A stretch of DNA of 47,652 nt from Bacteroidota bacterium. GTDB lineage: Bacteria > Bacteroidota > Bacteroidia > Palsa-948. Position 1 is the stretch's first letter, and each line of letters opens with the position of its first letter. The stretch is from NCBI GenBank assembly GCA_003164895.1, contig PLUL01000075.1:1-47652 (forward strand), written 5' to 3'. The position numbers and the translations under genes were made by a program. The notes beneath the pieces are model-generated. The model was not told where the DNA came from. It did not search any database and saw only the letters and a list, made by a program, of their open reading frames with translations. Below are positions 1-47,652 of this stretch, piece by piece.

Positions 1-302
1 CTCTGAATTTCGTTGCTGTCATCTCCAAATTGCGAGATCACCTGGTTTTTCACACCCAGCATGTAATTGTGAAAAGCCCATTCTGCTTTTATCGCCAAAT
101 CGCGTGCCGTATTGTAGGCAGAAAGTGCCTGCGCTTCAGCATCGCTGGTGTTAGTATGTGTGGTTTGCAACGTAGTGCCATTCGCCACAACGTAAGCTGG
201 GTTGTTAGGCGCATAATTTGCAATTTTTTTGAGTGATGCAAACGCATCGTTGTCTGCCGTTACTTGTGCCGGTCGTAGCCGTTTTGTTTCATCTTTTGCC
301 AT
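1..302 (-). CDS. Hypothetical protein, N-terminal part (runs off left edge)
   Basis: An open frame starts at an ATG (302-300) and reads without a stop to the window edge, giving about 100 residues. It begins MAKDETKRLRPAQVTADNDA and later has RDLAIKAEWAFHNYMLGVKN followed by QFGDDSNEIQ. There is no signal peptide or membrane segment, and the visible part is rich in Ala, Asn and Thr and looks mostly helical. From memory it resembles a short, uncharacterised protein type found often in Bacteroidota genomes, but I know of no function. The start is chosen because it is the first ATG of the frame and follows a T-rich upstream stretch. Confidence 0.75.
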   Translation of the reverse strand, partial: MAKDETKRLRPAQVTADNDAFASLKKIANYAPNNPAYVVANGTTLQTTHTNTSDAEAQALSAYNTARDLAIKAEWAFHNYMLGVKNQVISQFGDDSNEIQ

Positions 303-786
303 TTTTGAGTTGTTTAATTGTTTTTGTTTTGGTTTGTATTGTTTGGTTTGTAATTTTTACTGATTTCGTTATAACAATGCAGCGTTACGCAATCACATCG
401 CATCTGCATTAACCAACGTAGATATGTTTTGTAATCATACTTCATGTGCGGAACATAACATGAGGATGTTTCTCCATAACCACGCATCTGCATAAGCCAA
501 CCTGACGATGTTTTGTCATCACCAGCCGATGTTGGAAGATAATGTGCGCTGAGCGGAATGGAATGTACCTTCTGCTTAAAGGAAGTTGATTGGGTATTGT
601 ATGCCGACAACTCGGTTCTCATTGCACAAACGCAAGTGGATTAATGCGCAAAGATGAGTCGAGTAAATGATATAAAAAATGATATTTATCAGGCGCGTTT
701 TTTTATTGCGAAGATTTGAGAAAAGCCAATGAAGTTGCGAGTTATCAGAAATTATTATTCTGATTTCAAAAAAGGCATGGTCTCGG
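303..786. other. Gene-free stretch with imperfect repeats
   Basis: This 484-bp interval separates the left-edge gene from the OmpA-family gene that ends at 787; both lie on the minus strand. I see no convincing gene. The longest frame, 314-622 minus (102 aa), is Cys/Tyr/Met-rich with a duplicated WLMQMR word, and it is explained by the nucleotide repeat at 399-437 and 483-521. No clear terminator, promoter or RNA gene was recognised. Confidence 0.6.
399..521. repeat. Imperfect direct repeat, two copies 84 bp apart
   Basis: Copies at 399-437 and 483-521 both start CGCATCTGCAT and share ATGTTTTGT near the end. Aligned without gaps over 39 positions, 31 match. The segment between them (about 455-480) carries a weaker partial third copy. 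The pattern suggests a decayed dispersed or tandem repeat, not a coding region. Confidence 0.6.
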
Positions 787-3078
787 TTATTGAATAATCA
801 CAATTTCCGTTCTGCGGTTTTTAGCTCTGCCCTCTTTGTTATCAGTACCATCGGCATTGGTGTTTGGAGCAACCGGATTATCTTTTCCATAGCCAACAAT
901 TTTCATCCTGCTTCGGCTTATTCCTTTTGAAGCAAAATATTTTGCCACAGCATTTGCTCTTAGCTTAGAGAGTGTTTTATTATAAGATGCTTTACCTTTT
1001 GAATCGGTGTAACCTGCAATTTCAAATTTAACTTGTGCGTAATCTCCTTTTAAAAGAGCAACTGCTTTATCAAGTTCAGGTAAATATTCTTTACTGATTC
1101 TGGATTTTCCAAATGCAAAAAGTACATTATTAAAAGATATTGTTGTTTTTATTGCAGTGGTAGTGGTTGCCGATGTGGTAGTTGTGGTGAAAGATTTTTC
1201 AGCAGTAGTGTTGGTATTATTTGCAGAGGCAGTTGTAGAAGAAGTTGCAGTTGCGGCAGTCGTTGTAGTTGTAGCAGCAGCAGTTGTTTTTATGGTATCT
1301 ACTTTCACCGTCATGATTGCATTTGTGTTTACACTTATTTCATTATAATTCTGCAATTTGCTTTTATCGGCTTTTGCAAGGTAATCGGAATAAGTTGAAG
1401 TTCCTGCTTCGTTTTTAATATCGAAAAAAGCATCTCTCACAATAAGCGGCTGCCCGGGCTGAATAAAAGCAAGTTCCTGATAAAGTTCGTATCTCTTGCA
1501 TTGCTTTGGCACATACACATCCAGTGATGCAGGTTCAATGCCACTTGTATTCAACGTGAATACATAATTTTTTCCATGATTTACCAGAATAGAATATCTT
1601 CCATCCTTAATTTCAAAATTTCCAACTTGTTTGCCCGATTCTTTTTCGGTAATCAGTATAGTTCCGGTAGAAATTCCAAGTGCAAGTCCGCTGATGGTGG
1701 TTGTGGGAACATCATCGCACAAATCAATCATATAAATATCCATATCCGTTGTGCTGTCTGCCGCCTGAAGTGAAGAAGAATAATAAGCGCGGTCGCTTTT
1801 ATTGGCGATGGTAAAATAAATATCATTGCCGGTTGTATTGATTGGCACTCCAAGATTTACAGGTTCAGACCAACTGCCATCCGGTTTTCGTTCTGATTTA
1901 AAAACATCAAAACCACCCATGCTGTTATGTCCCTGAGAAGAAAAATACATATTCTTTCCATCGGGAGTGATGAAAGGAGCGTCTTCATCATACTTGGTAT
2001 TAATGGGTTCACCAATATCCGTGAGCGCACCCCACGATCCATCTGTTTGTTTTTTTGCAACATAAATATCTCTTCCACCTAATCCTCCATCGCGATCGGA
2101 AACAACATACAACTCCGTGCCCGAAATAGTGAATCCGAAGAAACTTGTTTCCCATGCTTTGGAATTAATATCCGATTTTTCGTAAAGCATAGCAGGTTTT
2201 GTCCACGATCCATTCACCAAATTGCTGTAATAAAAAGTTCCCTGCTTTATTCCTTTGTAGAAATATAAAGTTTTTCCATCGGGAGCAATGCCGATCATCG
2301 CTTCGTGCTTTTCGGTATTGATGGGAGCACCGATGCTAACGCTTTCGCCCCATCCGTTCTTACCTAATTTAGAAACGTAAATGTCTTCAAAGTATTTATC
2401 ATCCCAATCTATTTTTCCACCAGTAGTTCCTTCGCGACGGGTTGTAAAATACATTACAGAATCATTGGCAGATAATACCGCGCCGTAATCATCATAATTA
2501 CTATTTACTCCTTTACCGGTATTCAAAATCTGAAACGTATGAGTTTTTCCGTTAAGCGTAAGTTTATCAACTGGGGTTTGAATAAGTTTTTTTCCGTTGT
2601 CGCACATCGCTATGCGGTGTTTGATATCGTCTTTCAATTCTTTTTCTTCTTCAGGTAATAAATCCGTTCCAAATTTTTCGAGAAGATAAAGATATGTCTT
2701 ATAGTTTTTTTGCGCCTCATCGAACTTGTTGGACAAATGATATGAATTTGCCAGATAAAAATATGCTTCGCCAATTGTATCTTTAGAATCCCTTATCGCC
2801 CGTTCAAAAAACGGAATTGATTTTGGCTGAAGATAATTGTTATATAAAGTAAGTGCCTGCTCATAATTGTACACAGGATTTGCGGAATCCATTTTCAGCA
2901 ATTCGGTATATTTTTCTGTAGCAGTTGTATAGTTTCTGTAATTATAATTTTTCCTCGCGGAACTTAGAATTTTCTTTGCTTCCTTATTTGAAAATTTACC
3001 AAAAGATTTTTGATCTTGAGAAAATGAAGAAGTACCCAGAGCTAAAAAAAATAAAATAACTATTTTGACGATTTTCAT
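787..3078 (-). CDS. TPR / PD40 propeller / OmpA-like outer-envelope protein (PorE-like)
   Basis: A 763-residue exported protein. Residues 1-20 form a signal peptide ending near SFSQ. TPR-like helices follow (about 25-130), then PD40/WD40-like propeller repeats (about 190-450) with recurring words such as PDGKNMYFSS, then a small beta-sandwich segment. A Thr/Ala-rich linker (about 595-650) leads to a C-terminal OmpA peptidoglycan-binding domain. That domain contains AGYTDSKGKASYN, then LRANAVAKYF, then NRRTEIVI, so the Asp and Arg that normally bind diaminopimelate are present. This architecture is shared with PorE of the type IX secretion system and with many Bacteroidota paralogues. A role tying an outer-membrane complex to peptidoglycan is inferred; the exact partner is unknown. 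A relative lies at 4351-6333. Confidence 0.88.
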   Translation of the reverse strand: MKIVKIVILFFLALGTSSFSQDQKSFGKFSNKEAKKILSSARKNYNYRNYTTATEKYTELLKMDSANPVYNYEQALTLYNNYLQPKSIPFFERAIRDSKDTIGEAYFYLANSYHLSNKFDEAQKNYKTYLYLLEKFGTDLLPEEEKELKDDIKHRIAMCDNGKKLIQTPVDKLTLNGKTHTFQILNTGKGVNSNYDDYGAVLSANDSVMYFTTRREGTTGGKIDWDDKYFEDIYVSKLGKNGWGESVSIGAPINTEKHEAMIGIAPDGKTLYFYKGIKQGTFYYSNLVNGSWTKPAMLYEKSDINSKAWETSFFGFTISGTELYVVSDRDGGLGGRDIYVAKKQTDGSWGALTDIGEPINTKYDEDAPFITPDGKNMYFSSQGHNSMGGFDVFKSERKPDGSWSEPVNLGVPINTTGNDIYFTIANKSDRAYYSSSLQAADSTTDMDIYMIDLCDDVPTTTISGLALGISTGTILITEKESGKQVGNFEIKDGRYSILVNHGKNYVFTLNTSGIEPASLDVYVPKQCKRYELYQELAFIQPGQPLIVRDAFFDIKNEAGTSTYSDYLAKADKSKLQNYNEISVNTNAIMTVKVDTIKTTAAATTTTTAATATSSTTASANNTNTTAEKSFTTTTTSATTTTAIKTTISFNNVLFAFGKSRISKEYLPELDKAVALLKGDYAQVKFEIAGYTDSKGKASYNKTLSKLRANAVAKYFASKGISRSRMKIVGYGKDNPVAPNTNADGTDNKEGRAKNRRTEIVIIQ

Positions 3079-3143
3079 TTAAGAATTCATGCTAATGCTT
3101 ACAAAAGTAAAAATATATCAAAAGCAATATGAATGCAATGAGA

Positions 3144-4328
3144 TTAATCAGCTTTAAAAAAGTCAAGCTGAGAAAACCGAATAAGATGAATATTCGTATA
3201 GTAATAATTCAAAATTTTTGTGTAAGAATATCCAATGTCCGCCATGCGTTTTGCACCTTCCTGACAAAGTCCAACTCCATGCCCGAATCCTCTTCCCCTG
3301 AAAACCACGTCGTTACCTTCTTCCCGAATCGTAAAAAAAGTTGATTTAAGTTTCATGTCCTCACGAACAAATTTCAGAGGAATAAAAAAATCATCATTCA
3401 CTAAATAAATTTTTCGGTACGGCTGATCAAAATTCAACACTTTGTTCACAAGCAACGGGTCGCTCACCGGAAACCCATATTTCGTTTTAACATAATCCAA
3501 CCATAAATCTTTCGGAATCTTTTTTTCCCACACTGCATCTAATTTATGAATACAAAATGTATCCTTGATCGAACGTAAACAAGAAACCGATTTCGACCAC
3601 ACATCTTCCGAGTTCATTGTCTGTCCTCCGCAATTTGAATAAAATGCCGCTGTGATAATCCGTGCGCTGTCATCCACAATAATATATTCTGAAGTTTCAA
3701 ATGCCGCCTGATAAATATTTTGACTGAACGTTTTTCCTTTAAACACCTGACAATGCACTTCATCACACAACTGAAATCCTTCATCTTCGTGTCTGCGCCA
3801 ATTACCGAGCGCATACGTGCGGCAAACAATGGTTTGCATTTTATTATACTCGGGTGGATTATTTGTACCCACTTCCCACTGAACCACTCCCGCTACATAT
3901 TTTTCTATATCCACTTTATTAATTATTCGGAGAGATTTAGACAGAGCCGAAATCTGAAGCTCATCGTCATAGGTTCTAACTTTATAATCCGGCTGAACAG
4001 ATTTTATTTTAAAACTTGAAGATGGAGATTGAGGAACAAATCGCACGGTGCGAAATTTTTTTGTGTAATTGGGCTTCTGCAGAATTACAGAATCTCCAGA
4101 AAGTGAAACTGAAATGAAAGAAATTTTATCTACTTCAAAAAGTTTGGTACTGTCGCCATAAACGCTGTACTCGCCCGAAACATGAAAAAAATTTATAGAT
4201 GAAATATTATAACTGGCAAAAAGACGAATGAGTATTGTTTGTTGTTTATCGGTTGTTGATTGTGCAGTTACAACAAATGCTTGGCAATCAATAAACAAAA
4301 AAATAAAAAAGAAAAATATTCTTTTCAT
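3144..4328 (-). CDS. SpoIID/LytB-domain exported protein
   Basis: A 394-residue protein from the ATG at 4328; a TTG four codons upstream is less likely because the signal peptide starts MKRIFFFFIFLF. The SpoIID domain fills the middle and C-terminus. IEKYVAGVVQWEVGTNNPPE carries the Glu matching the SpoIID catalytic acid, QTIVCRTYAL follows, then FYSNCGGQTMNSEDVW, and GRGFGHGVGLCQEGAKRMA near the end is the family signature. SpoIID proteins are lytic transglycosylases acting on peptidoglycan strands lacking peptide stems. In non-sporulating Bacteroidota the role is likely cell-wall remodelling. It sits 22 nt after one OmpA-type gene and 65 nt before another, both predicted peptidoglycan-binding, so a shared envelope role is plausible. 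Confidence 0.88.
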   Translation of the reverse strand: MKRIFFFFIFLFIDCQAFVVTAQSTTDKQQTILIRLFASYNISSINFFHVSGEYSVYGDSTKLFEVDKISFISVSLSGDSVILQKPNYTKKFRTVRFVPQSPSSSFKIKSVQPDYKVRTYDDELQISALSKSLRIINKVDIEKYVAGVVQWEVGTNNPPEYNKMQTIVCRTYALGNWRRHEDEGFQLCDEVHCQVFKGKTFSQNIYQAAFETSEYIIVDDSARIITAAFYSNCGGQTMNSEDVWSKSVSCLRSIKDTFCIHKLDAVWEKKIPKDLWLDYVKTKYGFPVSDPLLVNKVLNFDQPYRKIYLVNDDFFIPLKFVREDMKLKSTFFTIREEGNDVVFRGRGFGHGVGLCQEGAKRMADIGYSYTKILNYYYTNIHLIRFSQLDFFKAD

Positions 4329-4350
4329 AAATGACGGCAAAGATGGGGAA

Positions 4351-6333
4351 TTACTTTGAAATAACTTTAAACTCGGTTCTCCGGTTCATCTGGCGGTGTT
4401 CATCGGAATCATTGGCGACAACGGGCTTTGAATCTCCGTAACCTTTAAACGTTAATCGTTCTTTTGCAATTCCATTTGAAACTAAATATTCCAAAACAGA
4501 TTTCGAGCGGTTCTCAGAAAGAATTTGATTTAACTTTTTTTCTCCGATGTTATCAGTATGTCCGCTGATCTCGATTTTCAGAGTTGGATTTTTATTCAGG
4601 AAATCAACGAGTTTATTCAATTCGCTTTTTGATTCATCTTTTAAATCGAATTTATTTGTCTCGAAGAAAACATTTCGCAAAACCACAATCGAATCTTTTG
4701 TGATGGGCGAAAGCGGAATGCTTAATGCAAATGGTTGGCAATCTTTCTTCTCCACCATAGCGAAATTTTCTGAATGAAAAAGATATCCTGTTTTGGAAGT
4801 GTTGAACGCATAATTCTTATTCACAGGAAGACAAATAAAAAATTCTCCATTCGTTTTATTTGAAACCCATTTCACAACCGAATTTCCGGTTTGCAAATCC
4901 ACCACATCCACATCGGCTTCAAGAGGAAGTTTTGTTGCCGCGTCATAAATTTTTCCTTTCACATAAATAGTTTTTCCAGGCTGAGCGGCTTCATATAAAT
5001 CAAAAGTATAAATGTCAAGTCCGCCATATCCACCAGGACGGTCGGAGGCGAAATAGGCAATCTTTCCATCACGGGAAACAAGCAAACTGTTTTCGTCATT
5101 AAAAGTATTTATCGGATAACCCAGATTTATCGGTTCGCCCCATTCACCGTTCGGCTTTCTGCGCGACATAAAAATGTCCAGCCCGCCCAATCCGGGATGT
5201 CCATCGGAAGAAAAATATATAGTTTGATTATCCGGATGAATAAAAACAGATTCTTCATTTCCTTTTGTATTGATCACATCGCTCAACCGAACTGCTTTCC
5301 CGAATTGCCCTTTCTCATCCATCACTGACATATAAATGTCTGGATTTTGAACTTCCATTGAGTGGGGTACTCTCTTACCTCTGATAAAATACAACGTCTT
5401 TCCATCGGAAGAAAAACTTGGCTGAGTTTCCCAATCAAAAGTATTCACCCCGGGTCCAATATTTTTGGGTTTCCCCCAATCATTTCCTTCTTTAATAGAA
5501 TAAAAAATATCGCAGCTTCCATATCCTTTGCGACCTAATCCGTAATCGTGCCCGCCTGCACCTTCTGCCATTTCTTCGGAGACAACAAAAAATAACATAT
5601 TACCATCGGCAGAAAGCGAAGGTGCTCCTTCATTGCGCTCTGTATTTATTTTCGGACCAATGCTGTATGCCGTTCCCCATTTACCATCAACTTTGTTGCT
5701 CACGTAAAAATCTTCCTGCCAGCCGGTAGGATTACTTTTTGTAGGCAACTGCCGAGTAAATAAAAAAGTTTGCTCATCGGCAGTCATGCATGGAAAATAT
5801 TCATCGTATTTGGAATTAAGTCCTTGTCCGGCATTCACAGGTTTGAACGGAATAGGATTTTCCATGGCAGAAATTGCAAAATCACAATTGCGAATCCATT
5901 GTTCCGCATCTAAATTTATTTTTTTGTTATCGGAAGGATTGCGCAAAAACCTGACAAAATCTTGTTTAGCATCTTTATAATTTCCAAGTATAATCTGAAA
6001 TTTAGCCAAAGAAAAATAATTCATCGAAGAGAAATCAGGATTGATTCCAATTGCCTTTTTCATTTCCTCAACTGCTTTCTCCGGTTGTTTCATATCGCTA
6101 TAAATCCATGCAAGCATTGCATGCGCTTCAATAAATAAATCATCTTTTTCAATTGCCGCAAGCAAAGACTTCTTTGCGTTTTCACCATCCTTTTTATTAG
6201 AAAACTGCACAGCTTCTTCGTAATATTTGATTGCTTTTTTATTTTTAGAAGAATAGTTTTGCTGCGCGAAAGACAAAGAAAAAGCAGAAAGTAGCAAGCA
6301 ACAAGTAGCAATTATTTTAAAAAGTGCCTTCAT
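4351..6333 (-). CDS. TPR / PD40 propeller / OmpA-like outer-envelope protein
   Basis: A 660-residue exported protein. A signal peptide (1-23, ending SFAQ) precedes TPR-like repeats (about 28-150) and a PD40 propeller (about 165-450) with blades such as SFSSDGKTLYFIRG and HPDNQTIYFSSDGHPGLGG. A carboxypeptidase-regulatory-like sandwich (about 455-545) and a C-terminal OmpA domain follow. The OmpA core ISGHTDNIGEKKLNQ and MNRRTEFKVI keep the usual peptidoglycan-binding residues. It shares its whole domain order with the protein at 787-3078, but lacks the Thr-rich linker. It starts 6 nt after the queE stop and is followed 22 nt later by the SpoIID gene, so cotranscription is likely. Membership of the PorE/PD40-OmpA group is clear; the specific function is not. 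Confidence 0.88.
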   Translation of the reverse strand: MKALFKIIATCCLLLSAFSLSFAQQNYSSKNKKAIKYYEEAVQFSNKKDGENAKKSLLAAIEKDDLFIEAHAMLAWIYSDMKQPEKAVEEMKKAIGINPDFSSMNYFSLAKFQIILGNYKDAKQDFVRFLRNPSDNKKINLDAEQWIRNCDFAISAMENPIPFKPVNAGQGLNSKYDEYFPCMTADEQTFLFTRQLPTKSNPTGWQEDFYVSNKVDGKWGTAYSIGPKINTERNEGAPSLSADGNMLFFVVSEEMAEGAGGHDYGLGRKGYGSCDIFYSIKEGNDWGKPKNIGPGVNTFDWETQPSFSSDGKTLYFIRGKRVPHSMEVQNPDIYMSVMDEKGQFGKAVRLSDVINTKGNEESVFIHPDNQTIYFSSDGHPGLGGLDIFMSRRKPNGEWGEPINLGYPINTFNDENSLLVSRDGKIAYFASDRPGGYGGLDIYTFDLYEAAQPGKTIYVKGKIYDAATKLPLEADVDVVDLQTGNSVVKWVSNKTNGEFFICLPVNKNYAFNTSKTGYLFHSENFAMVEKKDCQPFALSIPLSPITKDSIVVLRNVFFETNKFDLKDESKSELNKLVDFLNKNPTLKIEISGHTDNIGEKKLNQILSENRSKSVLEYLVSNGIAKERLTFKGYGDSKPVVANDSDEHRQMNRRTEFKVISK

Positions 6334-6339
6334 ATAATT

Positions 6340-7017
6340 CTATGGAATCCCAATGTATTTATGCGTTTGTAAAGATATTCTCCACTTCGGATTTTGCTGA
6401 ACATAATCAACAATCAATGAAAGCATTTCATTGCGCTTGCTCCATTCCGGCTGTAAAAATAAATGAATGGATGTTGGATGTTGGACGTTGGATGTTGGGT
6501 TACCATTTTCCATTTTTGTTGCATTCTCTTCCGCCCAGCGAAAATCATCTATATTATAAACAATCACTTTCAACTCATTTGCTTTAGAAAAATTTTCTTC
6601 CAATGGCGGCATAGTTTTTTTAGGAGAAAGACAAATCCAATCCCATTCACCGGTGATTTTGTACGCGCCCGAAGTTTCCAAAAATGTTTGAATATTTTTT
6701 TTCTTCAATTCATGTGTAAGATAAGTAAGATCAGAAATACAAGGCTCACCTCCTGTTACAACTACTGCTTTGGCAGGAAATTTTTCTGCATTCTCTATAA
6801 TTTTTTTTGTTTCTGTCAGCGGATGTATGCTTGCATCCCAACTTTCTTTCACATCGCACCAATGGCAACCCACATCGCATCCTCCTATGCGGACAAAATA
6901 AGCCGGCTTACCTGAATGAAATCCTTCTCCCTGAATAGTATAAAATTCTTCCATCAAAGGAAGCATCTCTCCTTTTTCTACTTCATTCTTTACAACTGTT
7001 TTCTCAAGGCTTTTCAT
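6340..7017 (-). CDS. queE: 7-carboxy-7-deazaguanine synthase QueE
   Basis: A 225-residue radical-SAM enzyme predicted to convert 6-carboxy-tetrahydropterin to 7-carboxy-7-deazaguanine in queuosine/7-deazaguanine synthesis. The N-terminal EEFYTIQGEGFHSGKPAYFV is the QueE signature. The [4Fe-4S] cluster Cys are C47, C51 and C54 (CDVGCHWC, the CX3CX2C form), and VVVTGGEPC carries the SAM-binding GGEP. The C-terminal LFLQPEW and ISLQTHKYIGIP also match the family. Residues about 173-184 (PTSNVQHPTS region) are encoded by a TTGGATG-type repeat and look like an in-frame insertion in a surface loop. Other queuosine genes are not in the window. Confidence 0.92.
   Translation of the reverse strand: MKSLEKTVVKNEVEKGEMLPLMEEFYTIQGEGFHSGKPAYFVRIGGCDVGCHWCDVKESWDASIHPLTETKKIIENAEKFPAKAVVVTGGEPCISDLTYLTHELKKKNIQTFLETSGAYKITGEWDWICLSPKKTMPPLEENFSKANELKVIVYNIDDFRWAEENATKMENGNPTSNVQHPTSIHLFLQPEWSKRNEMLSLIVDYVQQNPKWRISLQTHKYIGIP
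6465..6500. repeat. Short tandem repeat inside queE
   Basis: On the plus strand the words ATGGATGTTGG, ATGTTGGACG and TTGGATGTTGGG follow one another, so a 7-8 bp word TGGATGT/TGGACGT occurs about four times. It lies wholly within queE and contributes the extra residues around 173-184 without breaking the frame. Words of this type recur as intergenic low-complexity repeats in uncultivated bacteria, from memory. Confidence 0.8.
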
Positions 7018-7082
7018 CTTGGGGTAAAGTTAGGGATTTCCTAATGTTCGCATACAGATATAATTTCTAATTTTATCATCCC

Positions 7083-9155
7083 ATGAAAAAAACAGGAACA
7101 TTTTTACTTTTCCTTTTTTTATTTTCTTCCATCCGTTTTTTTGCTCAGGAAAAATCTTTTCCGGAAATTGATTCTCTTCTTTCTAAAAGCGAACGGTTTC
7201 TAAAAACAAAAACTGATACTGCATTGAAATATGCTTTCATGGCTGCCGAGTTCAGCCATAGAAATAAATCTGACTTTTATCTGGCGAAATCTTTTATCGC
7301 AATTGGAGACGCATTTTATAAATCGGATGACGTAGAAAAAGAAATTCAGTATTATCAGAAAGCAAACGATGCAGCCGCAAACACTTCGGATAAAAAATTA
7401 AAAATACAAACTGCCATCGGTCTTGCAGAAGTATTATTCGTGAGCAAGGGAAATTATGATGATGCTTTTTTAATATTTCAGAAGGCAAAAACAATGATTG
7501 AAACAACCAGCGATACGGATTTGCTTTATAAAATCTATGTCTTTCAAGGAAACATATTTAAATCTCCTGAAAAAAGAAATTTAGATTCATCTGAAAATTA
7601 TTTTAACAAAGCACTCGCCATTGCATTAACAAAAAAAGACACTGCTGAAATAGCGGATACTTATACCAATTTCAGTGAAATTTATTATCAAAAAAACCAA
7701 TTGGACGAAGCCATGAAATGTTTGAACAAAGCCCAGGAACTTTATGGAAAAACAAACGACATCGAGAAGCTGGCAATCACCTATAAAAACATTGGTAATA
7801 TTTATTGGAAAACAAAAGAAAACAAAAAATCAACTGAATATTATGCAAAAGCATACGACATATATAAAAAAACAAACAGCACATCGGGCACTTCCGTTGC
7901 CGCATGCGACCTCGCCTATATGTACGCAATGGATAAACGAAAAGACTTATTCGATAAATATGCTGACGAGTCATATTCTCTTGCACAAAAATCAAAAGTA
8001 TGGAGGGTAATACAATATTCCGCAGGTTGGTTGAGCGAAGCATACGAACTAATTGGCAATGACAAAAAAGCATTGTTTTATCAGAAAGCGCTTTTATCTA
8101 TTCATGACAGCATCAATAACCGAAGCCGAATTGAAAAAAGCGAACGAGAACAATTACAAGGAGGTTTTGAAGAAAAAATCAGAAGCATAAAATTGGAAGA
8201 AGAAAAACAACAAGCAATTGAAGATGAAAAAGCACACAATCAAAAAATAATCAGAAACATTCTCATTGCCGGATTTATTATTTCATTTATTCTTCTTCTA
8301 TTGGCATATAACAGTTATGTTGCAAAGAAAAAAGCAAACCTCATTATTACGCAGCAAAAACAGGAAGTGGAAAAGCAAAAAATAAAAATCGAAGAAAAGA
8401 ATAAAGAGATAACCGACAGCATCAACTACGCAAAATTCATTCAGCAATCCATTCTTCCCGATCCGAAAGAAATTATGAAAATATTTCCGAACTCGTTTGG
8501 ATTATACAAACCAAAAGCTGTGGTGAGTGGAGATTTTTACTGGTTCAAAAAAAAGAGTGACATCGGAATGATTGCCGCTGCAGATTGCACCGGTCATGGA
8601 GTTCCGGGTGCGCTAATGAGCATGATCGGAATTGATAAATTAAATCATGCGACTGCAAATAATCTTACCGATCCTTCGGAAATTCTTTCATTTGTAAATA
8701 CGGAAATAAAAAACACATTAAAACAAAATGAAGGAACACAAATATCCAGAGATGGGATGGACATAGCACTTTGCTGTTTTGATTTCTCAAAAAACAGTTT
8801 AAGATTTGCTGGCGCTAACCGTCCGTTATGGATATTTCGCGAAGGAAAACTTTTAGAATATAAACCGACCAAATCTGCCATCGGAGGTTTTACTACTACC
8901 GATCAACAATTTATCACGCATGAAATTGCTTTGCAGAAAAATGATTCCATTTATATTTTTTCTGATGGATATGCTGACCAGTTTGGCGGAGGCAAAGGAA
9001 AAAAACTGATGACAAAAAACTTTAAAGAACTTTTACTTTCCATTCAGAATATGCCGATTCTTGAGCAGGAAAAATATCTGGATGAAAAATTCAAATCCTG
9101 GCAAGGAGATTTTGAACAGGTGGATGATATTCTTGTAATTGGAATTAGAATATAA
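7083..9155 (+). CDS. Membrane TPR protein with SpoIIE-type PP2C phosphatase domain
   Basis: A 690-residue signalling protein. A signal peptide (1-22, ending RFFAQ) and a TPR array (about 30-350) place the sensor part outside the cytoplasm. A membrane segment (about 390-412, IRNILIAGFIISFILLLLAY) and a coiled coil (about 415-450) lead to the cytoplasmic phosphatase. The phosphatase keeps the metal-binding acidic motifs: VVSGDFYWF, AADCTGHGVPGALMSM, IYIFSDGYADQFGG and QVDDILVIGI. SpoIIE-type PP2Cs dephosphorylate anti-sigma-antagonist or SiaC-like proteins. The cognate kinase and substrate are not adjacent; a SiaC-type protein lies at 35518-35892, and a link is only a guess. It is divergent from queE with a 65-bp gap. 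Confidence 0.9.
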   Translation: MKKTGTFLLFLFLFSSIRFFAQEKSFPEIDSLLSKSERFLKTKTDTALKYAFMAAEFSHRNKSDFYLAKSFIAIGDAFYKSDDVEKEIQYYQKANDAAANTSDKKLKIQTAIGLAEVLFVSKGNYDDAFLIFQKAKTMIETTSDTDLLYKIYVFQGNIFKSPEKRNLDSSENYFNKALAIALTKKDTAEIADTYTNFSEIYYQKNQLDEAMKCLNKAQELYGKTNDIEKLAITYKNIGNIYWKTKENKKSTEYYAKAYDIYKKTNSTSGTSVAACDLAYMYAMDKRKDLFDKYADESYSLAQKSKVWRVIQYSAGWLSEAYELIGNDKKALFYQKALLSIHDSINNRSRIEKSEREQLQGGFEEKIRSIKLEEEKQQAIEDEKAHNQKIIRNILIAGFIISFILLLLAYNSYVAKKKANLIITQQKQEVEKQKIKIEEKNKEITDSINYAKFIQQSILPDPKEIMKIFPNSFGLYKPKAVVSGDFYWFKKKSDIGMIAAADCTGHGVPGALMSMIGIDKLNHATANNLTDPSEILSFVNTEIKNTLKQNEGTQISRDGMDIALCCFDFSKNSLRFAGANRPLWIFREGKLLEYKPTKSAIGGFTTTDQQFITHEIALQKNDSIYIFSDGYADQFGGGKGKKLMTKNFKELLLSIQNMPILEQEKYLDEKFKSWQGDFEQVDDILVIGIRI

Positions 9156-9159
9156 AAAA

Positions 9160-9702
9160 CTATTTATTAATCTCGCCTAAATCGTAATAAAAACGAAACA
9201 CTTCTTTGCCGTTAGATTTATTAATCAGTTTATAAACTACTTTTTGCGCCTTATTATTGGGCTCTCCGTATTTCTTGACTGAATTAATGATTTTTTCAGT
9301 ATCAAAAAGAATTACTCCACAAGAATAAACCCCGTCTTTCTTAAACACAAACTCCTTTGGTTTTTTAAAATAATTATGCCGCCTACAGTCGCTCCGCATA
9401 TAATTATCATATGCAACTTCTTTTCCATTATCTAATATTATTGTTATATCCTCTCCCAAGTCCAAAATGTAAAATAAAGATATTTCATTATTTTTTTTAA
9501 GAATATCATATTCATATTTATATTGAATATTAATAGTTGTGTCACTCGCAAACTTCATCTGCAAATTCAATCTTATATATAACAACTCGTTTGATGAGTT
9601 ATACACTTTTTCGTAATTCATTAATCGAGCTGTTTGAGAAAACCCCAAACAACAATTCAAAAAAAGCAAAAAGAAGAATATTATTTTCAATTCATTTCTC
9701 AC
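9160..9702 (-). CDS. Hypothetical exported protein
   Basis: The frame is open up to 9828, but the upstream part overlaps folD and reads as a shadow. The best start is the GTG at 9702 (or TTG at 9690), because a signal peptide begins there: RNELKIIFFFLLFLNCCLGF then SQ. The mature part of about 155 residues is rich in Lys, Asn, Tyr and Asp, with beta-like stretches such as NSSNELLYIRLNLQMKF and KDGVYSCGVILFD. No family was recognised. It sits 27 nt downstream of folD and is convergent with the phosphatase gene (4-nt gap). Confidence 0.65.
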   Translation of the reverse strand: MRNELKIIFFFLLFLNCCLGFSQTARLMNYEKVYNSSNELLYIRLNLQMKFASDTTINIQYKYEYDILKKNNEISLFYILDLGEDITIILDNGKEVAYDNYMRSDCRRHNYFKKPKEFVFKKDGVYSCGVILFDTEKIINSVKKYGEPNNKAQKVVYKLINKSNGKEVFRFYYDLGEINK

Positions 9703-9728
9703 AACAAAACAATTAAAACTATTATTAC

Positions 9729-10607
9729 TCAATAAATTTCTCTCCTGCACGCTTTCAGCGTATTCATCATTAAGGAAGTGATCGTCATCGGTCCTACTCC
9801 ACCGGGAACAGGAGTAATGAAAGAACATTTGGGAGCCACTTCATCGTATTTCACGTCGCCCAAAAGTTTCCAACCTGTTTTTGTTTTGTCGGATTTCACT
9901 CTGGTAATTCCAACATCAATAATTACTGCTCCTTGTTTAACGTGATCGGCTGTGAGAAATTCCGCTTTGCCAAGCGCGGCAATGATAATATCGGCTTGCA
10001 GACAAAGTTCTTTCAGATTTTTTGTTTTGCTGTGCGTGATGGTAACCGTGCAATTTCCGGGATTGGAATTTCGCACCATTAAAATACTCATAGGTAAACC
10101 AACGATGTGGCTCCTGCCAATCACCACGCAATTCTTTCCGGCAGTTTCAATTTTGTATCGCTCCAGCAATTGAATAATTCCATACGGAGTTGCAGGAAGA
10201 TACGTTGGCAGATTCAAAGCCATTCTTCCCACATTGGCAGGATGAAAACCATCCACATCCTTTTTAGGATCAATCGCCTCGGTTACTTTTTGTTCATTGA
10301 TGTGTTTAGGCAAAGGAAGCTGAACAATAAATCCGTCAATATCCTTATCGTTATTCAGCTCAGCAATTTTATCAAGCAATTCTTTTTCTGAAGTTATATC
10401 TGGCATTCGAACCAATGTGGATACAAAACCAACTTTCTCACACGCTTTAACTTTTCCGCCAACATACGTTTCACTCGCGCCATCGTTGCCTACAAGAATT
10501 GCAGCAAGGTGAGGAATTTTCTTTCCGGCAGATTTTATCTTCTGCACTTCAGCAGCGATCTCATTCTGAATTTCTTCTGAAACTTTTTTTCCGTCAATGA
10601 TTGTCAT
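9729..10607 (-). CDS. folD: Bifunctional methylene-THF dehydrogenase / methenyl-THF cyclohydrolase FolD
   Basis: A 292-residue protein, the usual FolD length. It interconverts 5,10-methylene-, 5,10-methenyl- and 10-formyl-tetrahydrofolate in the cytoplasm. Catalytic residues are Y48 and K52 in [28 protein letters not shown] and [14 protein letters not shown] are the folate-site signatures, [14 protein letters not shown] is the NADP-binding loop, and [15 protein letters not shown] is the C-terminal signature. It starts 6 nt after the ffh stop, so the two are probably cotranscribed. The folate link to metH at 28.8 kb is metabolic only. Confidence 0.96.
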
Positions 10608-10613
10608 AATTTT

Positions 10614-11945
10614 TTATTTAGGTCGAGGCATATTCTGCATCATCTTTTTCATCTGATCTTTGTTTCCCATCATGCGCATCATCTTGCGCATATCTTCAAA
10701 TTGTTTCATCAGCTTGTTAACCTCCTGAATATTTGTACCGCTTCCTTTTGCAATTCGCTGTCTGCGGCTGCCATTCATCAAGTCAGGATTTTTTCTTTCA
10801 GCAGGAGTCATGGAATGAATGATCGCTTCAATACCGACAAATGCTTTTTCATTTATATCAATATCTTTTACTGCTTTTCCAATGCCGGGGATCATTCCAA
10901 TCAGGTCTTTCATGTTTCCCATTTTTTTTATCTGCTGAAGTTGTCCGAGAAAATCATCAAAGTCAAAAGCATTCTTCGCAATTTTCTTCTGAAGTTTTTT
11001 TGATTCCTCTTCGTTGAATTGCTCCTGAGCTCGTTCAACCAGTGTGACCACATCGCCCATTCCCAGAATTCTATCCGCCATACGATCCGGATGGAACACA
11101 TCGATCGCCTCCATCTTCTCACCTGTTCCAACAAACTTAATGGGTTTGTTCACCACACTCTTGATAGAAAGAGCCGCCCCACCGCGTGTATCCCCGTCTA
11201 ATTTTGTCAGCACAACTCCACCGAAATCCAGTTTCTCATTGAATGCTTTTGCCGTATTCACCGCGTCTTGCCCTGTCATTGCATCTACCACAAATAATAT
11301 TTCATCGGGCGAAACTGCTTTCTTCACCGCAGCGATCTCGTTCATCATCTGCTCATCGATCGCCAAACGACCGGCAGTATCTATAATAACAACTGAATGA
11401 TTATTATCTTTAGCAAACTGAATTCCTTTTTTAGCAATGGAAACCGCATCTTTATTTTCTACATCAGAATAAACCGCAACGCCAATCTGTTCTCCTAAAA
11501 CTTTTAACTGATCAATAGCTGCGGGACGATAAATATCGCAGGCAACGAGCAAAGGGTTTTTTCCACGTTTTGTTTTCAGAAAGTTGGCAAGCTTGCCCGA
11601 AAAAGTTGTTTTACCTGAACCCTGCAAACCGCTCATCAAAATCACAGTAGGATTTCCCGTCATCTTCAACTCCGCATTCTTGCCACCCATCAACTCAGCA
11701 AGTTCATCGCGAGTTATCTTGGTCATTAATTGCCCGGGAGAAATACTGGTAAGCACATTCTGCCCCATCGCTTTTTCCTTTACATTATCTGTAAAAGTTT
11801 TTGCAACTTTATAATTCACATCGGCATCGAGCAGTGCTTTGCGGATTTCCTTTAGCGTTTCGCTCACATTCACTTCGGTGATCTTGCCTTGCCCTTTTAG
11901 TATCTTGAAGGCGCGATCTATTTTATCGGATAAATTTTCAAACAT
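10614..11945 (-). CDS. ffh: Signal recognition particle protein Ffh
   Basis: A 443-residue SRP54 GTPase that, with the SRP RNA, brings ribosomes translating membrane proteins to FtsY. The N domain (1-90) is followed by the G domain: GLQGSGKTTFSGKLA (residues 106-120), DTAGRLAIDEQMM and TKLDGDTRGGAALS. The Met-rich M domain begins near 330 and includes MNGSRRQRIAKGSGT and the Met-rich tail MRKMMRMMGNKDQMKKMMQ. Length and motifs are complete. The ATG at 11945 agrees with the usual start MFENLSDKID. It heads a two-gene minus-strand unit with folD. Confidence 0.97.
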   Translation of the reverse strand: MFENLSDKIDRAFKILKGQGKITEVNVSETLKEIRKALLDADVNYKVAKTFTDNVKEKAMGQNVLTSISPGQLMTKITRDELAELMGGKNAELKMTGNPTVILMSGLQGSGKTTFSGKLANFLKTKRGKNPLLVACDIYRPAAIDQLKVLGEQIGVAVYSDVENKDAVSIAKKGIQFAKDNNHSVVIIDTAGRLAIDEQMMNEIAAVKKAVSPDEILFVVDAMTGQDAVNTAKAFNEKLDFGGVVLTKLDGDTRGGAALSIKSVVNKPIKFVGTGEKMEAIDVFHPDRMADRILGMGDVVTLVERAQEQFNEEESKKLQKKIAKNAFDFDDFLGQLQQIKKMGNMKDLIGMIPGIGKAVKDIDINEKAFVGIEAIIHSMTPAERKNPDLMNGSRRQRIAKGSGTNIQEVNKLMKQFEDMRKMMRMMGNKDQMKKMMQNMPRPK

Positions 11946-12154
11946 AGAAATAAATCAAAAATTATTAATTCACAAGTAACAAAAACAGAGAGCAAATTTA
12001 AAATTATTTTTCTTGAAATGAAGATTGCCGAAAAGGAATTTCGGATTTGTTTTAGATATTTTCATGAGTGATTAGTATTAAATCTTTGCACATTTGTTTT
12101 TCCTAACGTAATTATCCGTACATTACATATAAACAAACAACAAACATCATTTAC

Positions 12155-13237
12155 ATGAAGATTATAAGGTTTGAAAGAGATAAGTCACAATTCATGGTTG
12201 CGCTTAGAAAGAATGTCAACGATTATTTCAAAGAAAAAAATATTTCCACAAAAGGAAACTGGCACATGGTTTTGAAATCGGCAGTTATGCTTTCAATTTA
12301 TCTTGTTCCTTTTATCCTGATGCTGACGGTTCCAATGTACGGCTGGATGATTTTTCCGTTGGCAGTTATTATGGGAATAGGAATGGCTGGCACGGGAATG
12401 TCGGTGATACACGACGCCGCACACGGTTCATTTTCAAAAAAAAGTTGGCTCAACCAATTATTGGGAAGTACAATTTTTCTTCTCGGAACCACCGGATTTA
12501 ATTGGAAAGTTCAGCACAATATTTTTCATCACACGTTTACAAACATTGACGGGATGGATGAAGACATTGCCGGACATGCCACATTGCGATTTTCCACCAA
12601 TGCTCCTCTAAAAAAAATTCATCGCTTCCAGCATATCTATGCATTTTTTCTTTATAGCTTAATGACGCTTTCTAAACTCGTGAAAGATTTTTTTCAGTTG
12701 CACAAATACAATAAAGATGGAATCACCAGACAACAAAATGCAAAACCAACCTGGGAATACACAAAACTAATCGGATCAAAAATTATTTATTTTTTCATGG
12801 CAATTGGCTTACCACTTTTATTCGCGGATTTTTCCTGGTGGCAAATACTGCTCGGCTTCCTCATTATGCATTGCACAGCAGGATTTATCATGAGCATGGT
12901 CTTTCAGATGGCACATATTGTAGAAGGCGTAAAACAACCAATACCGGATCAAAACGGAAACATAGAAAATGAATGGGCAATTCATCAATTACAAACCACC
13001 GCAAACTTTTCTCGAAGCAATCGTTTTCTCAACTGGTGGGTTGGCGGACTTAACTTTCAGATAGAACATCATCTCTTTCCAAATATCTGCCACATTCACT
13101 ACCGTAAAATTTCACACATCGTGGAAAAAACTGCTCTTGAATTCGGACTTCCTTATAATATGAAACTCTCGTTTGTACAGGCAATCGCTTCGCATACCAG
13201 AATGCTAAAATCTCTTGGCAAACAACAGCCATTGTAG
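12155..13237 (+). CDS. Membrane fatty acid desaturase (acyl-lipid, delta-6-like)
   Basis: A 360-residue integral membrane di-iron enzyme that introduces a double bond into fatty acyl chains. The three His boxes are complete: HDAAH (86-90), HNIFHH (121-126) and QIEHH (302-306). The Gln-type third box places it with the front-end/delta-6-like group, but the N-terminal cytochrome b5 domain of eukaryotic front-end desaturases is absent. Hydrophobic segments lie around 45-85, 205-260 and between the boxes. It has about 210 bp of its own upstream sequence, divergent from ffh, so it is likely a single-gene unit. Regiospecificity cannot be read from the sequence. Confidence 0.93.
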   Translation: MKIIRFERDKSQFMVALRKNVNDYFKEKNISTKGNWHMVLKSAVMLSIYLVPFILMLTVPMYGWMIFPLAVIMGIGMAGTGMSVIHDAAHGSFSKKSWLNQLLGSTIFLLGTTGFNWKVQHNIFHHTFTNIDGMDEDIAGHATLRFSTNAPLKKIHRFQHIYAFFLYSLMTLSKLVKDFFQLHKYNKDGITRQQNAKPTWEYTKLIGSKIIYFFMAIGLPLLFADFSWWQILLGFLIMHCTAGFIMSMVFQMAHIVEGVKQPIPDQNGNIENEWAIHQLQTTANFSRSNRFLNWWVGGLNFQIEHHLFPNICHIHYRKISHIVEKTALEFGLPYNMKLSFVQAIASHTRMLKSLGKQQPL

Positions 13238-13333
13238 AATAATATAACTGCAATTAGTTAACACTAAATTAACTTCAGATAGTTAGCATTTGGTTGTCAA
13301 ACCAACCTTCATTTCTTTTCAAAATAATTGTTC

Positions 13334-13362
13334 TTTGTTAGTGTAAAAAAATATTACTTTTG
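13334..13362 (+). promoter_or_regulatory. Candidate Bacteroidota-type promoter for the lipoprotein gene
   Basis: A TTTG at 13334-13337, a 17-bp spacer and TACTTTTG at 13355-13362 fit the Bacteroidota -33 TTTG / -7 TAnnTTTG pattern. The predicted start of transcription near 13369 leaves about a 35-nt leader before the ATG at 13403. Confidence 0.55.
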
Positions 13363-13402
13363 ACAACTAATCATCGTACTAATTCAATTAAAAATCAAAA
13401 AG

Positions 13403-14302
13403 ATGAAGAAATCTGTTCTCACTTCTTTAACCTTGTTCCTTATTCCTCTGTGCCTTTTTATCTTGTCATCATGCGGTGGAAAAAAAGATGACGAAACTGT
13501 TACTAAGAAGGTTGATAAAATGATTGACTCCAGCAATGTTGCGATTGGCGTGAGCGGAAAAGTTTTCATTATTCCTTCACCCATTCAAACTGCCATGCTT
13601 ATCAAGAAAAGCGGAGCTCCATACAGCAAAGAGATTATGAATGGTACAGATAAAGTCAATTCGTATTCTACTAAATTTCAAAAATGTTTGAATCTTGGAA
13701 TTTATGGCGCTGACCTTGGTTATACTTCTCTTTACGATCAAACTCAAGATGCACTTGCTTATTTTAAAGTTACAAACACAATCGCAAACGATCTTGGATT
13801 ATCAAGCGCGTTTGATAAAAATTTGATAGAGCGATTCCAGAAAAATATCGGCAACAAAGATTCTATACTTGTTTTGGTTTCTGCCGCCTACCGTGCGAGC
13901 AACGATTTTCTGAAAAATAACGATCGCAAAGACGAATCTGCCCTTATTATTGCTGGCGGATGGATTGAAACATTGAACTTTGCCATCAACGTAATGAAAA
14001 CAAAAAGCAACGAAGATGTTAAACGTAGAATTGCAGAACAAAAAAATACACTCAGCAATCTTATTTCTCTGCTCTCTGCCAATCAGGGAAATGAAGAATA
14101 TTCTGAACTTTTAAAGAAGCTCAACGATTTAAAAACTGAATATGACAAAGTACAGTACAAATATGTTTTTGTGCGACCTACCATAGATGATATGAACAAA
14201 ACTACATCCATCACAAGCAAATCCGAAATAACAATTACTCCTGAAAACATTCAAGCAATTGGCGAAAAAATTGCAGCCATCCGAGGACTTATAACAACTT
14301 GA
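13403..14302 (+). CDS. Hypothetical lipoprotein
   Basis: A 299-residue protein with a lipoprotein signal: a charged start, a hydrophobic run LFLIPLCLFI and the lipobox LSSCGG, followed by a Lys/Asp-rich stretch. The mature part is mainly helical, with segments such as RRIAEQKNTLSNLISLL and YSELLKKLNDLKTEYDKVQY that look coiled. No enzyme motif or known family was recognised. It is followed 29 nt later by another small secreted protein and then by the large ABC transporter, all on the plus strand, so a shared transcript and an envelope role are possible. Confidence 0.8.
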   Translation: MKKSVLTSLTLFLIPLCLFILSSCGGKKDDETVTKKVDKMIDSSNVAIGVSGKVFIIPSPIQTAMLIKKSGAPYSKEIMNGTDKVNSYSTKFQKCLNLGIYGADLGYTSLYDQTQDALAYFKVTNTIANDLGLSSAFDKNLIERFQKNIGNKDSILVLVSAAYRASNDFLKNNDRKDESALIIAGGWIETLNFAINVMKTKSNEDVKRRIAEQKNTLSNLISLLSANQGNEEYSELLKKLNDLKTEYDKVQYKYVFVRPTIDDMNKTTSITSKSEITITPENIQAIGEKIAAIRGLITT

Positions 14303-14331
14303 AGAATTAAAAATTAAAATAACTCATTGTC

Positions 14332-14745
14332 ATGAAAAAATATTTCCTAATCGCTCTTTTTAGTTTCACTTTTTTAGTTTTTAATTGTCAGGCGCAATGC
14401 GACACCATAGCATCTGTATGTGCAAAACATATAGCTTCACCTTTCATCTCTGACGGGCAGCAATATCGCGCCCTGCTTCTTGCAGATCAAACTGCGGAAT
14501 TTCATACCACATTTTATGGCGGAGCAACCTATCGCATCGCTGCTGCCAGCGGATTGAAAGATGGCAATCTTGTTTTTTCGGTTTATGATGAAGAACACAA
14601 TCTTCTCTATTCAAATAAAGAATTTAAAAACGCTCCTTATTGGGATTTTAAAATTAGTTCAACGCTTGATATTATCATTGAAGCTAATCTCGGCGGAGCA
14701 GCTACTTCTGGCTGCGCTGTCGTATTAATCGGATTTAAACAATAA
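14332..14745 (+). CDS. Small hypothetical secreted protein
   Basis: A 137-residue protein with a clear signal peptide (1-21, MKKYFLIALFSFTFL... ending CQAQ). The mature domain of about 115 residues is beta-rich, with segments such as YGGATYRIAAASG, NLVFSVYDEEHNLLYSN and STLDIIIEANLGG; its Cys residues could form disulfides. It may be a small beta-sandwich. The family was not recognised. It follows the lipoprotein gene by 29 nt and precedes the ABC transporter by 83 nt. Confidence 0.75.
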   Translation: MKKYFLIALFSFTFLVFNCQAQCDTIASVCAKHIASPFISDGQQYRALLLADQTAEFHTTFYGGATYRIAAASGLKDGNLVFSVYDEEHNLLYSNKEFKNAPYWDFKISSTLDIIIEANLGGAATSGCAVVLIGFKQ

Positions 14746-14755
14746 AAAATCATCC

Positions 14756-14817
14756 TTAATTGTAAATGGTTAAGAGAATTATTTTATTTTCATAACCATT
14801 TAACGATTAACAATTAA
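14756..14817. repeat. Imperfect inverted repeat upstream of the ABC transporter gene
   Basis: The left arm TTAATTGTAAATGGTTA (14756-14772) is complementary, with a 7-8 nt bulge, to the right arm TAACCATTTAACGATTAACAATTAA in 14793-14817. The loop of about 20 nt is AT-rich and no T-tract follows. It could be an mRNA hairpin or a dispersed intergenic repeat. Confidence 0.4.
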
Positions 14818-14828
14818 CTTGCTCTAAC

Positions 14829-17800
14829 ATGAGTGAACGGATATTAAAAGCATTAATGCAAATGTTCGCCATCATTGCGAAGGTGGATAGCGTTTCCAAC
14901 AGCGGAAGGTTGATTGTGCAGTCGTTCCTGAAACAACAACTGAATCAGGAAATGGTAGAGCAATACCTGAAGATATTTGACGAACGTGTTGAAGAATACC
15001 ATAAAGTTTCTCAGCGCAAAGAAGGAGCAGCAAAAAGAACTTCACTCGGTTCTGTAAAGATTTTAAAGATATGTTCTGAAATAAATAAAGAACTGGAGCA
15101 AAAGCAGAAAGTAGTTGTACTCATTCGTATTTTAGAATTTATTTATTCAAGCGGAGATATATCGCAGCAGGAACTTGAATTTGTAACCACCGTTGCCGAA
15201 ACATTTAACATCAGCGATGAAGAGTTCAAACGCGCATTGGATTTCGTAAAAAGCACTTCGGATGTTATTCAGGATTCCCCGTTCCTTTTAGTGATTGATA
15301 ATAAAGACGCAAAACCACATTTCAATGTAAAGCATATTACATCGGTTCATCTTGCCGGACAAATAAGGGTGCTGCATATTCCAAGCGTTGGCATGTACAT
15401 CATGAAATATTTCGGAATCGATGCATTGTATCTCAACGGACAGGTTCTCAGTCAGGATAAATTATACATCCTCACCGAAGGTTCTTCCATCCGCAGCCCT
15501 CGCGTTCATCCTATTTATTACAGCGATATTATTAGCCGGTTTCTTGCCGATACGTCAAAATCAAAAACGTCGTTTGTAGCCGAGATAGAAGAATATTTAT
15601 TCCCTACCGGAAAAGTTGGATTGCGCAACGTAAATATTTACGAAGAATCTGGAAAACTTATCGGCATCATGGGAGGCAGCGGTGCGGGAAAATCCACGCT
15701 GCTCAATGTTCTTAACGGAAATGAAACACCCAACAAAGGTCATGTTCTCATCAATGGAATAAATATTCATACCGAAAGAGACAGAGCGGAAGGAATTATC
15801 GGAATGATTCCGCAGGATGATTTGCTGATTGAAGAACTTACTGTATTTCAAAATCTTTTTTATAACGCTAAACTTTGTTTTGCAAATCTTACCGATTTTG
15901 AAATTACCGAACGTGTAAATGCAGTTCTCTCGGATTTAGGATTATTTGAAGCAAGAGGTTTGAAAGTCGGCAGTCCGCTGGAGAAAACAATTTCGGGCGG
16001 ACAACGCAAACGTTTGAATATTGCTCTGGAATTAATTCGCGAACCATCCGTTCTATTTGTGGATGAACCAACATCCGGACTTTCTTCACGCGACTCTGAA
16101 AACATCATGGACTTGATGAAAGAACTGGCGCGCAAAGGAAAACTTTTGTTCGTGGTAATTCACCAGCCATCGTCTGACATTTATAAGATGTTTGACAAGA
16201 TGATTATTCTTGACGTAGGTGGCTTTCCTATTTATTACGGAAATCCTATTGATGCGATTATTTATTTCAAACGACTCATCAATCATGTGAAGAGCGATGA
16301 AAGCGAATGCGTGGAATGTGGAAACGTAAATCCGGAACAGATATTCAACATCATTGAAACAAAGGTGCTGGATGAATACGGCAACCAAACCCGCAGCAGA
16401 AAAATTTCTCCTTCAGAATGGAACAAACATTATGTTGCCGAGATAGAAAAAGAATTGCAGAAACCCGTTGAGCAGAATAATTCTGTGATGAGCACGCTCA
16501 GCATTCCGAATAAATTCAAGCAGTTCAAAGTTTTTGTAACCAGAGATGTATTGTCAAAACTATCGAATAGTCAATACATGTCCATTAATTTTCTGGAAGC
16601 GCCCCTACTCGGCTTCATTCTTGCTTTCATGATTAGATTTTACAATACCGATATTTCAAACAAAATCGGTTACATCTACAGAGATAATGAAAACATGACG
16701 GCATATTTATTTATGTCTGTTGTCGTTTCCTTGTTTATTGGAATGATGGTAAGCGCGGAAGAAATAATTAAAGACAGAAAAATATTGAAACGCGAAAAAT
16801 TTCTCAATCTCAGCCGAATCAGTTATTTATTTTCAAAAGTTACCATCCTTTTTGTTCTTTCCGCTATACAAATGATCATGTTCATTGGCGTTGGAAATTC
16901 AATTCTCGGAATCAAAGGAATGTATTTCGATTATTGGTTTGTGCTTTTCACCACTGCTTGCTGTGCAAACATTCTCGGACTGAACATTTCTGCAAGTTTC
17001 AATTCAGCAATTACGGTTTACATTCTTATTCCTATTTTACTTATTCCGCAATTACTTTTGAGCGGTGTAATTGTTCATTTCGACAAGTTGAATCCAATTC
17101 TCACCACACAAAAAAGTGTTCCTATGGCGGGCGAAGTAATGACTTCACGCTGGGCATTTGAAGCGCTGGCGGTGAATCAGTATAAGACAAACAATTTTGA
17201 AAAGAACTTTTATTCTTTTGACAAGCAAAAATCCATTGCCTCCTACAAAAAAGATTACTGGATAGCTAAGCTGAAAGGAAAAATGGATAAGTGCCTCACT
17301 AATTATAAAGACCCTGCGTTTAAAGCCGATGTAACAAGCGATCTTACTCTTTGCAAAAATGAGATCAAAAAAGAAATGAATTTTACCAGACAAATTCAAT
17401 GCCCTGTTGTGGATCAATTGAATATTGCTTCGTTTAATGACGATGTTGCAGCCAAGGTGCAAGACTACCTGAATAATGTTCAGCAATATTATATCAAGGT
17501 GTATAACATAAAAGGAGATGCAGAAGATAAGCTGGTTGGACAATTACAAAAAGAACTGGGACCTGATCAATTCATGGCGATGAAAAATGCGTATGAGAAC
17601 GAAAGTTTGAGCAACTTAGTTACCAACAGCCAAACGATGGAAGATAAAATTCTGGAAGTGGATGGCGAATTGATACAACGTTCCGATCCTGTTTTCTTAG
17701 ATCCTTCTGCTGATAAATTTTTGCGCGCACATTTTTATGCTCCCCGCAAAGCCATCTTCGGTAGATATTTTGATACCTATTGGGTGAACATGACCGTTAT

Positions 17801-17912
17801 TTGGATCATGACAATCCTTCTTATCGTTACCCTTTATTTTGATGCCCTGAAAAAATTAATTGATGGCGCAGGAAACTTTTTCTCACGCTTTGGCGGAAAG
17901 AAAAAGGAATAA
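14829..17912 (+). CDS. ABC transporter, fused ATPase-permease (ABCG-like) with TerB-like N-terminus
   Basis: A 1027-residue protein. The N-terminal 150 residues are helical and acidic, with SSGDISQQELEFVTTVAETF typical of TerB-like domains. Residues about 155-250 (LYLNGQVLSQDKLYILTEGS) look like a small beta domain, possibly FHA-like. The ATPase has Walker A GGSGAGKS (282-289), signature ISGGQRKRLNIALEL, Walker B VLFVDEPTSG and an H-loop VVIHQPSSD. About six membrane helices (about 590-770) follow, then a large soluble loop (about 770-985) and a last helix near 990-1010. This order (ATPase before permease) is the ABCG type. The substrate is unknown. The lipoprotein and secreted protein just upstream could be partners. 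Confidence 0.88.
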   Translation: MSERILKALMQMFAIIAKVDSVSNSGRLIVQSFLKQQLNQEMVEQYLKIFDERVEEYHKVSQRKEGAAKRTSLGSVKILKICSEINKELEQKQKVVVLIRILEFIYSSGDISQQELEFVTTVAETFNISDEEFKRALDFVKSTSDVIQDSPFLLVIDNKDAKPHFNVKHITSVHLAGQIRVLHIPSVGMYIMKYFGIDALYLNGQVLSQDKLYILTEGSSIRSPRVHPIYYSDIISRFLADTSKSKTSFVAEIEEYLFPTGKVGLRNVNIYEESGKLIGIMGGSGAGKSTLLNVLNGNETPNKGHVLINGINIHTERDRAEGIIGMIPQDDLLIEELTVFQNLFYNAKLCFANLTDFEITERVNAVLSDLGLFEARGLKVGSPLEKTISGGQRKRLNIALELIREPSVLFVDEPTSGLSSRDSENIMDLMKELARKGKLLFVVIHQPSSDIYKMFDKMIILDVGGFPIYYGNPIDAIIYFKRLINHVKSDESECVECGNVNPEQIFNIIETKVLDEYGNQTRSRKISPSEWNKHYVAEIEKELQKPVEQNNSVMSTLSIPNKFKQFKVFVTRDVLSKLSNSQYMSINFLEAPLLGFILAFMIRFYNTDISNKIGYIYRDNENMTAYLFMSVVVSLFIGMMVSAEEIIKDRKILKREKFLNLSRISYLFSKVTILFVLSAIQMIMFIGVGNSILGIKGMYFDYWFVLFTTACCANILGLNISASFNSAITVYILIPILLIPQLLLSGVIVHFDKLNPILTTQKSVPMAGEVMTSRWAFEALAVNQYKTNNFEKNFYSFDKQKSIASYKKDYWIAKLKGKMDKCLTNYKDPAFKADVTSDLTLCKNEIKKEMNFTRQIQCPVVDQLNIASFNDDVAAKVQDYLNNVQQYYIKVYNIKGDAEDKLVGQLQKELGPDQFMAMKNAYENESLSNLVTNSQTMEDKILEVDGELIQRSDPVFLDPSADKFLRAHFYAPRKAIFGRYFDTYWVNMTVIWIMTILLIVTLYFDALKKLIDGAGNFFSRFGGKKKE

Positions 17913-17931
17913 ACATTCATTCACTATAATA

Positions 17932-17963
17932 AAAAAAGTGGGAGCATATTTCCCGCTTTTTTT
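17932..17963 (+). terminator. Intrinsic terminator after the ABC transporter gene
   Basis: AAAAAAGTGGGA (17932-17943) pairs with TCCCGCTTTTTT (from 17951), with one G-T pair and a 7-nt loop, and runs into a T-tract. It lies 20 nt after the ABC gene stop. The A-rich left side means it may also serve the minus-strand amidohydrolase gene that ends at 18018. Confidence 0.8.
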
Positions 17964-18017
17964 ATTTATTATTCATGTTTTCTTACTGCACAAACAAATT
18001 ATTAGGGGAAGCAAATA

Positions 18018-19310
18018 TTATTCGAGATTCTTTTTCAAATCCTTTGGCAAATAATATTTTCCGTTCAAAAATATGCCTTCAACTTTTGTTATTGCCTCAA
18101 TGTCAATTAAAGGATTTGCGGAAAGCAAAATCAAGTTGGCATCTTTATTTGTTTCTACACTACCCCACTTACCATCTTGCTTTAAATATCTGGCAGCATT
18201 AATAGTTGCCGCTTGTAAAATCTGATAATTGCTCAATCCTGCTCTTTTATAAATCTTCATTTCCTCAATCATTTCAAAACCCGGCACTTCATACAATCCT
18301 CCTGCATCCAAACCAATGAGCAATCCTACATTATTATCGGCAATTAATTTTAATGCTTTTAATTGTTTTTCCTGCGTGATTTTATACTCCGCTTTATCTT
18401 TTGCTATTTTTTCTTCGCCTGCTTTTTTAATGTCATCGGCAATGGATTTACTCCATTTTTGTTTTACTGAATCCTCAATAAGTTCCATTCCAAATCTTTT
18501 TTTCATTTCATCTTCCGAAAGTTCATGATACGCTATTTGATACCAATCCATTGTTGGGCAGTGATATACATTATTTTTCTTTGTAAGAGTCAGCGTGGAC
18601 TGATAATATTCCATTCCCTTATCGTAAGCAGATGCTATACCGCCCATGTGTTCAATGGAATTGTAACCGCTTTGCAAAACATATTCAAGCGAAACGCATT
18701 TAGGCAGATGCCCGCACACAGGCATATTATATTTTTTTGCATTCAGCATAATTGCCGCAAACGACGCCGAATCATTCACATAAAGTATTTTAACAAAATC
18801 AAATCCCTCGGCTTTGTATTTACCAATCATGCTATCAGCAACCGAATTGGAAATAATTTTTTTCGTCAAAACAGGCGGAGCTGATAAATATAAATTAGGA
18901 ACGGGAGCATCCGTCATCTTTCGGTATTCCAAATGCTCATTGTTGCCTTGCATAGAACGCAAGGTGGTTACGCCCGACATAATATTTAAAGTAAAATAGT
19001 TTTTTATCTCTTTCTTTTCGGGCAAGTGGCAGTGCATATCAGCCATGCCGGGCATAATGTATTTACCTGTGCCGTTAATTACCTTGGCATTTGTTTTAAG
19101 TTCTTTGGCAGCAGCATCTTTACCAATAAAAGTGATTATGCCTTTGCTGATGCACACCATTTGGTGCTCTTGCGCAGAGGGCTGAATCATGGTAACCACT
19201 CCAATATCGCGGATGATGACATCTGCATTTATAATTTGCTCCGGTGTTTGAGCAAGGCATTGCAAACTTGCGGCAAGAGCAATAAAGCCAATACTTATTT
19301 TGGTTTTCAT
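18018..19310 (-). CDS. Secreted metal-dependent amidohydrolase
   Basis: A 430-residue protein from the ATG at 19310; a TTG further upstream is unlikely because the signal peptide starts MKTKISIGFIALAASLQCLA and ends at AQ. The fold is the imidazolonepropionase/prolidase-like amidohydrolase barrel. GMADMHCHLPE gives the HxH metal pair (H93, H95), GFDFVKILY holds the likely carboxylated Lys, VCGHLPK and SIEHMGG give the other His ligands, and LIGLDAGG gives the catalytic Asp. These enzymes hydrolyse cyclic amides or dipeptides; the substrate cannot be predicted. It is convergent with the ABC gene and lies 33 nt after the T9SS repeat protein. Confidence 0.87.
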   Translation of the reverse strand: MKTKISIGFIALAASLQCLAQTPEQIINADVIIRDIGVVTMIQPSAQEHQMVCISKGIITFIGKDAAAKELKTNAKVINGTGKYIMPGMADMHCHLPEKKEIKNYFTLNIMSGVTTLRSMQGNNEHLEYRKMTDAPVPNLYLSAPPVLTKKIISNSVADSMIGKYKAEGFDFVKILYVNDSASFAAIMLNAKKYNMPVCGHLPKCVSLEYVLQSGYNSIEHMGGIASAYDKGMEYYQSTLTLTKKNNVYHCPTMDWYQIAYHELSEDEMKKRFGMELIEDSVKQKWSKSIADDIKKAGEEKIAKDKAEYKITQEKQLKALKLIADNNVGLLIGLDAGGLYEVPGFEMIEEMKIYKRAGLSNYQILQAATINAARYLKQDGKWGSVETNKDANLILLSANPLIDIEAITKVEGIFLNGKYYLPKDLKKNLE

Positions 19311-19343
19311 TAGCTGTGTTTGTTTAAGAAAAAGCAAGGAAGT

Positions 19344-21614
19344 TTACTTATTTATCACAATTTTTTTTGTTGCTATCCCCTCGCTTGTTTTTAATTGCAG
19401 GAAGTAAATGCCATTCTTAGCTTCGCTCAAATTAATTGACAATGGAGAATTGATAATTGACAATTTCTCATACACTTTTTCACCAAGTAAAGTATAAATT
19501 GATAATTGATAATTATTAATTGACAATTGTCCATTATCCATTTGTATTGTGAAACTTCCGTTGTTTGGATTGGGAGAAACGGAAATATTAATTGTGTTAT
19601 TAATTTCATTTACTCCTCCAATACCAACCCTATAAACATTAGAGCGCGACGAGTTCAAACTTATTGTATTAGTGTAAGGGTTTTTGGGATTTACAATAGC
19701 TGCCATGCAGTTAAATCCCAATGCATCTACACGCCAATTTCCATTTGGGTAGCTGGTGTAATTGGGATCGGTAGTTGAAGTACTTGCCACATTTGCTATA
19801 ACATGCCAGTTGCCGGTATTGTTATCGTCTCTTTTAAAAGAATATCCTGTTGGAAGATTAACATTTGCACTGTCAACATAAGCTGTCCATGAAAAATTAG
19901 CACCATTTGCCTGAATAAATATGGACTTAACACAAGGACTTTTTGCACTGATATTGCCGCAGGTATCGCGCACTGCTAATCTATATTTCCAACTTGAAAT
20001 TTTTGGATTACCACCATTGGGTCCACCAATGCCGAATGCGGTATCTGTAAACATGCTTAAAGAATTTTTGCTTACCGCTCCTATACGCAGGTAGTGAGTA
20101 GAAATAACATCGTAGCGATACACAATGAAACTATCCGCACTTGTATTTATGTATGGAGTTTTATCCCAAAAGATATCATTGTATTGCGAAAGTGAATCCA
20201 CCGTGATAGCGCATATGGATGGAGCAGTTGGTTCTGAAAGAGAAGCAATGGTAATTGTATTTGATGCGCTGCCATTCATATCACTAACAGTTACAGTGTA
20301 AGTTGTGGCGCATAATCCGGTGGCTGTAGCAGTTGTTTGTACGGGAGAAGTGCTCCACGAATAAGTGAATGGAGATGTGCCGCCCGTTACACTTGTACTT
20401 GCTGAACCATTGCACTGATTTAAACAAATTGGATTGCCCACCATTGCCGCAGACACACTAATATCATAAAGCTTAAAGATTACTCCATCATCGTTTGCAC
20501 CGCCTTTGGATGTCATTCCATAGAGAATACCTCCTACAGAAATTAGAGAGCCATAAGGACGACTTCCGTAAAAATGATTTCCAACTGGACAATTAAAATT
20601 GAACAGATTTAAATATCCGGTTCCATCGGGCTTTATTTTAAAGACTGTACCACTATCAATTCCTACTGCACCTCCTTGATAGGTCATCCCGTACAAAAAA
20701 GTTCCTCCAGCAACAAGCGAGCCCCAAGGGAAACTTCCATTCGTATTGTTGAAGTCAAGCAGATTTAAATACCCGCTTCCATCTGGCTTTATTTTAAATA
20801 TGTTTCCACTACTGTTTGTTCCGCCACTTAACGTCATTCCATAGAGAAAGGTTCCATCAGAAATAAGAGTGCCGGTAGTAGGATATGCCCCGTTTGCACC
20901 TGCAAAATCAAGCAGGTTGGCATAACCGGTACCGTTGGGCTTTATTTTAAAGACGACTCCCATATTATTTGCACCACCCTGATTGGTCATTCCATAGAGA
21001 AAAGTGCCGTCATAAAACAGAGTGCCATAAGGTTTGCTTCCGTTGGCTGTGCCCGCAAAATCAAGTAGCTTGGAATATCCAGTTCCATTAGGCATTATTT
21101 TAAAAATAGTTCCCAAAACGTTTATGCCACCGCCATAAGTCATTCCATAAAGAAAAGTGCCGTCAGAAATAAGATTGCCATTAGGATAACTTCCGTTTGC
21201 GTTTGCCGTATCCATATCCATCAACTTGGCATATCCTGTTCCATTGGGCATTATTTTAAAGACGGTTCCGAAACTATATGTGCCACCATTTACCGTCATA
21301 CCATAAAGAAAGGTGCCGTCAGAAAAAAGAGAACCGGTAGGATACGCTCCGTTTGCTCCTGCAAAATCAAGCAACTTAGAATATCCGGTTCCATCGGGTT
21401 TTATTTTAAAAATGGTTCCCTTGTTGTTTGCACCGCCCGTATTTGTCATTCCGTAGAGAAATGCTCCCACAGAAATTAAGTCTCCATTAGGATTGCTTCC
21501 ATTTGCTGTGCCTGCAAAATCGTAGAGTTTGGTGTATTGGGCAAAACAGTTGAAAGTTAAAAGTTGCAAATTAAAAGTTAAAATGCAAACTGCAGGAAGT
21601 AAAAAATTTTTCAT
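19344..21614 (-). CDS. T9SS-exported protein with seven GloVer-type repeats and a C-terminal sorting domain
   Basis: A 756-residue secreted protein. After a signal peptide (1-25, ending FAQ) come seven repeats of about 50 residues, each with a core like SDGTFLYGMT then GG..N..GTIFKIKPDGTGY (the Gloeo/Verruco TIGR03803 type), spanning about 27-385. A SprB-like segment follows (about 390-460: GGTSPFTYSWS, GLCATTYTVTVSD), then a fibronectin-like region (about 470-650). The C-terminus VSPNPNNGSF ... LGEKVYEK ... NGIYFLQLKT ... KKIVINK is a type A T9SS sorting domain. The protein is therefore probably released or attached at the cell surface. Its function is unknown; the repeats may form a propeller. 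The sorting domain and signal peptide carry low-complexity repeat words. Confidence 0.87.
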   Translation of the reverse strand: MKNFLLPAVCILTFNLQLLTFNCFAQYTKLYDFAGTANGSNPNGDLISVGAFLYGMTNTGGANNKGTIFKIKPDGTGYSKLLDFAGANGAYPTGSLFSDGTFLYGMTVNGGTYSFGTVFKIMPNGTGYAKLMDMDTANANGSYPNGNLISDGTFLYGMTYGGGINVLGTIFKIMPNGTGYSKLLDFAGTANGSKPYGTLFYDGTFLYGMTNQGGANNMGVVFKIKPNGTGYANLLDFAGANGAYPTTGTLISDGTFLYGMTLSGGTNSSGNIFKIKPDGSGYLNLLDFNNTNGSFPWGSLVAGGTFLYGMTYQGGAVGIDSGTVFKIKPDGTGYLNLFNFNCPVGNHFYGSRPYGSLISVGGILYGMTSKGGANDDGVIFKLYDISVSAAMVGNPICLNQCNGSASTSVTGGTSPFTYSWSTSPVQTTATATGLCATTYTVTVSDMNGSASNTITIASLSEPTAPSICAITVDSLSQYNDIFWDKTPYINTSADSFIVYRYDVISTHYLRIGAVSKNSLSMFTDTAFGIGGPNGGNPKISSWKYRLAVRDTCGNISAKSPCVKSIFIQANGANFSWTAYVDSANVNLPTGYSFKRDDNNTGNWHVIANVASTSTTDPNYTSYPNGNWRVDALGFNCMAAIVNPKNPYTNTISLNSSRSNVYRVGIGGVNEINNTINISVSPNPNNGSFTIQMDNGQLSINNYQLSIYTLLGEKVYEKLSIINSPLSINLSEAKNGIYFLQLKTSEGIATKKIVINK

Positions 21615-21667
21615 AGTAAATTAATTTTAATAATAAATTTCTTTAGGTGGGGAAAGAAATACGAGAG

Positions 21668-21712
21668 CAAAGGTAACAAAAAGGTTTACGGTTTTTGGTA
21701 ACAGTAAACCTT
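21668..21712 (-). promoter_or_regulatory. Candidate promoter with inverted repeat for the T9SS repeat protein
   Basis: Read on the minus strand, TACCTTTG (21675-21668) matches the -7 consensus TAnnTTTG. Directly upstream is a perfect 9-bp inverted repeat, AAGGTTTAC (21681-21689) and GTAAACCTT (21704-21712), with a 14-nt spacer. It lies where the -33 element would be, so it may be an operator. No good -33 TTTG is seen. Confidence 0.4.
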
Positions 21713-21835
21713 ATTAACAAACTTCTTGCTTTTCGCTCTTCAACACGAGAAAGGTACTTTCCTCAATAATATAAGGCAAAGAAAAAAATATGGTCTTTTG
21801 CCCATTGCTTTCCCGATCACAGAAAATATGAAATG

Positions 21836-21843
21836 TATTTTTG
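21836..21843 (+). promoter_or_regulatory. Candidate -7 element upstream of the SCO1-family gene
   Basis: TATTTTTG (21836-21843) matches TAnnTTTG and lies 33 nt before the ATG at 21877. No -33 element was found at the usual spacing, so support is weak. Confidence 0.35.
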
Positions 21844-21876
21844 CGTAAGTTCGCGCATATTATATTTTGTGCTTGT

Positions 21877-22569
21877 ATGAAAAAACGGATTCTTCTTTTT
21901 ACCATTCTTTTAGTTCCCTCGCTTATTTATCTGTTTATGTCCACGGGATCGCATCACTTTATGCATCTTCCTATTTATTATCCTGAAGACGTAAAAAAAA
22001 TTATGGTTGAAGGAAAAGAAAGAACAGATACCGTTTATCACACCATTCCTCCTTTCAAATTTATTGATCAGAATGGAGATACCATAACACAAAAAAACTT
22101 TGAGAATAAAATTTATGTTGCTAATTTCTTTTTCACCACTTGTCCTTCCATTTGTCCTAAAATGATGTTCCAGATGGAGCGCGTAAATGCAGTAACACAA
22201 AAAACTCCCGGGTTTATGATGATTTCTCACACCGTAAATCCTGCACACGACAGCGTTGCGGTTCTTGCCAAATACGCTCAACTTGTTCATGCCGATCCTA
22301 AAAAATGGATGCTGGTAACAGGAAATAAAAAAGATATTTACGATCTTGCCATTGACGGTTACAAACTTGCAGTGGGCGAGGATGTGCGCGCACCCGGAGG
22401 ATTTCTGCACAGCGAAATGATGGTGCTGGTGGATGACAGCAAACGCATCCGCGGATATTATGACGGAACGGATTCTTCGCAGGTTGATAAACTCATGCAC
22501 GATATTAAAATGCTCCGTGCCGAATTTGAAACCAAAAGAACTGACCAAGACTTAATTCAAAAACACTAA
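21877..22569 (+). CDS. SCO1/SenC family copper chaperone
   Basis: A 230-residue protein from the ATG at 21877; an upstream TTG gives no sensible leader. An N-terminal membrane anchor (MKKRILLFTILLVPSLIYLF) holds a thioredoxin-like domain outside the membrane. Copper ligands are C89 and C93 (TTCPSICPKM) and H178 (GFLHSEMMVLVD). SCO1 proteins deliver copper to the CuA site of cytochrome c oxidase or act as thiol reductases. The DUF420 gene 3 nt downstream supports a respiratory-oxidase assembly role, since these two are often neighbours of oxidase genes. The oxidase subunits themselves are not in the window. Confidence 0.93.
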   Translation: MKKRILLFTILLVPSLIYLFMSTGSHHFMHLPIYYPEDVKKIMVEGKERTDTVYHTIPPFKFIDQNGDTITQKNFENKIYVANFFFTTCPSICPKMMFQMERVNAVTQKTPGFMMISHTVNPAHDSVAVLAKYAQLVHADPKKWMLVTGNKKDIYDLAIDGYKLAVGEDVRAPGGFLHSEMMVLVDDSKRIRGYYDGTDSSQVDKLMHDIKMLRAEFETKRTDQDLIQKH

Positions 22570-22572
22570 CCG

Positions 22573-23103
22573 ATGAGTGACAAAACAATTTTCAGAATCA
22601 TTCTATCTATTTCAGCATTTGTTGTTATAGCAGTTGTAATTCTTAATCAAAAAATTCTTCCGCGACCTGAGATAACGCCTTCGTTTGTATTTTTTCTTCC
22701 AAAACTAAATGCCATGATCAATGGAACCTGCAGCGTACTATTGCTGCTCTCATTCTATTTTATAAGGAAGAAGCAAGTTTCCATTCACAAGAAAATTAAC
22801 ATCGCTGCTTTTATTCTTTCATCTCTTTTTCTGGTCTTTTATATTATCTATCACTGGATGGCAAATGAAACTTCATTTCCGGCGAACAATCCATTACGAC
22901 CTGTATATCTTGTCATTCTTATTTCTCATATCATTCTTGCTGCGGTTGTGTTGCCACTTATCCTTATTTCATTTCACCGAGGATTAAAGATGCAGGTGGA
23001 AAAACATAAAAAAATAGTTCGATGGAGTTTTCCAATATGGTTATATGTTACCATCACCGGCGTTATTGTTTACCTGATGATTTCTCCTTATTATTCATTT
23101 TAG
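22573..23103 (+). CDS. DUF420 membrane protein (CtaM/YozB-like)
   Basis: A 176-residue protein with about five membrane helices: IILSISAFVVIAVVIL, LNAMINGTCSVLLLLSFYF, NIAAFILSSLFLVFYIIYHW, VYLVILISHIILAAVVLPLI and WLYVTITGVIVYLMI. Conserved His residues (IYHW, ISHI, FHRG) match the DUF420 pattern. The family includes CtaM/YozB of Firmicutes, needed for activity of haem-copper oxidases. It begins 3 nt after the SCO1-family stop, so the two are almost certainly translated from one mRNA. Confidence 0.88.
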   Translation: MSDKTIFRIILSISAFVVIAVVILNQKILPRPEITPSFVFFLPKLNAMINGTCSVLLLLSFYFIRKKQVSIHKKINIAAFILSSLFLVFYIIYHWMANETSFPANNPLRPVYLVILISHIILAAVVLPLILISFHRGLKMQVEKHKKIVRWSFPIWLYVTITGVIVYLMISPYYSF

Positions 23104-23466
23104 TTTTCTTCCCACTCAAAATATTTTTCTTTGCCTGAATAGAGGCAAAACAGAGAAATAAACCTGATGCGCATCATATAAACTCATCGCCAAAATTCCT
23201 TTCACTTTTTTATCAATCAGGTTTTATTGTATTGAAATAGTTGTTATATTCGCGTCCATTTTTACATAGGGAACTGATAACAATCATAGCACACATATTT
23301 AAACATAATTATTTTCGCGCAATAATTTAAACTTAATAATTAATTAACTGTCCAAATTCAGCAAAAACATTAATAGTACGATTATATCAATTTAACATTA
23401 AGATTATAGTTACAGAATAGTTTTACAAAAAAGAAAATTAAATTAACAAACAACAATCAACAAACA
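23104..23466. other. Long AT-rich leader upstream of the phasin cluster
   Basis: A 363-bp gene-free stretch. The last 200 bp are very rich in A, T and AAC words, and the final 30 nt (AACAAACAACAATCAACAAA) lack a Shine-Dalgarno site, as is common in Bacteroidota. AAACCTGAT (23160-23168) and ATCAGGTTT (23215-23223) are complementary over a 46-nt loop. TATATTCG (23245-23252) is a weak -7 candidate. I cannot assign a promoter securely. Confidence 0.45.
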
Positions 23467-24078
23467 ATGGAAACGAAAACAAACAACACCTACGAAAAAG
23501 CTGAGAGGATCAAAAAGAACATTACCAGCTTTGCTGAAAAATCAAAAGAAACTATCCGCGAACTGATTGGAGCCACTTCAAAACAAATGGAGAACGCAAT
23601 GGACAGCAATTCGAAAATGTTTAACTCCATGAAAAAACAATTCGACAGCCAACATGTGGATGGAAAAGTTGCCGATACCGTTAAACATACATTTGTGAAA
23701 TCACTTGAACTGGCAGAAGATACTTATGATGCAATTGTAAATTCTTATACCCGCCAGATGAAACACACGGTGGATTTCAACACGCGACTTGTAGATGCAG
23801 TAAAGGAATCAAATCCTAAAAACGCTGACAAGTTTTTGGAATTGATCCAGGAAAACTTTGAAAGCTCTCAGGAGTTAAACAATAAAAACACCAAGGAGAT
23901 TTTGGAGTTTTACAATAAGCACACCAACCTTACACTTAACTTCAACAAAACATTTTCTGATAATGTAAATGCGCAAGTGGAAGCTATGTTGCAGATGCAA
24001 AGCAAAAGTTTTGACAAATTCACAAATTGGGCAACTGATTGGTGGAAACAAGGAACTACTGAAAAAGAAAGAGTTTAA
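23467..24078 (+). CDS. Phasin-like protein, copy 1
   Basis: A 203-residue soluble, highly helical, Lys/Asn-rich protein without signal peptide. Amphipathic stretches such as AERIKKNITSFAEKSKETI and LELIQENFESSQELNNKNTK fit a phasin, the small proteins that coat polyhydroxyalkanoate granules. It is clearly paralogous to the protein at 24886-25536: both have LNFNK-type then FNKTF/FNKSF, then a MQSKS or LQSKG word and a Trp-rich end (NWATDWWKQG here, NWVSNWWQKG there). The assignment rests on composition plus the PHA synthase and reductase genes downstream. It leads the cluster after a 363-bp leader. Confidence 0.72.
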   Translation: METKTNNTYEKAERIKKNITSFAEKSKETIRELIGATSKQMENAMDSNSKMFNSMKKQFDSQHVDGKVADTVKHTFVKSLELAEDTYDAIVNSYTRQMKHTVDFNTRLVDAVKESNPKNADKFLELIQENFESSQELNNKNTKEILEFYNKHTNLTLNFNKTFSDNVNAQVEAMLQMQSKSFDKFTNWATDWWKQGTTEKERV

Positions 24079-24140
24079 TAAATCAAACACAGAATCAAGA
24101 TAAAAAAAATATAAATTAATTTAACAATCAAAAAACAAAA

Positions 24141-24824
24141 ATGGAAACACAATTCGCAGAAACAGCAGAACGAGTTCAGGATGCAATCAAACAAACTTCC
24201 GAACTTTTTACAAAAACCACCGCATCGTTGATGGAATCTTACAACAAGCAACTCAACACCGGTTATGAATTTTACAAGAAGTTGGTTGAAACCGCTCAGC
24301 ACGATGGAAAAACAAAATTTGCTGACATGATTAAAGAAAGCACAGCTTCTTATCAAAAAGCAATCAACAGCACGTTGAACATGTCGAAAGAAATTACAGA
24401 GAAAACATTTTCTGTTTTTACCGAAAACGAATGGTCTCCGCTTTCTAAAAAAAGTGCTGATGCCATTCTGAATATTTTCACCAAGCAAGCAGAACAAAGC
24501 CGTGATTTCGGAACACAGTTCTTAAACTCTTTGAAAATTGAAGATGTACTTTCATCTGAAACATTCAAAAAACAATCGGCTCGATTTAACGAACTAATGC
24601 GCGACAGCATCAAAAGTTCAGAAACCGCTATCAAAGAATTGATTGCAGCGTATAACGAACAGTCAACTTTCACTCAGGAAGCGACTAAAAAATTAATGAA
24701 TAACATTCAACAGCAAACTGACGCTCTTGCAAAAACACACGCAAAGTTTACTGAAGAACTGATGCATACTTTAAACGGAAAGAAAGCATCAACTGAGACA
24801 AAACAAACAAACAAAAGAAAATAA
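24141..24824 (+). CDS. Phasin-like protein, copy 2 (divergent)
   Basis: A 227-residue helical protein with heptad-like patterns, for example AERVQDAIKQTSELFTKTTA, and LMESYNKQLNTGYEFYKKLV. It has no signal peptide or membrane segment, and its C-terminus is Lys/Thr-rich (KASTETKQTNKRK). Length, composition and location match phasins, but it lacks the Trp-rich C-terminal motif of its two neighbours. It lies 62 nt after copy 1 and 61 nt before copy 3. Granule binding is inferred from context; another PHA-associated helical protein is possible. Confidence 0.68.
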   Translation: METQFAETAERVQDAIKQTSELFTKTTASLMESYNKQLNTGYEFYKKLVETAQHDGKTKFADMIKESTASYQKAINSTLNMSKEITEKTFSVFTENEWSPLSKKSADAILNIFTKQAEQSRDFGTQFLNSLKIEDVLSSETFKKQSARFNELMRDSIKSSETAIKELIAAYNEQSTFTQEATKKLMNNIQQQTDALAKTHAKFTEELMHTLNGKKASTETKQTNKRK

Positions 24825-24870
24825 GGAATAAGTTATAGGCATAAGGAAAAACTCCTTATGCCTTATTCCT
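24824..24870. repeat. Strong hairpin between phasin-like genes 2 and 3
   Basis: AGGCATAAGGA (24837-24847) pairs perfectly with TCCTTATGCCT (24853-24863) around an AAAAC loop. Outer arms AGGAATA (24824-24830) and TATTCCT (24864-24870) extend it across an asymmetric 6-nt bulge. No T-tract follows, so it is not a standard terminator. It may stabilise or process the mRNA, or be a dispersed palindromic repeat. It begins at the last base of gene 2 and ends 15 nt before the next ATG. Confidence 0.75.
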
Positions 24871-24885
24871 AAATCTCATTTAGTA

Positions 24886-25536
24886 ATGGCAACAAAAACA
24901 AAAAAAGGTTCTGCTCCGAAGGAATCTACACATGCAAAAGAAGCAAAGTATGCTTTCTCGGAACAAATTGAAATGCTCAAAGAGCAATTAGACGGAGCAA
25001 CTAAAAATGCAAAGGAGCACATTCGCACCATCATCGCTTCATGCAACGGCAGCTATGAAAAAGCAATTGATGCAAACAAAAAATATGTTGGCGAGTTGCG
25101 TGAGCAATTAAAAGGTCAGCATATTGACACCGCTTTCTTTGATGAAATCACCAACGCATTTGCCAGTTCCCTTGAAGTATCGGACGATGTGATTGATACC
25201 ATCATTGATTCGCACATGCGCAGAACAAACCGCATCGTGGAGTATCACAGAAAAAATCTGGAAGTGCTTAGTAAAGCATATTCTACCGATAAAGTGAGCT
25301 TTGAGGATTTCCTGAAATTATTTCAGAAAAACTTTGAAGAGAGCATTGAACATTCCACACAGGATTTGAAAAAAGTGGTGGACATGTACAACAGGCACAT
25401 GAATCTATCGGTAAACTTTAATAAAAGTTTTGCCAAAAGCATCAATTCGCAAATTGATACCATGGTAAAACTTCAGTCAAAAGGTTTAGACGCTTACAAC
25501 AACTGGGTTTCTAACTGGTGGCAAAAAGGAAAATAA
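24886..25536 (+). CDS. Phasin-like protein, copy 3
   Basis: A 216-residue helical protein. The first 25 residues are Lys/Ala-rich (KTKKGSAPKESTHAKEAK), then amphipathic helices run to a Trp-rich end, AYNNWVSNWWQKGK. It aligns along most of its length with copy 1 at 23467: an FLKLFQKNFEESIEHS / FLELIQENFESSQELN match, then MYNRHMNLSVNFNKSF / FYNKHTNLTLNFNKTF. This is a tandem paralogue. It is followed by a strong terminator and then by the PHA synthase gene, consistent with a granule-coat role. Confidence 0.72.
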   Translation: MATKTKKGSAPKESTHAKEAKYAFSEQIEMLKEQLDGATKNAKEHIRTIIASCNGSYEKAIDANKKYVGELREQLKGQHIDTAFFDEITNAFASSLEVSDDVIDTIIDSHMRRTNRIVEYHRKNLEVLSKAYSTDKVSFEDFLKLFQKNFEESIEHSTQDLKKVVDMYNRHMNLSVNFNKSFAKSINSQIDTMVKLQSKGLDAYNNWVSNWWQKGK

Positions 25537-25571
25537 AAAGAATTATTTCCTTATGATAACAAAATAAAACA

Positions 25572-25604
25572 AAAAACTCTGATAAATCAACTATCAGAGT
25601 TTTT
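25572..25604 (+). terminator. Intrinsic terminator between phasin and PHA synthase genes
   Basis: AAAAACTCTGATA (25572-25584) pairs perfectly with TATCAGAGTTTTT (25592-25604) around a 7-nt loop, continuing into a T-rich tail (to 25610). It lies 35 nt after the phasin 3 stop and 45 nt before the synthase ATG. It would make the phasin message more abundant than the synthase message, unless the synthase has its own promoter. Confidence 0.9.
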
Positions 25605-25648
25605 TGTTTTCTGTCCGAAGATATTTTTCGGAATAAAACTTTCATACT

Positions 25649-27409
25649 ATGAACAACGAAGAAAAAAAAGCAAGCGACAAGACATCGGAATTCTTAAAAG
25701 AAATGGCGGAAGCCGGTCAGAAAATGACAAAAGCATACATGGAAAGTTTGCCGGGGCTGATTGATTCAACCAAAGGAATTGCAGAAACATGGAACGCTTT
25801 CAGCAAGAGCATTGCTTCTAATCCTGATAAATCGGTACCGGATATTCAGAATAATTATTTTGATTTTTATAAAAAACAAATGGAGTTGTGGCAGCAAATC
25901 AACGTTCACATCAAAGAAGGAAAAACTCCTATGCCACCCAATGGCGACAAGCGATTTAAAGCTCCTGAGTGGAATGAAGCGCCATATTATTTTTATTTCA
26001 TCAAGCAAAGTTATATTATGGCTTCTGAATTGATAAATAATATTGTTGCACAATCGGATATTGACGAAAAAACAAAAAAGAAACTTAAATTTTACACACA
26101 GCTTTTTATTGACACTTTGTCTCCAGCAAATTTTATTGCCACCAATCCCGAAGTGATAAAATTAGCGCAGCAAACAAACGGAGAAAGTTTAAAGAAAGGA
26201 TTTTCAAATCTTCTCAACGATATTAAACTTGGAAGAATCAGCCAAACGGATTTTTCTGCTTTTGAAGTAGGAAGAAATCTTGCCATCACTCCCGGAAGTG
26301 TAATTTTTGAAAATGAAATTCTGCAACTCATCCAATATAAACCGACTACTAAAAAAGTAAATACAATTCCGTTACTGATTGTTCCGCCATTTATCAATCG
26401 CTATTATATTTTGGATTTAGAACAGCACAACTCGTTTGCAAAATTTGCTGTGGAACAGGGTAATACTACGTTTATGATTTCGTGGAAAGTTCCTAAAGGC
26501 GAAATGGGGAAATTAAGTTTTGATGATTATATTCAAAAAGGAATCATGGATACCATCGAAGTGGTTCGTGAAATCTCAGGAGAACAAAAAATAAATGCAC
26601 TCGGTTATTGCATCGGCGGAACTTTGCTCGGCACAACGGCTGCGATTTTTGCTTCTAAAAAAACAAATGTTCTCAATTCGCTTTCTTTCCTTGCTTCGAT
26701 GCACGACTTTTCTGATTTCGGCGATATGAGCGCGATGCTTGATATGCAGACAGTTGAAAAATTAGAAAAAGAAATTGGCAATGGTGTACTTAATGGAAAT
26801 GATATGGGTGGTGCTTTTGCTATGATTCGAAGTAACGATATGATCTGGAGTTATGTGGTAAATAATTATTTAAAAGGTAATTCTCCTGCGCCAATGTCGC
26901 TCATGTATTGGACAAATGACGGCACTAATCTGGCAGGAAACATGTATATGTATTACCTGAGAAATATGATTGTCGGAAATCAATTAAGTAAAAAGAATGG
27001 ATTGACAATTTGCAAAACTCCTGTTGATTTCAGCAAAATAAAAACTCCTTGTTTTATTTTAGGAACAGCGTTAGACCATATTTCTCCTTGCCATACCGTG
27101 TTTACGACTACCCGACTTGTTGGCGGAAAAGTGGATTTTGTTTTAGGAGAATCAGGTCATGTGAATGGTGTGGTAAATCCTCCTTCTGAAAATAATAAAT
27201 ACGGATATTTCATCAATGGAAAACTCGGAAAAGATTTAGCGCATTTTAAAGAAACAGCCGAGTATCATAAAGAAAGCTGGTGGATTAATTGGGCTAAATG
27301 GCTGAAACCGCAATCGGGAAAACAAATTAACGCGCCTGCAAAACCCGGAAATAAAAAATACAAAGTAATTGAAGCGGCACCCGGAAGATTTGTAAAAGAG
27401 CCGATGTAA
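25649..27409 (+). CDS. phaC: Polyhydroxyalkanoate synthase, class I type (PhaC)
   Basis: A 586-residue alpha/beta-hydrolase-fold enzyme that polymerises hydroxyacyl-CoA into polyester. The lipase-like box ALGYCIGGTLL carries the catalytic Cys at 321; the Asp is at 476 (GTALDHISP) and the His at 504 (GESGHVNGV), all close to the positions in class I synthases. The N-terminal region (about 1-200) is the PhaC_N type, with LGISPxx-like features less clear. The C-terminus, with ESWWINWAKWLKP then IEAAPGRFVKEP, is typical of class I. No PhaE or PhaR subunit is adjacent, which fits a single-subunit enzyme. Phasins lie upstream and a reductase downstream. PHA synthesis genes are uncommon in Bacteroidota. 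Confidence 0.95.
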   Translation: MNNEEKKASDKTSEFLKEMAEAGQKMTKAYMESLPGLIDSTKGIAETWNAFSKSIASNPDKSVPDIQNNYFDFYKKQMELWQQINVHIKEGKTPMPPNGDKRFKAPEWNEAPYYFYFIKQSYIMASELINNIVAQSDIDEKTKKKLKFYTQLFIDTLSPANFIATNPEVIKLAQQTNGESLKKGFSNLLNDIKLGRISQTDFSAFEVGRNLAITPGSVIFENEILQLIQYKPTTKKVNTIPLLIVPPFINRYYILDLEQHNSFAKFAVEQGNTTFMISWKVPKGEMGKLSFDDYIQKGIMDTIEVVREISGEQKINALGYCIGGTLLGTTAAIFASKKTNVLNSLSFLASMHDFSDFGDMSAMLDMQTVEKLEKEIGNGVLNGNDMGGAFAMIRSNDMIWSYVVNNYLKGNSPAPMSLMYWTNDGTNLAGNMYMYYLRNMIVGNQLSKKNGLTICKTPVDFSKIKTPCFILGTALDHISPCHTVFTTTRLVGGKVDFVLGESGHVNGVVNPPSENNKYGYFINGKLGKDLAHFKETAEYHKESWWINWAKWLKPQSGKQINAPAKPGNKKYKVIEAAPGRFVKEPM

Positions 27410-27484
27410 GAACATGCGGAATGTCATGATTTATGGTTAGTGATTTTGTTAATAGATTGATAGAATTGAATTCGTTTTAATATT

Positions 27485-27492
27485 TATTTTTG
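27485..27492 (+). promoter_or_regulatory. Candidate -7 element upstream of phaB
   Basis: TATTTTTG (27485-27492) fits TAnnTTTG, with a TTG at 27466-27468 giving a 16-bp spacer. The leader to the ATG at 27536 would be about 37 nt. It suggests phaB can be transcribed apart from phaC. Confidence 0.4.
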
Positions 27493-27535
27493 GTTTTTCT
27501 GAAAACACTTTTACGTTAAAAATCTCAGATAATTT

Positions 27536-28303
27536 ATGAGGGAAAAAAATAATAAAGTTGCGCTGGTTACCGGGGGTACTGGCGGAATGGGAACTGCTAT
27601 TTGTGAACGCTTGTATAAAGACGGATATTCGGTAGTTGCCAACTACCGGAATTTCACTACTGCAATGAAATGGCGCGAAATGGCAAAAAAATGGCGCGAT
27701 GACCAGTTGCAAATGGGTATTGATGTAAAAATTGTTCAAGGCGATGTTACTAATTATCAGTCTTCAACTATAATGATAAAAAAAATTGAAGACGAAGTAG
27801 GTCCTGTGGATGTGCTGGTGAACAATGTTGGTATTTCGCGTGATGCTACCATTAGAAAAATGACTCCCGAACAATGGTATGAAGTAATCAACACCAATTT
27901 GAACAGCGTTTTCATTTGCTCGCGATTGGTAATTAATCAAATGATAGAAAAAAAATGGGGACGTATCATTTGCATTTCATCTGTTAATGGACACAAAGGT
28001 TCTTTCGGCACAGCAAATTATTCCACTTCAAAAGCAGGTATGTATGGATTTGTTAAAACTGTTGCTGCAGAAGTTGTAAAATACGGCGTTACGGCAAATA
28101 CTATTTCTCCCGGATATACCGCCACTCCGCTTCTTACAGGAATTGCCCCTGAAGTAATGCAAAAAATTGTCGCTCAAATTCCATTAGGTCGTTTGGCAGA
28201 ACCGAGAGAAATTGCAGCTGCCGTTTCTTATCTCGCTTCCAATGATGCCGCCTTTATGACAGGTGCCGATATTTCTATTAATGGCGGGCAGTATATGTAT
28301 TAA
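27536..28303 (+). CDS. phaB: Acetoacetyl-CoA reductase (PhaB-like short-chain dehydrogenase)
   Basis: A 255-residue classical SDR. The nucleotide-binding loop is TGGTGGMG near the N-terminus, VNNVGISRD is the second signature, and the catalytic set is S149 (ISSVNG), Y162 and K166 (YSTSKAG). GISRDATIRKMT and ISSVNGHKGSFG are typical of PhaB and distinguish it from many FabG enzymes. PhaB reduces acetoacetyl-CoA to (R)-3-hydroxybutyryl-CoA with NADPH, the monomer used by PhaC. It lies 126 nt after phaC on the same strand. A FabG role is the main alternative. No beta-ketothiolase (phaA) is in the window, so acetoacetyl-CoA must come from elsewhere. Confidence 0.9.
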   Translation: MREKNNKVALVTGGTGGMGTAICERLYKDGYSVVANYRNFTTAMKWREMAKKWRDDQLQMGIDVKIVQGDVTNYQSSTIMIKKIEDEVGPVDVLVNNVGISRDATIRKMTPEQWYEVINTNLNSVFICSRLVINQMIEKKWGRIICISSVNGHKGSFGTANYSTSKAGMYGFVKTVAAEVVKYGVTANTISPGYTATPLLTGIAPEVMQKIVAQIPLGRLAEPREIAAAVSYLASNDAAFMTGADISINGGQYMY

Positions 28304-28319
28304 ACCTTTTGAGAGATTC

Positions 28320-28348
28320 TTGTCATTTAAATTTTCTTGCTATCTTGG
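28320..28348 (+). promoter_or_regulatory. Candidate promoter for the small membrane protein gene
   Basis: TTG (28320-28322), an 18-bp spacer and TATCTTGG (28341-28348; 7 of 8 to TATCTTTG with the TAnnTTTG pattern) lie just before the ATG at 28353. The message would be leaderless or almost so. Confidence 0.4.
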
Positions 28349-28352
28349 CATT

Positions 28353-28604
28353 ATGAAATTTAAAACTTCATATATTCTATTTGTTCTTCTCGGTTTTTTC
28401 TTTCTGTTTTTATTGACAGATTCGTCCTTCGCTCAATGCTCCATGTGTCAAAAAATTGCAACCGATGGAGCTAATTCAAAAGCTGTTGCCACCTCTCTCA
28501 ATCATGGCATTATTTATTTGCTCGCTTTGCCTTATTGTATGCTTGCATTTATTTTCCGCAAACAGATTATTGATTTTATGCGCGGATTGCGCACCAAAAA
28601 ATAA
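28353..28604 (+). CDS. Small membrane protein, Cys-rich near the N-terminus
   Basis: An 83-residue protein from the ATG at 28353. A hydrophobic signal or anchor (TSYILFVLLGFFFLFLLT) is followed by SSFAQCSMCQKIATDG, where the CSMC pair sits just after the predicted cleavage site. A second membrane helix (HGIIYLLALPYCMLAFIF) and a basic tail (RKQIIDFMRGLRTKK) complete it. A similar small CSMC protein seems common in Bacteroidota, from memory, but no function is known. The metH promoter begins inside its stop codon region. Confidence 0.72.
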   Translation: MKFKTSYILFVLLGFFFLFLLTDSSFAQCSMCQKIATDGANSKAVATSLNHGIIYLLALPYCMLAFIFRKQIIDFMRGLRTKK

Positions 28605-28638
28605 TTTTTTGCTTGTTTGTTCATCTTGTATATCTTTG
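28605..28638 (+). promoter_or_regulatory. Candidate metH promoter
   Basis: TTTTTTG (28605-28611), a 19-bp spacer and TATCTTTG (28631-28638) match the -33/-7 Bacteroidota consensus well. Transcription would start near 28645, about 12 nt before the riboswitch P1 stem. Confidence 0.65.
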
Positions 28639-28656
28639 CATCAGTTCTTTTAAATT

Positions 28657-28753
28657 ACTTATCGCGAAAGGTGGAGGGATACGCCCTAAGAAACCTTGAC
28701 AACCGCTCCGATACACATCGGAGAAAGGTGCCAAATCGTAAAAAAAGATAAGT
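28657..28753 (+). ncRNA. SAM-I (S-box) riboswitch aptamer
   Basis: The conserved S-box core is present in order: P1 strand CTTATC (28658-28663), GGAGGGATACGCCC, GAAACCTTGACAACC, a CTCCGAT/ATCGGAG hairpin, AAGGTGCCAAATC, and the closing P1 strand GATAAG (28747-28752). These elements match the S-adenosylmethionine aptamer of the RF00162 type. It lies directly upstream of metH, a methionine-synthesis gene, which is the expected target. Binding of SAM would turn the gene off. Confidence 0.9.
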
Positions 28754-28786
28754 CGGAGGTAATTGAAATAAAAAACAATTATATAT

Positions 28787-28820
28787 ATCCCTTCCGACAA
28801 AACGGAAGGGATTTTTTTTT
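28787..28820 (+). terminator. Riboswitch-controlled terminator upstream of metH
   Basis: ATCCCTTCCG (28787-28796) pairs perfectly with CGGAAGGGAT (28803-28812), followed by eight T (28813-28820). GTCGGA (28752-28757), next to the 3' strand of riboswitch P1, can instead pair with TCCGAC (28793-28798), so it can form an antiterminator. The metH ATG follows 5 nt after the T-tract. Confidence 0.85.
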
Positions 28821-28824
28821 GAAT

Positions 28825-31800
28825 ATGAATGACATACGGCAAATATTAAAGCAGCGCATCCTCGTCATTGATGGTGCAATGGGTACGATGATTCAGCAAC
28901 ACAAGTTGAGTGAAGCGGATTATCGCGGCTCACGTTTTAAAAATTCTCCTAACGATTTGAAGGGGAACAATGATCTGCTTGTCCTCACTCAACCTGACAT
29001 TATCAAAAATATTCATCTCGAATATTTAAAAGCGGGTGCCGATATTATTGAGACAAATACTTTCAACGCACAGCAAATATCTTTGGCTGATTACAAGATG
29101 GAAAATCTTGCTTATGAAATAAATTTTGAAGCAGCAAAGATTGCAAAGCAGGCGGTTAATGAGTTCGGAGGAAATATTCCAAAATGGGTTGCCGGTGCGC
29201 TTGGTCCAACAAATAAAACTCTTTCTCTTTCTCCGAATGTAAATGATCCCGGATACCGCGCAGTAACTTTTGATGAAGTAGTCGAAGCGTATTCTGAACA
29301 AATAAGAGGATTGATTGACGGAGGTGCAGATTTACTTTTGGTTGAAACAATTTTTGATACGCTCAATGCGAAGGCAGCTTTGTTTGCCATTCAAAATATT
29401 TTTGAAGAAAAGAGAATGGAACTACCTGTAATGGTTTCGGGAACTATTACCGATGCAAGCGGCAGAACATTGAGCGGACAAACCGTAGAAGCCTTTTTGA
29501 ATTCCATTTCTCACATGAATTTACTGAGCGTTGGTTTGAACTGTGCACTCGGCGCAAAGGAAATGAGACCGTACCTGGAAGAACTTTCTGCAAAAGCTCC
29601 GTTCTTCATTAGCGCATATCCGAATGCAGGATTACCAAATCAGTTTGGCGAGTATGATGAAACTCCGGAAACAATGTGTCATCAGATTGATGATTTTCTG
29701 GAACATGGTTTTCTGAATATCGTTGGCGGTTGCTGCGGAACAACACCCGATCACATTCGTCATATCGCAGAACATGCACATAAAACAAAACCGAGAGAAA
29801 TTCCAAAAGTTGAATCCTATCTTCGACTGAGTGGATTGGAAGCAGTTACCTATCGTCCCGATTCAAATTTCATGAATGTGGGAGAACGAACCAACGTTAC
29901 CGGCTCACGCAAGTTTGCTAAACTTATTGTTGACGGGAAGTACGATGAAGCACTTTCTGTCGCACGTGAACAGGTGGAAGGCGGTGCGCAGGTGATCGAC
30001 ATTTGCATGGATGAAGGAATGTTGGATGCGGTAGAGGCAATGACAAAATTCTGCAACCTCATCGCAGCTGAACCGGACATTTCCAAAGTTCCGATCATGC
30101 TCGACTCTTCTAAATTTTATGCGATCGAAGCCGGATTGAAATGCATCCAAGGAAAAGGAATTGTGAATTCCATTTCAATGAAAGAAGGCGAAGATATTTT
30201 TATTGAGCAGGCGAAGAAAGTAAAAAAATACGGAGCGGCTGTTATTGTGATGGCATTTGATAAAAACGGACAAGCCGATACCTACGAACGAAGAATTGAA
30301 GTTTGCGCGCGTGCGTACAAAATTCTCACAGAAGTAGTTAAATTCCCTCCACAGGATATAATTTTTGATCCGAATGTCTTCCCCATCGCAACAGGAATGG
30401 AAGAACACAGGAAGAACGCGATAAATTATTTCGAGGCGACTAAGTGGATCAAGAAAAATCTTCCTTTGGCAAAAGTGAGCGGCGGCGTAAGCAACGTTTC
30501 ATTTTCTTTTCGTGGAAATGATCATGTGCGCGAAGCGATTCACTCTGCATTTTTATATCATGGCATCAAAGCCGGGATGGACATGGGAATTGTAAATCCA
30601 TCGCAGCTTCAGGTGTATGATGAAATTCCGAAAGAACTTTTGAATTTAGTGGAAGATGTTCTTCTGGACAGGAACGATGAAGCAACCGAGCGACTAATTA
30701 ATTACGCAGAAAAAGTTAAAGGCGCTGGAAAACAAAAAGAAGTTAAAGACGAAGAGTGGCGCAGAGGAACTGTTGGTGAACGACTTACACATTCTCTCGT
30801 GAAAGGAGTTACCGATTATATTGAATTGGATGTGGAAGAAGCACGCAAAACTTTTCCAAAGGCATTGCATGTCATAGAAGGACCTCTGATGGACGGAATG
30901 AATGTGGTTGGAGATCTGTTCGGAAGCGGAAAGATGTTTTTGCCTCAGGTCGTGAAAAGTGCGCGCGTGATGAAAAAAGCGGTAGCCTACCTCGAACCGT
31001 ATTTGCAGGCAGAAAAAGTAGCAGGTGATGAAGGGAAATCTGCCGGAAAAATTTTATTGGCTACGGTAAAAGGCGATGTGCATGATATCGGAAAAAATAT
31101 TGTAGGCGTTGTACTTGCCTGCAACAACTACGAAGTGATCGATCTTGGCGTGATGGTGCCCTGCGAAAAAATTCTTGCTGCAGCTAAAAAAGAAAAAGTG
31201 GATATCATCGGCTTGAGTGGACTAATCACTCCTTCTCTTGACGAAATGGTGCATGTGGCAAAAGAAATGGAGCGTGAAGGATTTAACATTCCTCTGCTCA
31301 TTGGCGGAGCAACAACTTCCAAAGTTCATACAGCAGTAAAGATCGCTACAAATTACTCCCATTCTGTGGTACATGTGAACGATGCATCACGCAGTGTTCC
31401 GGTTGTTGGAAATTTAGTTTCGAGAACGTTGCACAAAGATTTCATGAAGAATGTTCATGAAGAATATGAGCGTCTACGTGAACAAAATAAAAAATCACAT
31501 GCGCAGAATATTTATTTATCTCTGGAAGAAGCGAGGAAAAATAAATTTATTCTTAGCGAATCTGCAATAACCGTAAAGCCATCTTTCATAGGCAACAAAG
31601 CTTTAAAAAATTATCCGCTGGAAGAAATTGCAAAGTTCATTGACTGGACTCCATTTTTTCATAGCTGGGAAATGAAAGGAACCTATCCTAAAATTCTCAG
31701 CGACACAACGCATGGAGCAGAAGCAAAAAAACTTTTTGACGATGCGCAAAAAATGCTGAAGAAGATCATTGACGGAAAATGGCTTCAGGCAAATGCAGTG

Positions 31801-32460
31801 ATCGGTTTTTACCCTGCACATTCTGAAACCGATGACATTATTTTGGGTGGTACGGATAATAAAATTACGCTTCATACTATCCGTCAACAAACAAAAAAAT
31901 CTGAAAAACAGAAAAACATTGCACTCGCTGATTTTATCAAACCTACAAATGATTATATAGGTGCATTTGCAGTTACAACCGGAATCGGCATAGAAAAAAA
32001 AATAGCAGAGTTTGCAAAAAATCACGATGATTATTCTTCCATCATGCTCAAAGCACTTACCGACCGTTTAGCAGAAGCATTTGCTGAACATCTTCATGCC
32101 AGAGTGAGAAAAGAATTCTGGGGATATGCAAAGGATGAAAATCTTTCACCCGAAGAAATTATTCAAGAGAAGTATTTAGGCATTCGTCCTGCGCCAGGTT
32201 ATCCTGCACAGCCCGATCATACAGAAAAGAAAACAATATTCAGTCTGCTTGAAGTTGAAAAGAATACAGGCATCACTCTTACCGACAGCATGGCAATGTT
32301 TCCTACCGCTGCCGTGAGCGGATTGTATTTCTCTCACCCAGAATCACATTATTTCGGAGTTGGAAAAATAAAAAAAGACCAGGTAGAAGATTATGCGAAA
32401 CGCAAAGGCTTTACCTTACAGGAAATGGAACGCTGGCTGGGACCAATACTTGCCTATTAA
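28825..32460 (+). CDS. metH: Cobalamin-dependent methionine synthase MetH
   Basis: A 1211-residue enzyme with all four modules. The homocysteine domain has zinc Cys C240 (GLNCALG) and C303/C304 (GGCCGTTP). The folate domain has [14 protein letters not shown]. The B12-binding domain has [10 protein letters not shown] with the cobalt ligand H753. The reactivation domain has [15 protein letters not shown] for SAM binding. It transfers the methyl group of methyl-THF to homocysteine. The start is the ATG at 28825: the frame stays open upstream, but that part lies in the riboswitch and its terminator. The ATG gives the usual N-terminus ([20 protein letters not shown]). The stop overlaps the stop of the convergent pirin gene. 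Confidence 0.97.
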
Positions 32461-33167
32461 TTCATCGGCACATCAATCACCAAAATTTCAACGTCAGAAT
32501 TTGCTTTGATCGAAAATTTATCTGTATCGTAAATTCCAATAGCATCGCGTCTTGATAATTTCTGTCCACTAATTTCAATTTCTCCTTCTATCACCATCAG
32601 ATAAACACCGTTTCCCTTGTGTTTGATGGAATAGTCAGCGGTTTTTCCTTTCTCGAAATCTCCGAGCGAAAAAAACGCATCCTGATTGATCCACATGGTC
32701 TTTTCGGATTTCTCTGGAGCAACAATAAGCTGGAATTTATTTATTCGGTCTTCGTGATTGAATTTAATCTGTTCGTATCGCGGAGCAATATTCTTCACTT
32801 TCGGAAAAACCCATATCTGAAAAAGTTTTGTCTCCTCGGTCTTTGAGCCGTTGTATTCTGAATGCTGCAACCCACTACCGGCACTCATCGCCTGTATCTC
32901 ACCGGGTTTTATCTGCCCGATGTTTCCCATTGAATCTTTATGTTCAAGAATTCCTTTCAACGGAATTGTAACGATCTCCATGTTATCGTGCGGATGTGTG
33001 CCGAAACCCATCCCGGGAGCAATGGTATCATCGTTCAACACGCGGAGCAAACCAAAATGAACTTTAGTTTCATCGTGCCAACTGGCAAATGAAAATGAAT
33101 GATACGCATTTAGCCAGCCGTGATTTGCATGACCTCGCTCGTTTGCAGGGTGAAAAATTGTTTTCAT
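32457..33167 (-). CDS. Pirin family protein
   Basis: A 236-residue bicupin. The N-terminal [20 protein letters not shown], then [18 protein letters not shown] and [15 protein letters not shown] give the pirin metal-site His and the conserved glycine motifs. Bacterial pirins of this YhhW type can act as quercetin dioxygenases or as redox-linked regulators. It starts 1 nt before the dioxygenase stop (33169), so the two are in one minus-strand unit. It fits with a quinone- or oxidant-linked set; the exact substrate is not clear. Confidence 0.92.
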
Positions 33168-33168
33168 A

Positions 33169-34035
33169 TTATTGAATTATTAATGAACGCATACTCATAG
33201 AACCCATTTCACATTTTTCGTTGAAGTAAGAAATAGTTTCATTTTTCTCCTGCAATGCAAGAGAATATAAAAGCGGCAGGTAATGATCGTTTGTGGGAAC
33301 AGCAAGTTGTGCAATCCTTCCAAGTTTATCATAATTGATGACGGCTGAATGATCGCGTTCGTCAATTAACTTCTTAATCTTTTCGTCAAACTCAATTGCC
33401 CAGTCGTATGCTTTTCCACCCCAATCAATCATGCCAAGATTGTGAACAATATTTCCGCTCCCGATTATCATCACGCCTTTTTTCCTGAGCGCAGTTAGTT
33501 CCTTAGACAGATCATAATGATATTGTGGCGGCTGAGAATAATCAATGCTCAATTGAAATACCGGAATATCAGCATTGGGAAACATGGGCAAAAGAACGCT
33601 CCATGTCCCATGATCAAGTCCCCACTCAAAATCGGATTGAACTTTTGTTTTAGTAATTAACATTTGAGTTTCTTTCGCAAATTCAGGAGAACCATTCACC
33701 GGATATTGCACATCAAATAATTCCTGAGGAAAACCTCCAAAATCATGAATGATTTTTGGTTTTTCCATCGCTGTAACTTGCGTTCCTTTTGTAAGCCAGT
33801 GCGCAGACACACAAAGAATTGCTTTGGGTCTTGGTAAAGTTTTTCCAAGTTCTGCCCATTTGTTATGGTAATCGTTTTTTTCGATTGCATTCATTGGATT
33901 TCCATGACCGACAAAAAGAACAGGCATAATTTCATTAGCAAATTTTTGATTGCTGAAAGATTTCATAAATGAATTAAGTGTAACCATAGCAGTAGTTCCG
34001 ATGACGGAGTTGATTATAAATTTTCTCCTGTCCAT
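33169..34035 (-). CDS. ygiD: 4,5-DOPA dioxygenase-type extradiol dioxygenase (LigB/YgiD family)
   Basis: A 288-residue protein. Zinc/iron ligands are in VLFVGHGNPMNAIEKN, LCVSAHW and NDHYLPLLY, and the family signature GSGNIVHNLGMIDWG is present. YgiD-type enzymes cleave catechols such as DOPA. The first 25 residues (DRRKFIINSVIGTTAMVTLN) resemble a Tat-like or lipid-less signal, with an RR pair, which is unusual for E. coli YgiD. The protein may be exported or membrane-anchored. A terminator-like hairpin lies 6 nt upstream of its start, and the pirin gene follows at once. Confidence 0.88.
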   Translation of the reverse strand: MDRRKFIINSVIGTTAMVTLNSFMKSFSNQKFANEIMPVLFVGHGNPMNAIEKNDYHNKWAELGKTLPRPKAILCVSAHWLTKGTQVTAMEKPKIIHDFGGFPQELFDVQYPVNGSPEFAKETQMLITKTKVQSDFEWGLDHGTWSVLLPMFPNADIPVFQLSIDYSQPPQYHYDLSKELTALRKKGVMIIGSGNIVHNLGMIDWGGKAYDWAIEFDEKIKKLIDERDHSAVINYDKLGRIAQLAVPTNDHYLPLLYSLALQEKNETISYFNEKCEMGSMSMRSLIIQ

Positions 34036-34040
34036 AAATT

Positions 34041-34070
34041 AAAAACCCCCTCCTTTTGGAGAGGGTTTTT
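34041..34070 (-). terminator. Intrinsic terminator or attenuator between CDGSH gene and ygiD
   Basis: AAAAACCCCCTCC (34041-34053) pairs with GGAGAGGGTTTTT (34058-34070) with one mismatch and a TTTT loop. Read on the minus strand it ends in a T-rich tract 5-6 nt before the ygiD ATG at 34035, and it lies 13 nt after the CDGSH stop. It may partly end the yceI/CDGSH message. Confidence 0.75.
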
Positions 34071-34083
34071 TCATAACTAACTA

Positions 34084-34269
34084 TTAACCAACAAAATTAT
34101 TTTTCTTGTGAGCACCATCACAGTATGGTTTGTTTGTCGAATGCCCACAACGACATAAGAAGGATTTTTGCTCTTTTACTTCATTTGCACCGTCAGCTTT
34201 TGTTACTGAAATTGTGCCTTCAACCATTAATGGTCCGTTAGGAATGACTGTTACTTTTGTGTTTTCCAT
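34084..34269 (-). CDS. CDGSH iron-sulfur domain protein
   Basis: A 61-residue single-domain protein. C39, C41, C50 and H54 (CRCGHSTNKPYCDGAH) match the 3Cys-1His [2Fe-2S] ligands of the mitoNEET/CDGSH family, with the exact family spacing. No membrane helix is present, so it should be cytoplasmic. These proteins take part in redox sensing or Fe-S transfer. It follows the YceI gene by 29 nt and precedes the dioxygenase gene; they are likely cotranscribed. Confidence 0.93.
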   Translation of the reverse strand: MENTKVTVIPNGPLMVEGTISVTKADGANEVKEQKSFLCRCGHSTNKPYCDGAHKKNNFVG

Positions 34270-34298
34270 AGTTTATTGTGTTTTTATTAATTGATTTA

Positions 34299-34904
34299 TT
34301 ATTTTACTGCAACTACATTAAATTTCACTATAAACTCATCGTAAATAAGTTTATCTCCAATCTCAGGAAAAAATGATTTCGAACCATACTTAATATCAAA
34401 CTTAGAACGATCAATTGTAGCAGTACCAACGCAGGCAACTTTGCCTTCAGCCATTTTTATCACTGCATCAAAAGAGATTTCGTTTGTTTTGTCTTTGATG
34501 GTAAGATTGCCTTTCACTGTATGTGTATAACCACCTTCTTTAGCTTCTTTAATCGGTGTCACGGAAGTAATTACAAATTTCGCTTTCGGAAATTTTTGTG
34601 CATCAAAAAAATCAGCTGACTTCAAATGTCCTTCAAGTTTTGTTTTATAGGATGGATCCGTCAAATCTTTATCAGTAAGTGAATTCATATCAATTTCAAA
34701 AGTTCCGCCAGTAACAGCATCTTTATTAATTATTATTTCTCCTGACGATAACATAATCGTTCCGTTATGTTCTCCTTTGAGTTTTTTTCCATTCCATTCC
34801 AATGAACTTAATTTGGTGTCGGCTTTGTAAGTTTCTTCTTTCATTTTAAATGAAGCAAGAGCAATAAATCCGATTACTGCGGTAATAAGAATTGTTTTTT
34901 TCAT
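34299..34904 (-). CDS. YceI family periplasmic protein
   Basis: A 201-residue exported protein with a signal peptide (MKKTILITAVIGFIALASF). The YceI lipocalin-like barrel is seen in TKLSSLEWNGKKLKGEHNG near the N-terminus, IDMNSLTDKDLTDPSYKTKL with GHLKSADFFDAQKFPKAKF, and LTIKDKTNEISFDAVI. YceI proteins bind isoprenoid quinones or similar lipids in the periplasm. A 25-bp operator-like site lies 49 nt upstream (34953-34977) and resembles the one before marR. It heads the yceI-CDGSH-ygiD-pirin series. Confidence 0.92.
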   Translation of the reverse strand: MKKTILITAVIGFIALASFKMKEETYKADTKLSSLEWNGKKLKGEHNGTIMLSSGEIIINKDAVTGGTFEIDMNSLTDKDLTDPSYKTKLEGHLKSADFFDAQKFPKAKFVITSVTPIKEAKEGGYTHTVKGNLTIKDKTNEISFDAVIKMAEGKVACVGTATIDRSKFDIKYGSKSFFPEIGDKLIYDEFIVKFNVVAVK

Positions 34905-34952
34905 AGTGTTTAGTTTTAGGTTTAAAGACTTATTATTGTTATTTAGTTTTAT

Positions 34953-34977
34953 ACATTTAATGTCTATACATATATTA
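34953..34977 (-). promoter_or_regulatory. Candidate MarR operator upstream of yceI
   Basis: The 25-bp site at 34953-34977 has 22 of 25 identities with the one at 35458-35482 upstream of marR. Its core ATGTCTATACAT is a near-palindrome with one mismatched pair. It lies 49 bp upstream of the yceI ATG, in the likely promoter zone. Confidence 0.6.
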
Positions 34978-34988
34978 ATTCAAAAAAA

Positions 34989-35438
34989 CTATTTTCTTAA
35001 TTTATCTAAAAGGTTATTTACTTTTTTCACTTCATTTTCTGAGAGATGTAAAAACGATTTCACCCATTCTTTTTCTGTCTCATCAAGTACCTTCAAAAGT
35101 GCAAGTCCTTTTTTTGTAATAATCACATCGCAAGCTCTGCGATCCTCTTTGTTTATTTTTCTTTCCACAAAACTTTTCCTCCTAAGTTTCTCTACCAAAC
35201 GCGATGCATTCGATGTTTTATTCAGCATGCGTTCAATCAGTATATTTATGGTAACCGGATTTGGAAATTGCCCGCGTAAGATTCGAAGGATATTGAACTG
35301 CTCAAGCGAAAGATCAAAATCCTTTAAATGTCTGGTGCGCTGCGCTTCTATCCAGTTCGAAGTGTAAATAATATTCACTCCCAACTTATGATATTCGTCC
35401 TTAAACTTGCTTTGTTTTATTTCGACTTCCAGTTTCAT
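34989..35438 (-). CDS. MarR family transcriptional regulator
   Basis: A 149-residue winged helix-turn-helix protein. A dimerisation helix at the N-terminus is followed by LSLEQFNILRILRGQ, the recognition helix region LIERMLNKTSNASRLVEKLRRK and the wing ERKINKEDRRACDVIITKKG. The C-terminal helix is LHLSENEVKKVNNLLDKLR. MarR proteins usually repress genes for stress or detoxification and respond to phenolics, quinones or oxidants. No sensor Cys is seen, so a ligand rather than a thiol switch is more likely. The perfect palindrome at its own promoter and the related site upstream of yceI suggest autorepression plus control of the redox genes downstream. Confidence 0.92.
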   Translation of the reverse strand: MKLEVEIKQSKFKDEYHKLGVNIIYTSNWIEAQRTRHLKDFDLSLEQFNILRILRGQFPNPVTINILIERMLNKTSNASRLVEKLRRKSFVERKINKEDRRACDVIITKKGLALLKVLDETEKEWVKSFLHLSENEVKKVNNLLDKLRK

Positions 35439-35442
35439 AAGG

Positions 35443-35482
35443 CAAAGATATGTAAAAACATTATATGTATATACATATATTA
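35443..35482 (-). promoter_or_regulatory. marR promoter with palindromic operator
   Basis: On the minus strand TATCTTTG (35450-35443) matches the -7 consensus. A perfect 18-bp palindrome (35462-35479, core ATGTATATACAT) overlaps the expected -33 position, so a bound repressor would block the promoter. Transcription should start near 35437, so marR mRNA may be leaderless. Confidence 0.65.
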
Positions 35483-35517
35483 AAAATAATTATTTCTTCT
35501 TATTAAACCGTGAATAA

Positions 35518-35892
35518 TTAATTTTTCTCAATAAGATTTATAGGAAGGGTTAATCCGCTAGCAAACTCATAGGTAAATTCTTCTTTTGCGCTTTCATCCT
35601 CATAATACCAATTCACACTAACCTTTACTCCTTTTAAATGAAGTTTCTCCAACTGATCCAACACCTCTCTCAAAACCCGAGCGGAAGGAGTATTAAAATA
35701 ATCTATCTTAAAATCTATAGCTGTATTGTTCAAATTTTTTTCTCCATTTTCATCAATCCAAGCAATTACAGGACCATAAAATTTGGAAGGACTTTCCGGT
35801 CGAGATGATCCGATAATTGAATATCGCTTGTCTCCAGGACTAAAAATCACTTCAGGAGAAACATCGGTGGCTTTAATGAAAATAGCTTCCAT
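35518..35892 (-). CDS. SiaC-type regulatory phosphoprotein (DUF1987)
   Basis: A 124-residue cytoplasmic protein. IKATDVSPEVIFSPG, IIGSSRPESPSKFYGPVIAW and IDYFNTPSARVLREVLDQLE match the SiaC/DUF1987 family. The Thr in FNTPS is residue 68, the same position as the phosphorylated Thr of Pseudomonas SiaC. In that system a SiaB kinase and a SiaA PP2C phosphatase control SiaC, which activates a diguanylate cyclase. Here no kinase or cyclase gene is adjacent; a SpoIIE-type phosphatase exists at 7083-9155 but far away. It is followed downstream (minus strand) by nothing in the same unit and lies 52 nt after pyruvate carboxylase. Confidence 0.85.
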   Translation of the reverse strand: MEAIFIKATDVSPEVIFSPGDKRYSIIGSSRPESPSKFYGPVIAWIDENGEKNLNNTAIDFKIDYFNTPSARVLREVLDQLEKLHLKGVKVSVNWYYEDESAKEEFTYEFASGLTLPINLIEKN

Positions 35893-35944
35893 AAAAAAAA
35901 GGATTGATAATTATTTTTTTGAACACACTGGGCAAATGTAAAAA

Positions 35945-38900
35945 TTAATTTAAGATAACCACAAGATCATCAGCCACAACACGCGTTCCTTCTTTCAAAG
36001 ATACATTTTTCACTTCTAAATCAAATGGAGCAGTAACCGTAGTTTCCATTTTCATGGCTTCAATCACAAAAAGCGGCTCGTTCTTTTTTACTGCCTGACC
36101 TTTTTTAACAAATACTTTTGAAAGTAATCCTTGAAGAGGAGCACCTAAGTGTTTAGAATTTCCACTCTCGATTTTTTGATTTTCTTCTTTCTTAATATTA
36201 AGTGATCTATCCTGAACTTCTATATTTCGAGTTTGTCCGTTCACTTTAAAGAAAACCGTTCTCATTCCGCCTTCATTTGAAGGTCCAACGGAAAGCAACT
36301 TCACGATAATAGATTTTCCTGGAGCCAGATCAATAATTGTTTCTTCATTTAGTTCCATCCCATAGAAAAAATTCTTTGTAGGAATACGAGATACAAATCC
36401 AAATTCTGTCCATTTCTTAAATGTATCTTCAAAAACCTTTGGATACATTTTATAGGATAGAAAATCGGTGATATCTAATTTTCTTCCCAGATCATTTTCC
36501 TTAAATTTTTTCGCAAACTCCTCAAACTCTTTTTCAAAATCAACCGCATCGAGATGAGCATTAGGGCGATTGGTGTAAGGTTTTTTATCTTTCAAAACAA
36601 TTTTCTGAAGTTGTTTTGGAAATCCTTCAGGCGGCTGACCTAAATCTCCCCTAAAAAATCCTTGTACCGATTCAGGAAAAGAAAGTGAATCTCCTTTTTC
36701 CAACACATCTTTTGCGGTAAGTCCGTTGGATATCATAAACAAAGTCATGTCGCCAACTACTTTTGAACTTGGAGTTACTTTTACAATATCTCCAAACAAA
36801 AAATTCACATCGCGATATGTCTTTTTAATTTCTTCGAACTTCTCCCCTACTCCAAGTCCGCTTGCCTGCTGAACAAGATTGGAATATTGCCCGCCCGGCA
36901 TTTCATGAAAGAAAACTTCAGCAGTACTTGCCTTTAGTCCTGATTCAAATGGATAATAATATTCACGAACTTCTTCCCAATAATTTGAAAACTGATTTAG
37001 TTTTTCAACATCAATTTTGTTTTCTCTTTTATGAAACTTCATCATTTCAACAATAGAATTAAAATTCGGCTGAGAAGTTAATCCGGATAATCCGCCAAGC
37101 GCAACATCCACCACATCTACGTCTGATTCAATCGCTTTGAGATACATGGCAGATTGAAGTGAAGAAGTGTCGTGTGTGTGAAGATGAATTGGGATTTTCA
37201 CAGTGCTTTTAAGTGCAGAAATAAGTTCTGACGCAGCGTAAGGTTTGAGCAAACCTGCCATATCTTTTATCGCGAGAATGTGTGCACCGGAATTCTCAAT
37301 GTCCTTCGCGAGTTTGAGATAATAATTAAGGTTGAATTTTTTTCTACTCGTATCCAGAATATCTCCAGTGTAACACATTGCCACTTCAGCAATACCTCCT
37401 GTTTTCTTGCGGATAGTATTTATACTTGGCTCCATTGCTTTGAGCCAATTCAATGAATCAAATACGCGAAAAATATCTATTCCATGTTCCCAAGATTTCT
37501 CTATGAATTTACTCACAAGATTATCAGGATACGCAGTGTAACCCACAGCGTTTGAACCGCGAATAAGCATCTGCAAAAGAATATTCGGAACTGCTTTTCG
37601 AATATCCATCAGTCTTCTCCACGGATTTTCATAGAGGAAACGCATGCACACATCGAACGTTGCGCCTCCCCATACTTCCATGCTGAATACCTGAGGATGG
37701 CTCTTCGCAAACCCTTCTGCAACTTTCAGCATATCGTAAGTACGCATTCTTGTAGCAAGAAGCGATTGATGTGCATCGCGAAAAGTAGTATCTGTATATT
37801 GAATCTTTTTTTCTTTCTTCAACCACTCACAAAATTTATCAGGACCAAGTTTCGTGAGTAGGTCTTTTGTTCCTTCAGGATATTTATCGAAATGACTATA
37901 GGATGGAACATTCAACTTAGGGAACTTTTTTGTCTTATCAATAACTTTCACATCAGGATTTCCATTCACAATTGTATCTCCCAAAAACTTAACAACTTTT
38001 GTTGCTCTGTCTAATTTCTTCTGAAAAACAAAAAGCTCTTTATGTTTCTCAATAAAAGAAACCGTTGCCTTTCCTTCGTGAAAATCTTTATGAGTAATAA
38101 TATTTTCAAGAAAAGGAATATTTGTTTTCACTCCGCGAATTCGAAACTCAGAAAGCGCACGATACATTTTTCTGCACGCACCGTCCAACGTGCGAGAATG
38201 AGCAGAAATTTTCACCAGCATTGAATCAAAAAACGGACTGATGGTTACACCTTGATAAACACTTCCGGCATCCAAACGAATTCCAAATCCACCGGGGCTG
38301 CGATAGGTTGTAACAGTTCCGTAATCAGGTTTAAAATCCTGTTCAGGGTCTTCGGTAGTAATTCGGCATTGAATTGCATAACCGTTTGTCTTCACCGCAT
38401 CCTGGAAAGCAATTTTTATTTGTGTATCGCTGAGTTTATATCCTCCTGCAACAAAGATTTGTGTTTTCACAATATCAATTCCAGTTACCATTTCAGTCAC
38501 AGTATGCTCCACTTGTATTCGTGGATTTACTTCAATAAAATAGATATGATTTTTTTCATCAATAAGAAATTCAACCGTGCCTACATTATTATACTTAACC
38601 GCATGACAAATTTTCAACGCATAATTGTAAAGTTTTTTTCTCACCTCTTCTGACAAACCAAATGAAGGAGCTACTTCTACTACTTTCTGATACCTGCGTT
38701 GAACTGAACAATCACGTTCATAAAGATGAACCATGTGTCCGTGGTTATCAGCCACTATCTGAACTTCCAGATGTTTGGGATTCTCAACAAATTTTTCAAG
38801 AAAGACGGTATCGTCACCAAAAGCATTTAACGCTTCCCGTCTTGCTCCGTCAAAAACTTTTTCCAAATCATCTTCTGTTCTAACTACGCGCATTCCTCTT

Positions 38901-39400
38901 CCTCCACCTCCGGCAGCAGCTTTCAACATCAAAGGAAATCCAATGTGATTAGCTTCTTCCAAAGCAACTTTCAAATTTTTTAATTCCTTATCGCTGGATT
39001 CGATTATTGGAATATTATTTTCTTTCGCAATTTTCTTCGCAGAAATTTTATCTCCCAACGCCAACATCACTTCGGGCGTTGGTCCAATAAAAATAATTCC
39101 ATTCTCACGACATTTACGCGCGAATTCAGCATTCTCTGATAGAAATCCGTAACCGGGATGAATCGCATCAACATTTTTTTCTTTCGCGAGAAAAATAATT
39201 TCGTCAATGTTCAAATATGGTTTTAGCGCTTCTTCATCTCTTCCCACCTGATAGGATTCATCTGATTTATAACGATGTTGCGAATAACGGTCTTCATAAG
39301 TATAAATGGAAACTGTTTTCAAACCCAACTCATAGCAAGCACGAAAAACCCGGATTGCAATTTCGCCACGATTGGCAACTAATATTTTTTTAATCTTCAT
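35945..39400 (-). CDS. pyc: Pyruvate carboxylase, single-chain
   Basis: A 1151-residue biotin enzyme that carboxylates pyruvate to oxaloacetate with ATP and bicarbonate. The biotin carboxylase domain (1-450) has KKILVANRGEIAIRVFRAC, AAAGGGGRGMRVV (ATP loop) and EVNPRIQVEHTVTE. The carboxyltransferase domain has YTDTTFRDAHQSLLATRMRT, the Lys that would be carboxylated in IKDMAGLLKP, and HLHTHDTS metal ligands. The C-terminal biotin carrier has EAMKMETTV with biotin Lys 1117. All domains are in one chain, as in the alpha4 form. The start MKIKKILVANRGEIA is the usual N-terminus. Confidence 0.96.
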   Translation of the reverse strand: MKIKKILVANRGEIAIRVFRACYELGLKTVSIYTYEDRYSQHRYKSDESYQVGRDEEALKPYLNIDEIIFLAKEKNVDAIHPGYGFLSENAEFARKCRENGIIFIGPTPEVMLALGDKISAKKIAKENNIPIIESSDKELKNLKVALEEANHIGFPLMLKAAAGGGGRGMRVVRTEDDLEKVFDGARREALNAFGDDTVFLEKFVENPKHLEVQIVADNHGHMVHLYERDCSVQRRYQKVVEVAPSFGLSEEVRKKLYNYALKICHAVKYNNVGTVEFLIDEKNHIYFIEVNPRIQVEHTVTEMVTGIDIVKTQIFVAGGYKLSDTQIKIAFQDAVKTNGYAIQCRITTEDPEQDFKPDYGTVTTYRSPGGFGIRLDAGSVYQGVTISPFFDSMLVKISAHSRTLDGACRKMYRALSEFRIRGVKTNIPFLENIITHKDFHEGKATVSFIEKHKELFVFQKKLDRATKVVKFLGDTIVNGNPDVKVIDKTKKFPKLNVPSYSHFDKYPEGTKDLLTKLGPDKFCEWLKKEKKIQYTDTTFRDAHQSLLATRMRTYDMLKVAEGFAKSHPQVFSMEVWGGATFDVCMRFLYENPWRRLMDIRKAVPNILLQMLIRGSNAVGYTAYPDNLVSKFIEKSWEHGIDIFRVFDSLNWLKAMEPSINTIRKKTGGIAEVAMCYTGDILDTSRKKFNLNYYLKLAKDIENSGAHILAIKDMAGLLKPYAASELISALKSTVKIPIHLHTHDTSSLQSAMYLKAIESDVDVVDVALGGLSGLTSQPNFNSIVEMMKFHKRENKIDVEKLNQFSNYWEEVREYYYPFESGLKASTAEVFFHEMPGGQYSNLVQQASGLGVGEKFEEIKKTYRDVNFLFGDIVKVTPSSKVVGDMTLFMISNGLTAKDVLEKGDSLSFPESVQGFFRGDLGQPPEGFPKQLQKIVLKDKKPYTNRPNAHLDAVDFEKEFEEFAKKFKENDLGRKLDITDFLSYKMYPKVFEDTFKKWTEFGFVSRIPTKNFFYGMELNEETIIDLAPGKSIIVKLLSVGPSNEGGMRTVFFKVNGQTRNIEVQDRSLNIKKEENQKIESGNSKHLGAPLQGLLSKVFVKKGQAVKKNEPLFVIEAMKMETTVTAPFDLEVKNVSLKEGTRVVADDLVVILN

Positions 39401-39469
39401 GGGGGATTTAATTTTATGCGAAGTTAAATCGGAAAAGATGCGGAAGCAAAGAATTCAATTAACAAAAAA

Positions 39470-41572
39470 TTAACTAATCCTTCCCCAATAAGGTTTTGCT
39501 TTTTTAATGCGGTTGAGTTCAAAAAGAATAGGAACATTCTCAGATGAACTAATTTCAGGATCGGTTTTCAGAAGTTCCTCAGCAATTCCGCGAGTGTATT
39601 GCAGCAGTTGTGCATCTTTAGAAATGTCAGCAATTTTAAAATCAAGAATGCCGCTTTGCTGCGTTCCAGTCATATCACCGGGACCACGAAGACGAAGATC
39701 TGTTTCTGCAATTTCAAATCCATCCGTAGTGCGAACCATCGTTTCCATGCGTGTACGTGCATCACTCGAAATTTTATAGTCGGTCATGAGTATGCAAAAA
39801 GATTCTTCCGCGCCACGCCCTACTCTGCCTCTCAACTGATGCAATTGAGAAAGACCAAAACGTTCTGCACTTTCTATCACCATTAGCGTTGCATTCGGAA
39901 CATCCACTCCAACTTCTATCACAGTTGTAGCAACTAATATTTTCGTTTCTCCAGCTGCAAAAAGTTTCATTTGCTCATCCTTTAGTTTAGGCTTCATTCT
40001 TCCGTGAACCATTCCTAATTTAAATTCAGGAAAATTCTTTTTAATGAGTTCGAAACCTTCTTCCAGATTTTTATAGTCCATGTGTTTGGATTCCTCAATG
40101 ATCGGATACACTACATAAACCTGCTGACCTTTTTGAATTTGTTCTTTTATAAATTGAAATACTTGCGGATGTTTGGCGTAATACCGATGCACGGTTTTAA
40201 TCGGTGTTCTTCCCGGAGGAAGTTCATCAATAACAGAAATATCGAGATCACCATATAATGTCATTGCAAGCGTTCTGGGAATTGGCGTTGCTGTCATCAC
40301 GAGAACATGTGGAACGGAAATTCCTTTCTTCCACAATTTAGAACGCTGTGCAACTCCAAATTTATGTTGCTCGTCTATTACTGCAAGTCCGAGATTGAAA
40401 AATTGAACTTCGTCTTCAATTAAAGCGTGAGTGCCGACAAGAATTTTCAGTTCACCGTTCTGCAACTTTTCGTGAATGGAATTTCGCTCACTTTGTTTTG
40501 TTGAGCCGGTGAGAAGTTCAACACTAATATTCGTTTTCTCCAAAAGTTTGGAAAGATTTTTGAAATGCTGGTTTGCCAGAATTTCAGTTGGCGCCATGAT
40601 GCAAGTTTGAAATCCGTTATCAAGTGCAATCAATATGCTCATCAAAGCAACAATAGTTTTTCCACTGCCGACATCTCCTTGCAGCAAGCGATTCATTTGT
40701 TTTCCGGTTCCCATATCCTGACGGATCTCTTTCAGCACTCGCTTTTGCGCTCCTGTCAATTGAAACGGAAGATGATTGTTATAAAAATCATTAAAATAAT
40801 TTCCAACTTTGTCGAAGATAAACCCACTATAAGTTTTTTTTCGAATGCCTTTTACTTGAAGCAAACGCAACTGCAAAAAGAAAAGCTCGTCAAATTTGAG
40901 TCGCAGAGTTGCTTGTTTAAGCATTTCGTGATTGTCAGGAAGGTGGATTTGTTTGTAAGCATCCTCGCGTGAAATTAAATTGTGCTTTTTTAAAATTTCC
41001 TGCGATAAAGTTTCGGGAATATTTTTATTTATCTGCGCGACAAGTGTTCGCTGGAGTTTCCAGATTCCTTTACTGTCGAGCCATCGAGATTTCAGTTTTT
41101 CTCCCGTGTTATAAATCGGCTGAAGTTTTTTTGCAATCAGGATGTTTTCTTCTGAAGCAAGTTCAATTTCAGGATGAGCAATATTTATTTTTCCATTGAA
41201 ACTGGTCGGTTTTCCAAATACAATGAACTCTGTATTCGGTTTTAATTTGGGAGCAACCCATTTTATTCCTTTGAACCATATAAGTTCAACGTTTCCTGTT
41301 TCATCATTAATTTCTGCGAGAAGCCGTTTGCTTTTATCAGCTCCAACAATTTCTGCATTCACAATTTTGCCCTTGAACTGCACAAAAGGCATATCTGGAT
41401 TTATTTCTTTTATCTTGTAAAATTTTGTACGATCAACATAACGAAACGGAAAATGATTCAGCAGATCGGAAAAAGTTCGGATGTTCAGTTCGTTGGCAAG
41501 TGCAGTGGCGCGTTCGGGACCAACTCCTTTCAGGAATTTAATATCAGTGGTGAGAAAAGAATCAAATGTCAT
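39470..41572 (-). CDS. recG: ATP-dependent DNA helicase RecG
   Basis: A 700-residue helicase that remodels stalled replication forks and Holliday junctions. The N-terminal wedge (OB-fold) region has FPFRYVDRTKFYKI and VELIWFKG. Helicase motifs include motif I GDVGSGKTIVALM, DEQH box VIDEQHKFGVAQR, motif III MTATPIPRTLAM, motif V VATTVIEVGVDVPNATLMV and motif VI QLHQLRGRVGRGAEESFC. The C-terminal LRGPGDMTGTQQSG is the RecG signature. It is full length. A small gene begins 30 nt upstream on the same strand. Confidence 0.96.
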   Translation of the reverse strand: MTFDSFLTTDIKFLKGVGPERATALANELNIRTFSDLLNHFPFRYVDRTKFYKIKEINPDMPFVQFKGKIVNAEIVGADKSKRLLAEINDETGNVELIWFKGIKWVAPKLKPNTEFIVFGKPTSFNGKINIAHPEIELASEENILIAKKLQPIYNTGEKLKSRWLDSKGIWKLQRTLVAQINKNIPETLSQEILKKHNLISREDAYKQIHLPDNHEMLKQATLRLKFDELFFLQLRLLQVKGIRKKTYSGFIFDKVGNYFNDFYNNHLPFQLTGAQKRVLKEIRQDMGTGKQMNRLLQGDVGSGKTIVALMSILIALDNGFQTCIMAPTEILANQHFKNLSKLLEKTNISVELLTGSTKQSERNSIHEKLQNGELKILVGTHALIEDEVQFFNLGLAVIDEQHKFGVAQRSKLWKKGISVPHVLVMTATPIPRTLAMTLYGDLDISVIDELPPGRTPIKTVHRYYAKHPQVFQFIKEQIQKGQQVYVVYPIIEESKHMDYKNLEEGFELIKKNFPEFKLGMVHGRMKPKLKDEQMKLFAAGETKILVATTVIEVGVDVPNATLMVIESAERFGLSQLHQLRGRVGRGAEESFCILMTDYKISSDARTRMETMVRTTDGFEIAETDLRLRGPGDMTGTQQSGILDFKIADISKDAQLLQYTRGIAEELLKTDPEISSSENVPILFELNRIKKAKPYWGRIS

Positions 41573-41602
41573 TTAATCTTGGTTCATGACAGTGATTTTG
41601 CA

Positions 41603-41833
41603 TCAATTCATATTTCCGGCAGGAAACAATTCAAGAAGTTTTTCATAAGCAACATTTACAAAAACATCCTCACCTTGATGCAATTTTATCGTAGTTCCTT
41701 TTCTGATTCCTTTTTTGGAAAGTGCACGAATATTGTCTTGATTGATAAAATATTTATCCACCTTCCACCAAACTGTAGTCTGTTCGTTTTCATTTTTTTT
41801 TGGTGAGTTGATAATTACAATCTCTTTTTCCAT
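41603..41833 (-). CDS. Small hypothetical protein
   Basis: A 76-residue protein from the ATG at 41833; a TTG seven codons upstream is less likely. It has no signal or membrane segment. KEIVIINSPKKNENEQTTVW is followed by WKVDKYFINQDNIRALSKKG and KGTTIKLHQGEDVFVNVAYE, a pattern of short beta strands that suggests a small SH3- or LytTR-like barrel, but I cannot name a family. It lies 30 nt before recG on the same strand. Confidence 0.6.
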   Translation of the reverse strand: MEKEIVIINSPKKNENEQTTVWWKVDKYFINQDNIRALSKKGIRKGTTIKLHQGEDVFVNVAYEKLLELFPAGNMN

Positions 41834-41902
41834 GTTGATATTTTTAGAAAACAAAATTAAACAAAAGCAAACATCAAGAACTGTTCAGTTAATAAATTCA
41901 TC

Positions 41903-41910
41903 TATCTTTG
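41903..41910 (+). promoter_or_regulatory. Candidate -7 element for rfaE2
   Basis: TATCTTTG at 41903-41910 matches TAnnTTTG and lies 19 nt before the ATG at 41930. The -33 element is poor. It would give a short leader of about 13 nt. Confidence 0.45.
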
Positions 41911-41929
41911 AAACTCACTTAAATATAGT

Positions 41930-42424
41930 ATGACAAATCTCGAAATCATCAAAAAGAAAATCTTTTCACGCGAAACGCTATTGAGACAAATTGCCATCTG
42001 GCGAATGAAAGATCTGAAAATTGTTTTTACCAACGGATGCTTTGACATTCTTCATCACGGTCATGTGGATTACCTAAGCAAAGCTGCCGACTTTGGCGAT
42101 GTACTCATCATCGGTGTGAATTCTGATGCTTCCGTTAAAAAATTAAACAAGGGAGCAAATCGTCCTATACAAAATGAAAATGACCGCGCGCTTACTCTTT
42201 CTGCTTTTCAATTTATTGAAGCGCTGATTATTTTTGAAGAAGATACACCATACGAACTTATCAAAGCTGTTCAACCGGATGTGTTGGTGAAAGGTGGTGA
42301 CTGGAAAGAAACAGATATTGTTGGTGCTGATATCGTGAAAGCTAAAGGCGGATCGGTTATCTCCATTCCGTTCGTGGAAGGCTATTCCACTACGAACATT
42401 GAAAACAAAATCAAAGGAAAATAA
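41930..42424 (+). CDS. rfaE2: D-glycero-beta-D-manno-heptose 1-phosphate adenylyltransferase
   Basis: A 164-residue nucleotidyltransferase matching the C-terminal half of HldE. The VFTNGCFDILHHGHVDYLSKA stretch carries the HxGH motif (residues 43-45 with H42), IIGVNSDASVKKLNKG is the next block and PFVEGYSTTNIENKIKG gives the C-terminal signature. It adenylates heptose phosphate for lipopolysaccharide core synthesis. The kinase half is not fused or adjacent. The following gene, 8 nt downstream, is a membrane glycosyltransferase, so a cell-envelope sugar unit is plausible. Confidence 0.93.
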   Translation: MTNLEIIKKKIFSRETLLRQIAIWRMKDLKIVFTNGCFDILHHGHVDYLSKAADFGDVLIIGVNSDASVKKLNKGANRPIQNENDRALTLSAFQFIEALIIFEEDTPYELIKAVQPDVLVKGGDWKETDIVGADIVKAKGGSVISIPFVEGYSTTNIENKIKGK

Positions 42425-42432
42425 TCTTTCGG

Positions 42433-43944
42433 ATGCGGCAAATAAAAATTTACTGGGAAGAAAAACCGCTCACACTTATTTTTTTTCTCGCTGTTGTTGT
42501 GCGGATGTTATCCGTAATTTTTTCTAAAGGATACGGAATGCACGATGACCATTTTCTCGTCATCGAATCGGCACAATCGTGGGTGGATAATTTTGATTAC
42601 AACGATTGGCTTCCTTCATCGGGAAATCTGCCGCAAGGACACAGCTGGTTCTATTGCGGAACACATTATTGTTTTTTCTGGCTGATGAAAGCGATTGGCA
42701 TCTCCGACCCGCAATGGAAAATGTATATCATCCGCCTTCTTCACGCGGCGCTTTCACTCATCACGGTTGTTCTCGGATTCAAAATTGCAGAATTGGTTTC
42801 CAATAAATCCACAGCTCGCATGGTTGGACTTCTTTTGGCAATCTATTGGTTCATGCCATTTTTAAGCGTACGGAATCTGGTGGAGGTTGTCTGCGTTCCT
42901 TTCCTCATCATTCCCACGTGGATGCTTTTAAGAGAACCGAAGAAAAACTTTGCTCTATATTTTTTTCTTGCAGGAATAATTGCCGGACTTGCTTTCTCTG
43001 TTCGATTTCAATCCATTTTATTTATTGGCGGGCTCGGACTCGCGCTGCTGATACAAAAAAAATGGAAGGAAGCAATTTTATTCGGAATCGGAGCGGTGCT
43101 TTGTATGGTAACAATTCAAGGAGTAATTGATAAACTTATCTGGGGAAAACCTTTCATGGAATTTCACGAATACGTTCGTTACAATATTGAAAATGCGCAG
43201 AACTATATTACCCAGCAATGGTATATGTATTTCGCTCTGCTACTGGGAATTCTTCTTCCGCCAATAAGTTTTTTTCTGCTGTTCGGTTTTTTCAGAAGCT
43301 GGAAAAAACATCTCCTGCTTTTTCTGCCAAGTTTTATTTTTCTCGCCTTTCATTGTTATTTTCCAAACAAGCAGGAGCGTTTTATTTTTCCAATTATTCC
43401 GTTCATTATCCTTCTTGGAATTATCGGGTGGAATGATTTTGTAAATACTTCTAAATTCTGGAATAACCGAAAAAAATTATTGCGTGGCTTTTGGATTTTT
43501 TTCTGGTCGCTTAATTTAATTCCGCTGCTGGTGGTTTCGGTTGCATATACCAAAAGAAGCCGCGTGGAAGCCATGGTTTACCTCGCAACCAAACCCGATT
43601 TCAAACGACTGGTGGTGGAAGAAAGTTTCCGCGATGACTTTACCATGCCACCGTTTTTTTATCTCGGCAAATGGTACCGCGATGGTTATGTGGATGGAGT
43701 TACCAGCGTTTTTACAATTGATTCTCTCTGCACACGCATTCAAAAAATGCCGAACAGAATGCCCAACTATGTTATCTTTTTTGATGAAGAAAATTTAGAC
43801 AACCGCATCAAAGGATTCAAAACCTGTTTCCCGAATATTAAATACGAAGCCACCATTGAACCGGGTTTTATAGATAAATTTATTTATTGGCTCAATCCTA
43901 TTAACAGGAATTACAGGGCGTATATCTATAAGATTGAGAAATAA
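42433..43944 (+). CDS. GT-C glycosyltransferase, GT22 (PIG-B/Alg9)-like
   Basis: A 503-residue protein with about ten membrane helices. An acidic motif in the first loop, YGMHDDHFLVIESAQSWVDN, matches the catalytic position of GT-C enzymes. The FPNKQERFIFPIIPFIIL stretch is the GT22 HKEERF-like signature. GT-C enzymes use polyprenyl-phosphate sugars and act on the outer face of the inner membrane. The acceptor is unknown; the neighbour rfaE2 suggests a lipopolysaccharide or glycolipid. The soluble C-terminal part (about 375-503) lies after the last helices. Confidence 0.8.
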   Translation: MRQIKIYWEEKPLTLIFFLAVVVRMLSVIFSKGYGMHDDHFLVIESAQSWVDNFDYNDWLPSSGNLPQGHSWFYCGTHYCFFWLMKAIGISDPQWKMYIIRLLHAALSLITVVLGFKIAELVSNKSTARMVGLLLAIYWFMPFLSVRNLVEVVCVPFLIIPTWMLLREPKKNFALYFFLAGIIAGLAFSVRFQSILFIGGLGLALLIQKKWKEAILFGIGAVLCMVTIQGVIDKLIWGKPFMEFHEYVRYNIENAQNYITQQWYMYFALLLGILLPPISFFLLFGFFRSWKKHLLLFLPSFIFLAFHCYFPNKQERFIFPIIPFIILLGIIGWNDFVNTSKFWNNRKKLLRGFWIFFWSLNLIPLLVVSVAYTKRSRVEAMVYLATKPDFKRLVVEESFRDDFTMPPFFYLGKWYRDGYVDGVTSVFTIDSLCTRIQKMPNRMPNYVIFFDEENLDNRIKGFKTCFPNIKYEATIEPGFIDKFIYWLNPINRNYRAYIYKIEK

Positions 43945-43957
43945 TCCTTTTATTTAA

Positions 43958-44533
43958 ATGAATAAAGTTAATTCTAAAATCGAAGAGATACGGATAAGAA
44001 ATCAAAAAGGGAAACTATATGTTTTTCTTTTTGCTGTTTTTGGCAGTATTCTTGGATTAATTGTCCATTTAAATGCGCTACTTTACGACTACAGGATTTC
44101 ATATACTTATTTTTATTTAATTGTAGGAATTTTGGCAATCGGACTACCGGGTTCTTATTTTGTTCGAGAACTTGATCCAAAAGATGCCCATGAAGCTGAT
44201 ATGCGTAGATTACAGCCTATAAAAACTTTTCGTTTATATTTAAAAAATGCCCCTGCATGGTTAAGAATACTTATTATTATTAGTTTTTTATATGTGCCAA
44301 TTATTATTTATCTACTTTCTTTACAAAAAGGAACGCCAAAGATTATAGAAGGACAATACATATTGTATCTAAATGGACAGCTAAATAAAATACTTACAAA
44401 AAATGAATACGATTATTTCTTAGCTAGAGATACAAAAATTCTATCTGCAATTTGGATTGCTTTTTATATTTATGTTGCAGGCGTCCTTTATCCATTCAAT
44501 CACAAACAGATAACTCAAGAACAAAAGCAATAA
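43958..44533 (+). CDS. Hypothetical membrane protein
   Basis: A 191-residue protein with four likely membrane helices: LYVFLFAVFGSILGLIVHL, YFYLIVGILAIGLPGSYFV, ILIIISFLYVPIIIYLLSL and IWIAFYIYVAGVLYPF. Between helices three and four is a soluble segment with GQYILYLNGQLNKILTKNEY. No family was recognised. It begins 13 nt after the glycosyltransferase stop and was probably the gene just before radA before the insertion at 44623. Its codon use is more AT-rich than that of its neighbours. Confidence 0.72.
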   Translation: MNKVNSKIEEIRIRNQKGKLYVFLFAVFGSILGLIVHLNALLYDYRISYTYFYLIVGILAIGLPGSYFVRELDPKDAHEADMRRLQPIKTFRLYLKNAPAWLRILIIISFLYVPIIIYLLSLQKGTPKIIEGQYILYLNGQLNKILTKNEYDYFLARDTKILSAIWIAFYIYVAGVLYPFNHKQITQEQKQ

Positions 44534-44553
44534 AATAGTAGGAAAATTAATTT

Positions 44554-44625
44554 ATGTCCAAAACCAAAACTTCCTTCTTCTGCCAGAACTGCGGGGCACA
44601 ATCCGGAAAATGGATTGGCAAATAA
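44554..44625 (+). pseudogene. radA 5' fragment (first 23 codons)
   Basis: A 72-nt frame reads MSKTKTSFFCQNCGAQSGKW then IGK and a stop (44623-44625). It is the start of RadA, including the first CxxC half of the zinc finger. Against the intact radA start (45506-45574) it differs only at four third codon positions (codons 2, 4, 15 and 23), all silent, then diverges completely. It is the remnant of a radA gene interrupted at codon 23, or a duplicated end made by the insertion of the dinD-like gene. It cannot make a functional protein. Confidence 0.88.
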
Positions 44626-44637
44626 AAAAATCATAGA

Positions 44638-45486
44638 ATGGAAAATAAATTACCAAACCCAAGTCAAACTGTTTTTGAACAAATAAAAAGATTTGACGAA
44701 AAAAAAAATGAATACTGGACTGCACGGGATTTAAGCGCGGTGCTGGAATATTCTGAATACCGCCATTTCAAACCTGTAATTGACAAGGCAAAAGACGCTT
44801 GCAGAAACAGCGGTTACCAAGTTGCAGACCATTTCGAGGATATCCTCGGTATGGTTTCGATTGGCTCGGGAGCTGAAAGAGAAATTGACGATGTAAAGTT
44901 ATCCCGTTACGCCTGTTACCTGATAGTTCAAAATGCCGACCCGGGAAAAGAAATTGTGGCGTTGGGGCAAACTTATTTTGCAGTGCAAACCCGTTTGCAG
45001 GAAATACAACAGATGCAAACGTATCAGCAGCTGAAAACGGAAGAAGAAAAAAGAATGTTTCTGCGAAAAGAAATGTCGGAACACAACAAACAGTTAGCAG
45101 AAGCCGCCAAAGGCGCTGGAGTAATTGACCCGATTGATTACGCCATTTTTCAGAACCACGGCTACATGGGCTTGTATGGCGGAATTGATGCCAAAGGAAT
45201 TCACAAACGAAAAGGGTTGAAGAAAAGCGAAAACATTTTAGACCACATGGGAAGCACGGAATTAGCAGCCAATCTGTTTCGCGCCACTCAAACAGAAGAA
45301 AAATTGAAAAGAGAAAATATTAAAGGAAAACAGAAAGCCAATCAAACTCATTATGAAGTCGGCAAGAAAGTTCGCTAAACAATTCAGGAAATAGGCGGCA
45401 CAATGCCTGAGAATTTGCCGGTTGCCGATAGTATTAAAAAATTAGATAAAAAAGTTTCATCCAAAAAACTAAAAAAGAAAAAATAA
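44638..45486 (+). pseudogene. dinD: DinD-like DNA-damage-inducible protein, broken by an in-frame stop
   Basis: The first frame (44638-45378) gives 246 residues that match DinD almost throughout: EYSEYRHFKPVIDKAKDAC, LSRYACYLIVQNADPGK, HGYMGLYGGIDAKGIHKRKG and LDHMGSTELAANLFRATQTE. The frame stops at a TAA (45376-45378) right after VGKKVR. It then continues without shift to a second TAA at 45484-45486 as TIQEIGGTMPENLPVADSIK, the usual DinD C-terminus. One C-to-T change of a Gln codon explains the stop. Escherichia DinD is LexA-regulated and modulates RecA-driven strand exchange. The 246-residue form could still be active, so pseudogene status is likely, not certain. It lies inside the radA duplication. 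Confidence 0.85.
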
Positions 45487-45505
45487 TTGAACAGTCAAAT
45501 TGCTT

Positions 45506-46876
45506 ATGTCAAAAACTAAAACTTCCTTCTTCTGCCAGAACTGCGGGGCGCAATCCGGAAAATGGATTGGCAAGTGCCCGAGCTGCAACGAGTGGAACAC
45601 CTACGTGGAAGAAGTGATCCAAAAAGGCGATGATGAGCGGCAAAAAGGATTAGGCAGCAGCAAGCAGCGCGCTACAAAACCTCTACGCATTTCAGAGATC
45701 GAACAAAGCGGAGAAATTCGCATCGCACTTTCGGATAAAGAACTCAACCGGGTGCTGGGTGGTGGCGTGGTTCCCGGCTCGGTGGTTTTATTTGGCGGAG
45801 AACCCGGCATCGGAAAATCCACGCTTATGCTTCAGGTGGCTCTTCAGCAGAAAAACATTAAAACGCTTTACATTTCAGGAGAAGAAAGCGAGCAGCAGAT
45901 AAGAATGCGTGCCGACAGAATGGGAAATAAAAATGAAGATTGCTATATTTTATCTGAAACTTCCACGCAAAATATTTTCAAGCAGATAGAAATGCTTGAA
46001 CCAAATCTGGTCATTGTAGATTCCATTCAAACTATGTACAGCGCGCACATTGATTCCGCACCCGGAAGCATTTCGCAGGTTCGCGAATGCACGGCAGACC
46101 TTCTTCGCTACGCGAAAGAAAGCGGAACGCCTGTTTTTCTCATCGGGCACATCACCAAAGACGGTATGCTTGCAGGTCCAAAAGTTTTGGAACACATGGT
46201 GGATACGGTGTTGCAGTTTGAAGGCGACCGCCATCACATCTACCGTTTGTTGCGCACACTAAAAAATCGTTTCGGTTCAACAAATGAATTGGGAATTTAT
46301 GAGATGACAGGAATTGGTTTGCGCGAAGTGAGCAATCCATCCGAAATCCTTATCACAGCCCGCGAGGAAGCGATGAGCGGAGTTGCCATTGCCACCATGA
46401 TGGAAGGCGCGCGCCCGATGCTGATAGAAATTCAAACCCTCGTGAGCAGCGCAGTGTACGGCACACCACAGCGCACAGCGACCGGATTCGATGCAAAAAG
46501 ATTATCCATGCTGCTTGCAGTTCTTGAAAAAAGATGCGGCTTCAAACTGGGAGTGAAAGATGTGTTCTTAAATATTGCAGGAGGAATAAAAGTGGAAGAT
46601 CCAGCGATTGACCTTGCCGTAATTTGCGCGACACTTTCTTCAAGCGAAGATATTCCCATTTCCCAAAAATTCTGTTTTGCTGCCGAAGTGGGTTTGTCAG
46701 GCGAAATCCGACCGGTGAGCAGGATAGAAAGCAGAATATCCGAAGCAGAAAAACTCGGCTTCGAACAAATATTTATTTCCAAATACAACCTGAAAGGGCT
46801 GAACCAAAAGAACTTCGGGATAAAAATAACTTCCGTAGCAAAAGTGGAAGATGTTTTCCGCCTGCTGTTCGGATAA
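45506..46876 (+). CDS. radA: DNA repair protein RadA (Sms)
   Basis: A 456-residue RecA-like helicase that drives branch migration in recombination. The N-terminal zinc finger is FFCQNCGAQSGKWIGKCPSC. Walker A is GEPGIGKST (98-106), LVIVDSIQTMYS is the Walker B region, and KNRFGSTNE (from 253) is the RadA-specific motif. The C-terminal Lon-like domain has VKDVFLNIAGGIKVEDPAID and GLSGEIRPVSRIESRI. The start is the ATG at 45506, not the TTG two codons earlier. The 5' end may have arrived with the dinD insertion. RecG, another branch-migration enzyme, lies 4 kb upstream. Confidence 0.97.
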   Translation: MSKTKTSFFCQNCGAQSGKWIGKCPSCNEWNTYVEEVIQKGDDERQKGLGSSKQRATKPLRISEIEQSGEIRIALSDKELNRVLGGGVVPGSVVLFGGEPGIGKSTLMLQVALQQKNIKTLYISGEESEQQIRMRADRMGNKNEDCYILSETSTQNIFKQIEMLEPNLVIVDSIQTMYSAHIDSAPGSISQVRECTADLLRYAKESGTPVFLIGHITKDGMLAGPKVLEHMVDTVLQFEGDRHHIYRLLRTLKNRFGSTNELGIYEMTGIGLREVSNPSEILITAREEAMSGVAIATMMEGARPMLIEIQTLVSSAVYGTPQRTATGFDAKRLSMLLAVLEKRCGFKLGVKDVFLNIAGGIKVEDPAIDLAVICATLSSSEDIPISQKFCFAAEVGLSGEIRPVSRIESRISEAEKLGFEQIFISKYNLKGLNQKNFGIKITSVAKVEDVFRLLFG

Positions 46877-46888
46877 AACAACAAAACA

Positions 46889-47575
46889 ATGTCGCAAGTT
46901 TTATTACCCCCATCTGTATTTTCCTTCTTAAAAAACATTAAGAAGCACAACAACCGCGTTTGGTTCAATGCCAACAAAGAAGTTTATGTAAAACAGCACG
47001 AAGCCGTGGTTCACTTTGCAGATATTTTAATCTCGAAGATGAACCACCATGATAAGATCGAAACTCCTTCGGGGAAAAAAGCAGTTTTTAGAATTTACCG
47101 GGACGTCCGGTTCTCAAAAGATAAATCTCCATACAAATCTCATTTTGGGATGCATTTATCCCGCTCCGGAAAATTATTGCGTGGTGGCTATTACCTTCAC
47201 CTTGAACCGGGAAAATGTTTTGTAGGCGGTGGTTTCTGGGATCCGAGTCCGGAAGACCTGAAACATATTCGCGAACAGATTGCGGGCGATCCGCAACCGC
47301 TCCGAAAGATCATACAAAGCAAAAGTTTTAAAAATACTTTTGGAAAACTTGAAGGAGAAAAACTGGTTTTTGCTCCCAAAGGTTTTGCAAAAGATCATCC
47401 AGCAGCCGACCTCCTGCGCTATAAACAATTTTTAATTTCCAGAAATATTCCAGATTCAGTAATGCAAAGTCCGAAAGCAGATGACGAAGTAGTAAAGTCA
47501 TTTCGCGCCATGCGACCATTTTTTGATTACATGAGTGAAATACTTACGACTAATATAAATGGAGAGCAATTATGA
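46889..47575 (+). CDS. DUF2461 family protein
   Basis: A 228-residue cytoplasmic protein. SVFSFLKNIKKHNNRVWFNA, then RIYRDVRFSKDKSPYKSHFG, GGYYLHLEPGKCFVGGGFW and RYKQFLISRNIPD are the conserved blocks of DUF2461 (TIGR02453). The function of this family is unknown. It begins 12 nt after radA, so cotranscription is likely. The stop overlaps the start of a short frame (ATGA). Confidence 0.92.
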   Translation: MSQVLLPPSVFSFLKNIKKHNNRVWFNANKEVYVKQHEAVVHFADILISKMNHHDKIETPSGKKAVFRIYRDVRFSKDKSPYKSHFGMHLSRSGKLLRGGYYLHLEPGKCFVGGGFWDPSPEDLKHIREQIAGDPQPLRKIIQSKSFKNTFGKLEGEKLVFAPKGFAKDHPAADLLRYKQFLISRNIPDSVMQSPKADDEVVKSFRAMRPFFDYMSEILTTNINGEQL

Positions 47576-47640
47576 GAAAAAAATATTCAAATAGAAAAGT
47601 GCAAGAGATATTAGGATTACCTCTTGCTAAAAAAAATTAA
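47572..47640 (+). CDS. Possible 22-residue peptide gene overlapping the DUF2461 stop
   Basis: An ATG overlaps the TGA of the previous gene (ATGA) and opens MRKKYSNRKVQEILGLPLA then KKN before a TAA at 47638-47640. Overlap of this kind suggests translational coupling, but the peptide is too short to classify. It could be the start of a gene broken by a frameshift. A further ATG at 47643 may begin the next gene, which runs off the window. Confidence 0.3.
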   Translation: MRKKYSNRKVQEILGLPLAKKN

Positions 47641-47652
47641 AAATGATTGTGA

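Follow-up and report, generated by a model that had tools for sequence, protein, structure and literature searches.

A putative polyhydroxyalkanoate storage locus in a Bacteroidota genome, with divergent phasin-like genes and a terminator-like hairpin before the synthase gene

The window analyzed in this study is a 47,652-nucleotide contig (PLUL01000075.1) from the assembly of an uncultured Bacteroidota bacterium (GCA_003164895.1). The polyhydroxyalkanoate (PHA) locus at 23467-28303 consists of five ORFs, all intact and all on the + strand. The first three encode helical phasin-like proteins, which are named PhsA (23467..24078, 203 aa), PhsB (24141..24824, 227 aa), and PhsC (24886..25536, 216 aa). 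PhsA and PhsC belong to one type (PhsA/C) and PhsB to another. The assignment of PhsA is based on the alignment with its relatives, which adjoin PhaC, that of PhsB on its hhalign match to PhsA/C, and that of PhsC on a Phasin_2 match below the cut-off and a predicted model. A terminator-like hairpin (25566..25610, + strand), proposed here as an attenuator, separates phsC from phaC (25649..27409), which encodes a class I-like PHA synthase of 586 aa. The acetoacetyl-CoA reductase gene phaB (27536..28303, 255 aa) comes last, and PhaB is placed after PhaC in relatives as well. The five intact ORFs confirm the sequence-only reading of this region as three helical phasin-like genes with phaC and phaB. 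The source genome, a 3.25 Mb draft assembled into 80 contigs with a listed completeness of 100% and contamination of 0.07%, has a single PhaC. Elsewhere in the window, an ORF at 44638-45378 resembles DNA-damage-inducible protein D (BRO-like N-terminus) by eye and adjoins membrane-protein genes.

The synthase matches PhaC_N (PF07167, 212 bits) and the PF00561 alpha/beta-hydrolase model (30.9 bits), both above the cut-off. Its score is 619.6 bits against the class I model TIGR01838 and 126.7 bits against the class III model. Because the class I score is 3 bits below the curated cut-off of 622.65, we use the term class I-like; the L152 synthase from the same clade exceeds that cut-off at 656.3 bits. 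The G-x-C-x-G-G motif is GYCIGG at 319, and Cys321, Asp476, and His504 are unchanged across all 50 aligned synthases, indicating a complete catalytic triad as had been claimed. A fused phasin module at the N-terminus of PhaC was considered and rejected, as its profile scores were not above those of reversed sequences.

In a tree of the 50 synthases, all 32 Phs-linked PhaCs are in one clade with a branch support of 98/100. Another five Bacteroidota PhaCs, which lack Phs genes, fall outside this clade, and the Phs-linked label requires only one change on the tree. The earlier reading had asked whether PhaC groups with the proteobacterial class I enzymes. The tree gives no support for such a grouping and favors the Bacteroidota clade instead, with a proteobacterial sample taken from plasmid records only and including several long branches. 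The identity of the window PhaC to this proteobacterial set is 29-45%. In another genome of the window's genus (G005), PhaC groups with the PhaC from another family (100/100), which suggests operon transfer inside Bacteroidota. The PhaC of locus L048 (8254-10080, genome G006) has about 22 extra residues inserted after position 338, and other ORFs occupy about 2.2 kb between the phs genes and phaC at that locus.

PhaB passes the acetoacetyl-CoA reductase model TIGR01829 (331.4 bits vs the cut-off of 302.1), in line with its earlier description as a PhaB-type reductase, and fails the narrower PhaB equivalog NF042966 (170.5 vs 436 bits). The absence of phaA was also noted correctly, since there is no thiolase gene within the locus. 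Acetoacetyl-CoA was expected to come from elsewhere, and four thiolases above the TIGR01930 cut-off are indeed encoded outside the locus in the source genome. The top model of one of the four is 3-oxoadipyl-CoA thiolase. The thiolase at C71:76110-77264 is a likely source of acetoacetyl-CoA because it is nearest to the acetyl-CoA acetyltransferases, though it is below the cut-off of every narrow model. MaoC-type hydratase domains are present in the source genome. Searches of the same genome found no PF06850 depolymerase, no match to the alpha/beta hydrolase that follows phaB in eight related loci, and no 3-hydroxybutyrate dehydrogenase above the cut-off; the last enzyme is above the cut-off in two relatives tested. 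One relative has a larger PHA cluster within 18 kb (L040, G012:C14), which contains two PhaC, two PhsA-type genes, PhaB, a thiolase-like gene, a short hydratase-like gene, and an alpha/beta hydrolase. In L041, L042, and L085, the protein after phaB resembles inorganic pyrophosphatase by eye (motif FRAHPWHGI..G).

PHA synthesis had been described as uncommon in Bacteroidota, and the distribution of PhaC agrees with this description. PhaC was present in 32 of 395 genomes and in 12 of 197 genera sampled from the class. Class I PhaC is already known in a few Bacteroidetes; of the 2,339 class I genomes in a 2021 survey, 12 were from Bacteroidetes (PMC8312272). PhsA/C-type genes were found in 29 of our 395 genomes. 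Both PhaC and PhsA/C were present in 26 genomes, PhaC alone in 6, Phs alone in 3, and neither in 360 (Fisher p 9e-32, a value that overstates independence among genomes that are kin). The three Phs-only genomes are 52-68% complete. Within the window's genus, two of seven genomes have neither PhaC nor Phs, and in a separate draw across the phylum the only match was in the window's own genome. A scan of 84,980 species, with one genome each, detects only loci bearing either of two short patterns and gave 36 loci, every one in Bacteroidota. Of 32 non-redundant loci drawn from many families, most have the order PhsB, PhsA/C, PhaC, PhaB. PhaC lying apart from the phs genes in relatives had been named as evidence against the proposal; the genes adjoin in most relatives that have both.

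Judged by profile models, the Phs sequences sit at the edge of known phasins. The Phasin_2 (PF09361) scores of PhsA, PhsB, and PhsC are 13.4, 11.8, and 20.6 bits, all below the gathering cut-off of 24.9, and PhsB scores 19 bits against the TIGR01841 phasin model, below the cut-off of 30.2. One PhsB-type relative exceeds the Phasin_2 cut-off with 30.0 bits. Phasin_2 is the most frequently matched family among the Phs relatives: at E ≤ 0.1 it matches 15 of 20 proteins of the PhsA/C type, and at E ≤ 0.001 it matches 8 of 24 of the PhsB type. Three of ten reversed sequences matched Phasin_2 at E up to 0.05, the best at 0.0067, but no match reached 0.001. Matches near E 0.01 were discarded as evidence because reversed sequences produce them too. 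The tie between the Phs proteins and Phasin_2 is weak and probably real. No non-phasin family was matched above the cut-off by PhsA, PhsB, or PhsC, so the profile searches did not turn up the outcome that had been set against a phasin-like identity.

The hhalign comparison of PhsA/C with PhsB gave E 2.4e-15 to 8.5e-18, whereas the best reversed control was 1.7e-4. On this alignment evidence, PhsA, PhsB, and PhsC belong to a single superfamily, whose members are amphipathic and helical. The comparison with betaproteobacterial PhaP gave nothing, with E 0.21 and 0.14 at the level of the reversed controls, using a PhaP profile of eight Pseudomonadota plasmid phasins (seven from betaproteobacteria and one from Pseudomonas) that includes PhaP2 of Cupriavidus necator. 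The suggestion that the Phs proteins could be a new family is reasonable, with one proviso. They form one superfamily without a detectable relation to PhaP, but have the weak tie to Phasin_2. The alignment of the PhsA/C type shows a conserved W...WW motif at the C-terminus. The only solved structures related to Phs by sequence were designed helical bundles and similar proteins. No Bacteroidota phasins were described in the open papers searched.

PhsA, PhsB, and PhsC fit the phasin profile in being small (203-227 aa), helical, amphipathic, and encoded beside phaC. Their mean hydrophobic moments are 0.34-0.38 vs 0.20-0.21 for shuffled sequences, each exceeding all 200 shuffles, and none has a membrane segment. 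According to a review, the four known Pfam phasin families are likewise amphipathic without a membrane segment (PMC5658603). The predicted model of PhsC has three long helices (mean pLDDT 73, pTM 0.46) and that of PhsB has five (mean pLDDT 69, pTM 0.60), with unreliable helix packing in both. We rejected a BAR-domain likeness of the low-pTM PhsC model, for which the top Foldseek matches were BAR domains with a best E of 0.017 and none at 0.001. Long coiled helices readily match one another in structure comparison. Sequence models alone do not decide whether the Phs proteins are phasins, and the case is carried by the genomic context.

The source genome has seven PhsA/C-type genes in all, five of them away from phaC. 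These five, together with an additional PhsB-type gene also distant from phaC, are at L034 (C60:39-1564), L035 8154-8795, L036 2024-2557 and 8445-9044, and L037 9399-10037. C60, a contig of 4.1 kb, carries a phsB-phsC pair with 78-80% identity to the window pair, and may be either a duplicate or a contig that strayed in from a related strain. Since PhsA, PhsB, and PhsC are helical, lie directly before phaC, and track phaC in evolution, they could instead be non-catalytic synthase partners comparable to PhaE (class III) or PhaR (class IV), and not a granule coat. We consider this improbable. PhaC is long and class I-like by the scores given above, and class I PHA synthases act without a PhaE/PhaR-like subunit. 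No PhaE/PhaR model was among the matches of the window Phs proteins or among the most-matched families of the 24 PhsB-type proteins, and seven PhsA/C-type genes for one PhaC suit a coat protein more than a subunit.

The dispersed copies also bear on another explanation, in which the Phs proteins are helical proteins with a general stress or chaperone-like role, encoded at the PHA locus among other places. For example, the PhsA/C-type gene of L037 is near universal-stress-like and Hsp20-like genes by inspection, and chaperone-like action has been reported for an Azotobacter phasin (PMC5658603). However, a tie to PhaC would not be expected of a general stress protein, and Phs without PhaC is rare, occurring in 3 of 363 PhaC-less genomes, all three incomplete. 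This explanation appears very unlikely, and we retain the Phs proteins as putative granule-coat proteins. A family of small lysine-rich proteins recurs on contigs bearing stand-alone PhsA/C-type genes (L035 7701-8072, L036 3932-4324, L077 8775-9185 and 11712-11966, and L079 1616-2065). As a guess by analogy with PhaM or the PhaF tail, these proteins might tie granules to DNA.

The recurrent terminator-like hairpin that separates the phasin genes from phaC is new here. In the window, it has 19 pairs and a T-rich 3' arm. With our own script, in which a hairpin was called when stronger than 20 shuffles, terminator-like hairpins were found in 15 of 26 gaps from the last phs gene to phaC vs 6 of 43 other operon gaps (p 3e-4, again among loci that are kin). 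Of these control gaps, those between phs genes had a hairpin in 4 of 28 cases, and those between phaC and phaB in 2 of 15. The median lengths of the three kinds of gap are 120, 58, and 80 bases, which somewhat favors the phs-phaC group and is partly corrected by the shuffles. We left out the stretch after phaB (hairpin in 9 of 29) as a control because ordinary terminators are expected there. The hairpin sequences are unrelated between lineages, and therefore it is the structure that recurs and not the sequence. The exact TAnnTTTG motif is absent upstream of phsA and of phaC.

The simplest reading of such a hairpin is partial termination, giving more phasin than synthase. The hairpin could keep the synthase below the phasin via partial read-through. 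Alternatively, it may separate two transcription units, with phaC transcribed from its own promoter and no attenuator. We regard this alternative as a serious one, with a probability somewhat under one half. A strong terminator-like hairpin alone usually ends a transcription unit, and the promoter could lie within phsC or overlap the hairpin. A few gaps are long enough for a promoter, as in L064 (89 nt) and L165 (271 nt). However, the distance from the hairpin to the phaC start is just 22-63 nt at most loci, including 36 nt in the window, leaving scant space for a promoter and a leader.

In the mechanism that we propose, thiolases encoded outside the locus would make acetoacetyl-CoA, PhaB would reduce it to (R)-3-hydroxybutyryl-CoA, and PhaC would polymerise this product via Cys321, helped by Asp476 and His504, as expected from its family and conserved residues. 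The paralogous amphipathic helical proteins PhsA, PhsB, and PhsC would coat the growing granule as phasins, a role suggested by their linkage to and co-occurrence with phaC, their helix character, and their weak similarity to Phasin_2. In the least certain step, the hairpin would probably stop most transcripts past the phasin genes. The coat protein would then be in excess, and the synthase would be made via read-through.

We consider it very probable from these sequence comparisons that the locus is a chromosomal PHA storage set, probably for polyhydroxybutyrate, with the phasin-like proteins as a putative granule coat and, less certainly, a synthase limited by the hairpin. The enzymes belong to well-known types, and the likely granule-coat proteins make up a divergent family detected here in Bacteroidota only. 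Overall, the observation is real and points to mostly ordinary storage biology with a divergent, lineage-specific family of putative phasins. More tentatively, and with slightly less than an even chance in our estimate, Phs would be a superfamily of phasins confined to some Bacteroidota, with up to seven PhsA/C copies per genome, inherited with its own PhaC clade, and a conserved transcription attenuator ahead of phaC would set the ratio of phasin to synthase. Groundwater, soil, and freshwater commonly harbor Bacteroidota, which are rarely counted as PHA producers. A Phs marker family would reveal where such Bacteroidota storage loci occur, and a phasin family unlike those in use may provide granule tags or biosurfactants. 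If the attenuator reading is true, the hairpin is a simple way for a cell to set coat protein against synthase.

The Phs proteins and the known phasin systems have both common and distinct features. The betaproteobacterial PhaP proteins (TIGR01841, including PhaP2 of C. necator) have no sequence relation to Phs detectable by hhalign, but share the proposed coat role and several paralogues per genome. Phasin_2 (PF09361) shares with PhsA, PhsB, and PhsC the size, helicity, amphipathic character, site beside phaC, and weak profile matches, whereas the window proteins are below its cut-off and the PhsA/C type has the C-terminal W...WW motif. In the class I operons of Pseudomonadota, such as those of Vibrio (L096) and Acinetobacter (L097), a phasin gene is directly upstream of phaC, as it is here, and the class I-type PhaC has catalytic residues identical to those of the window PhaC. 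Unlike these operons, the window locus has no thiolase and combines three paralogous phasin-like genes with a PhaC from a separate Bacteroidota clade.
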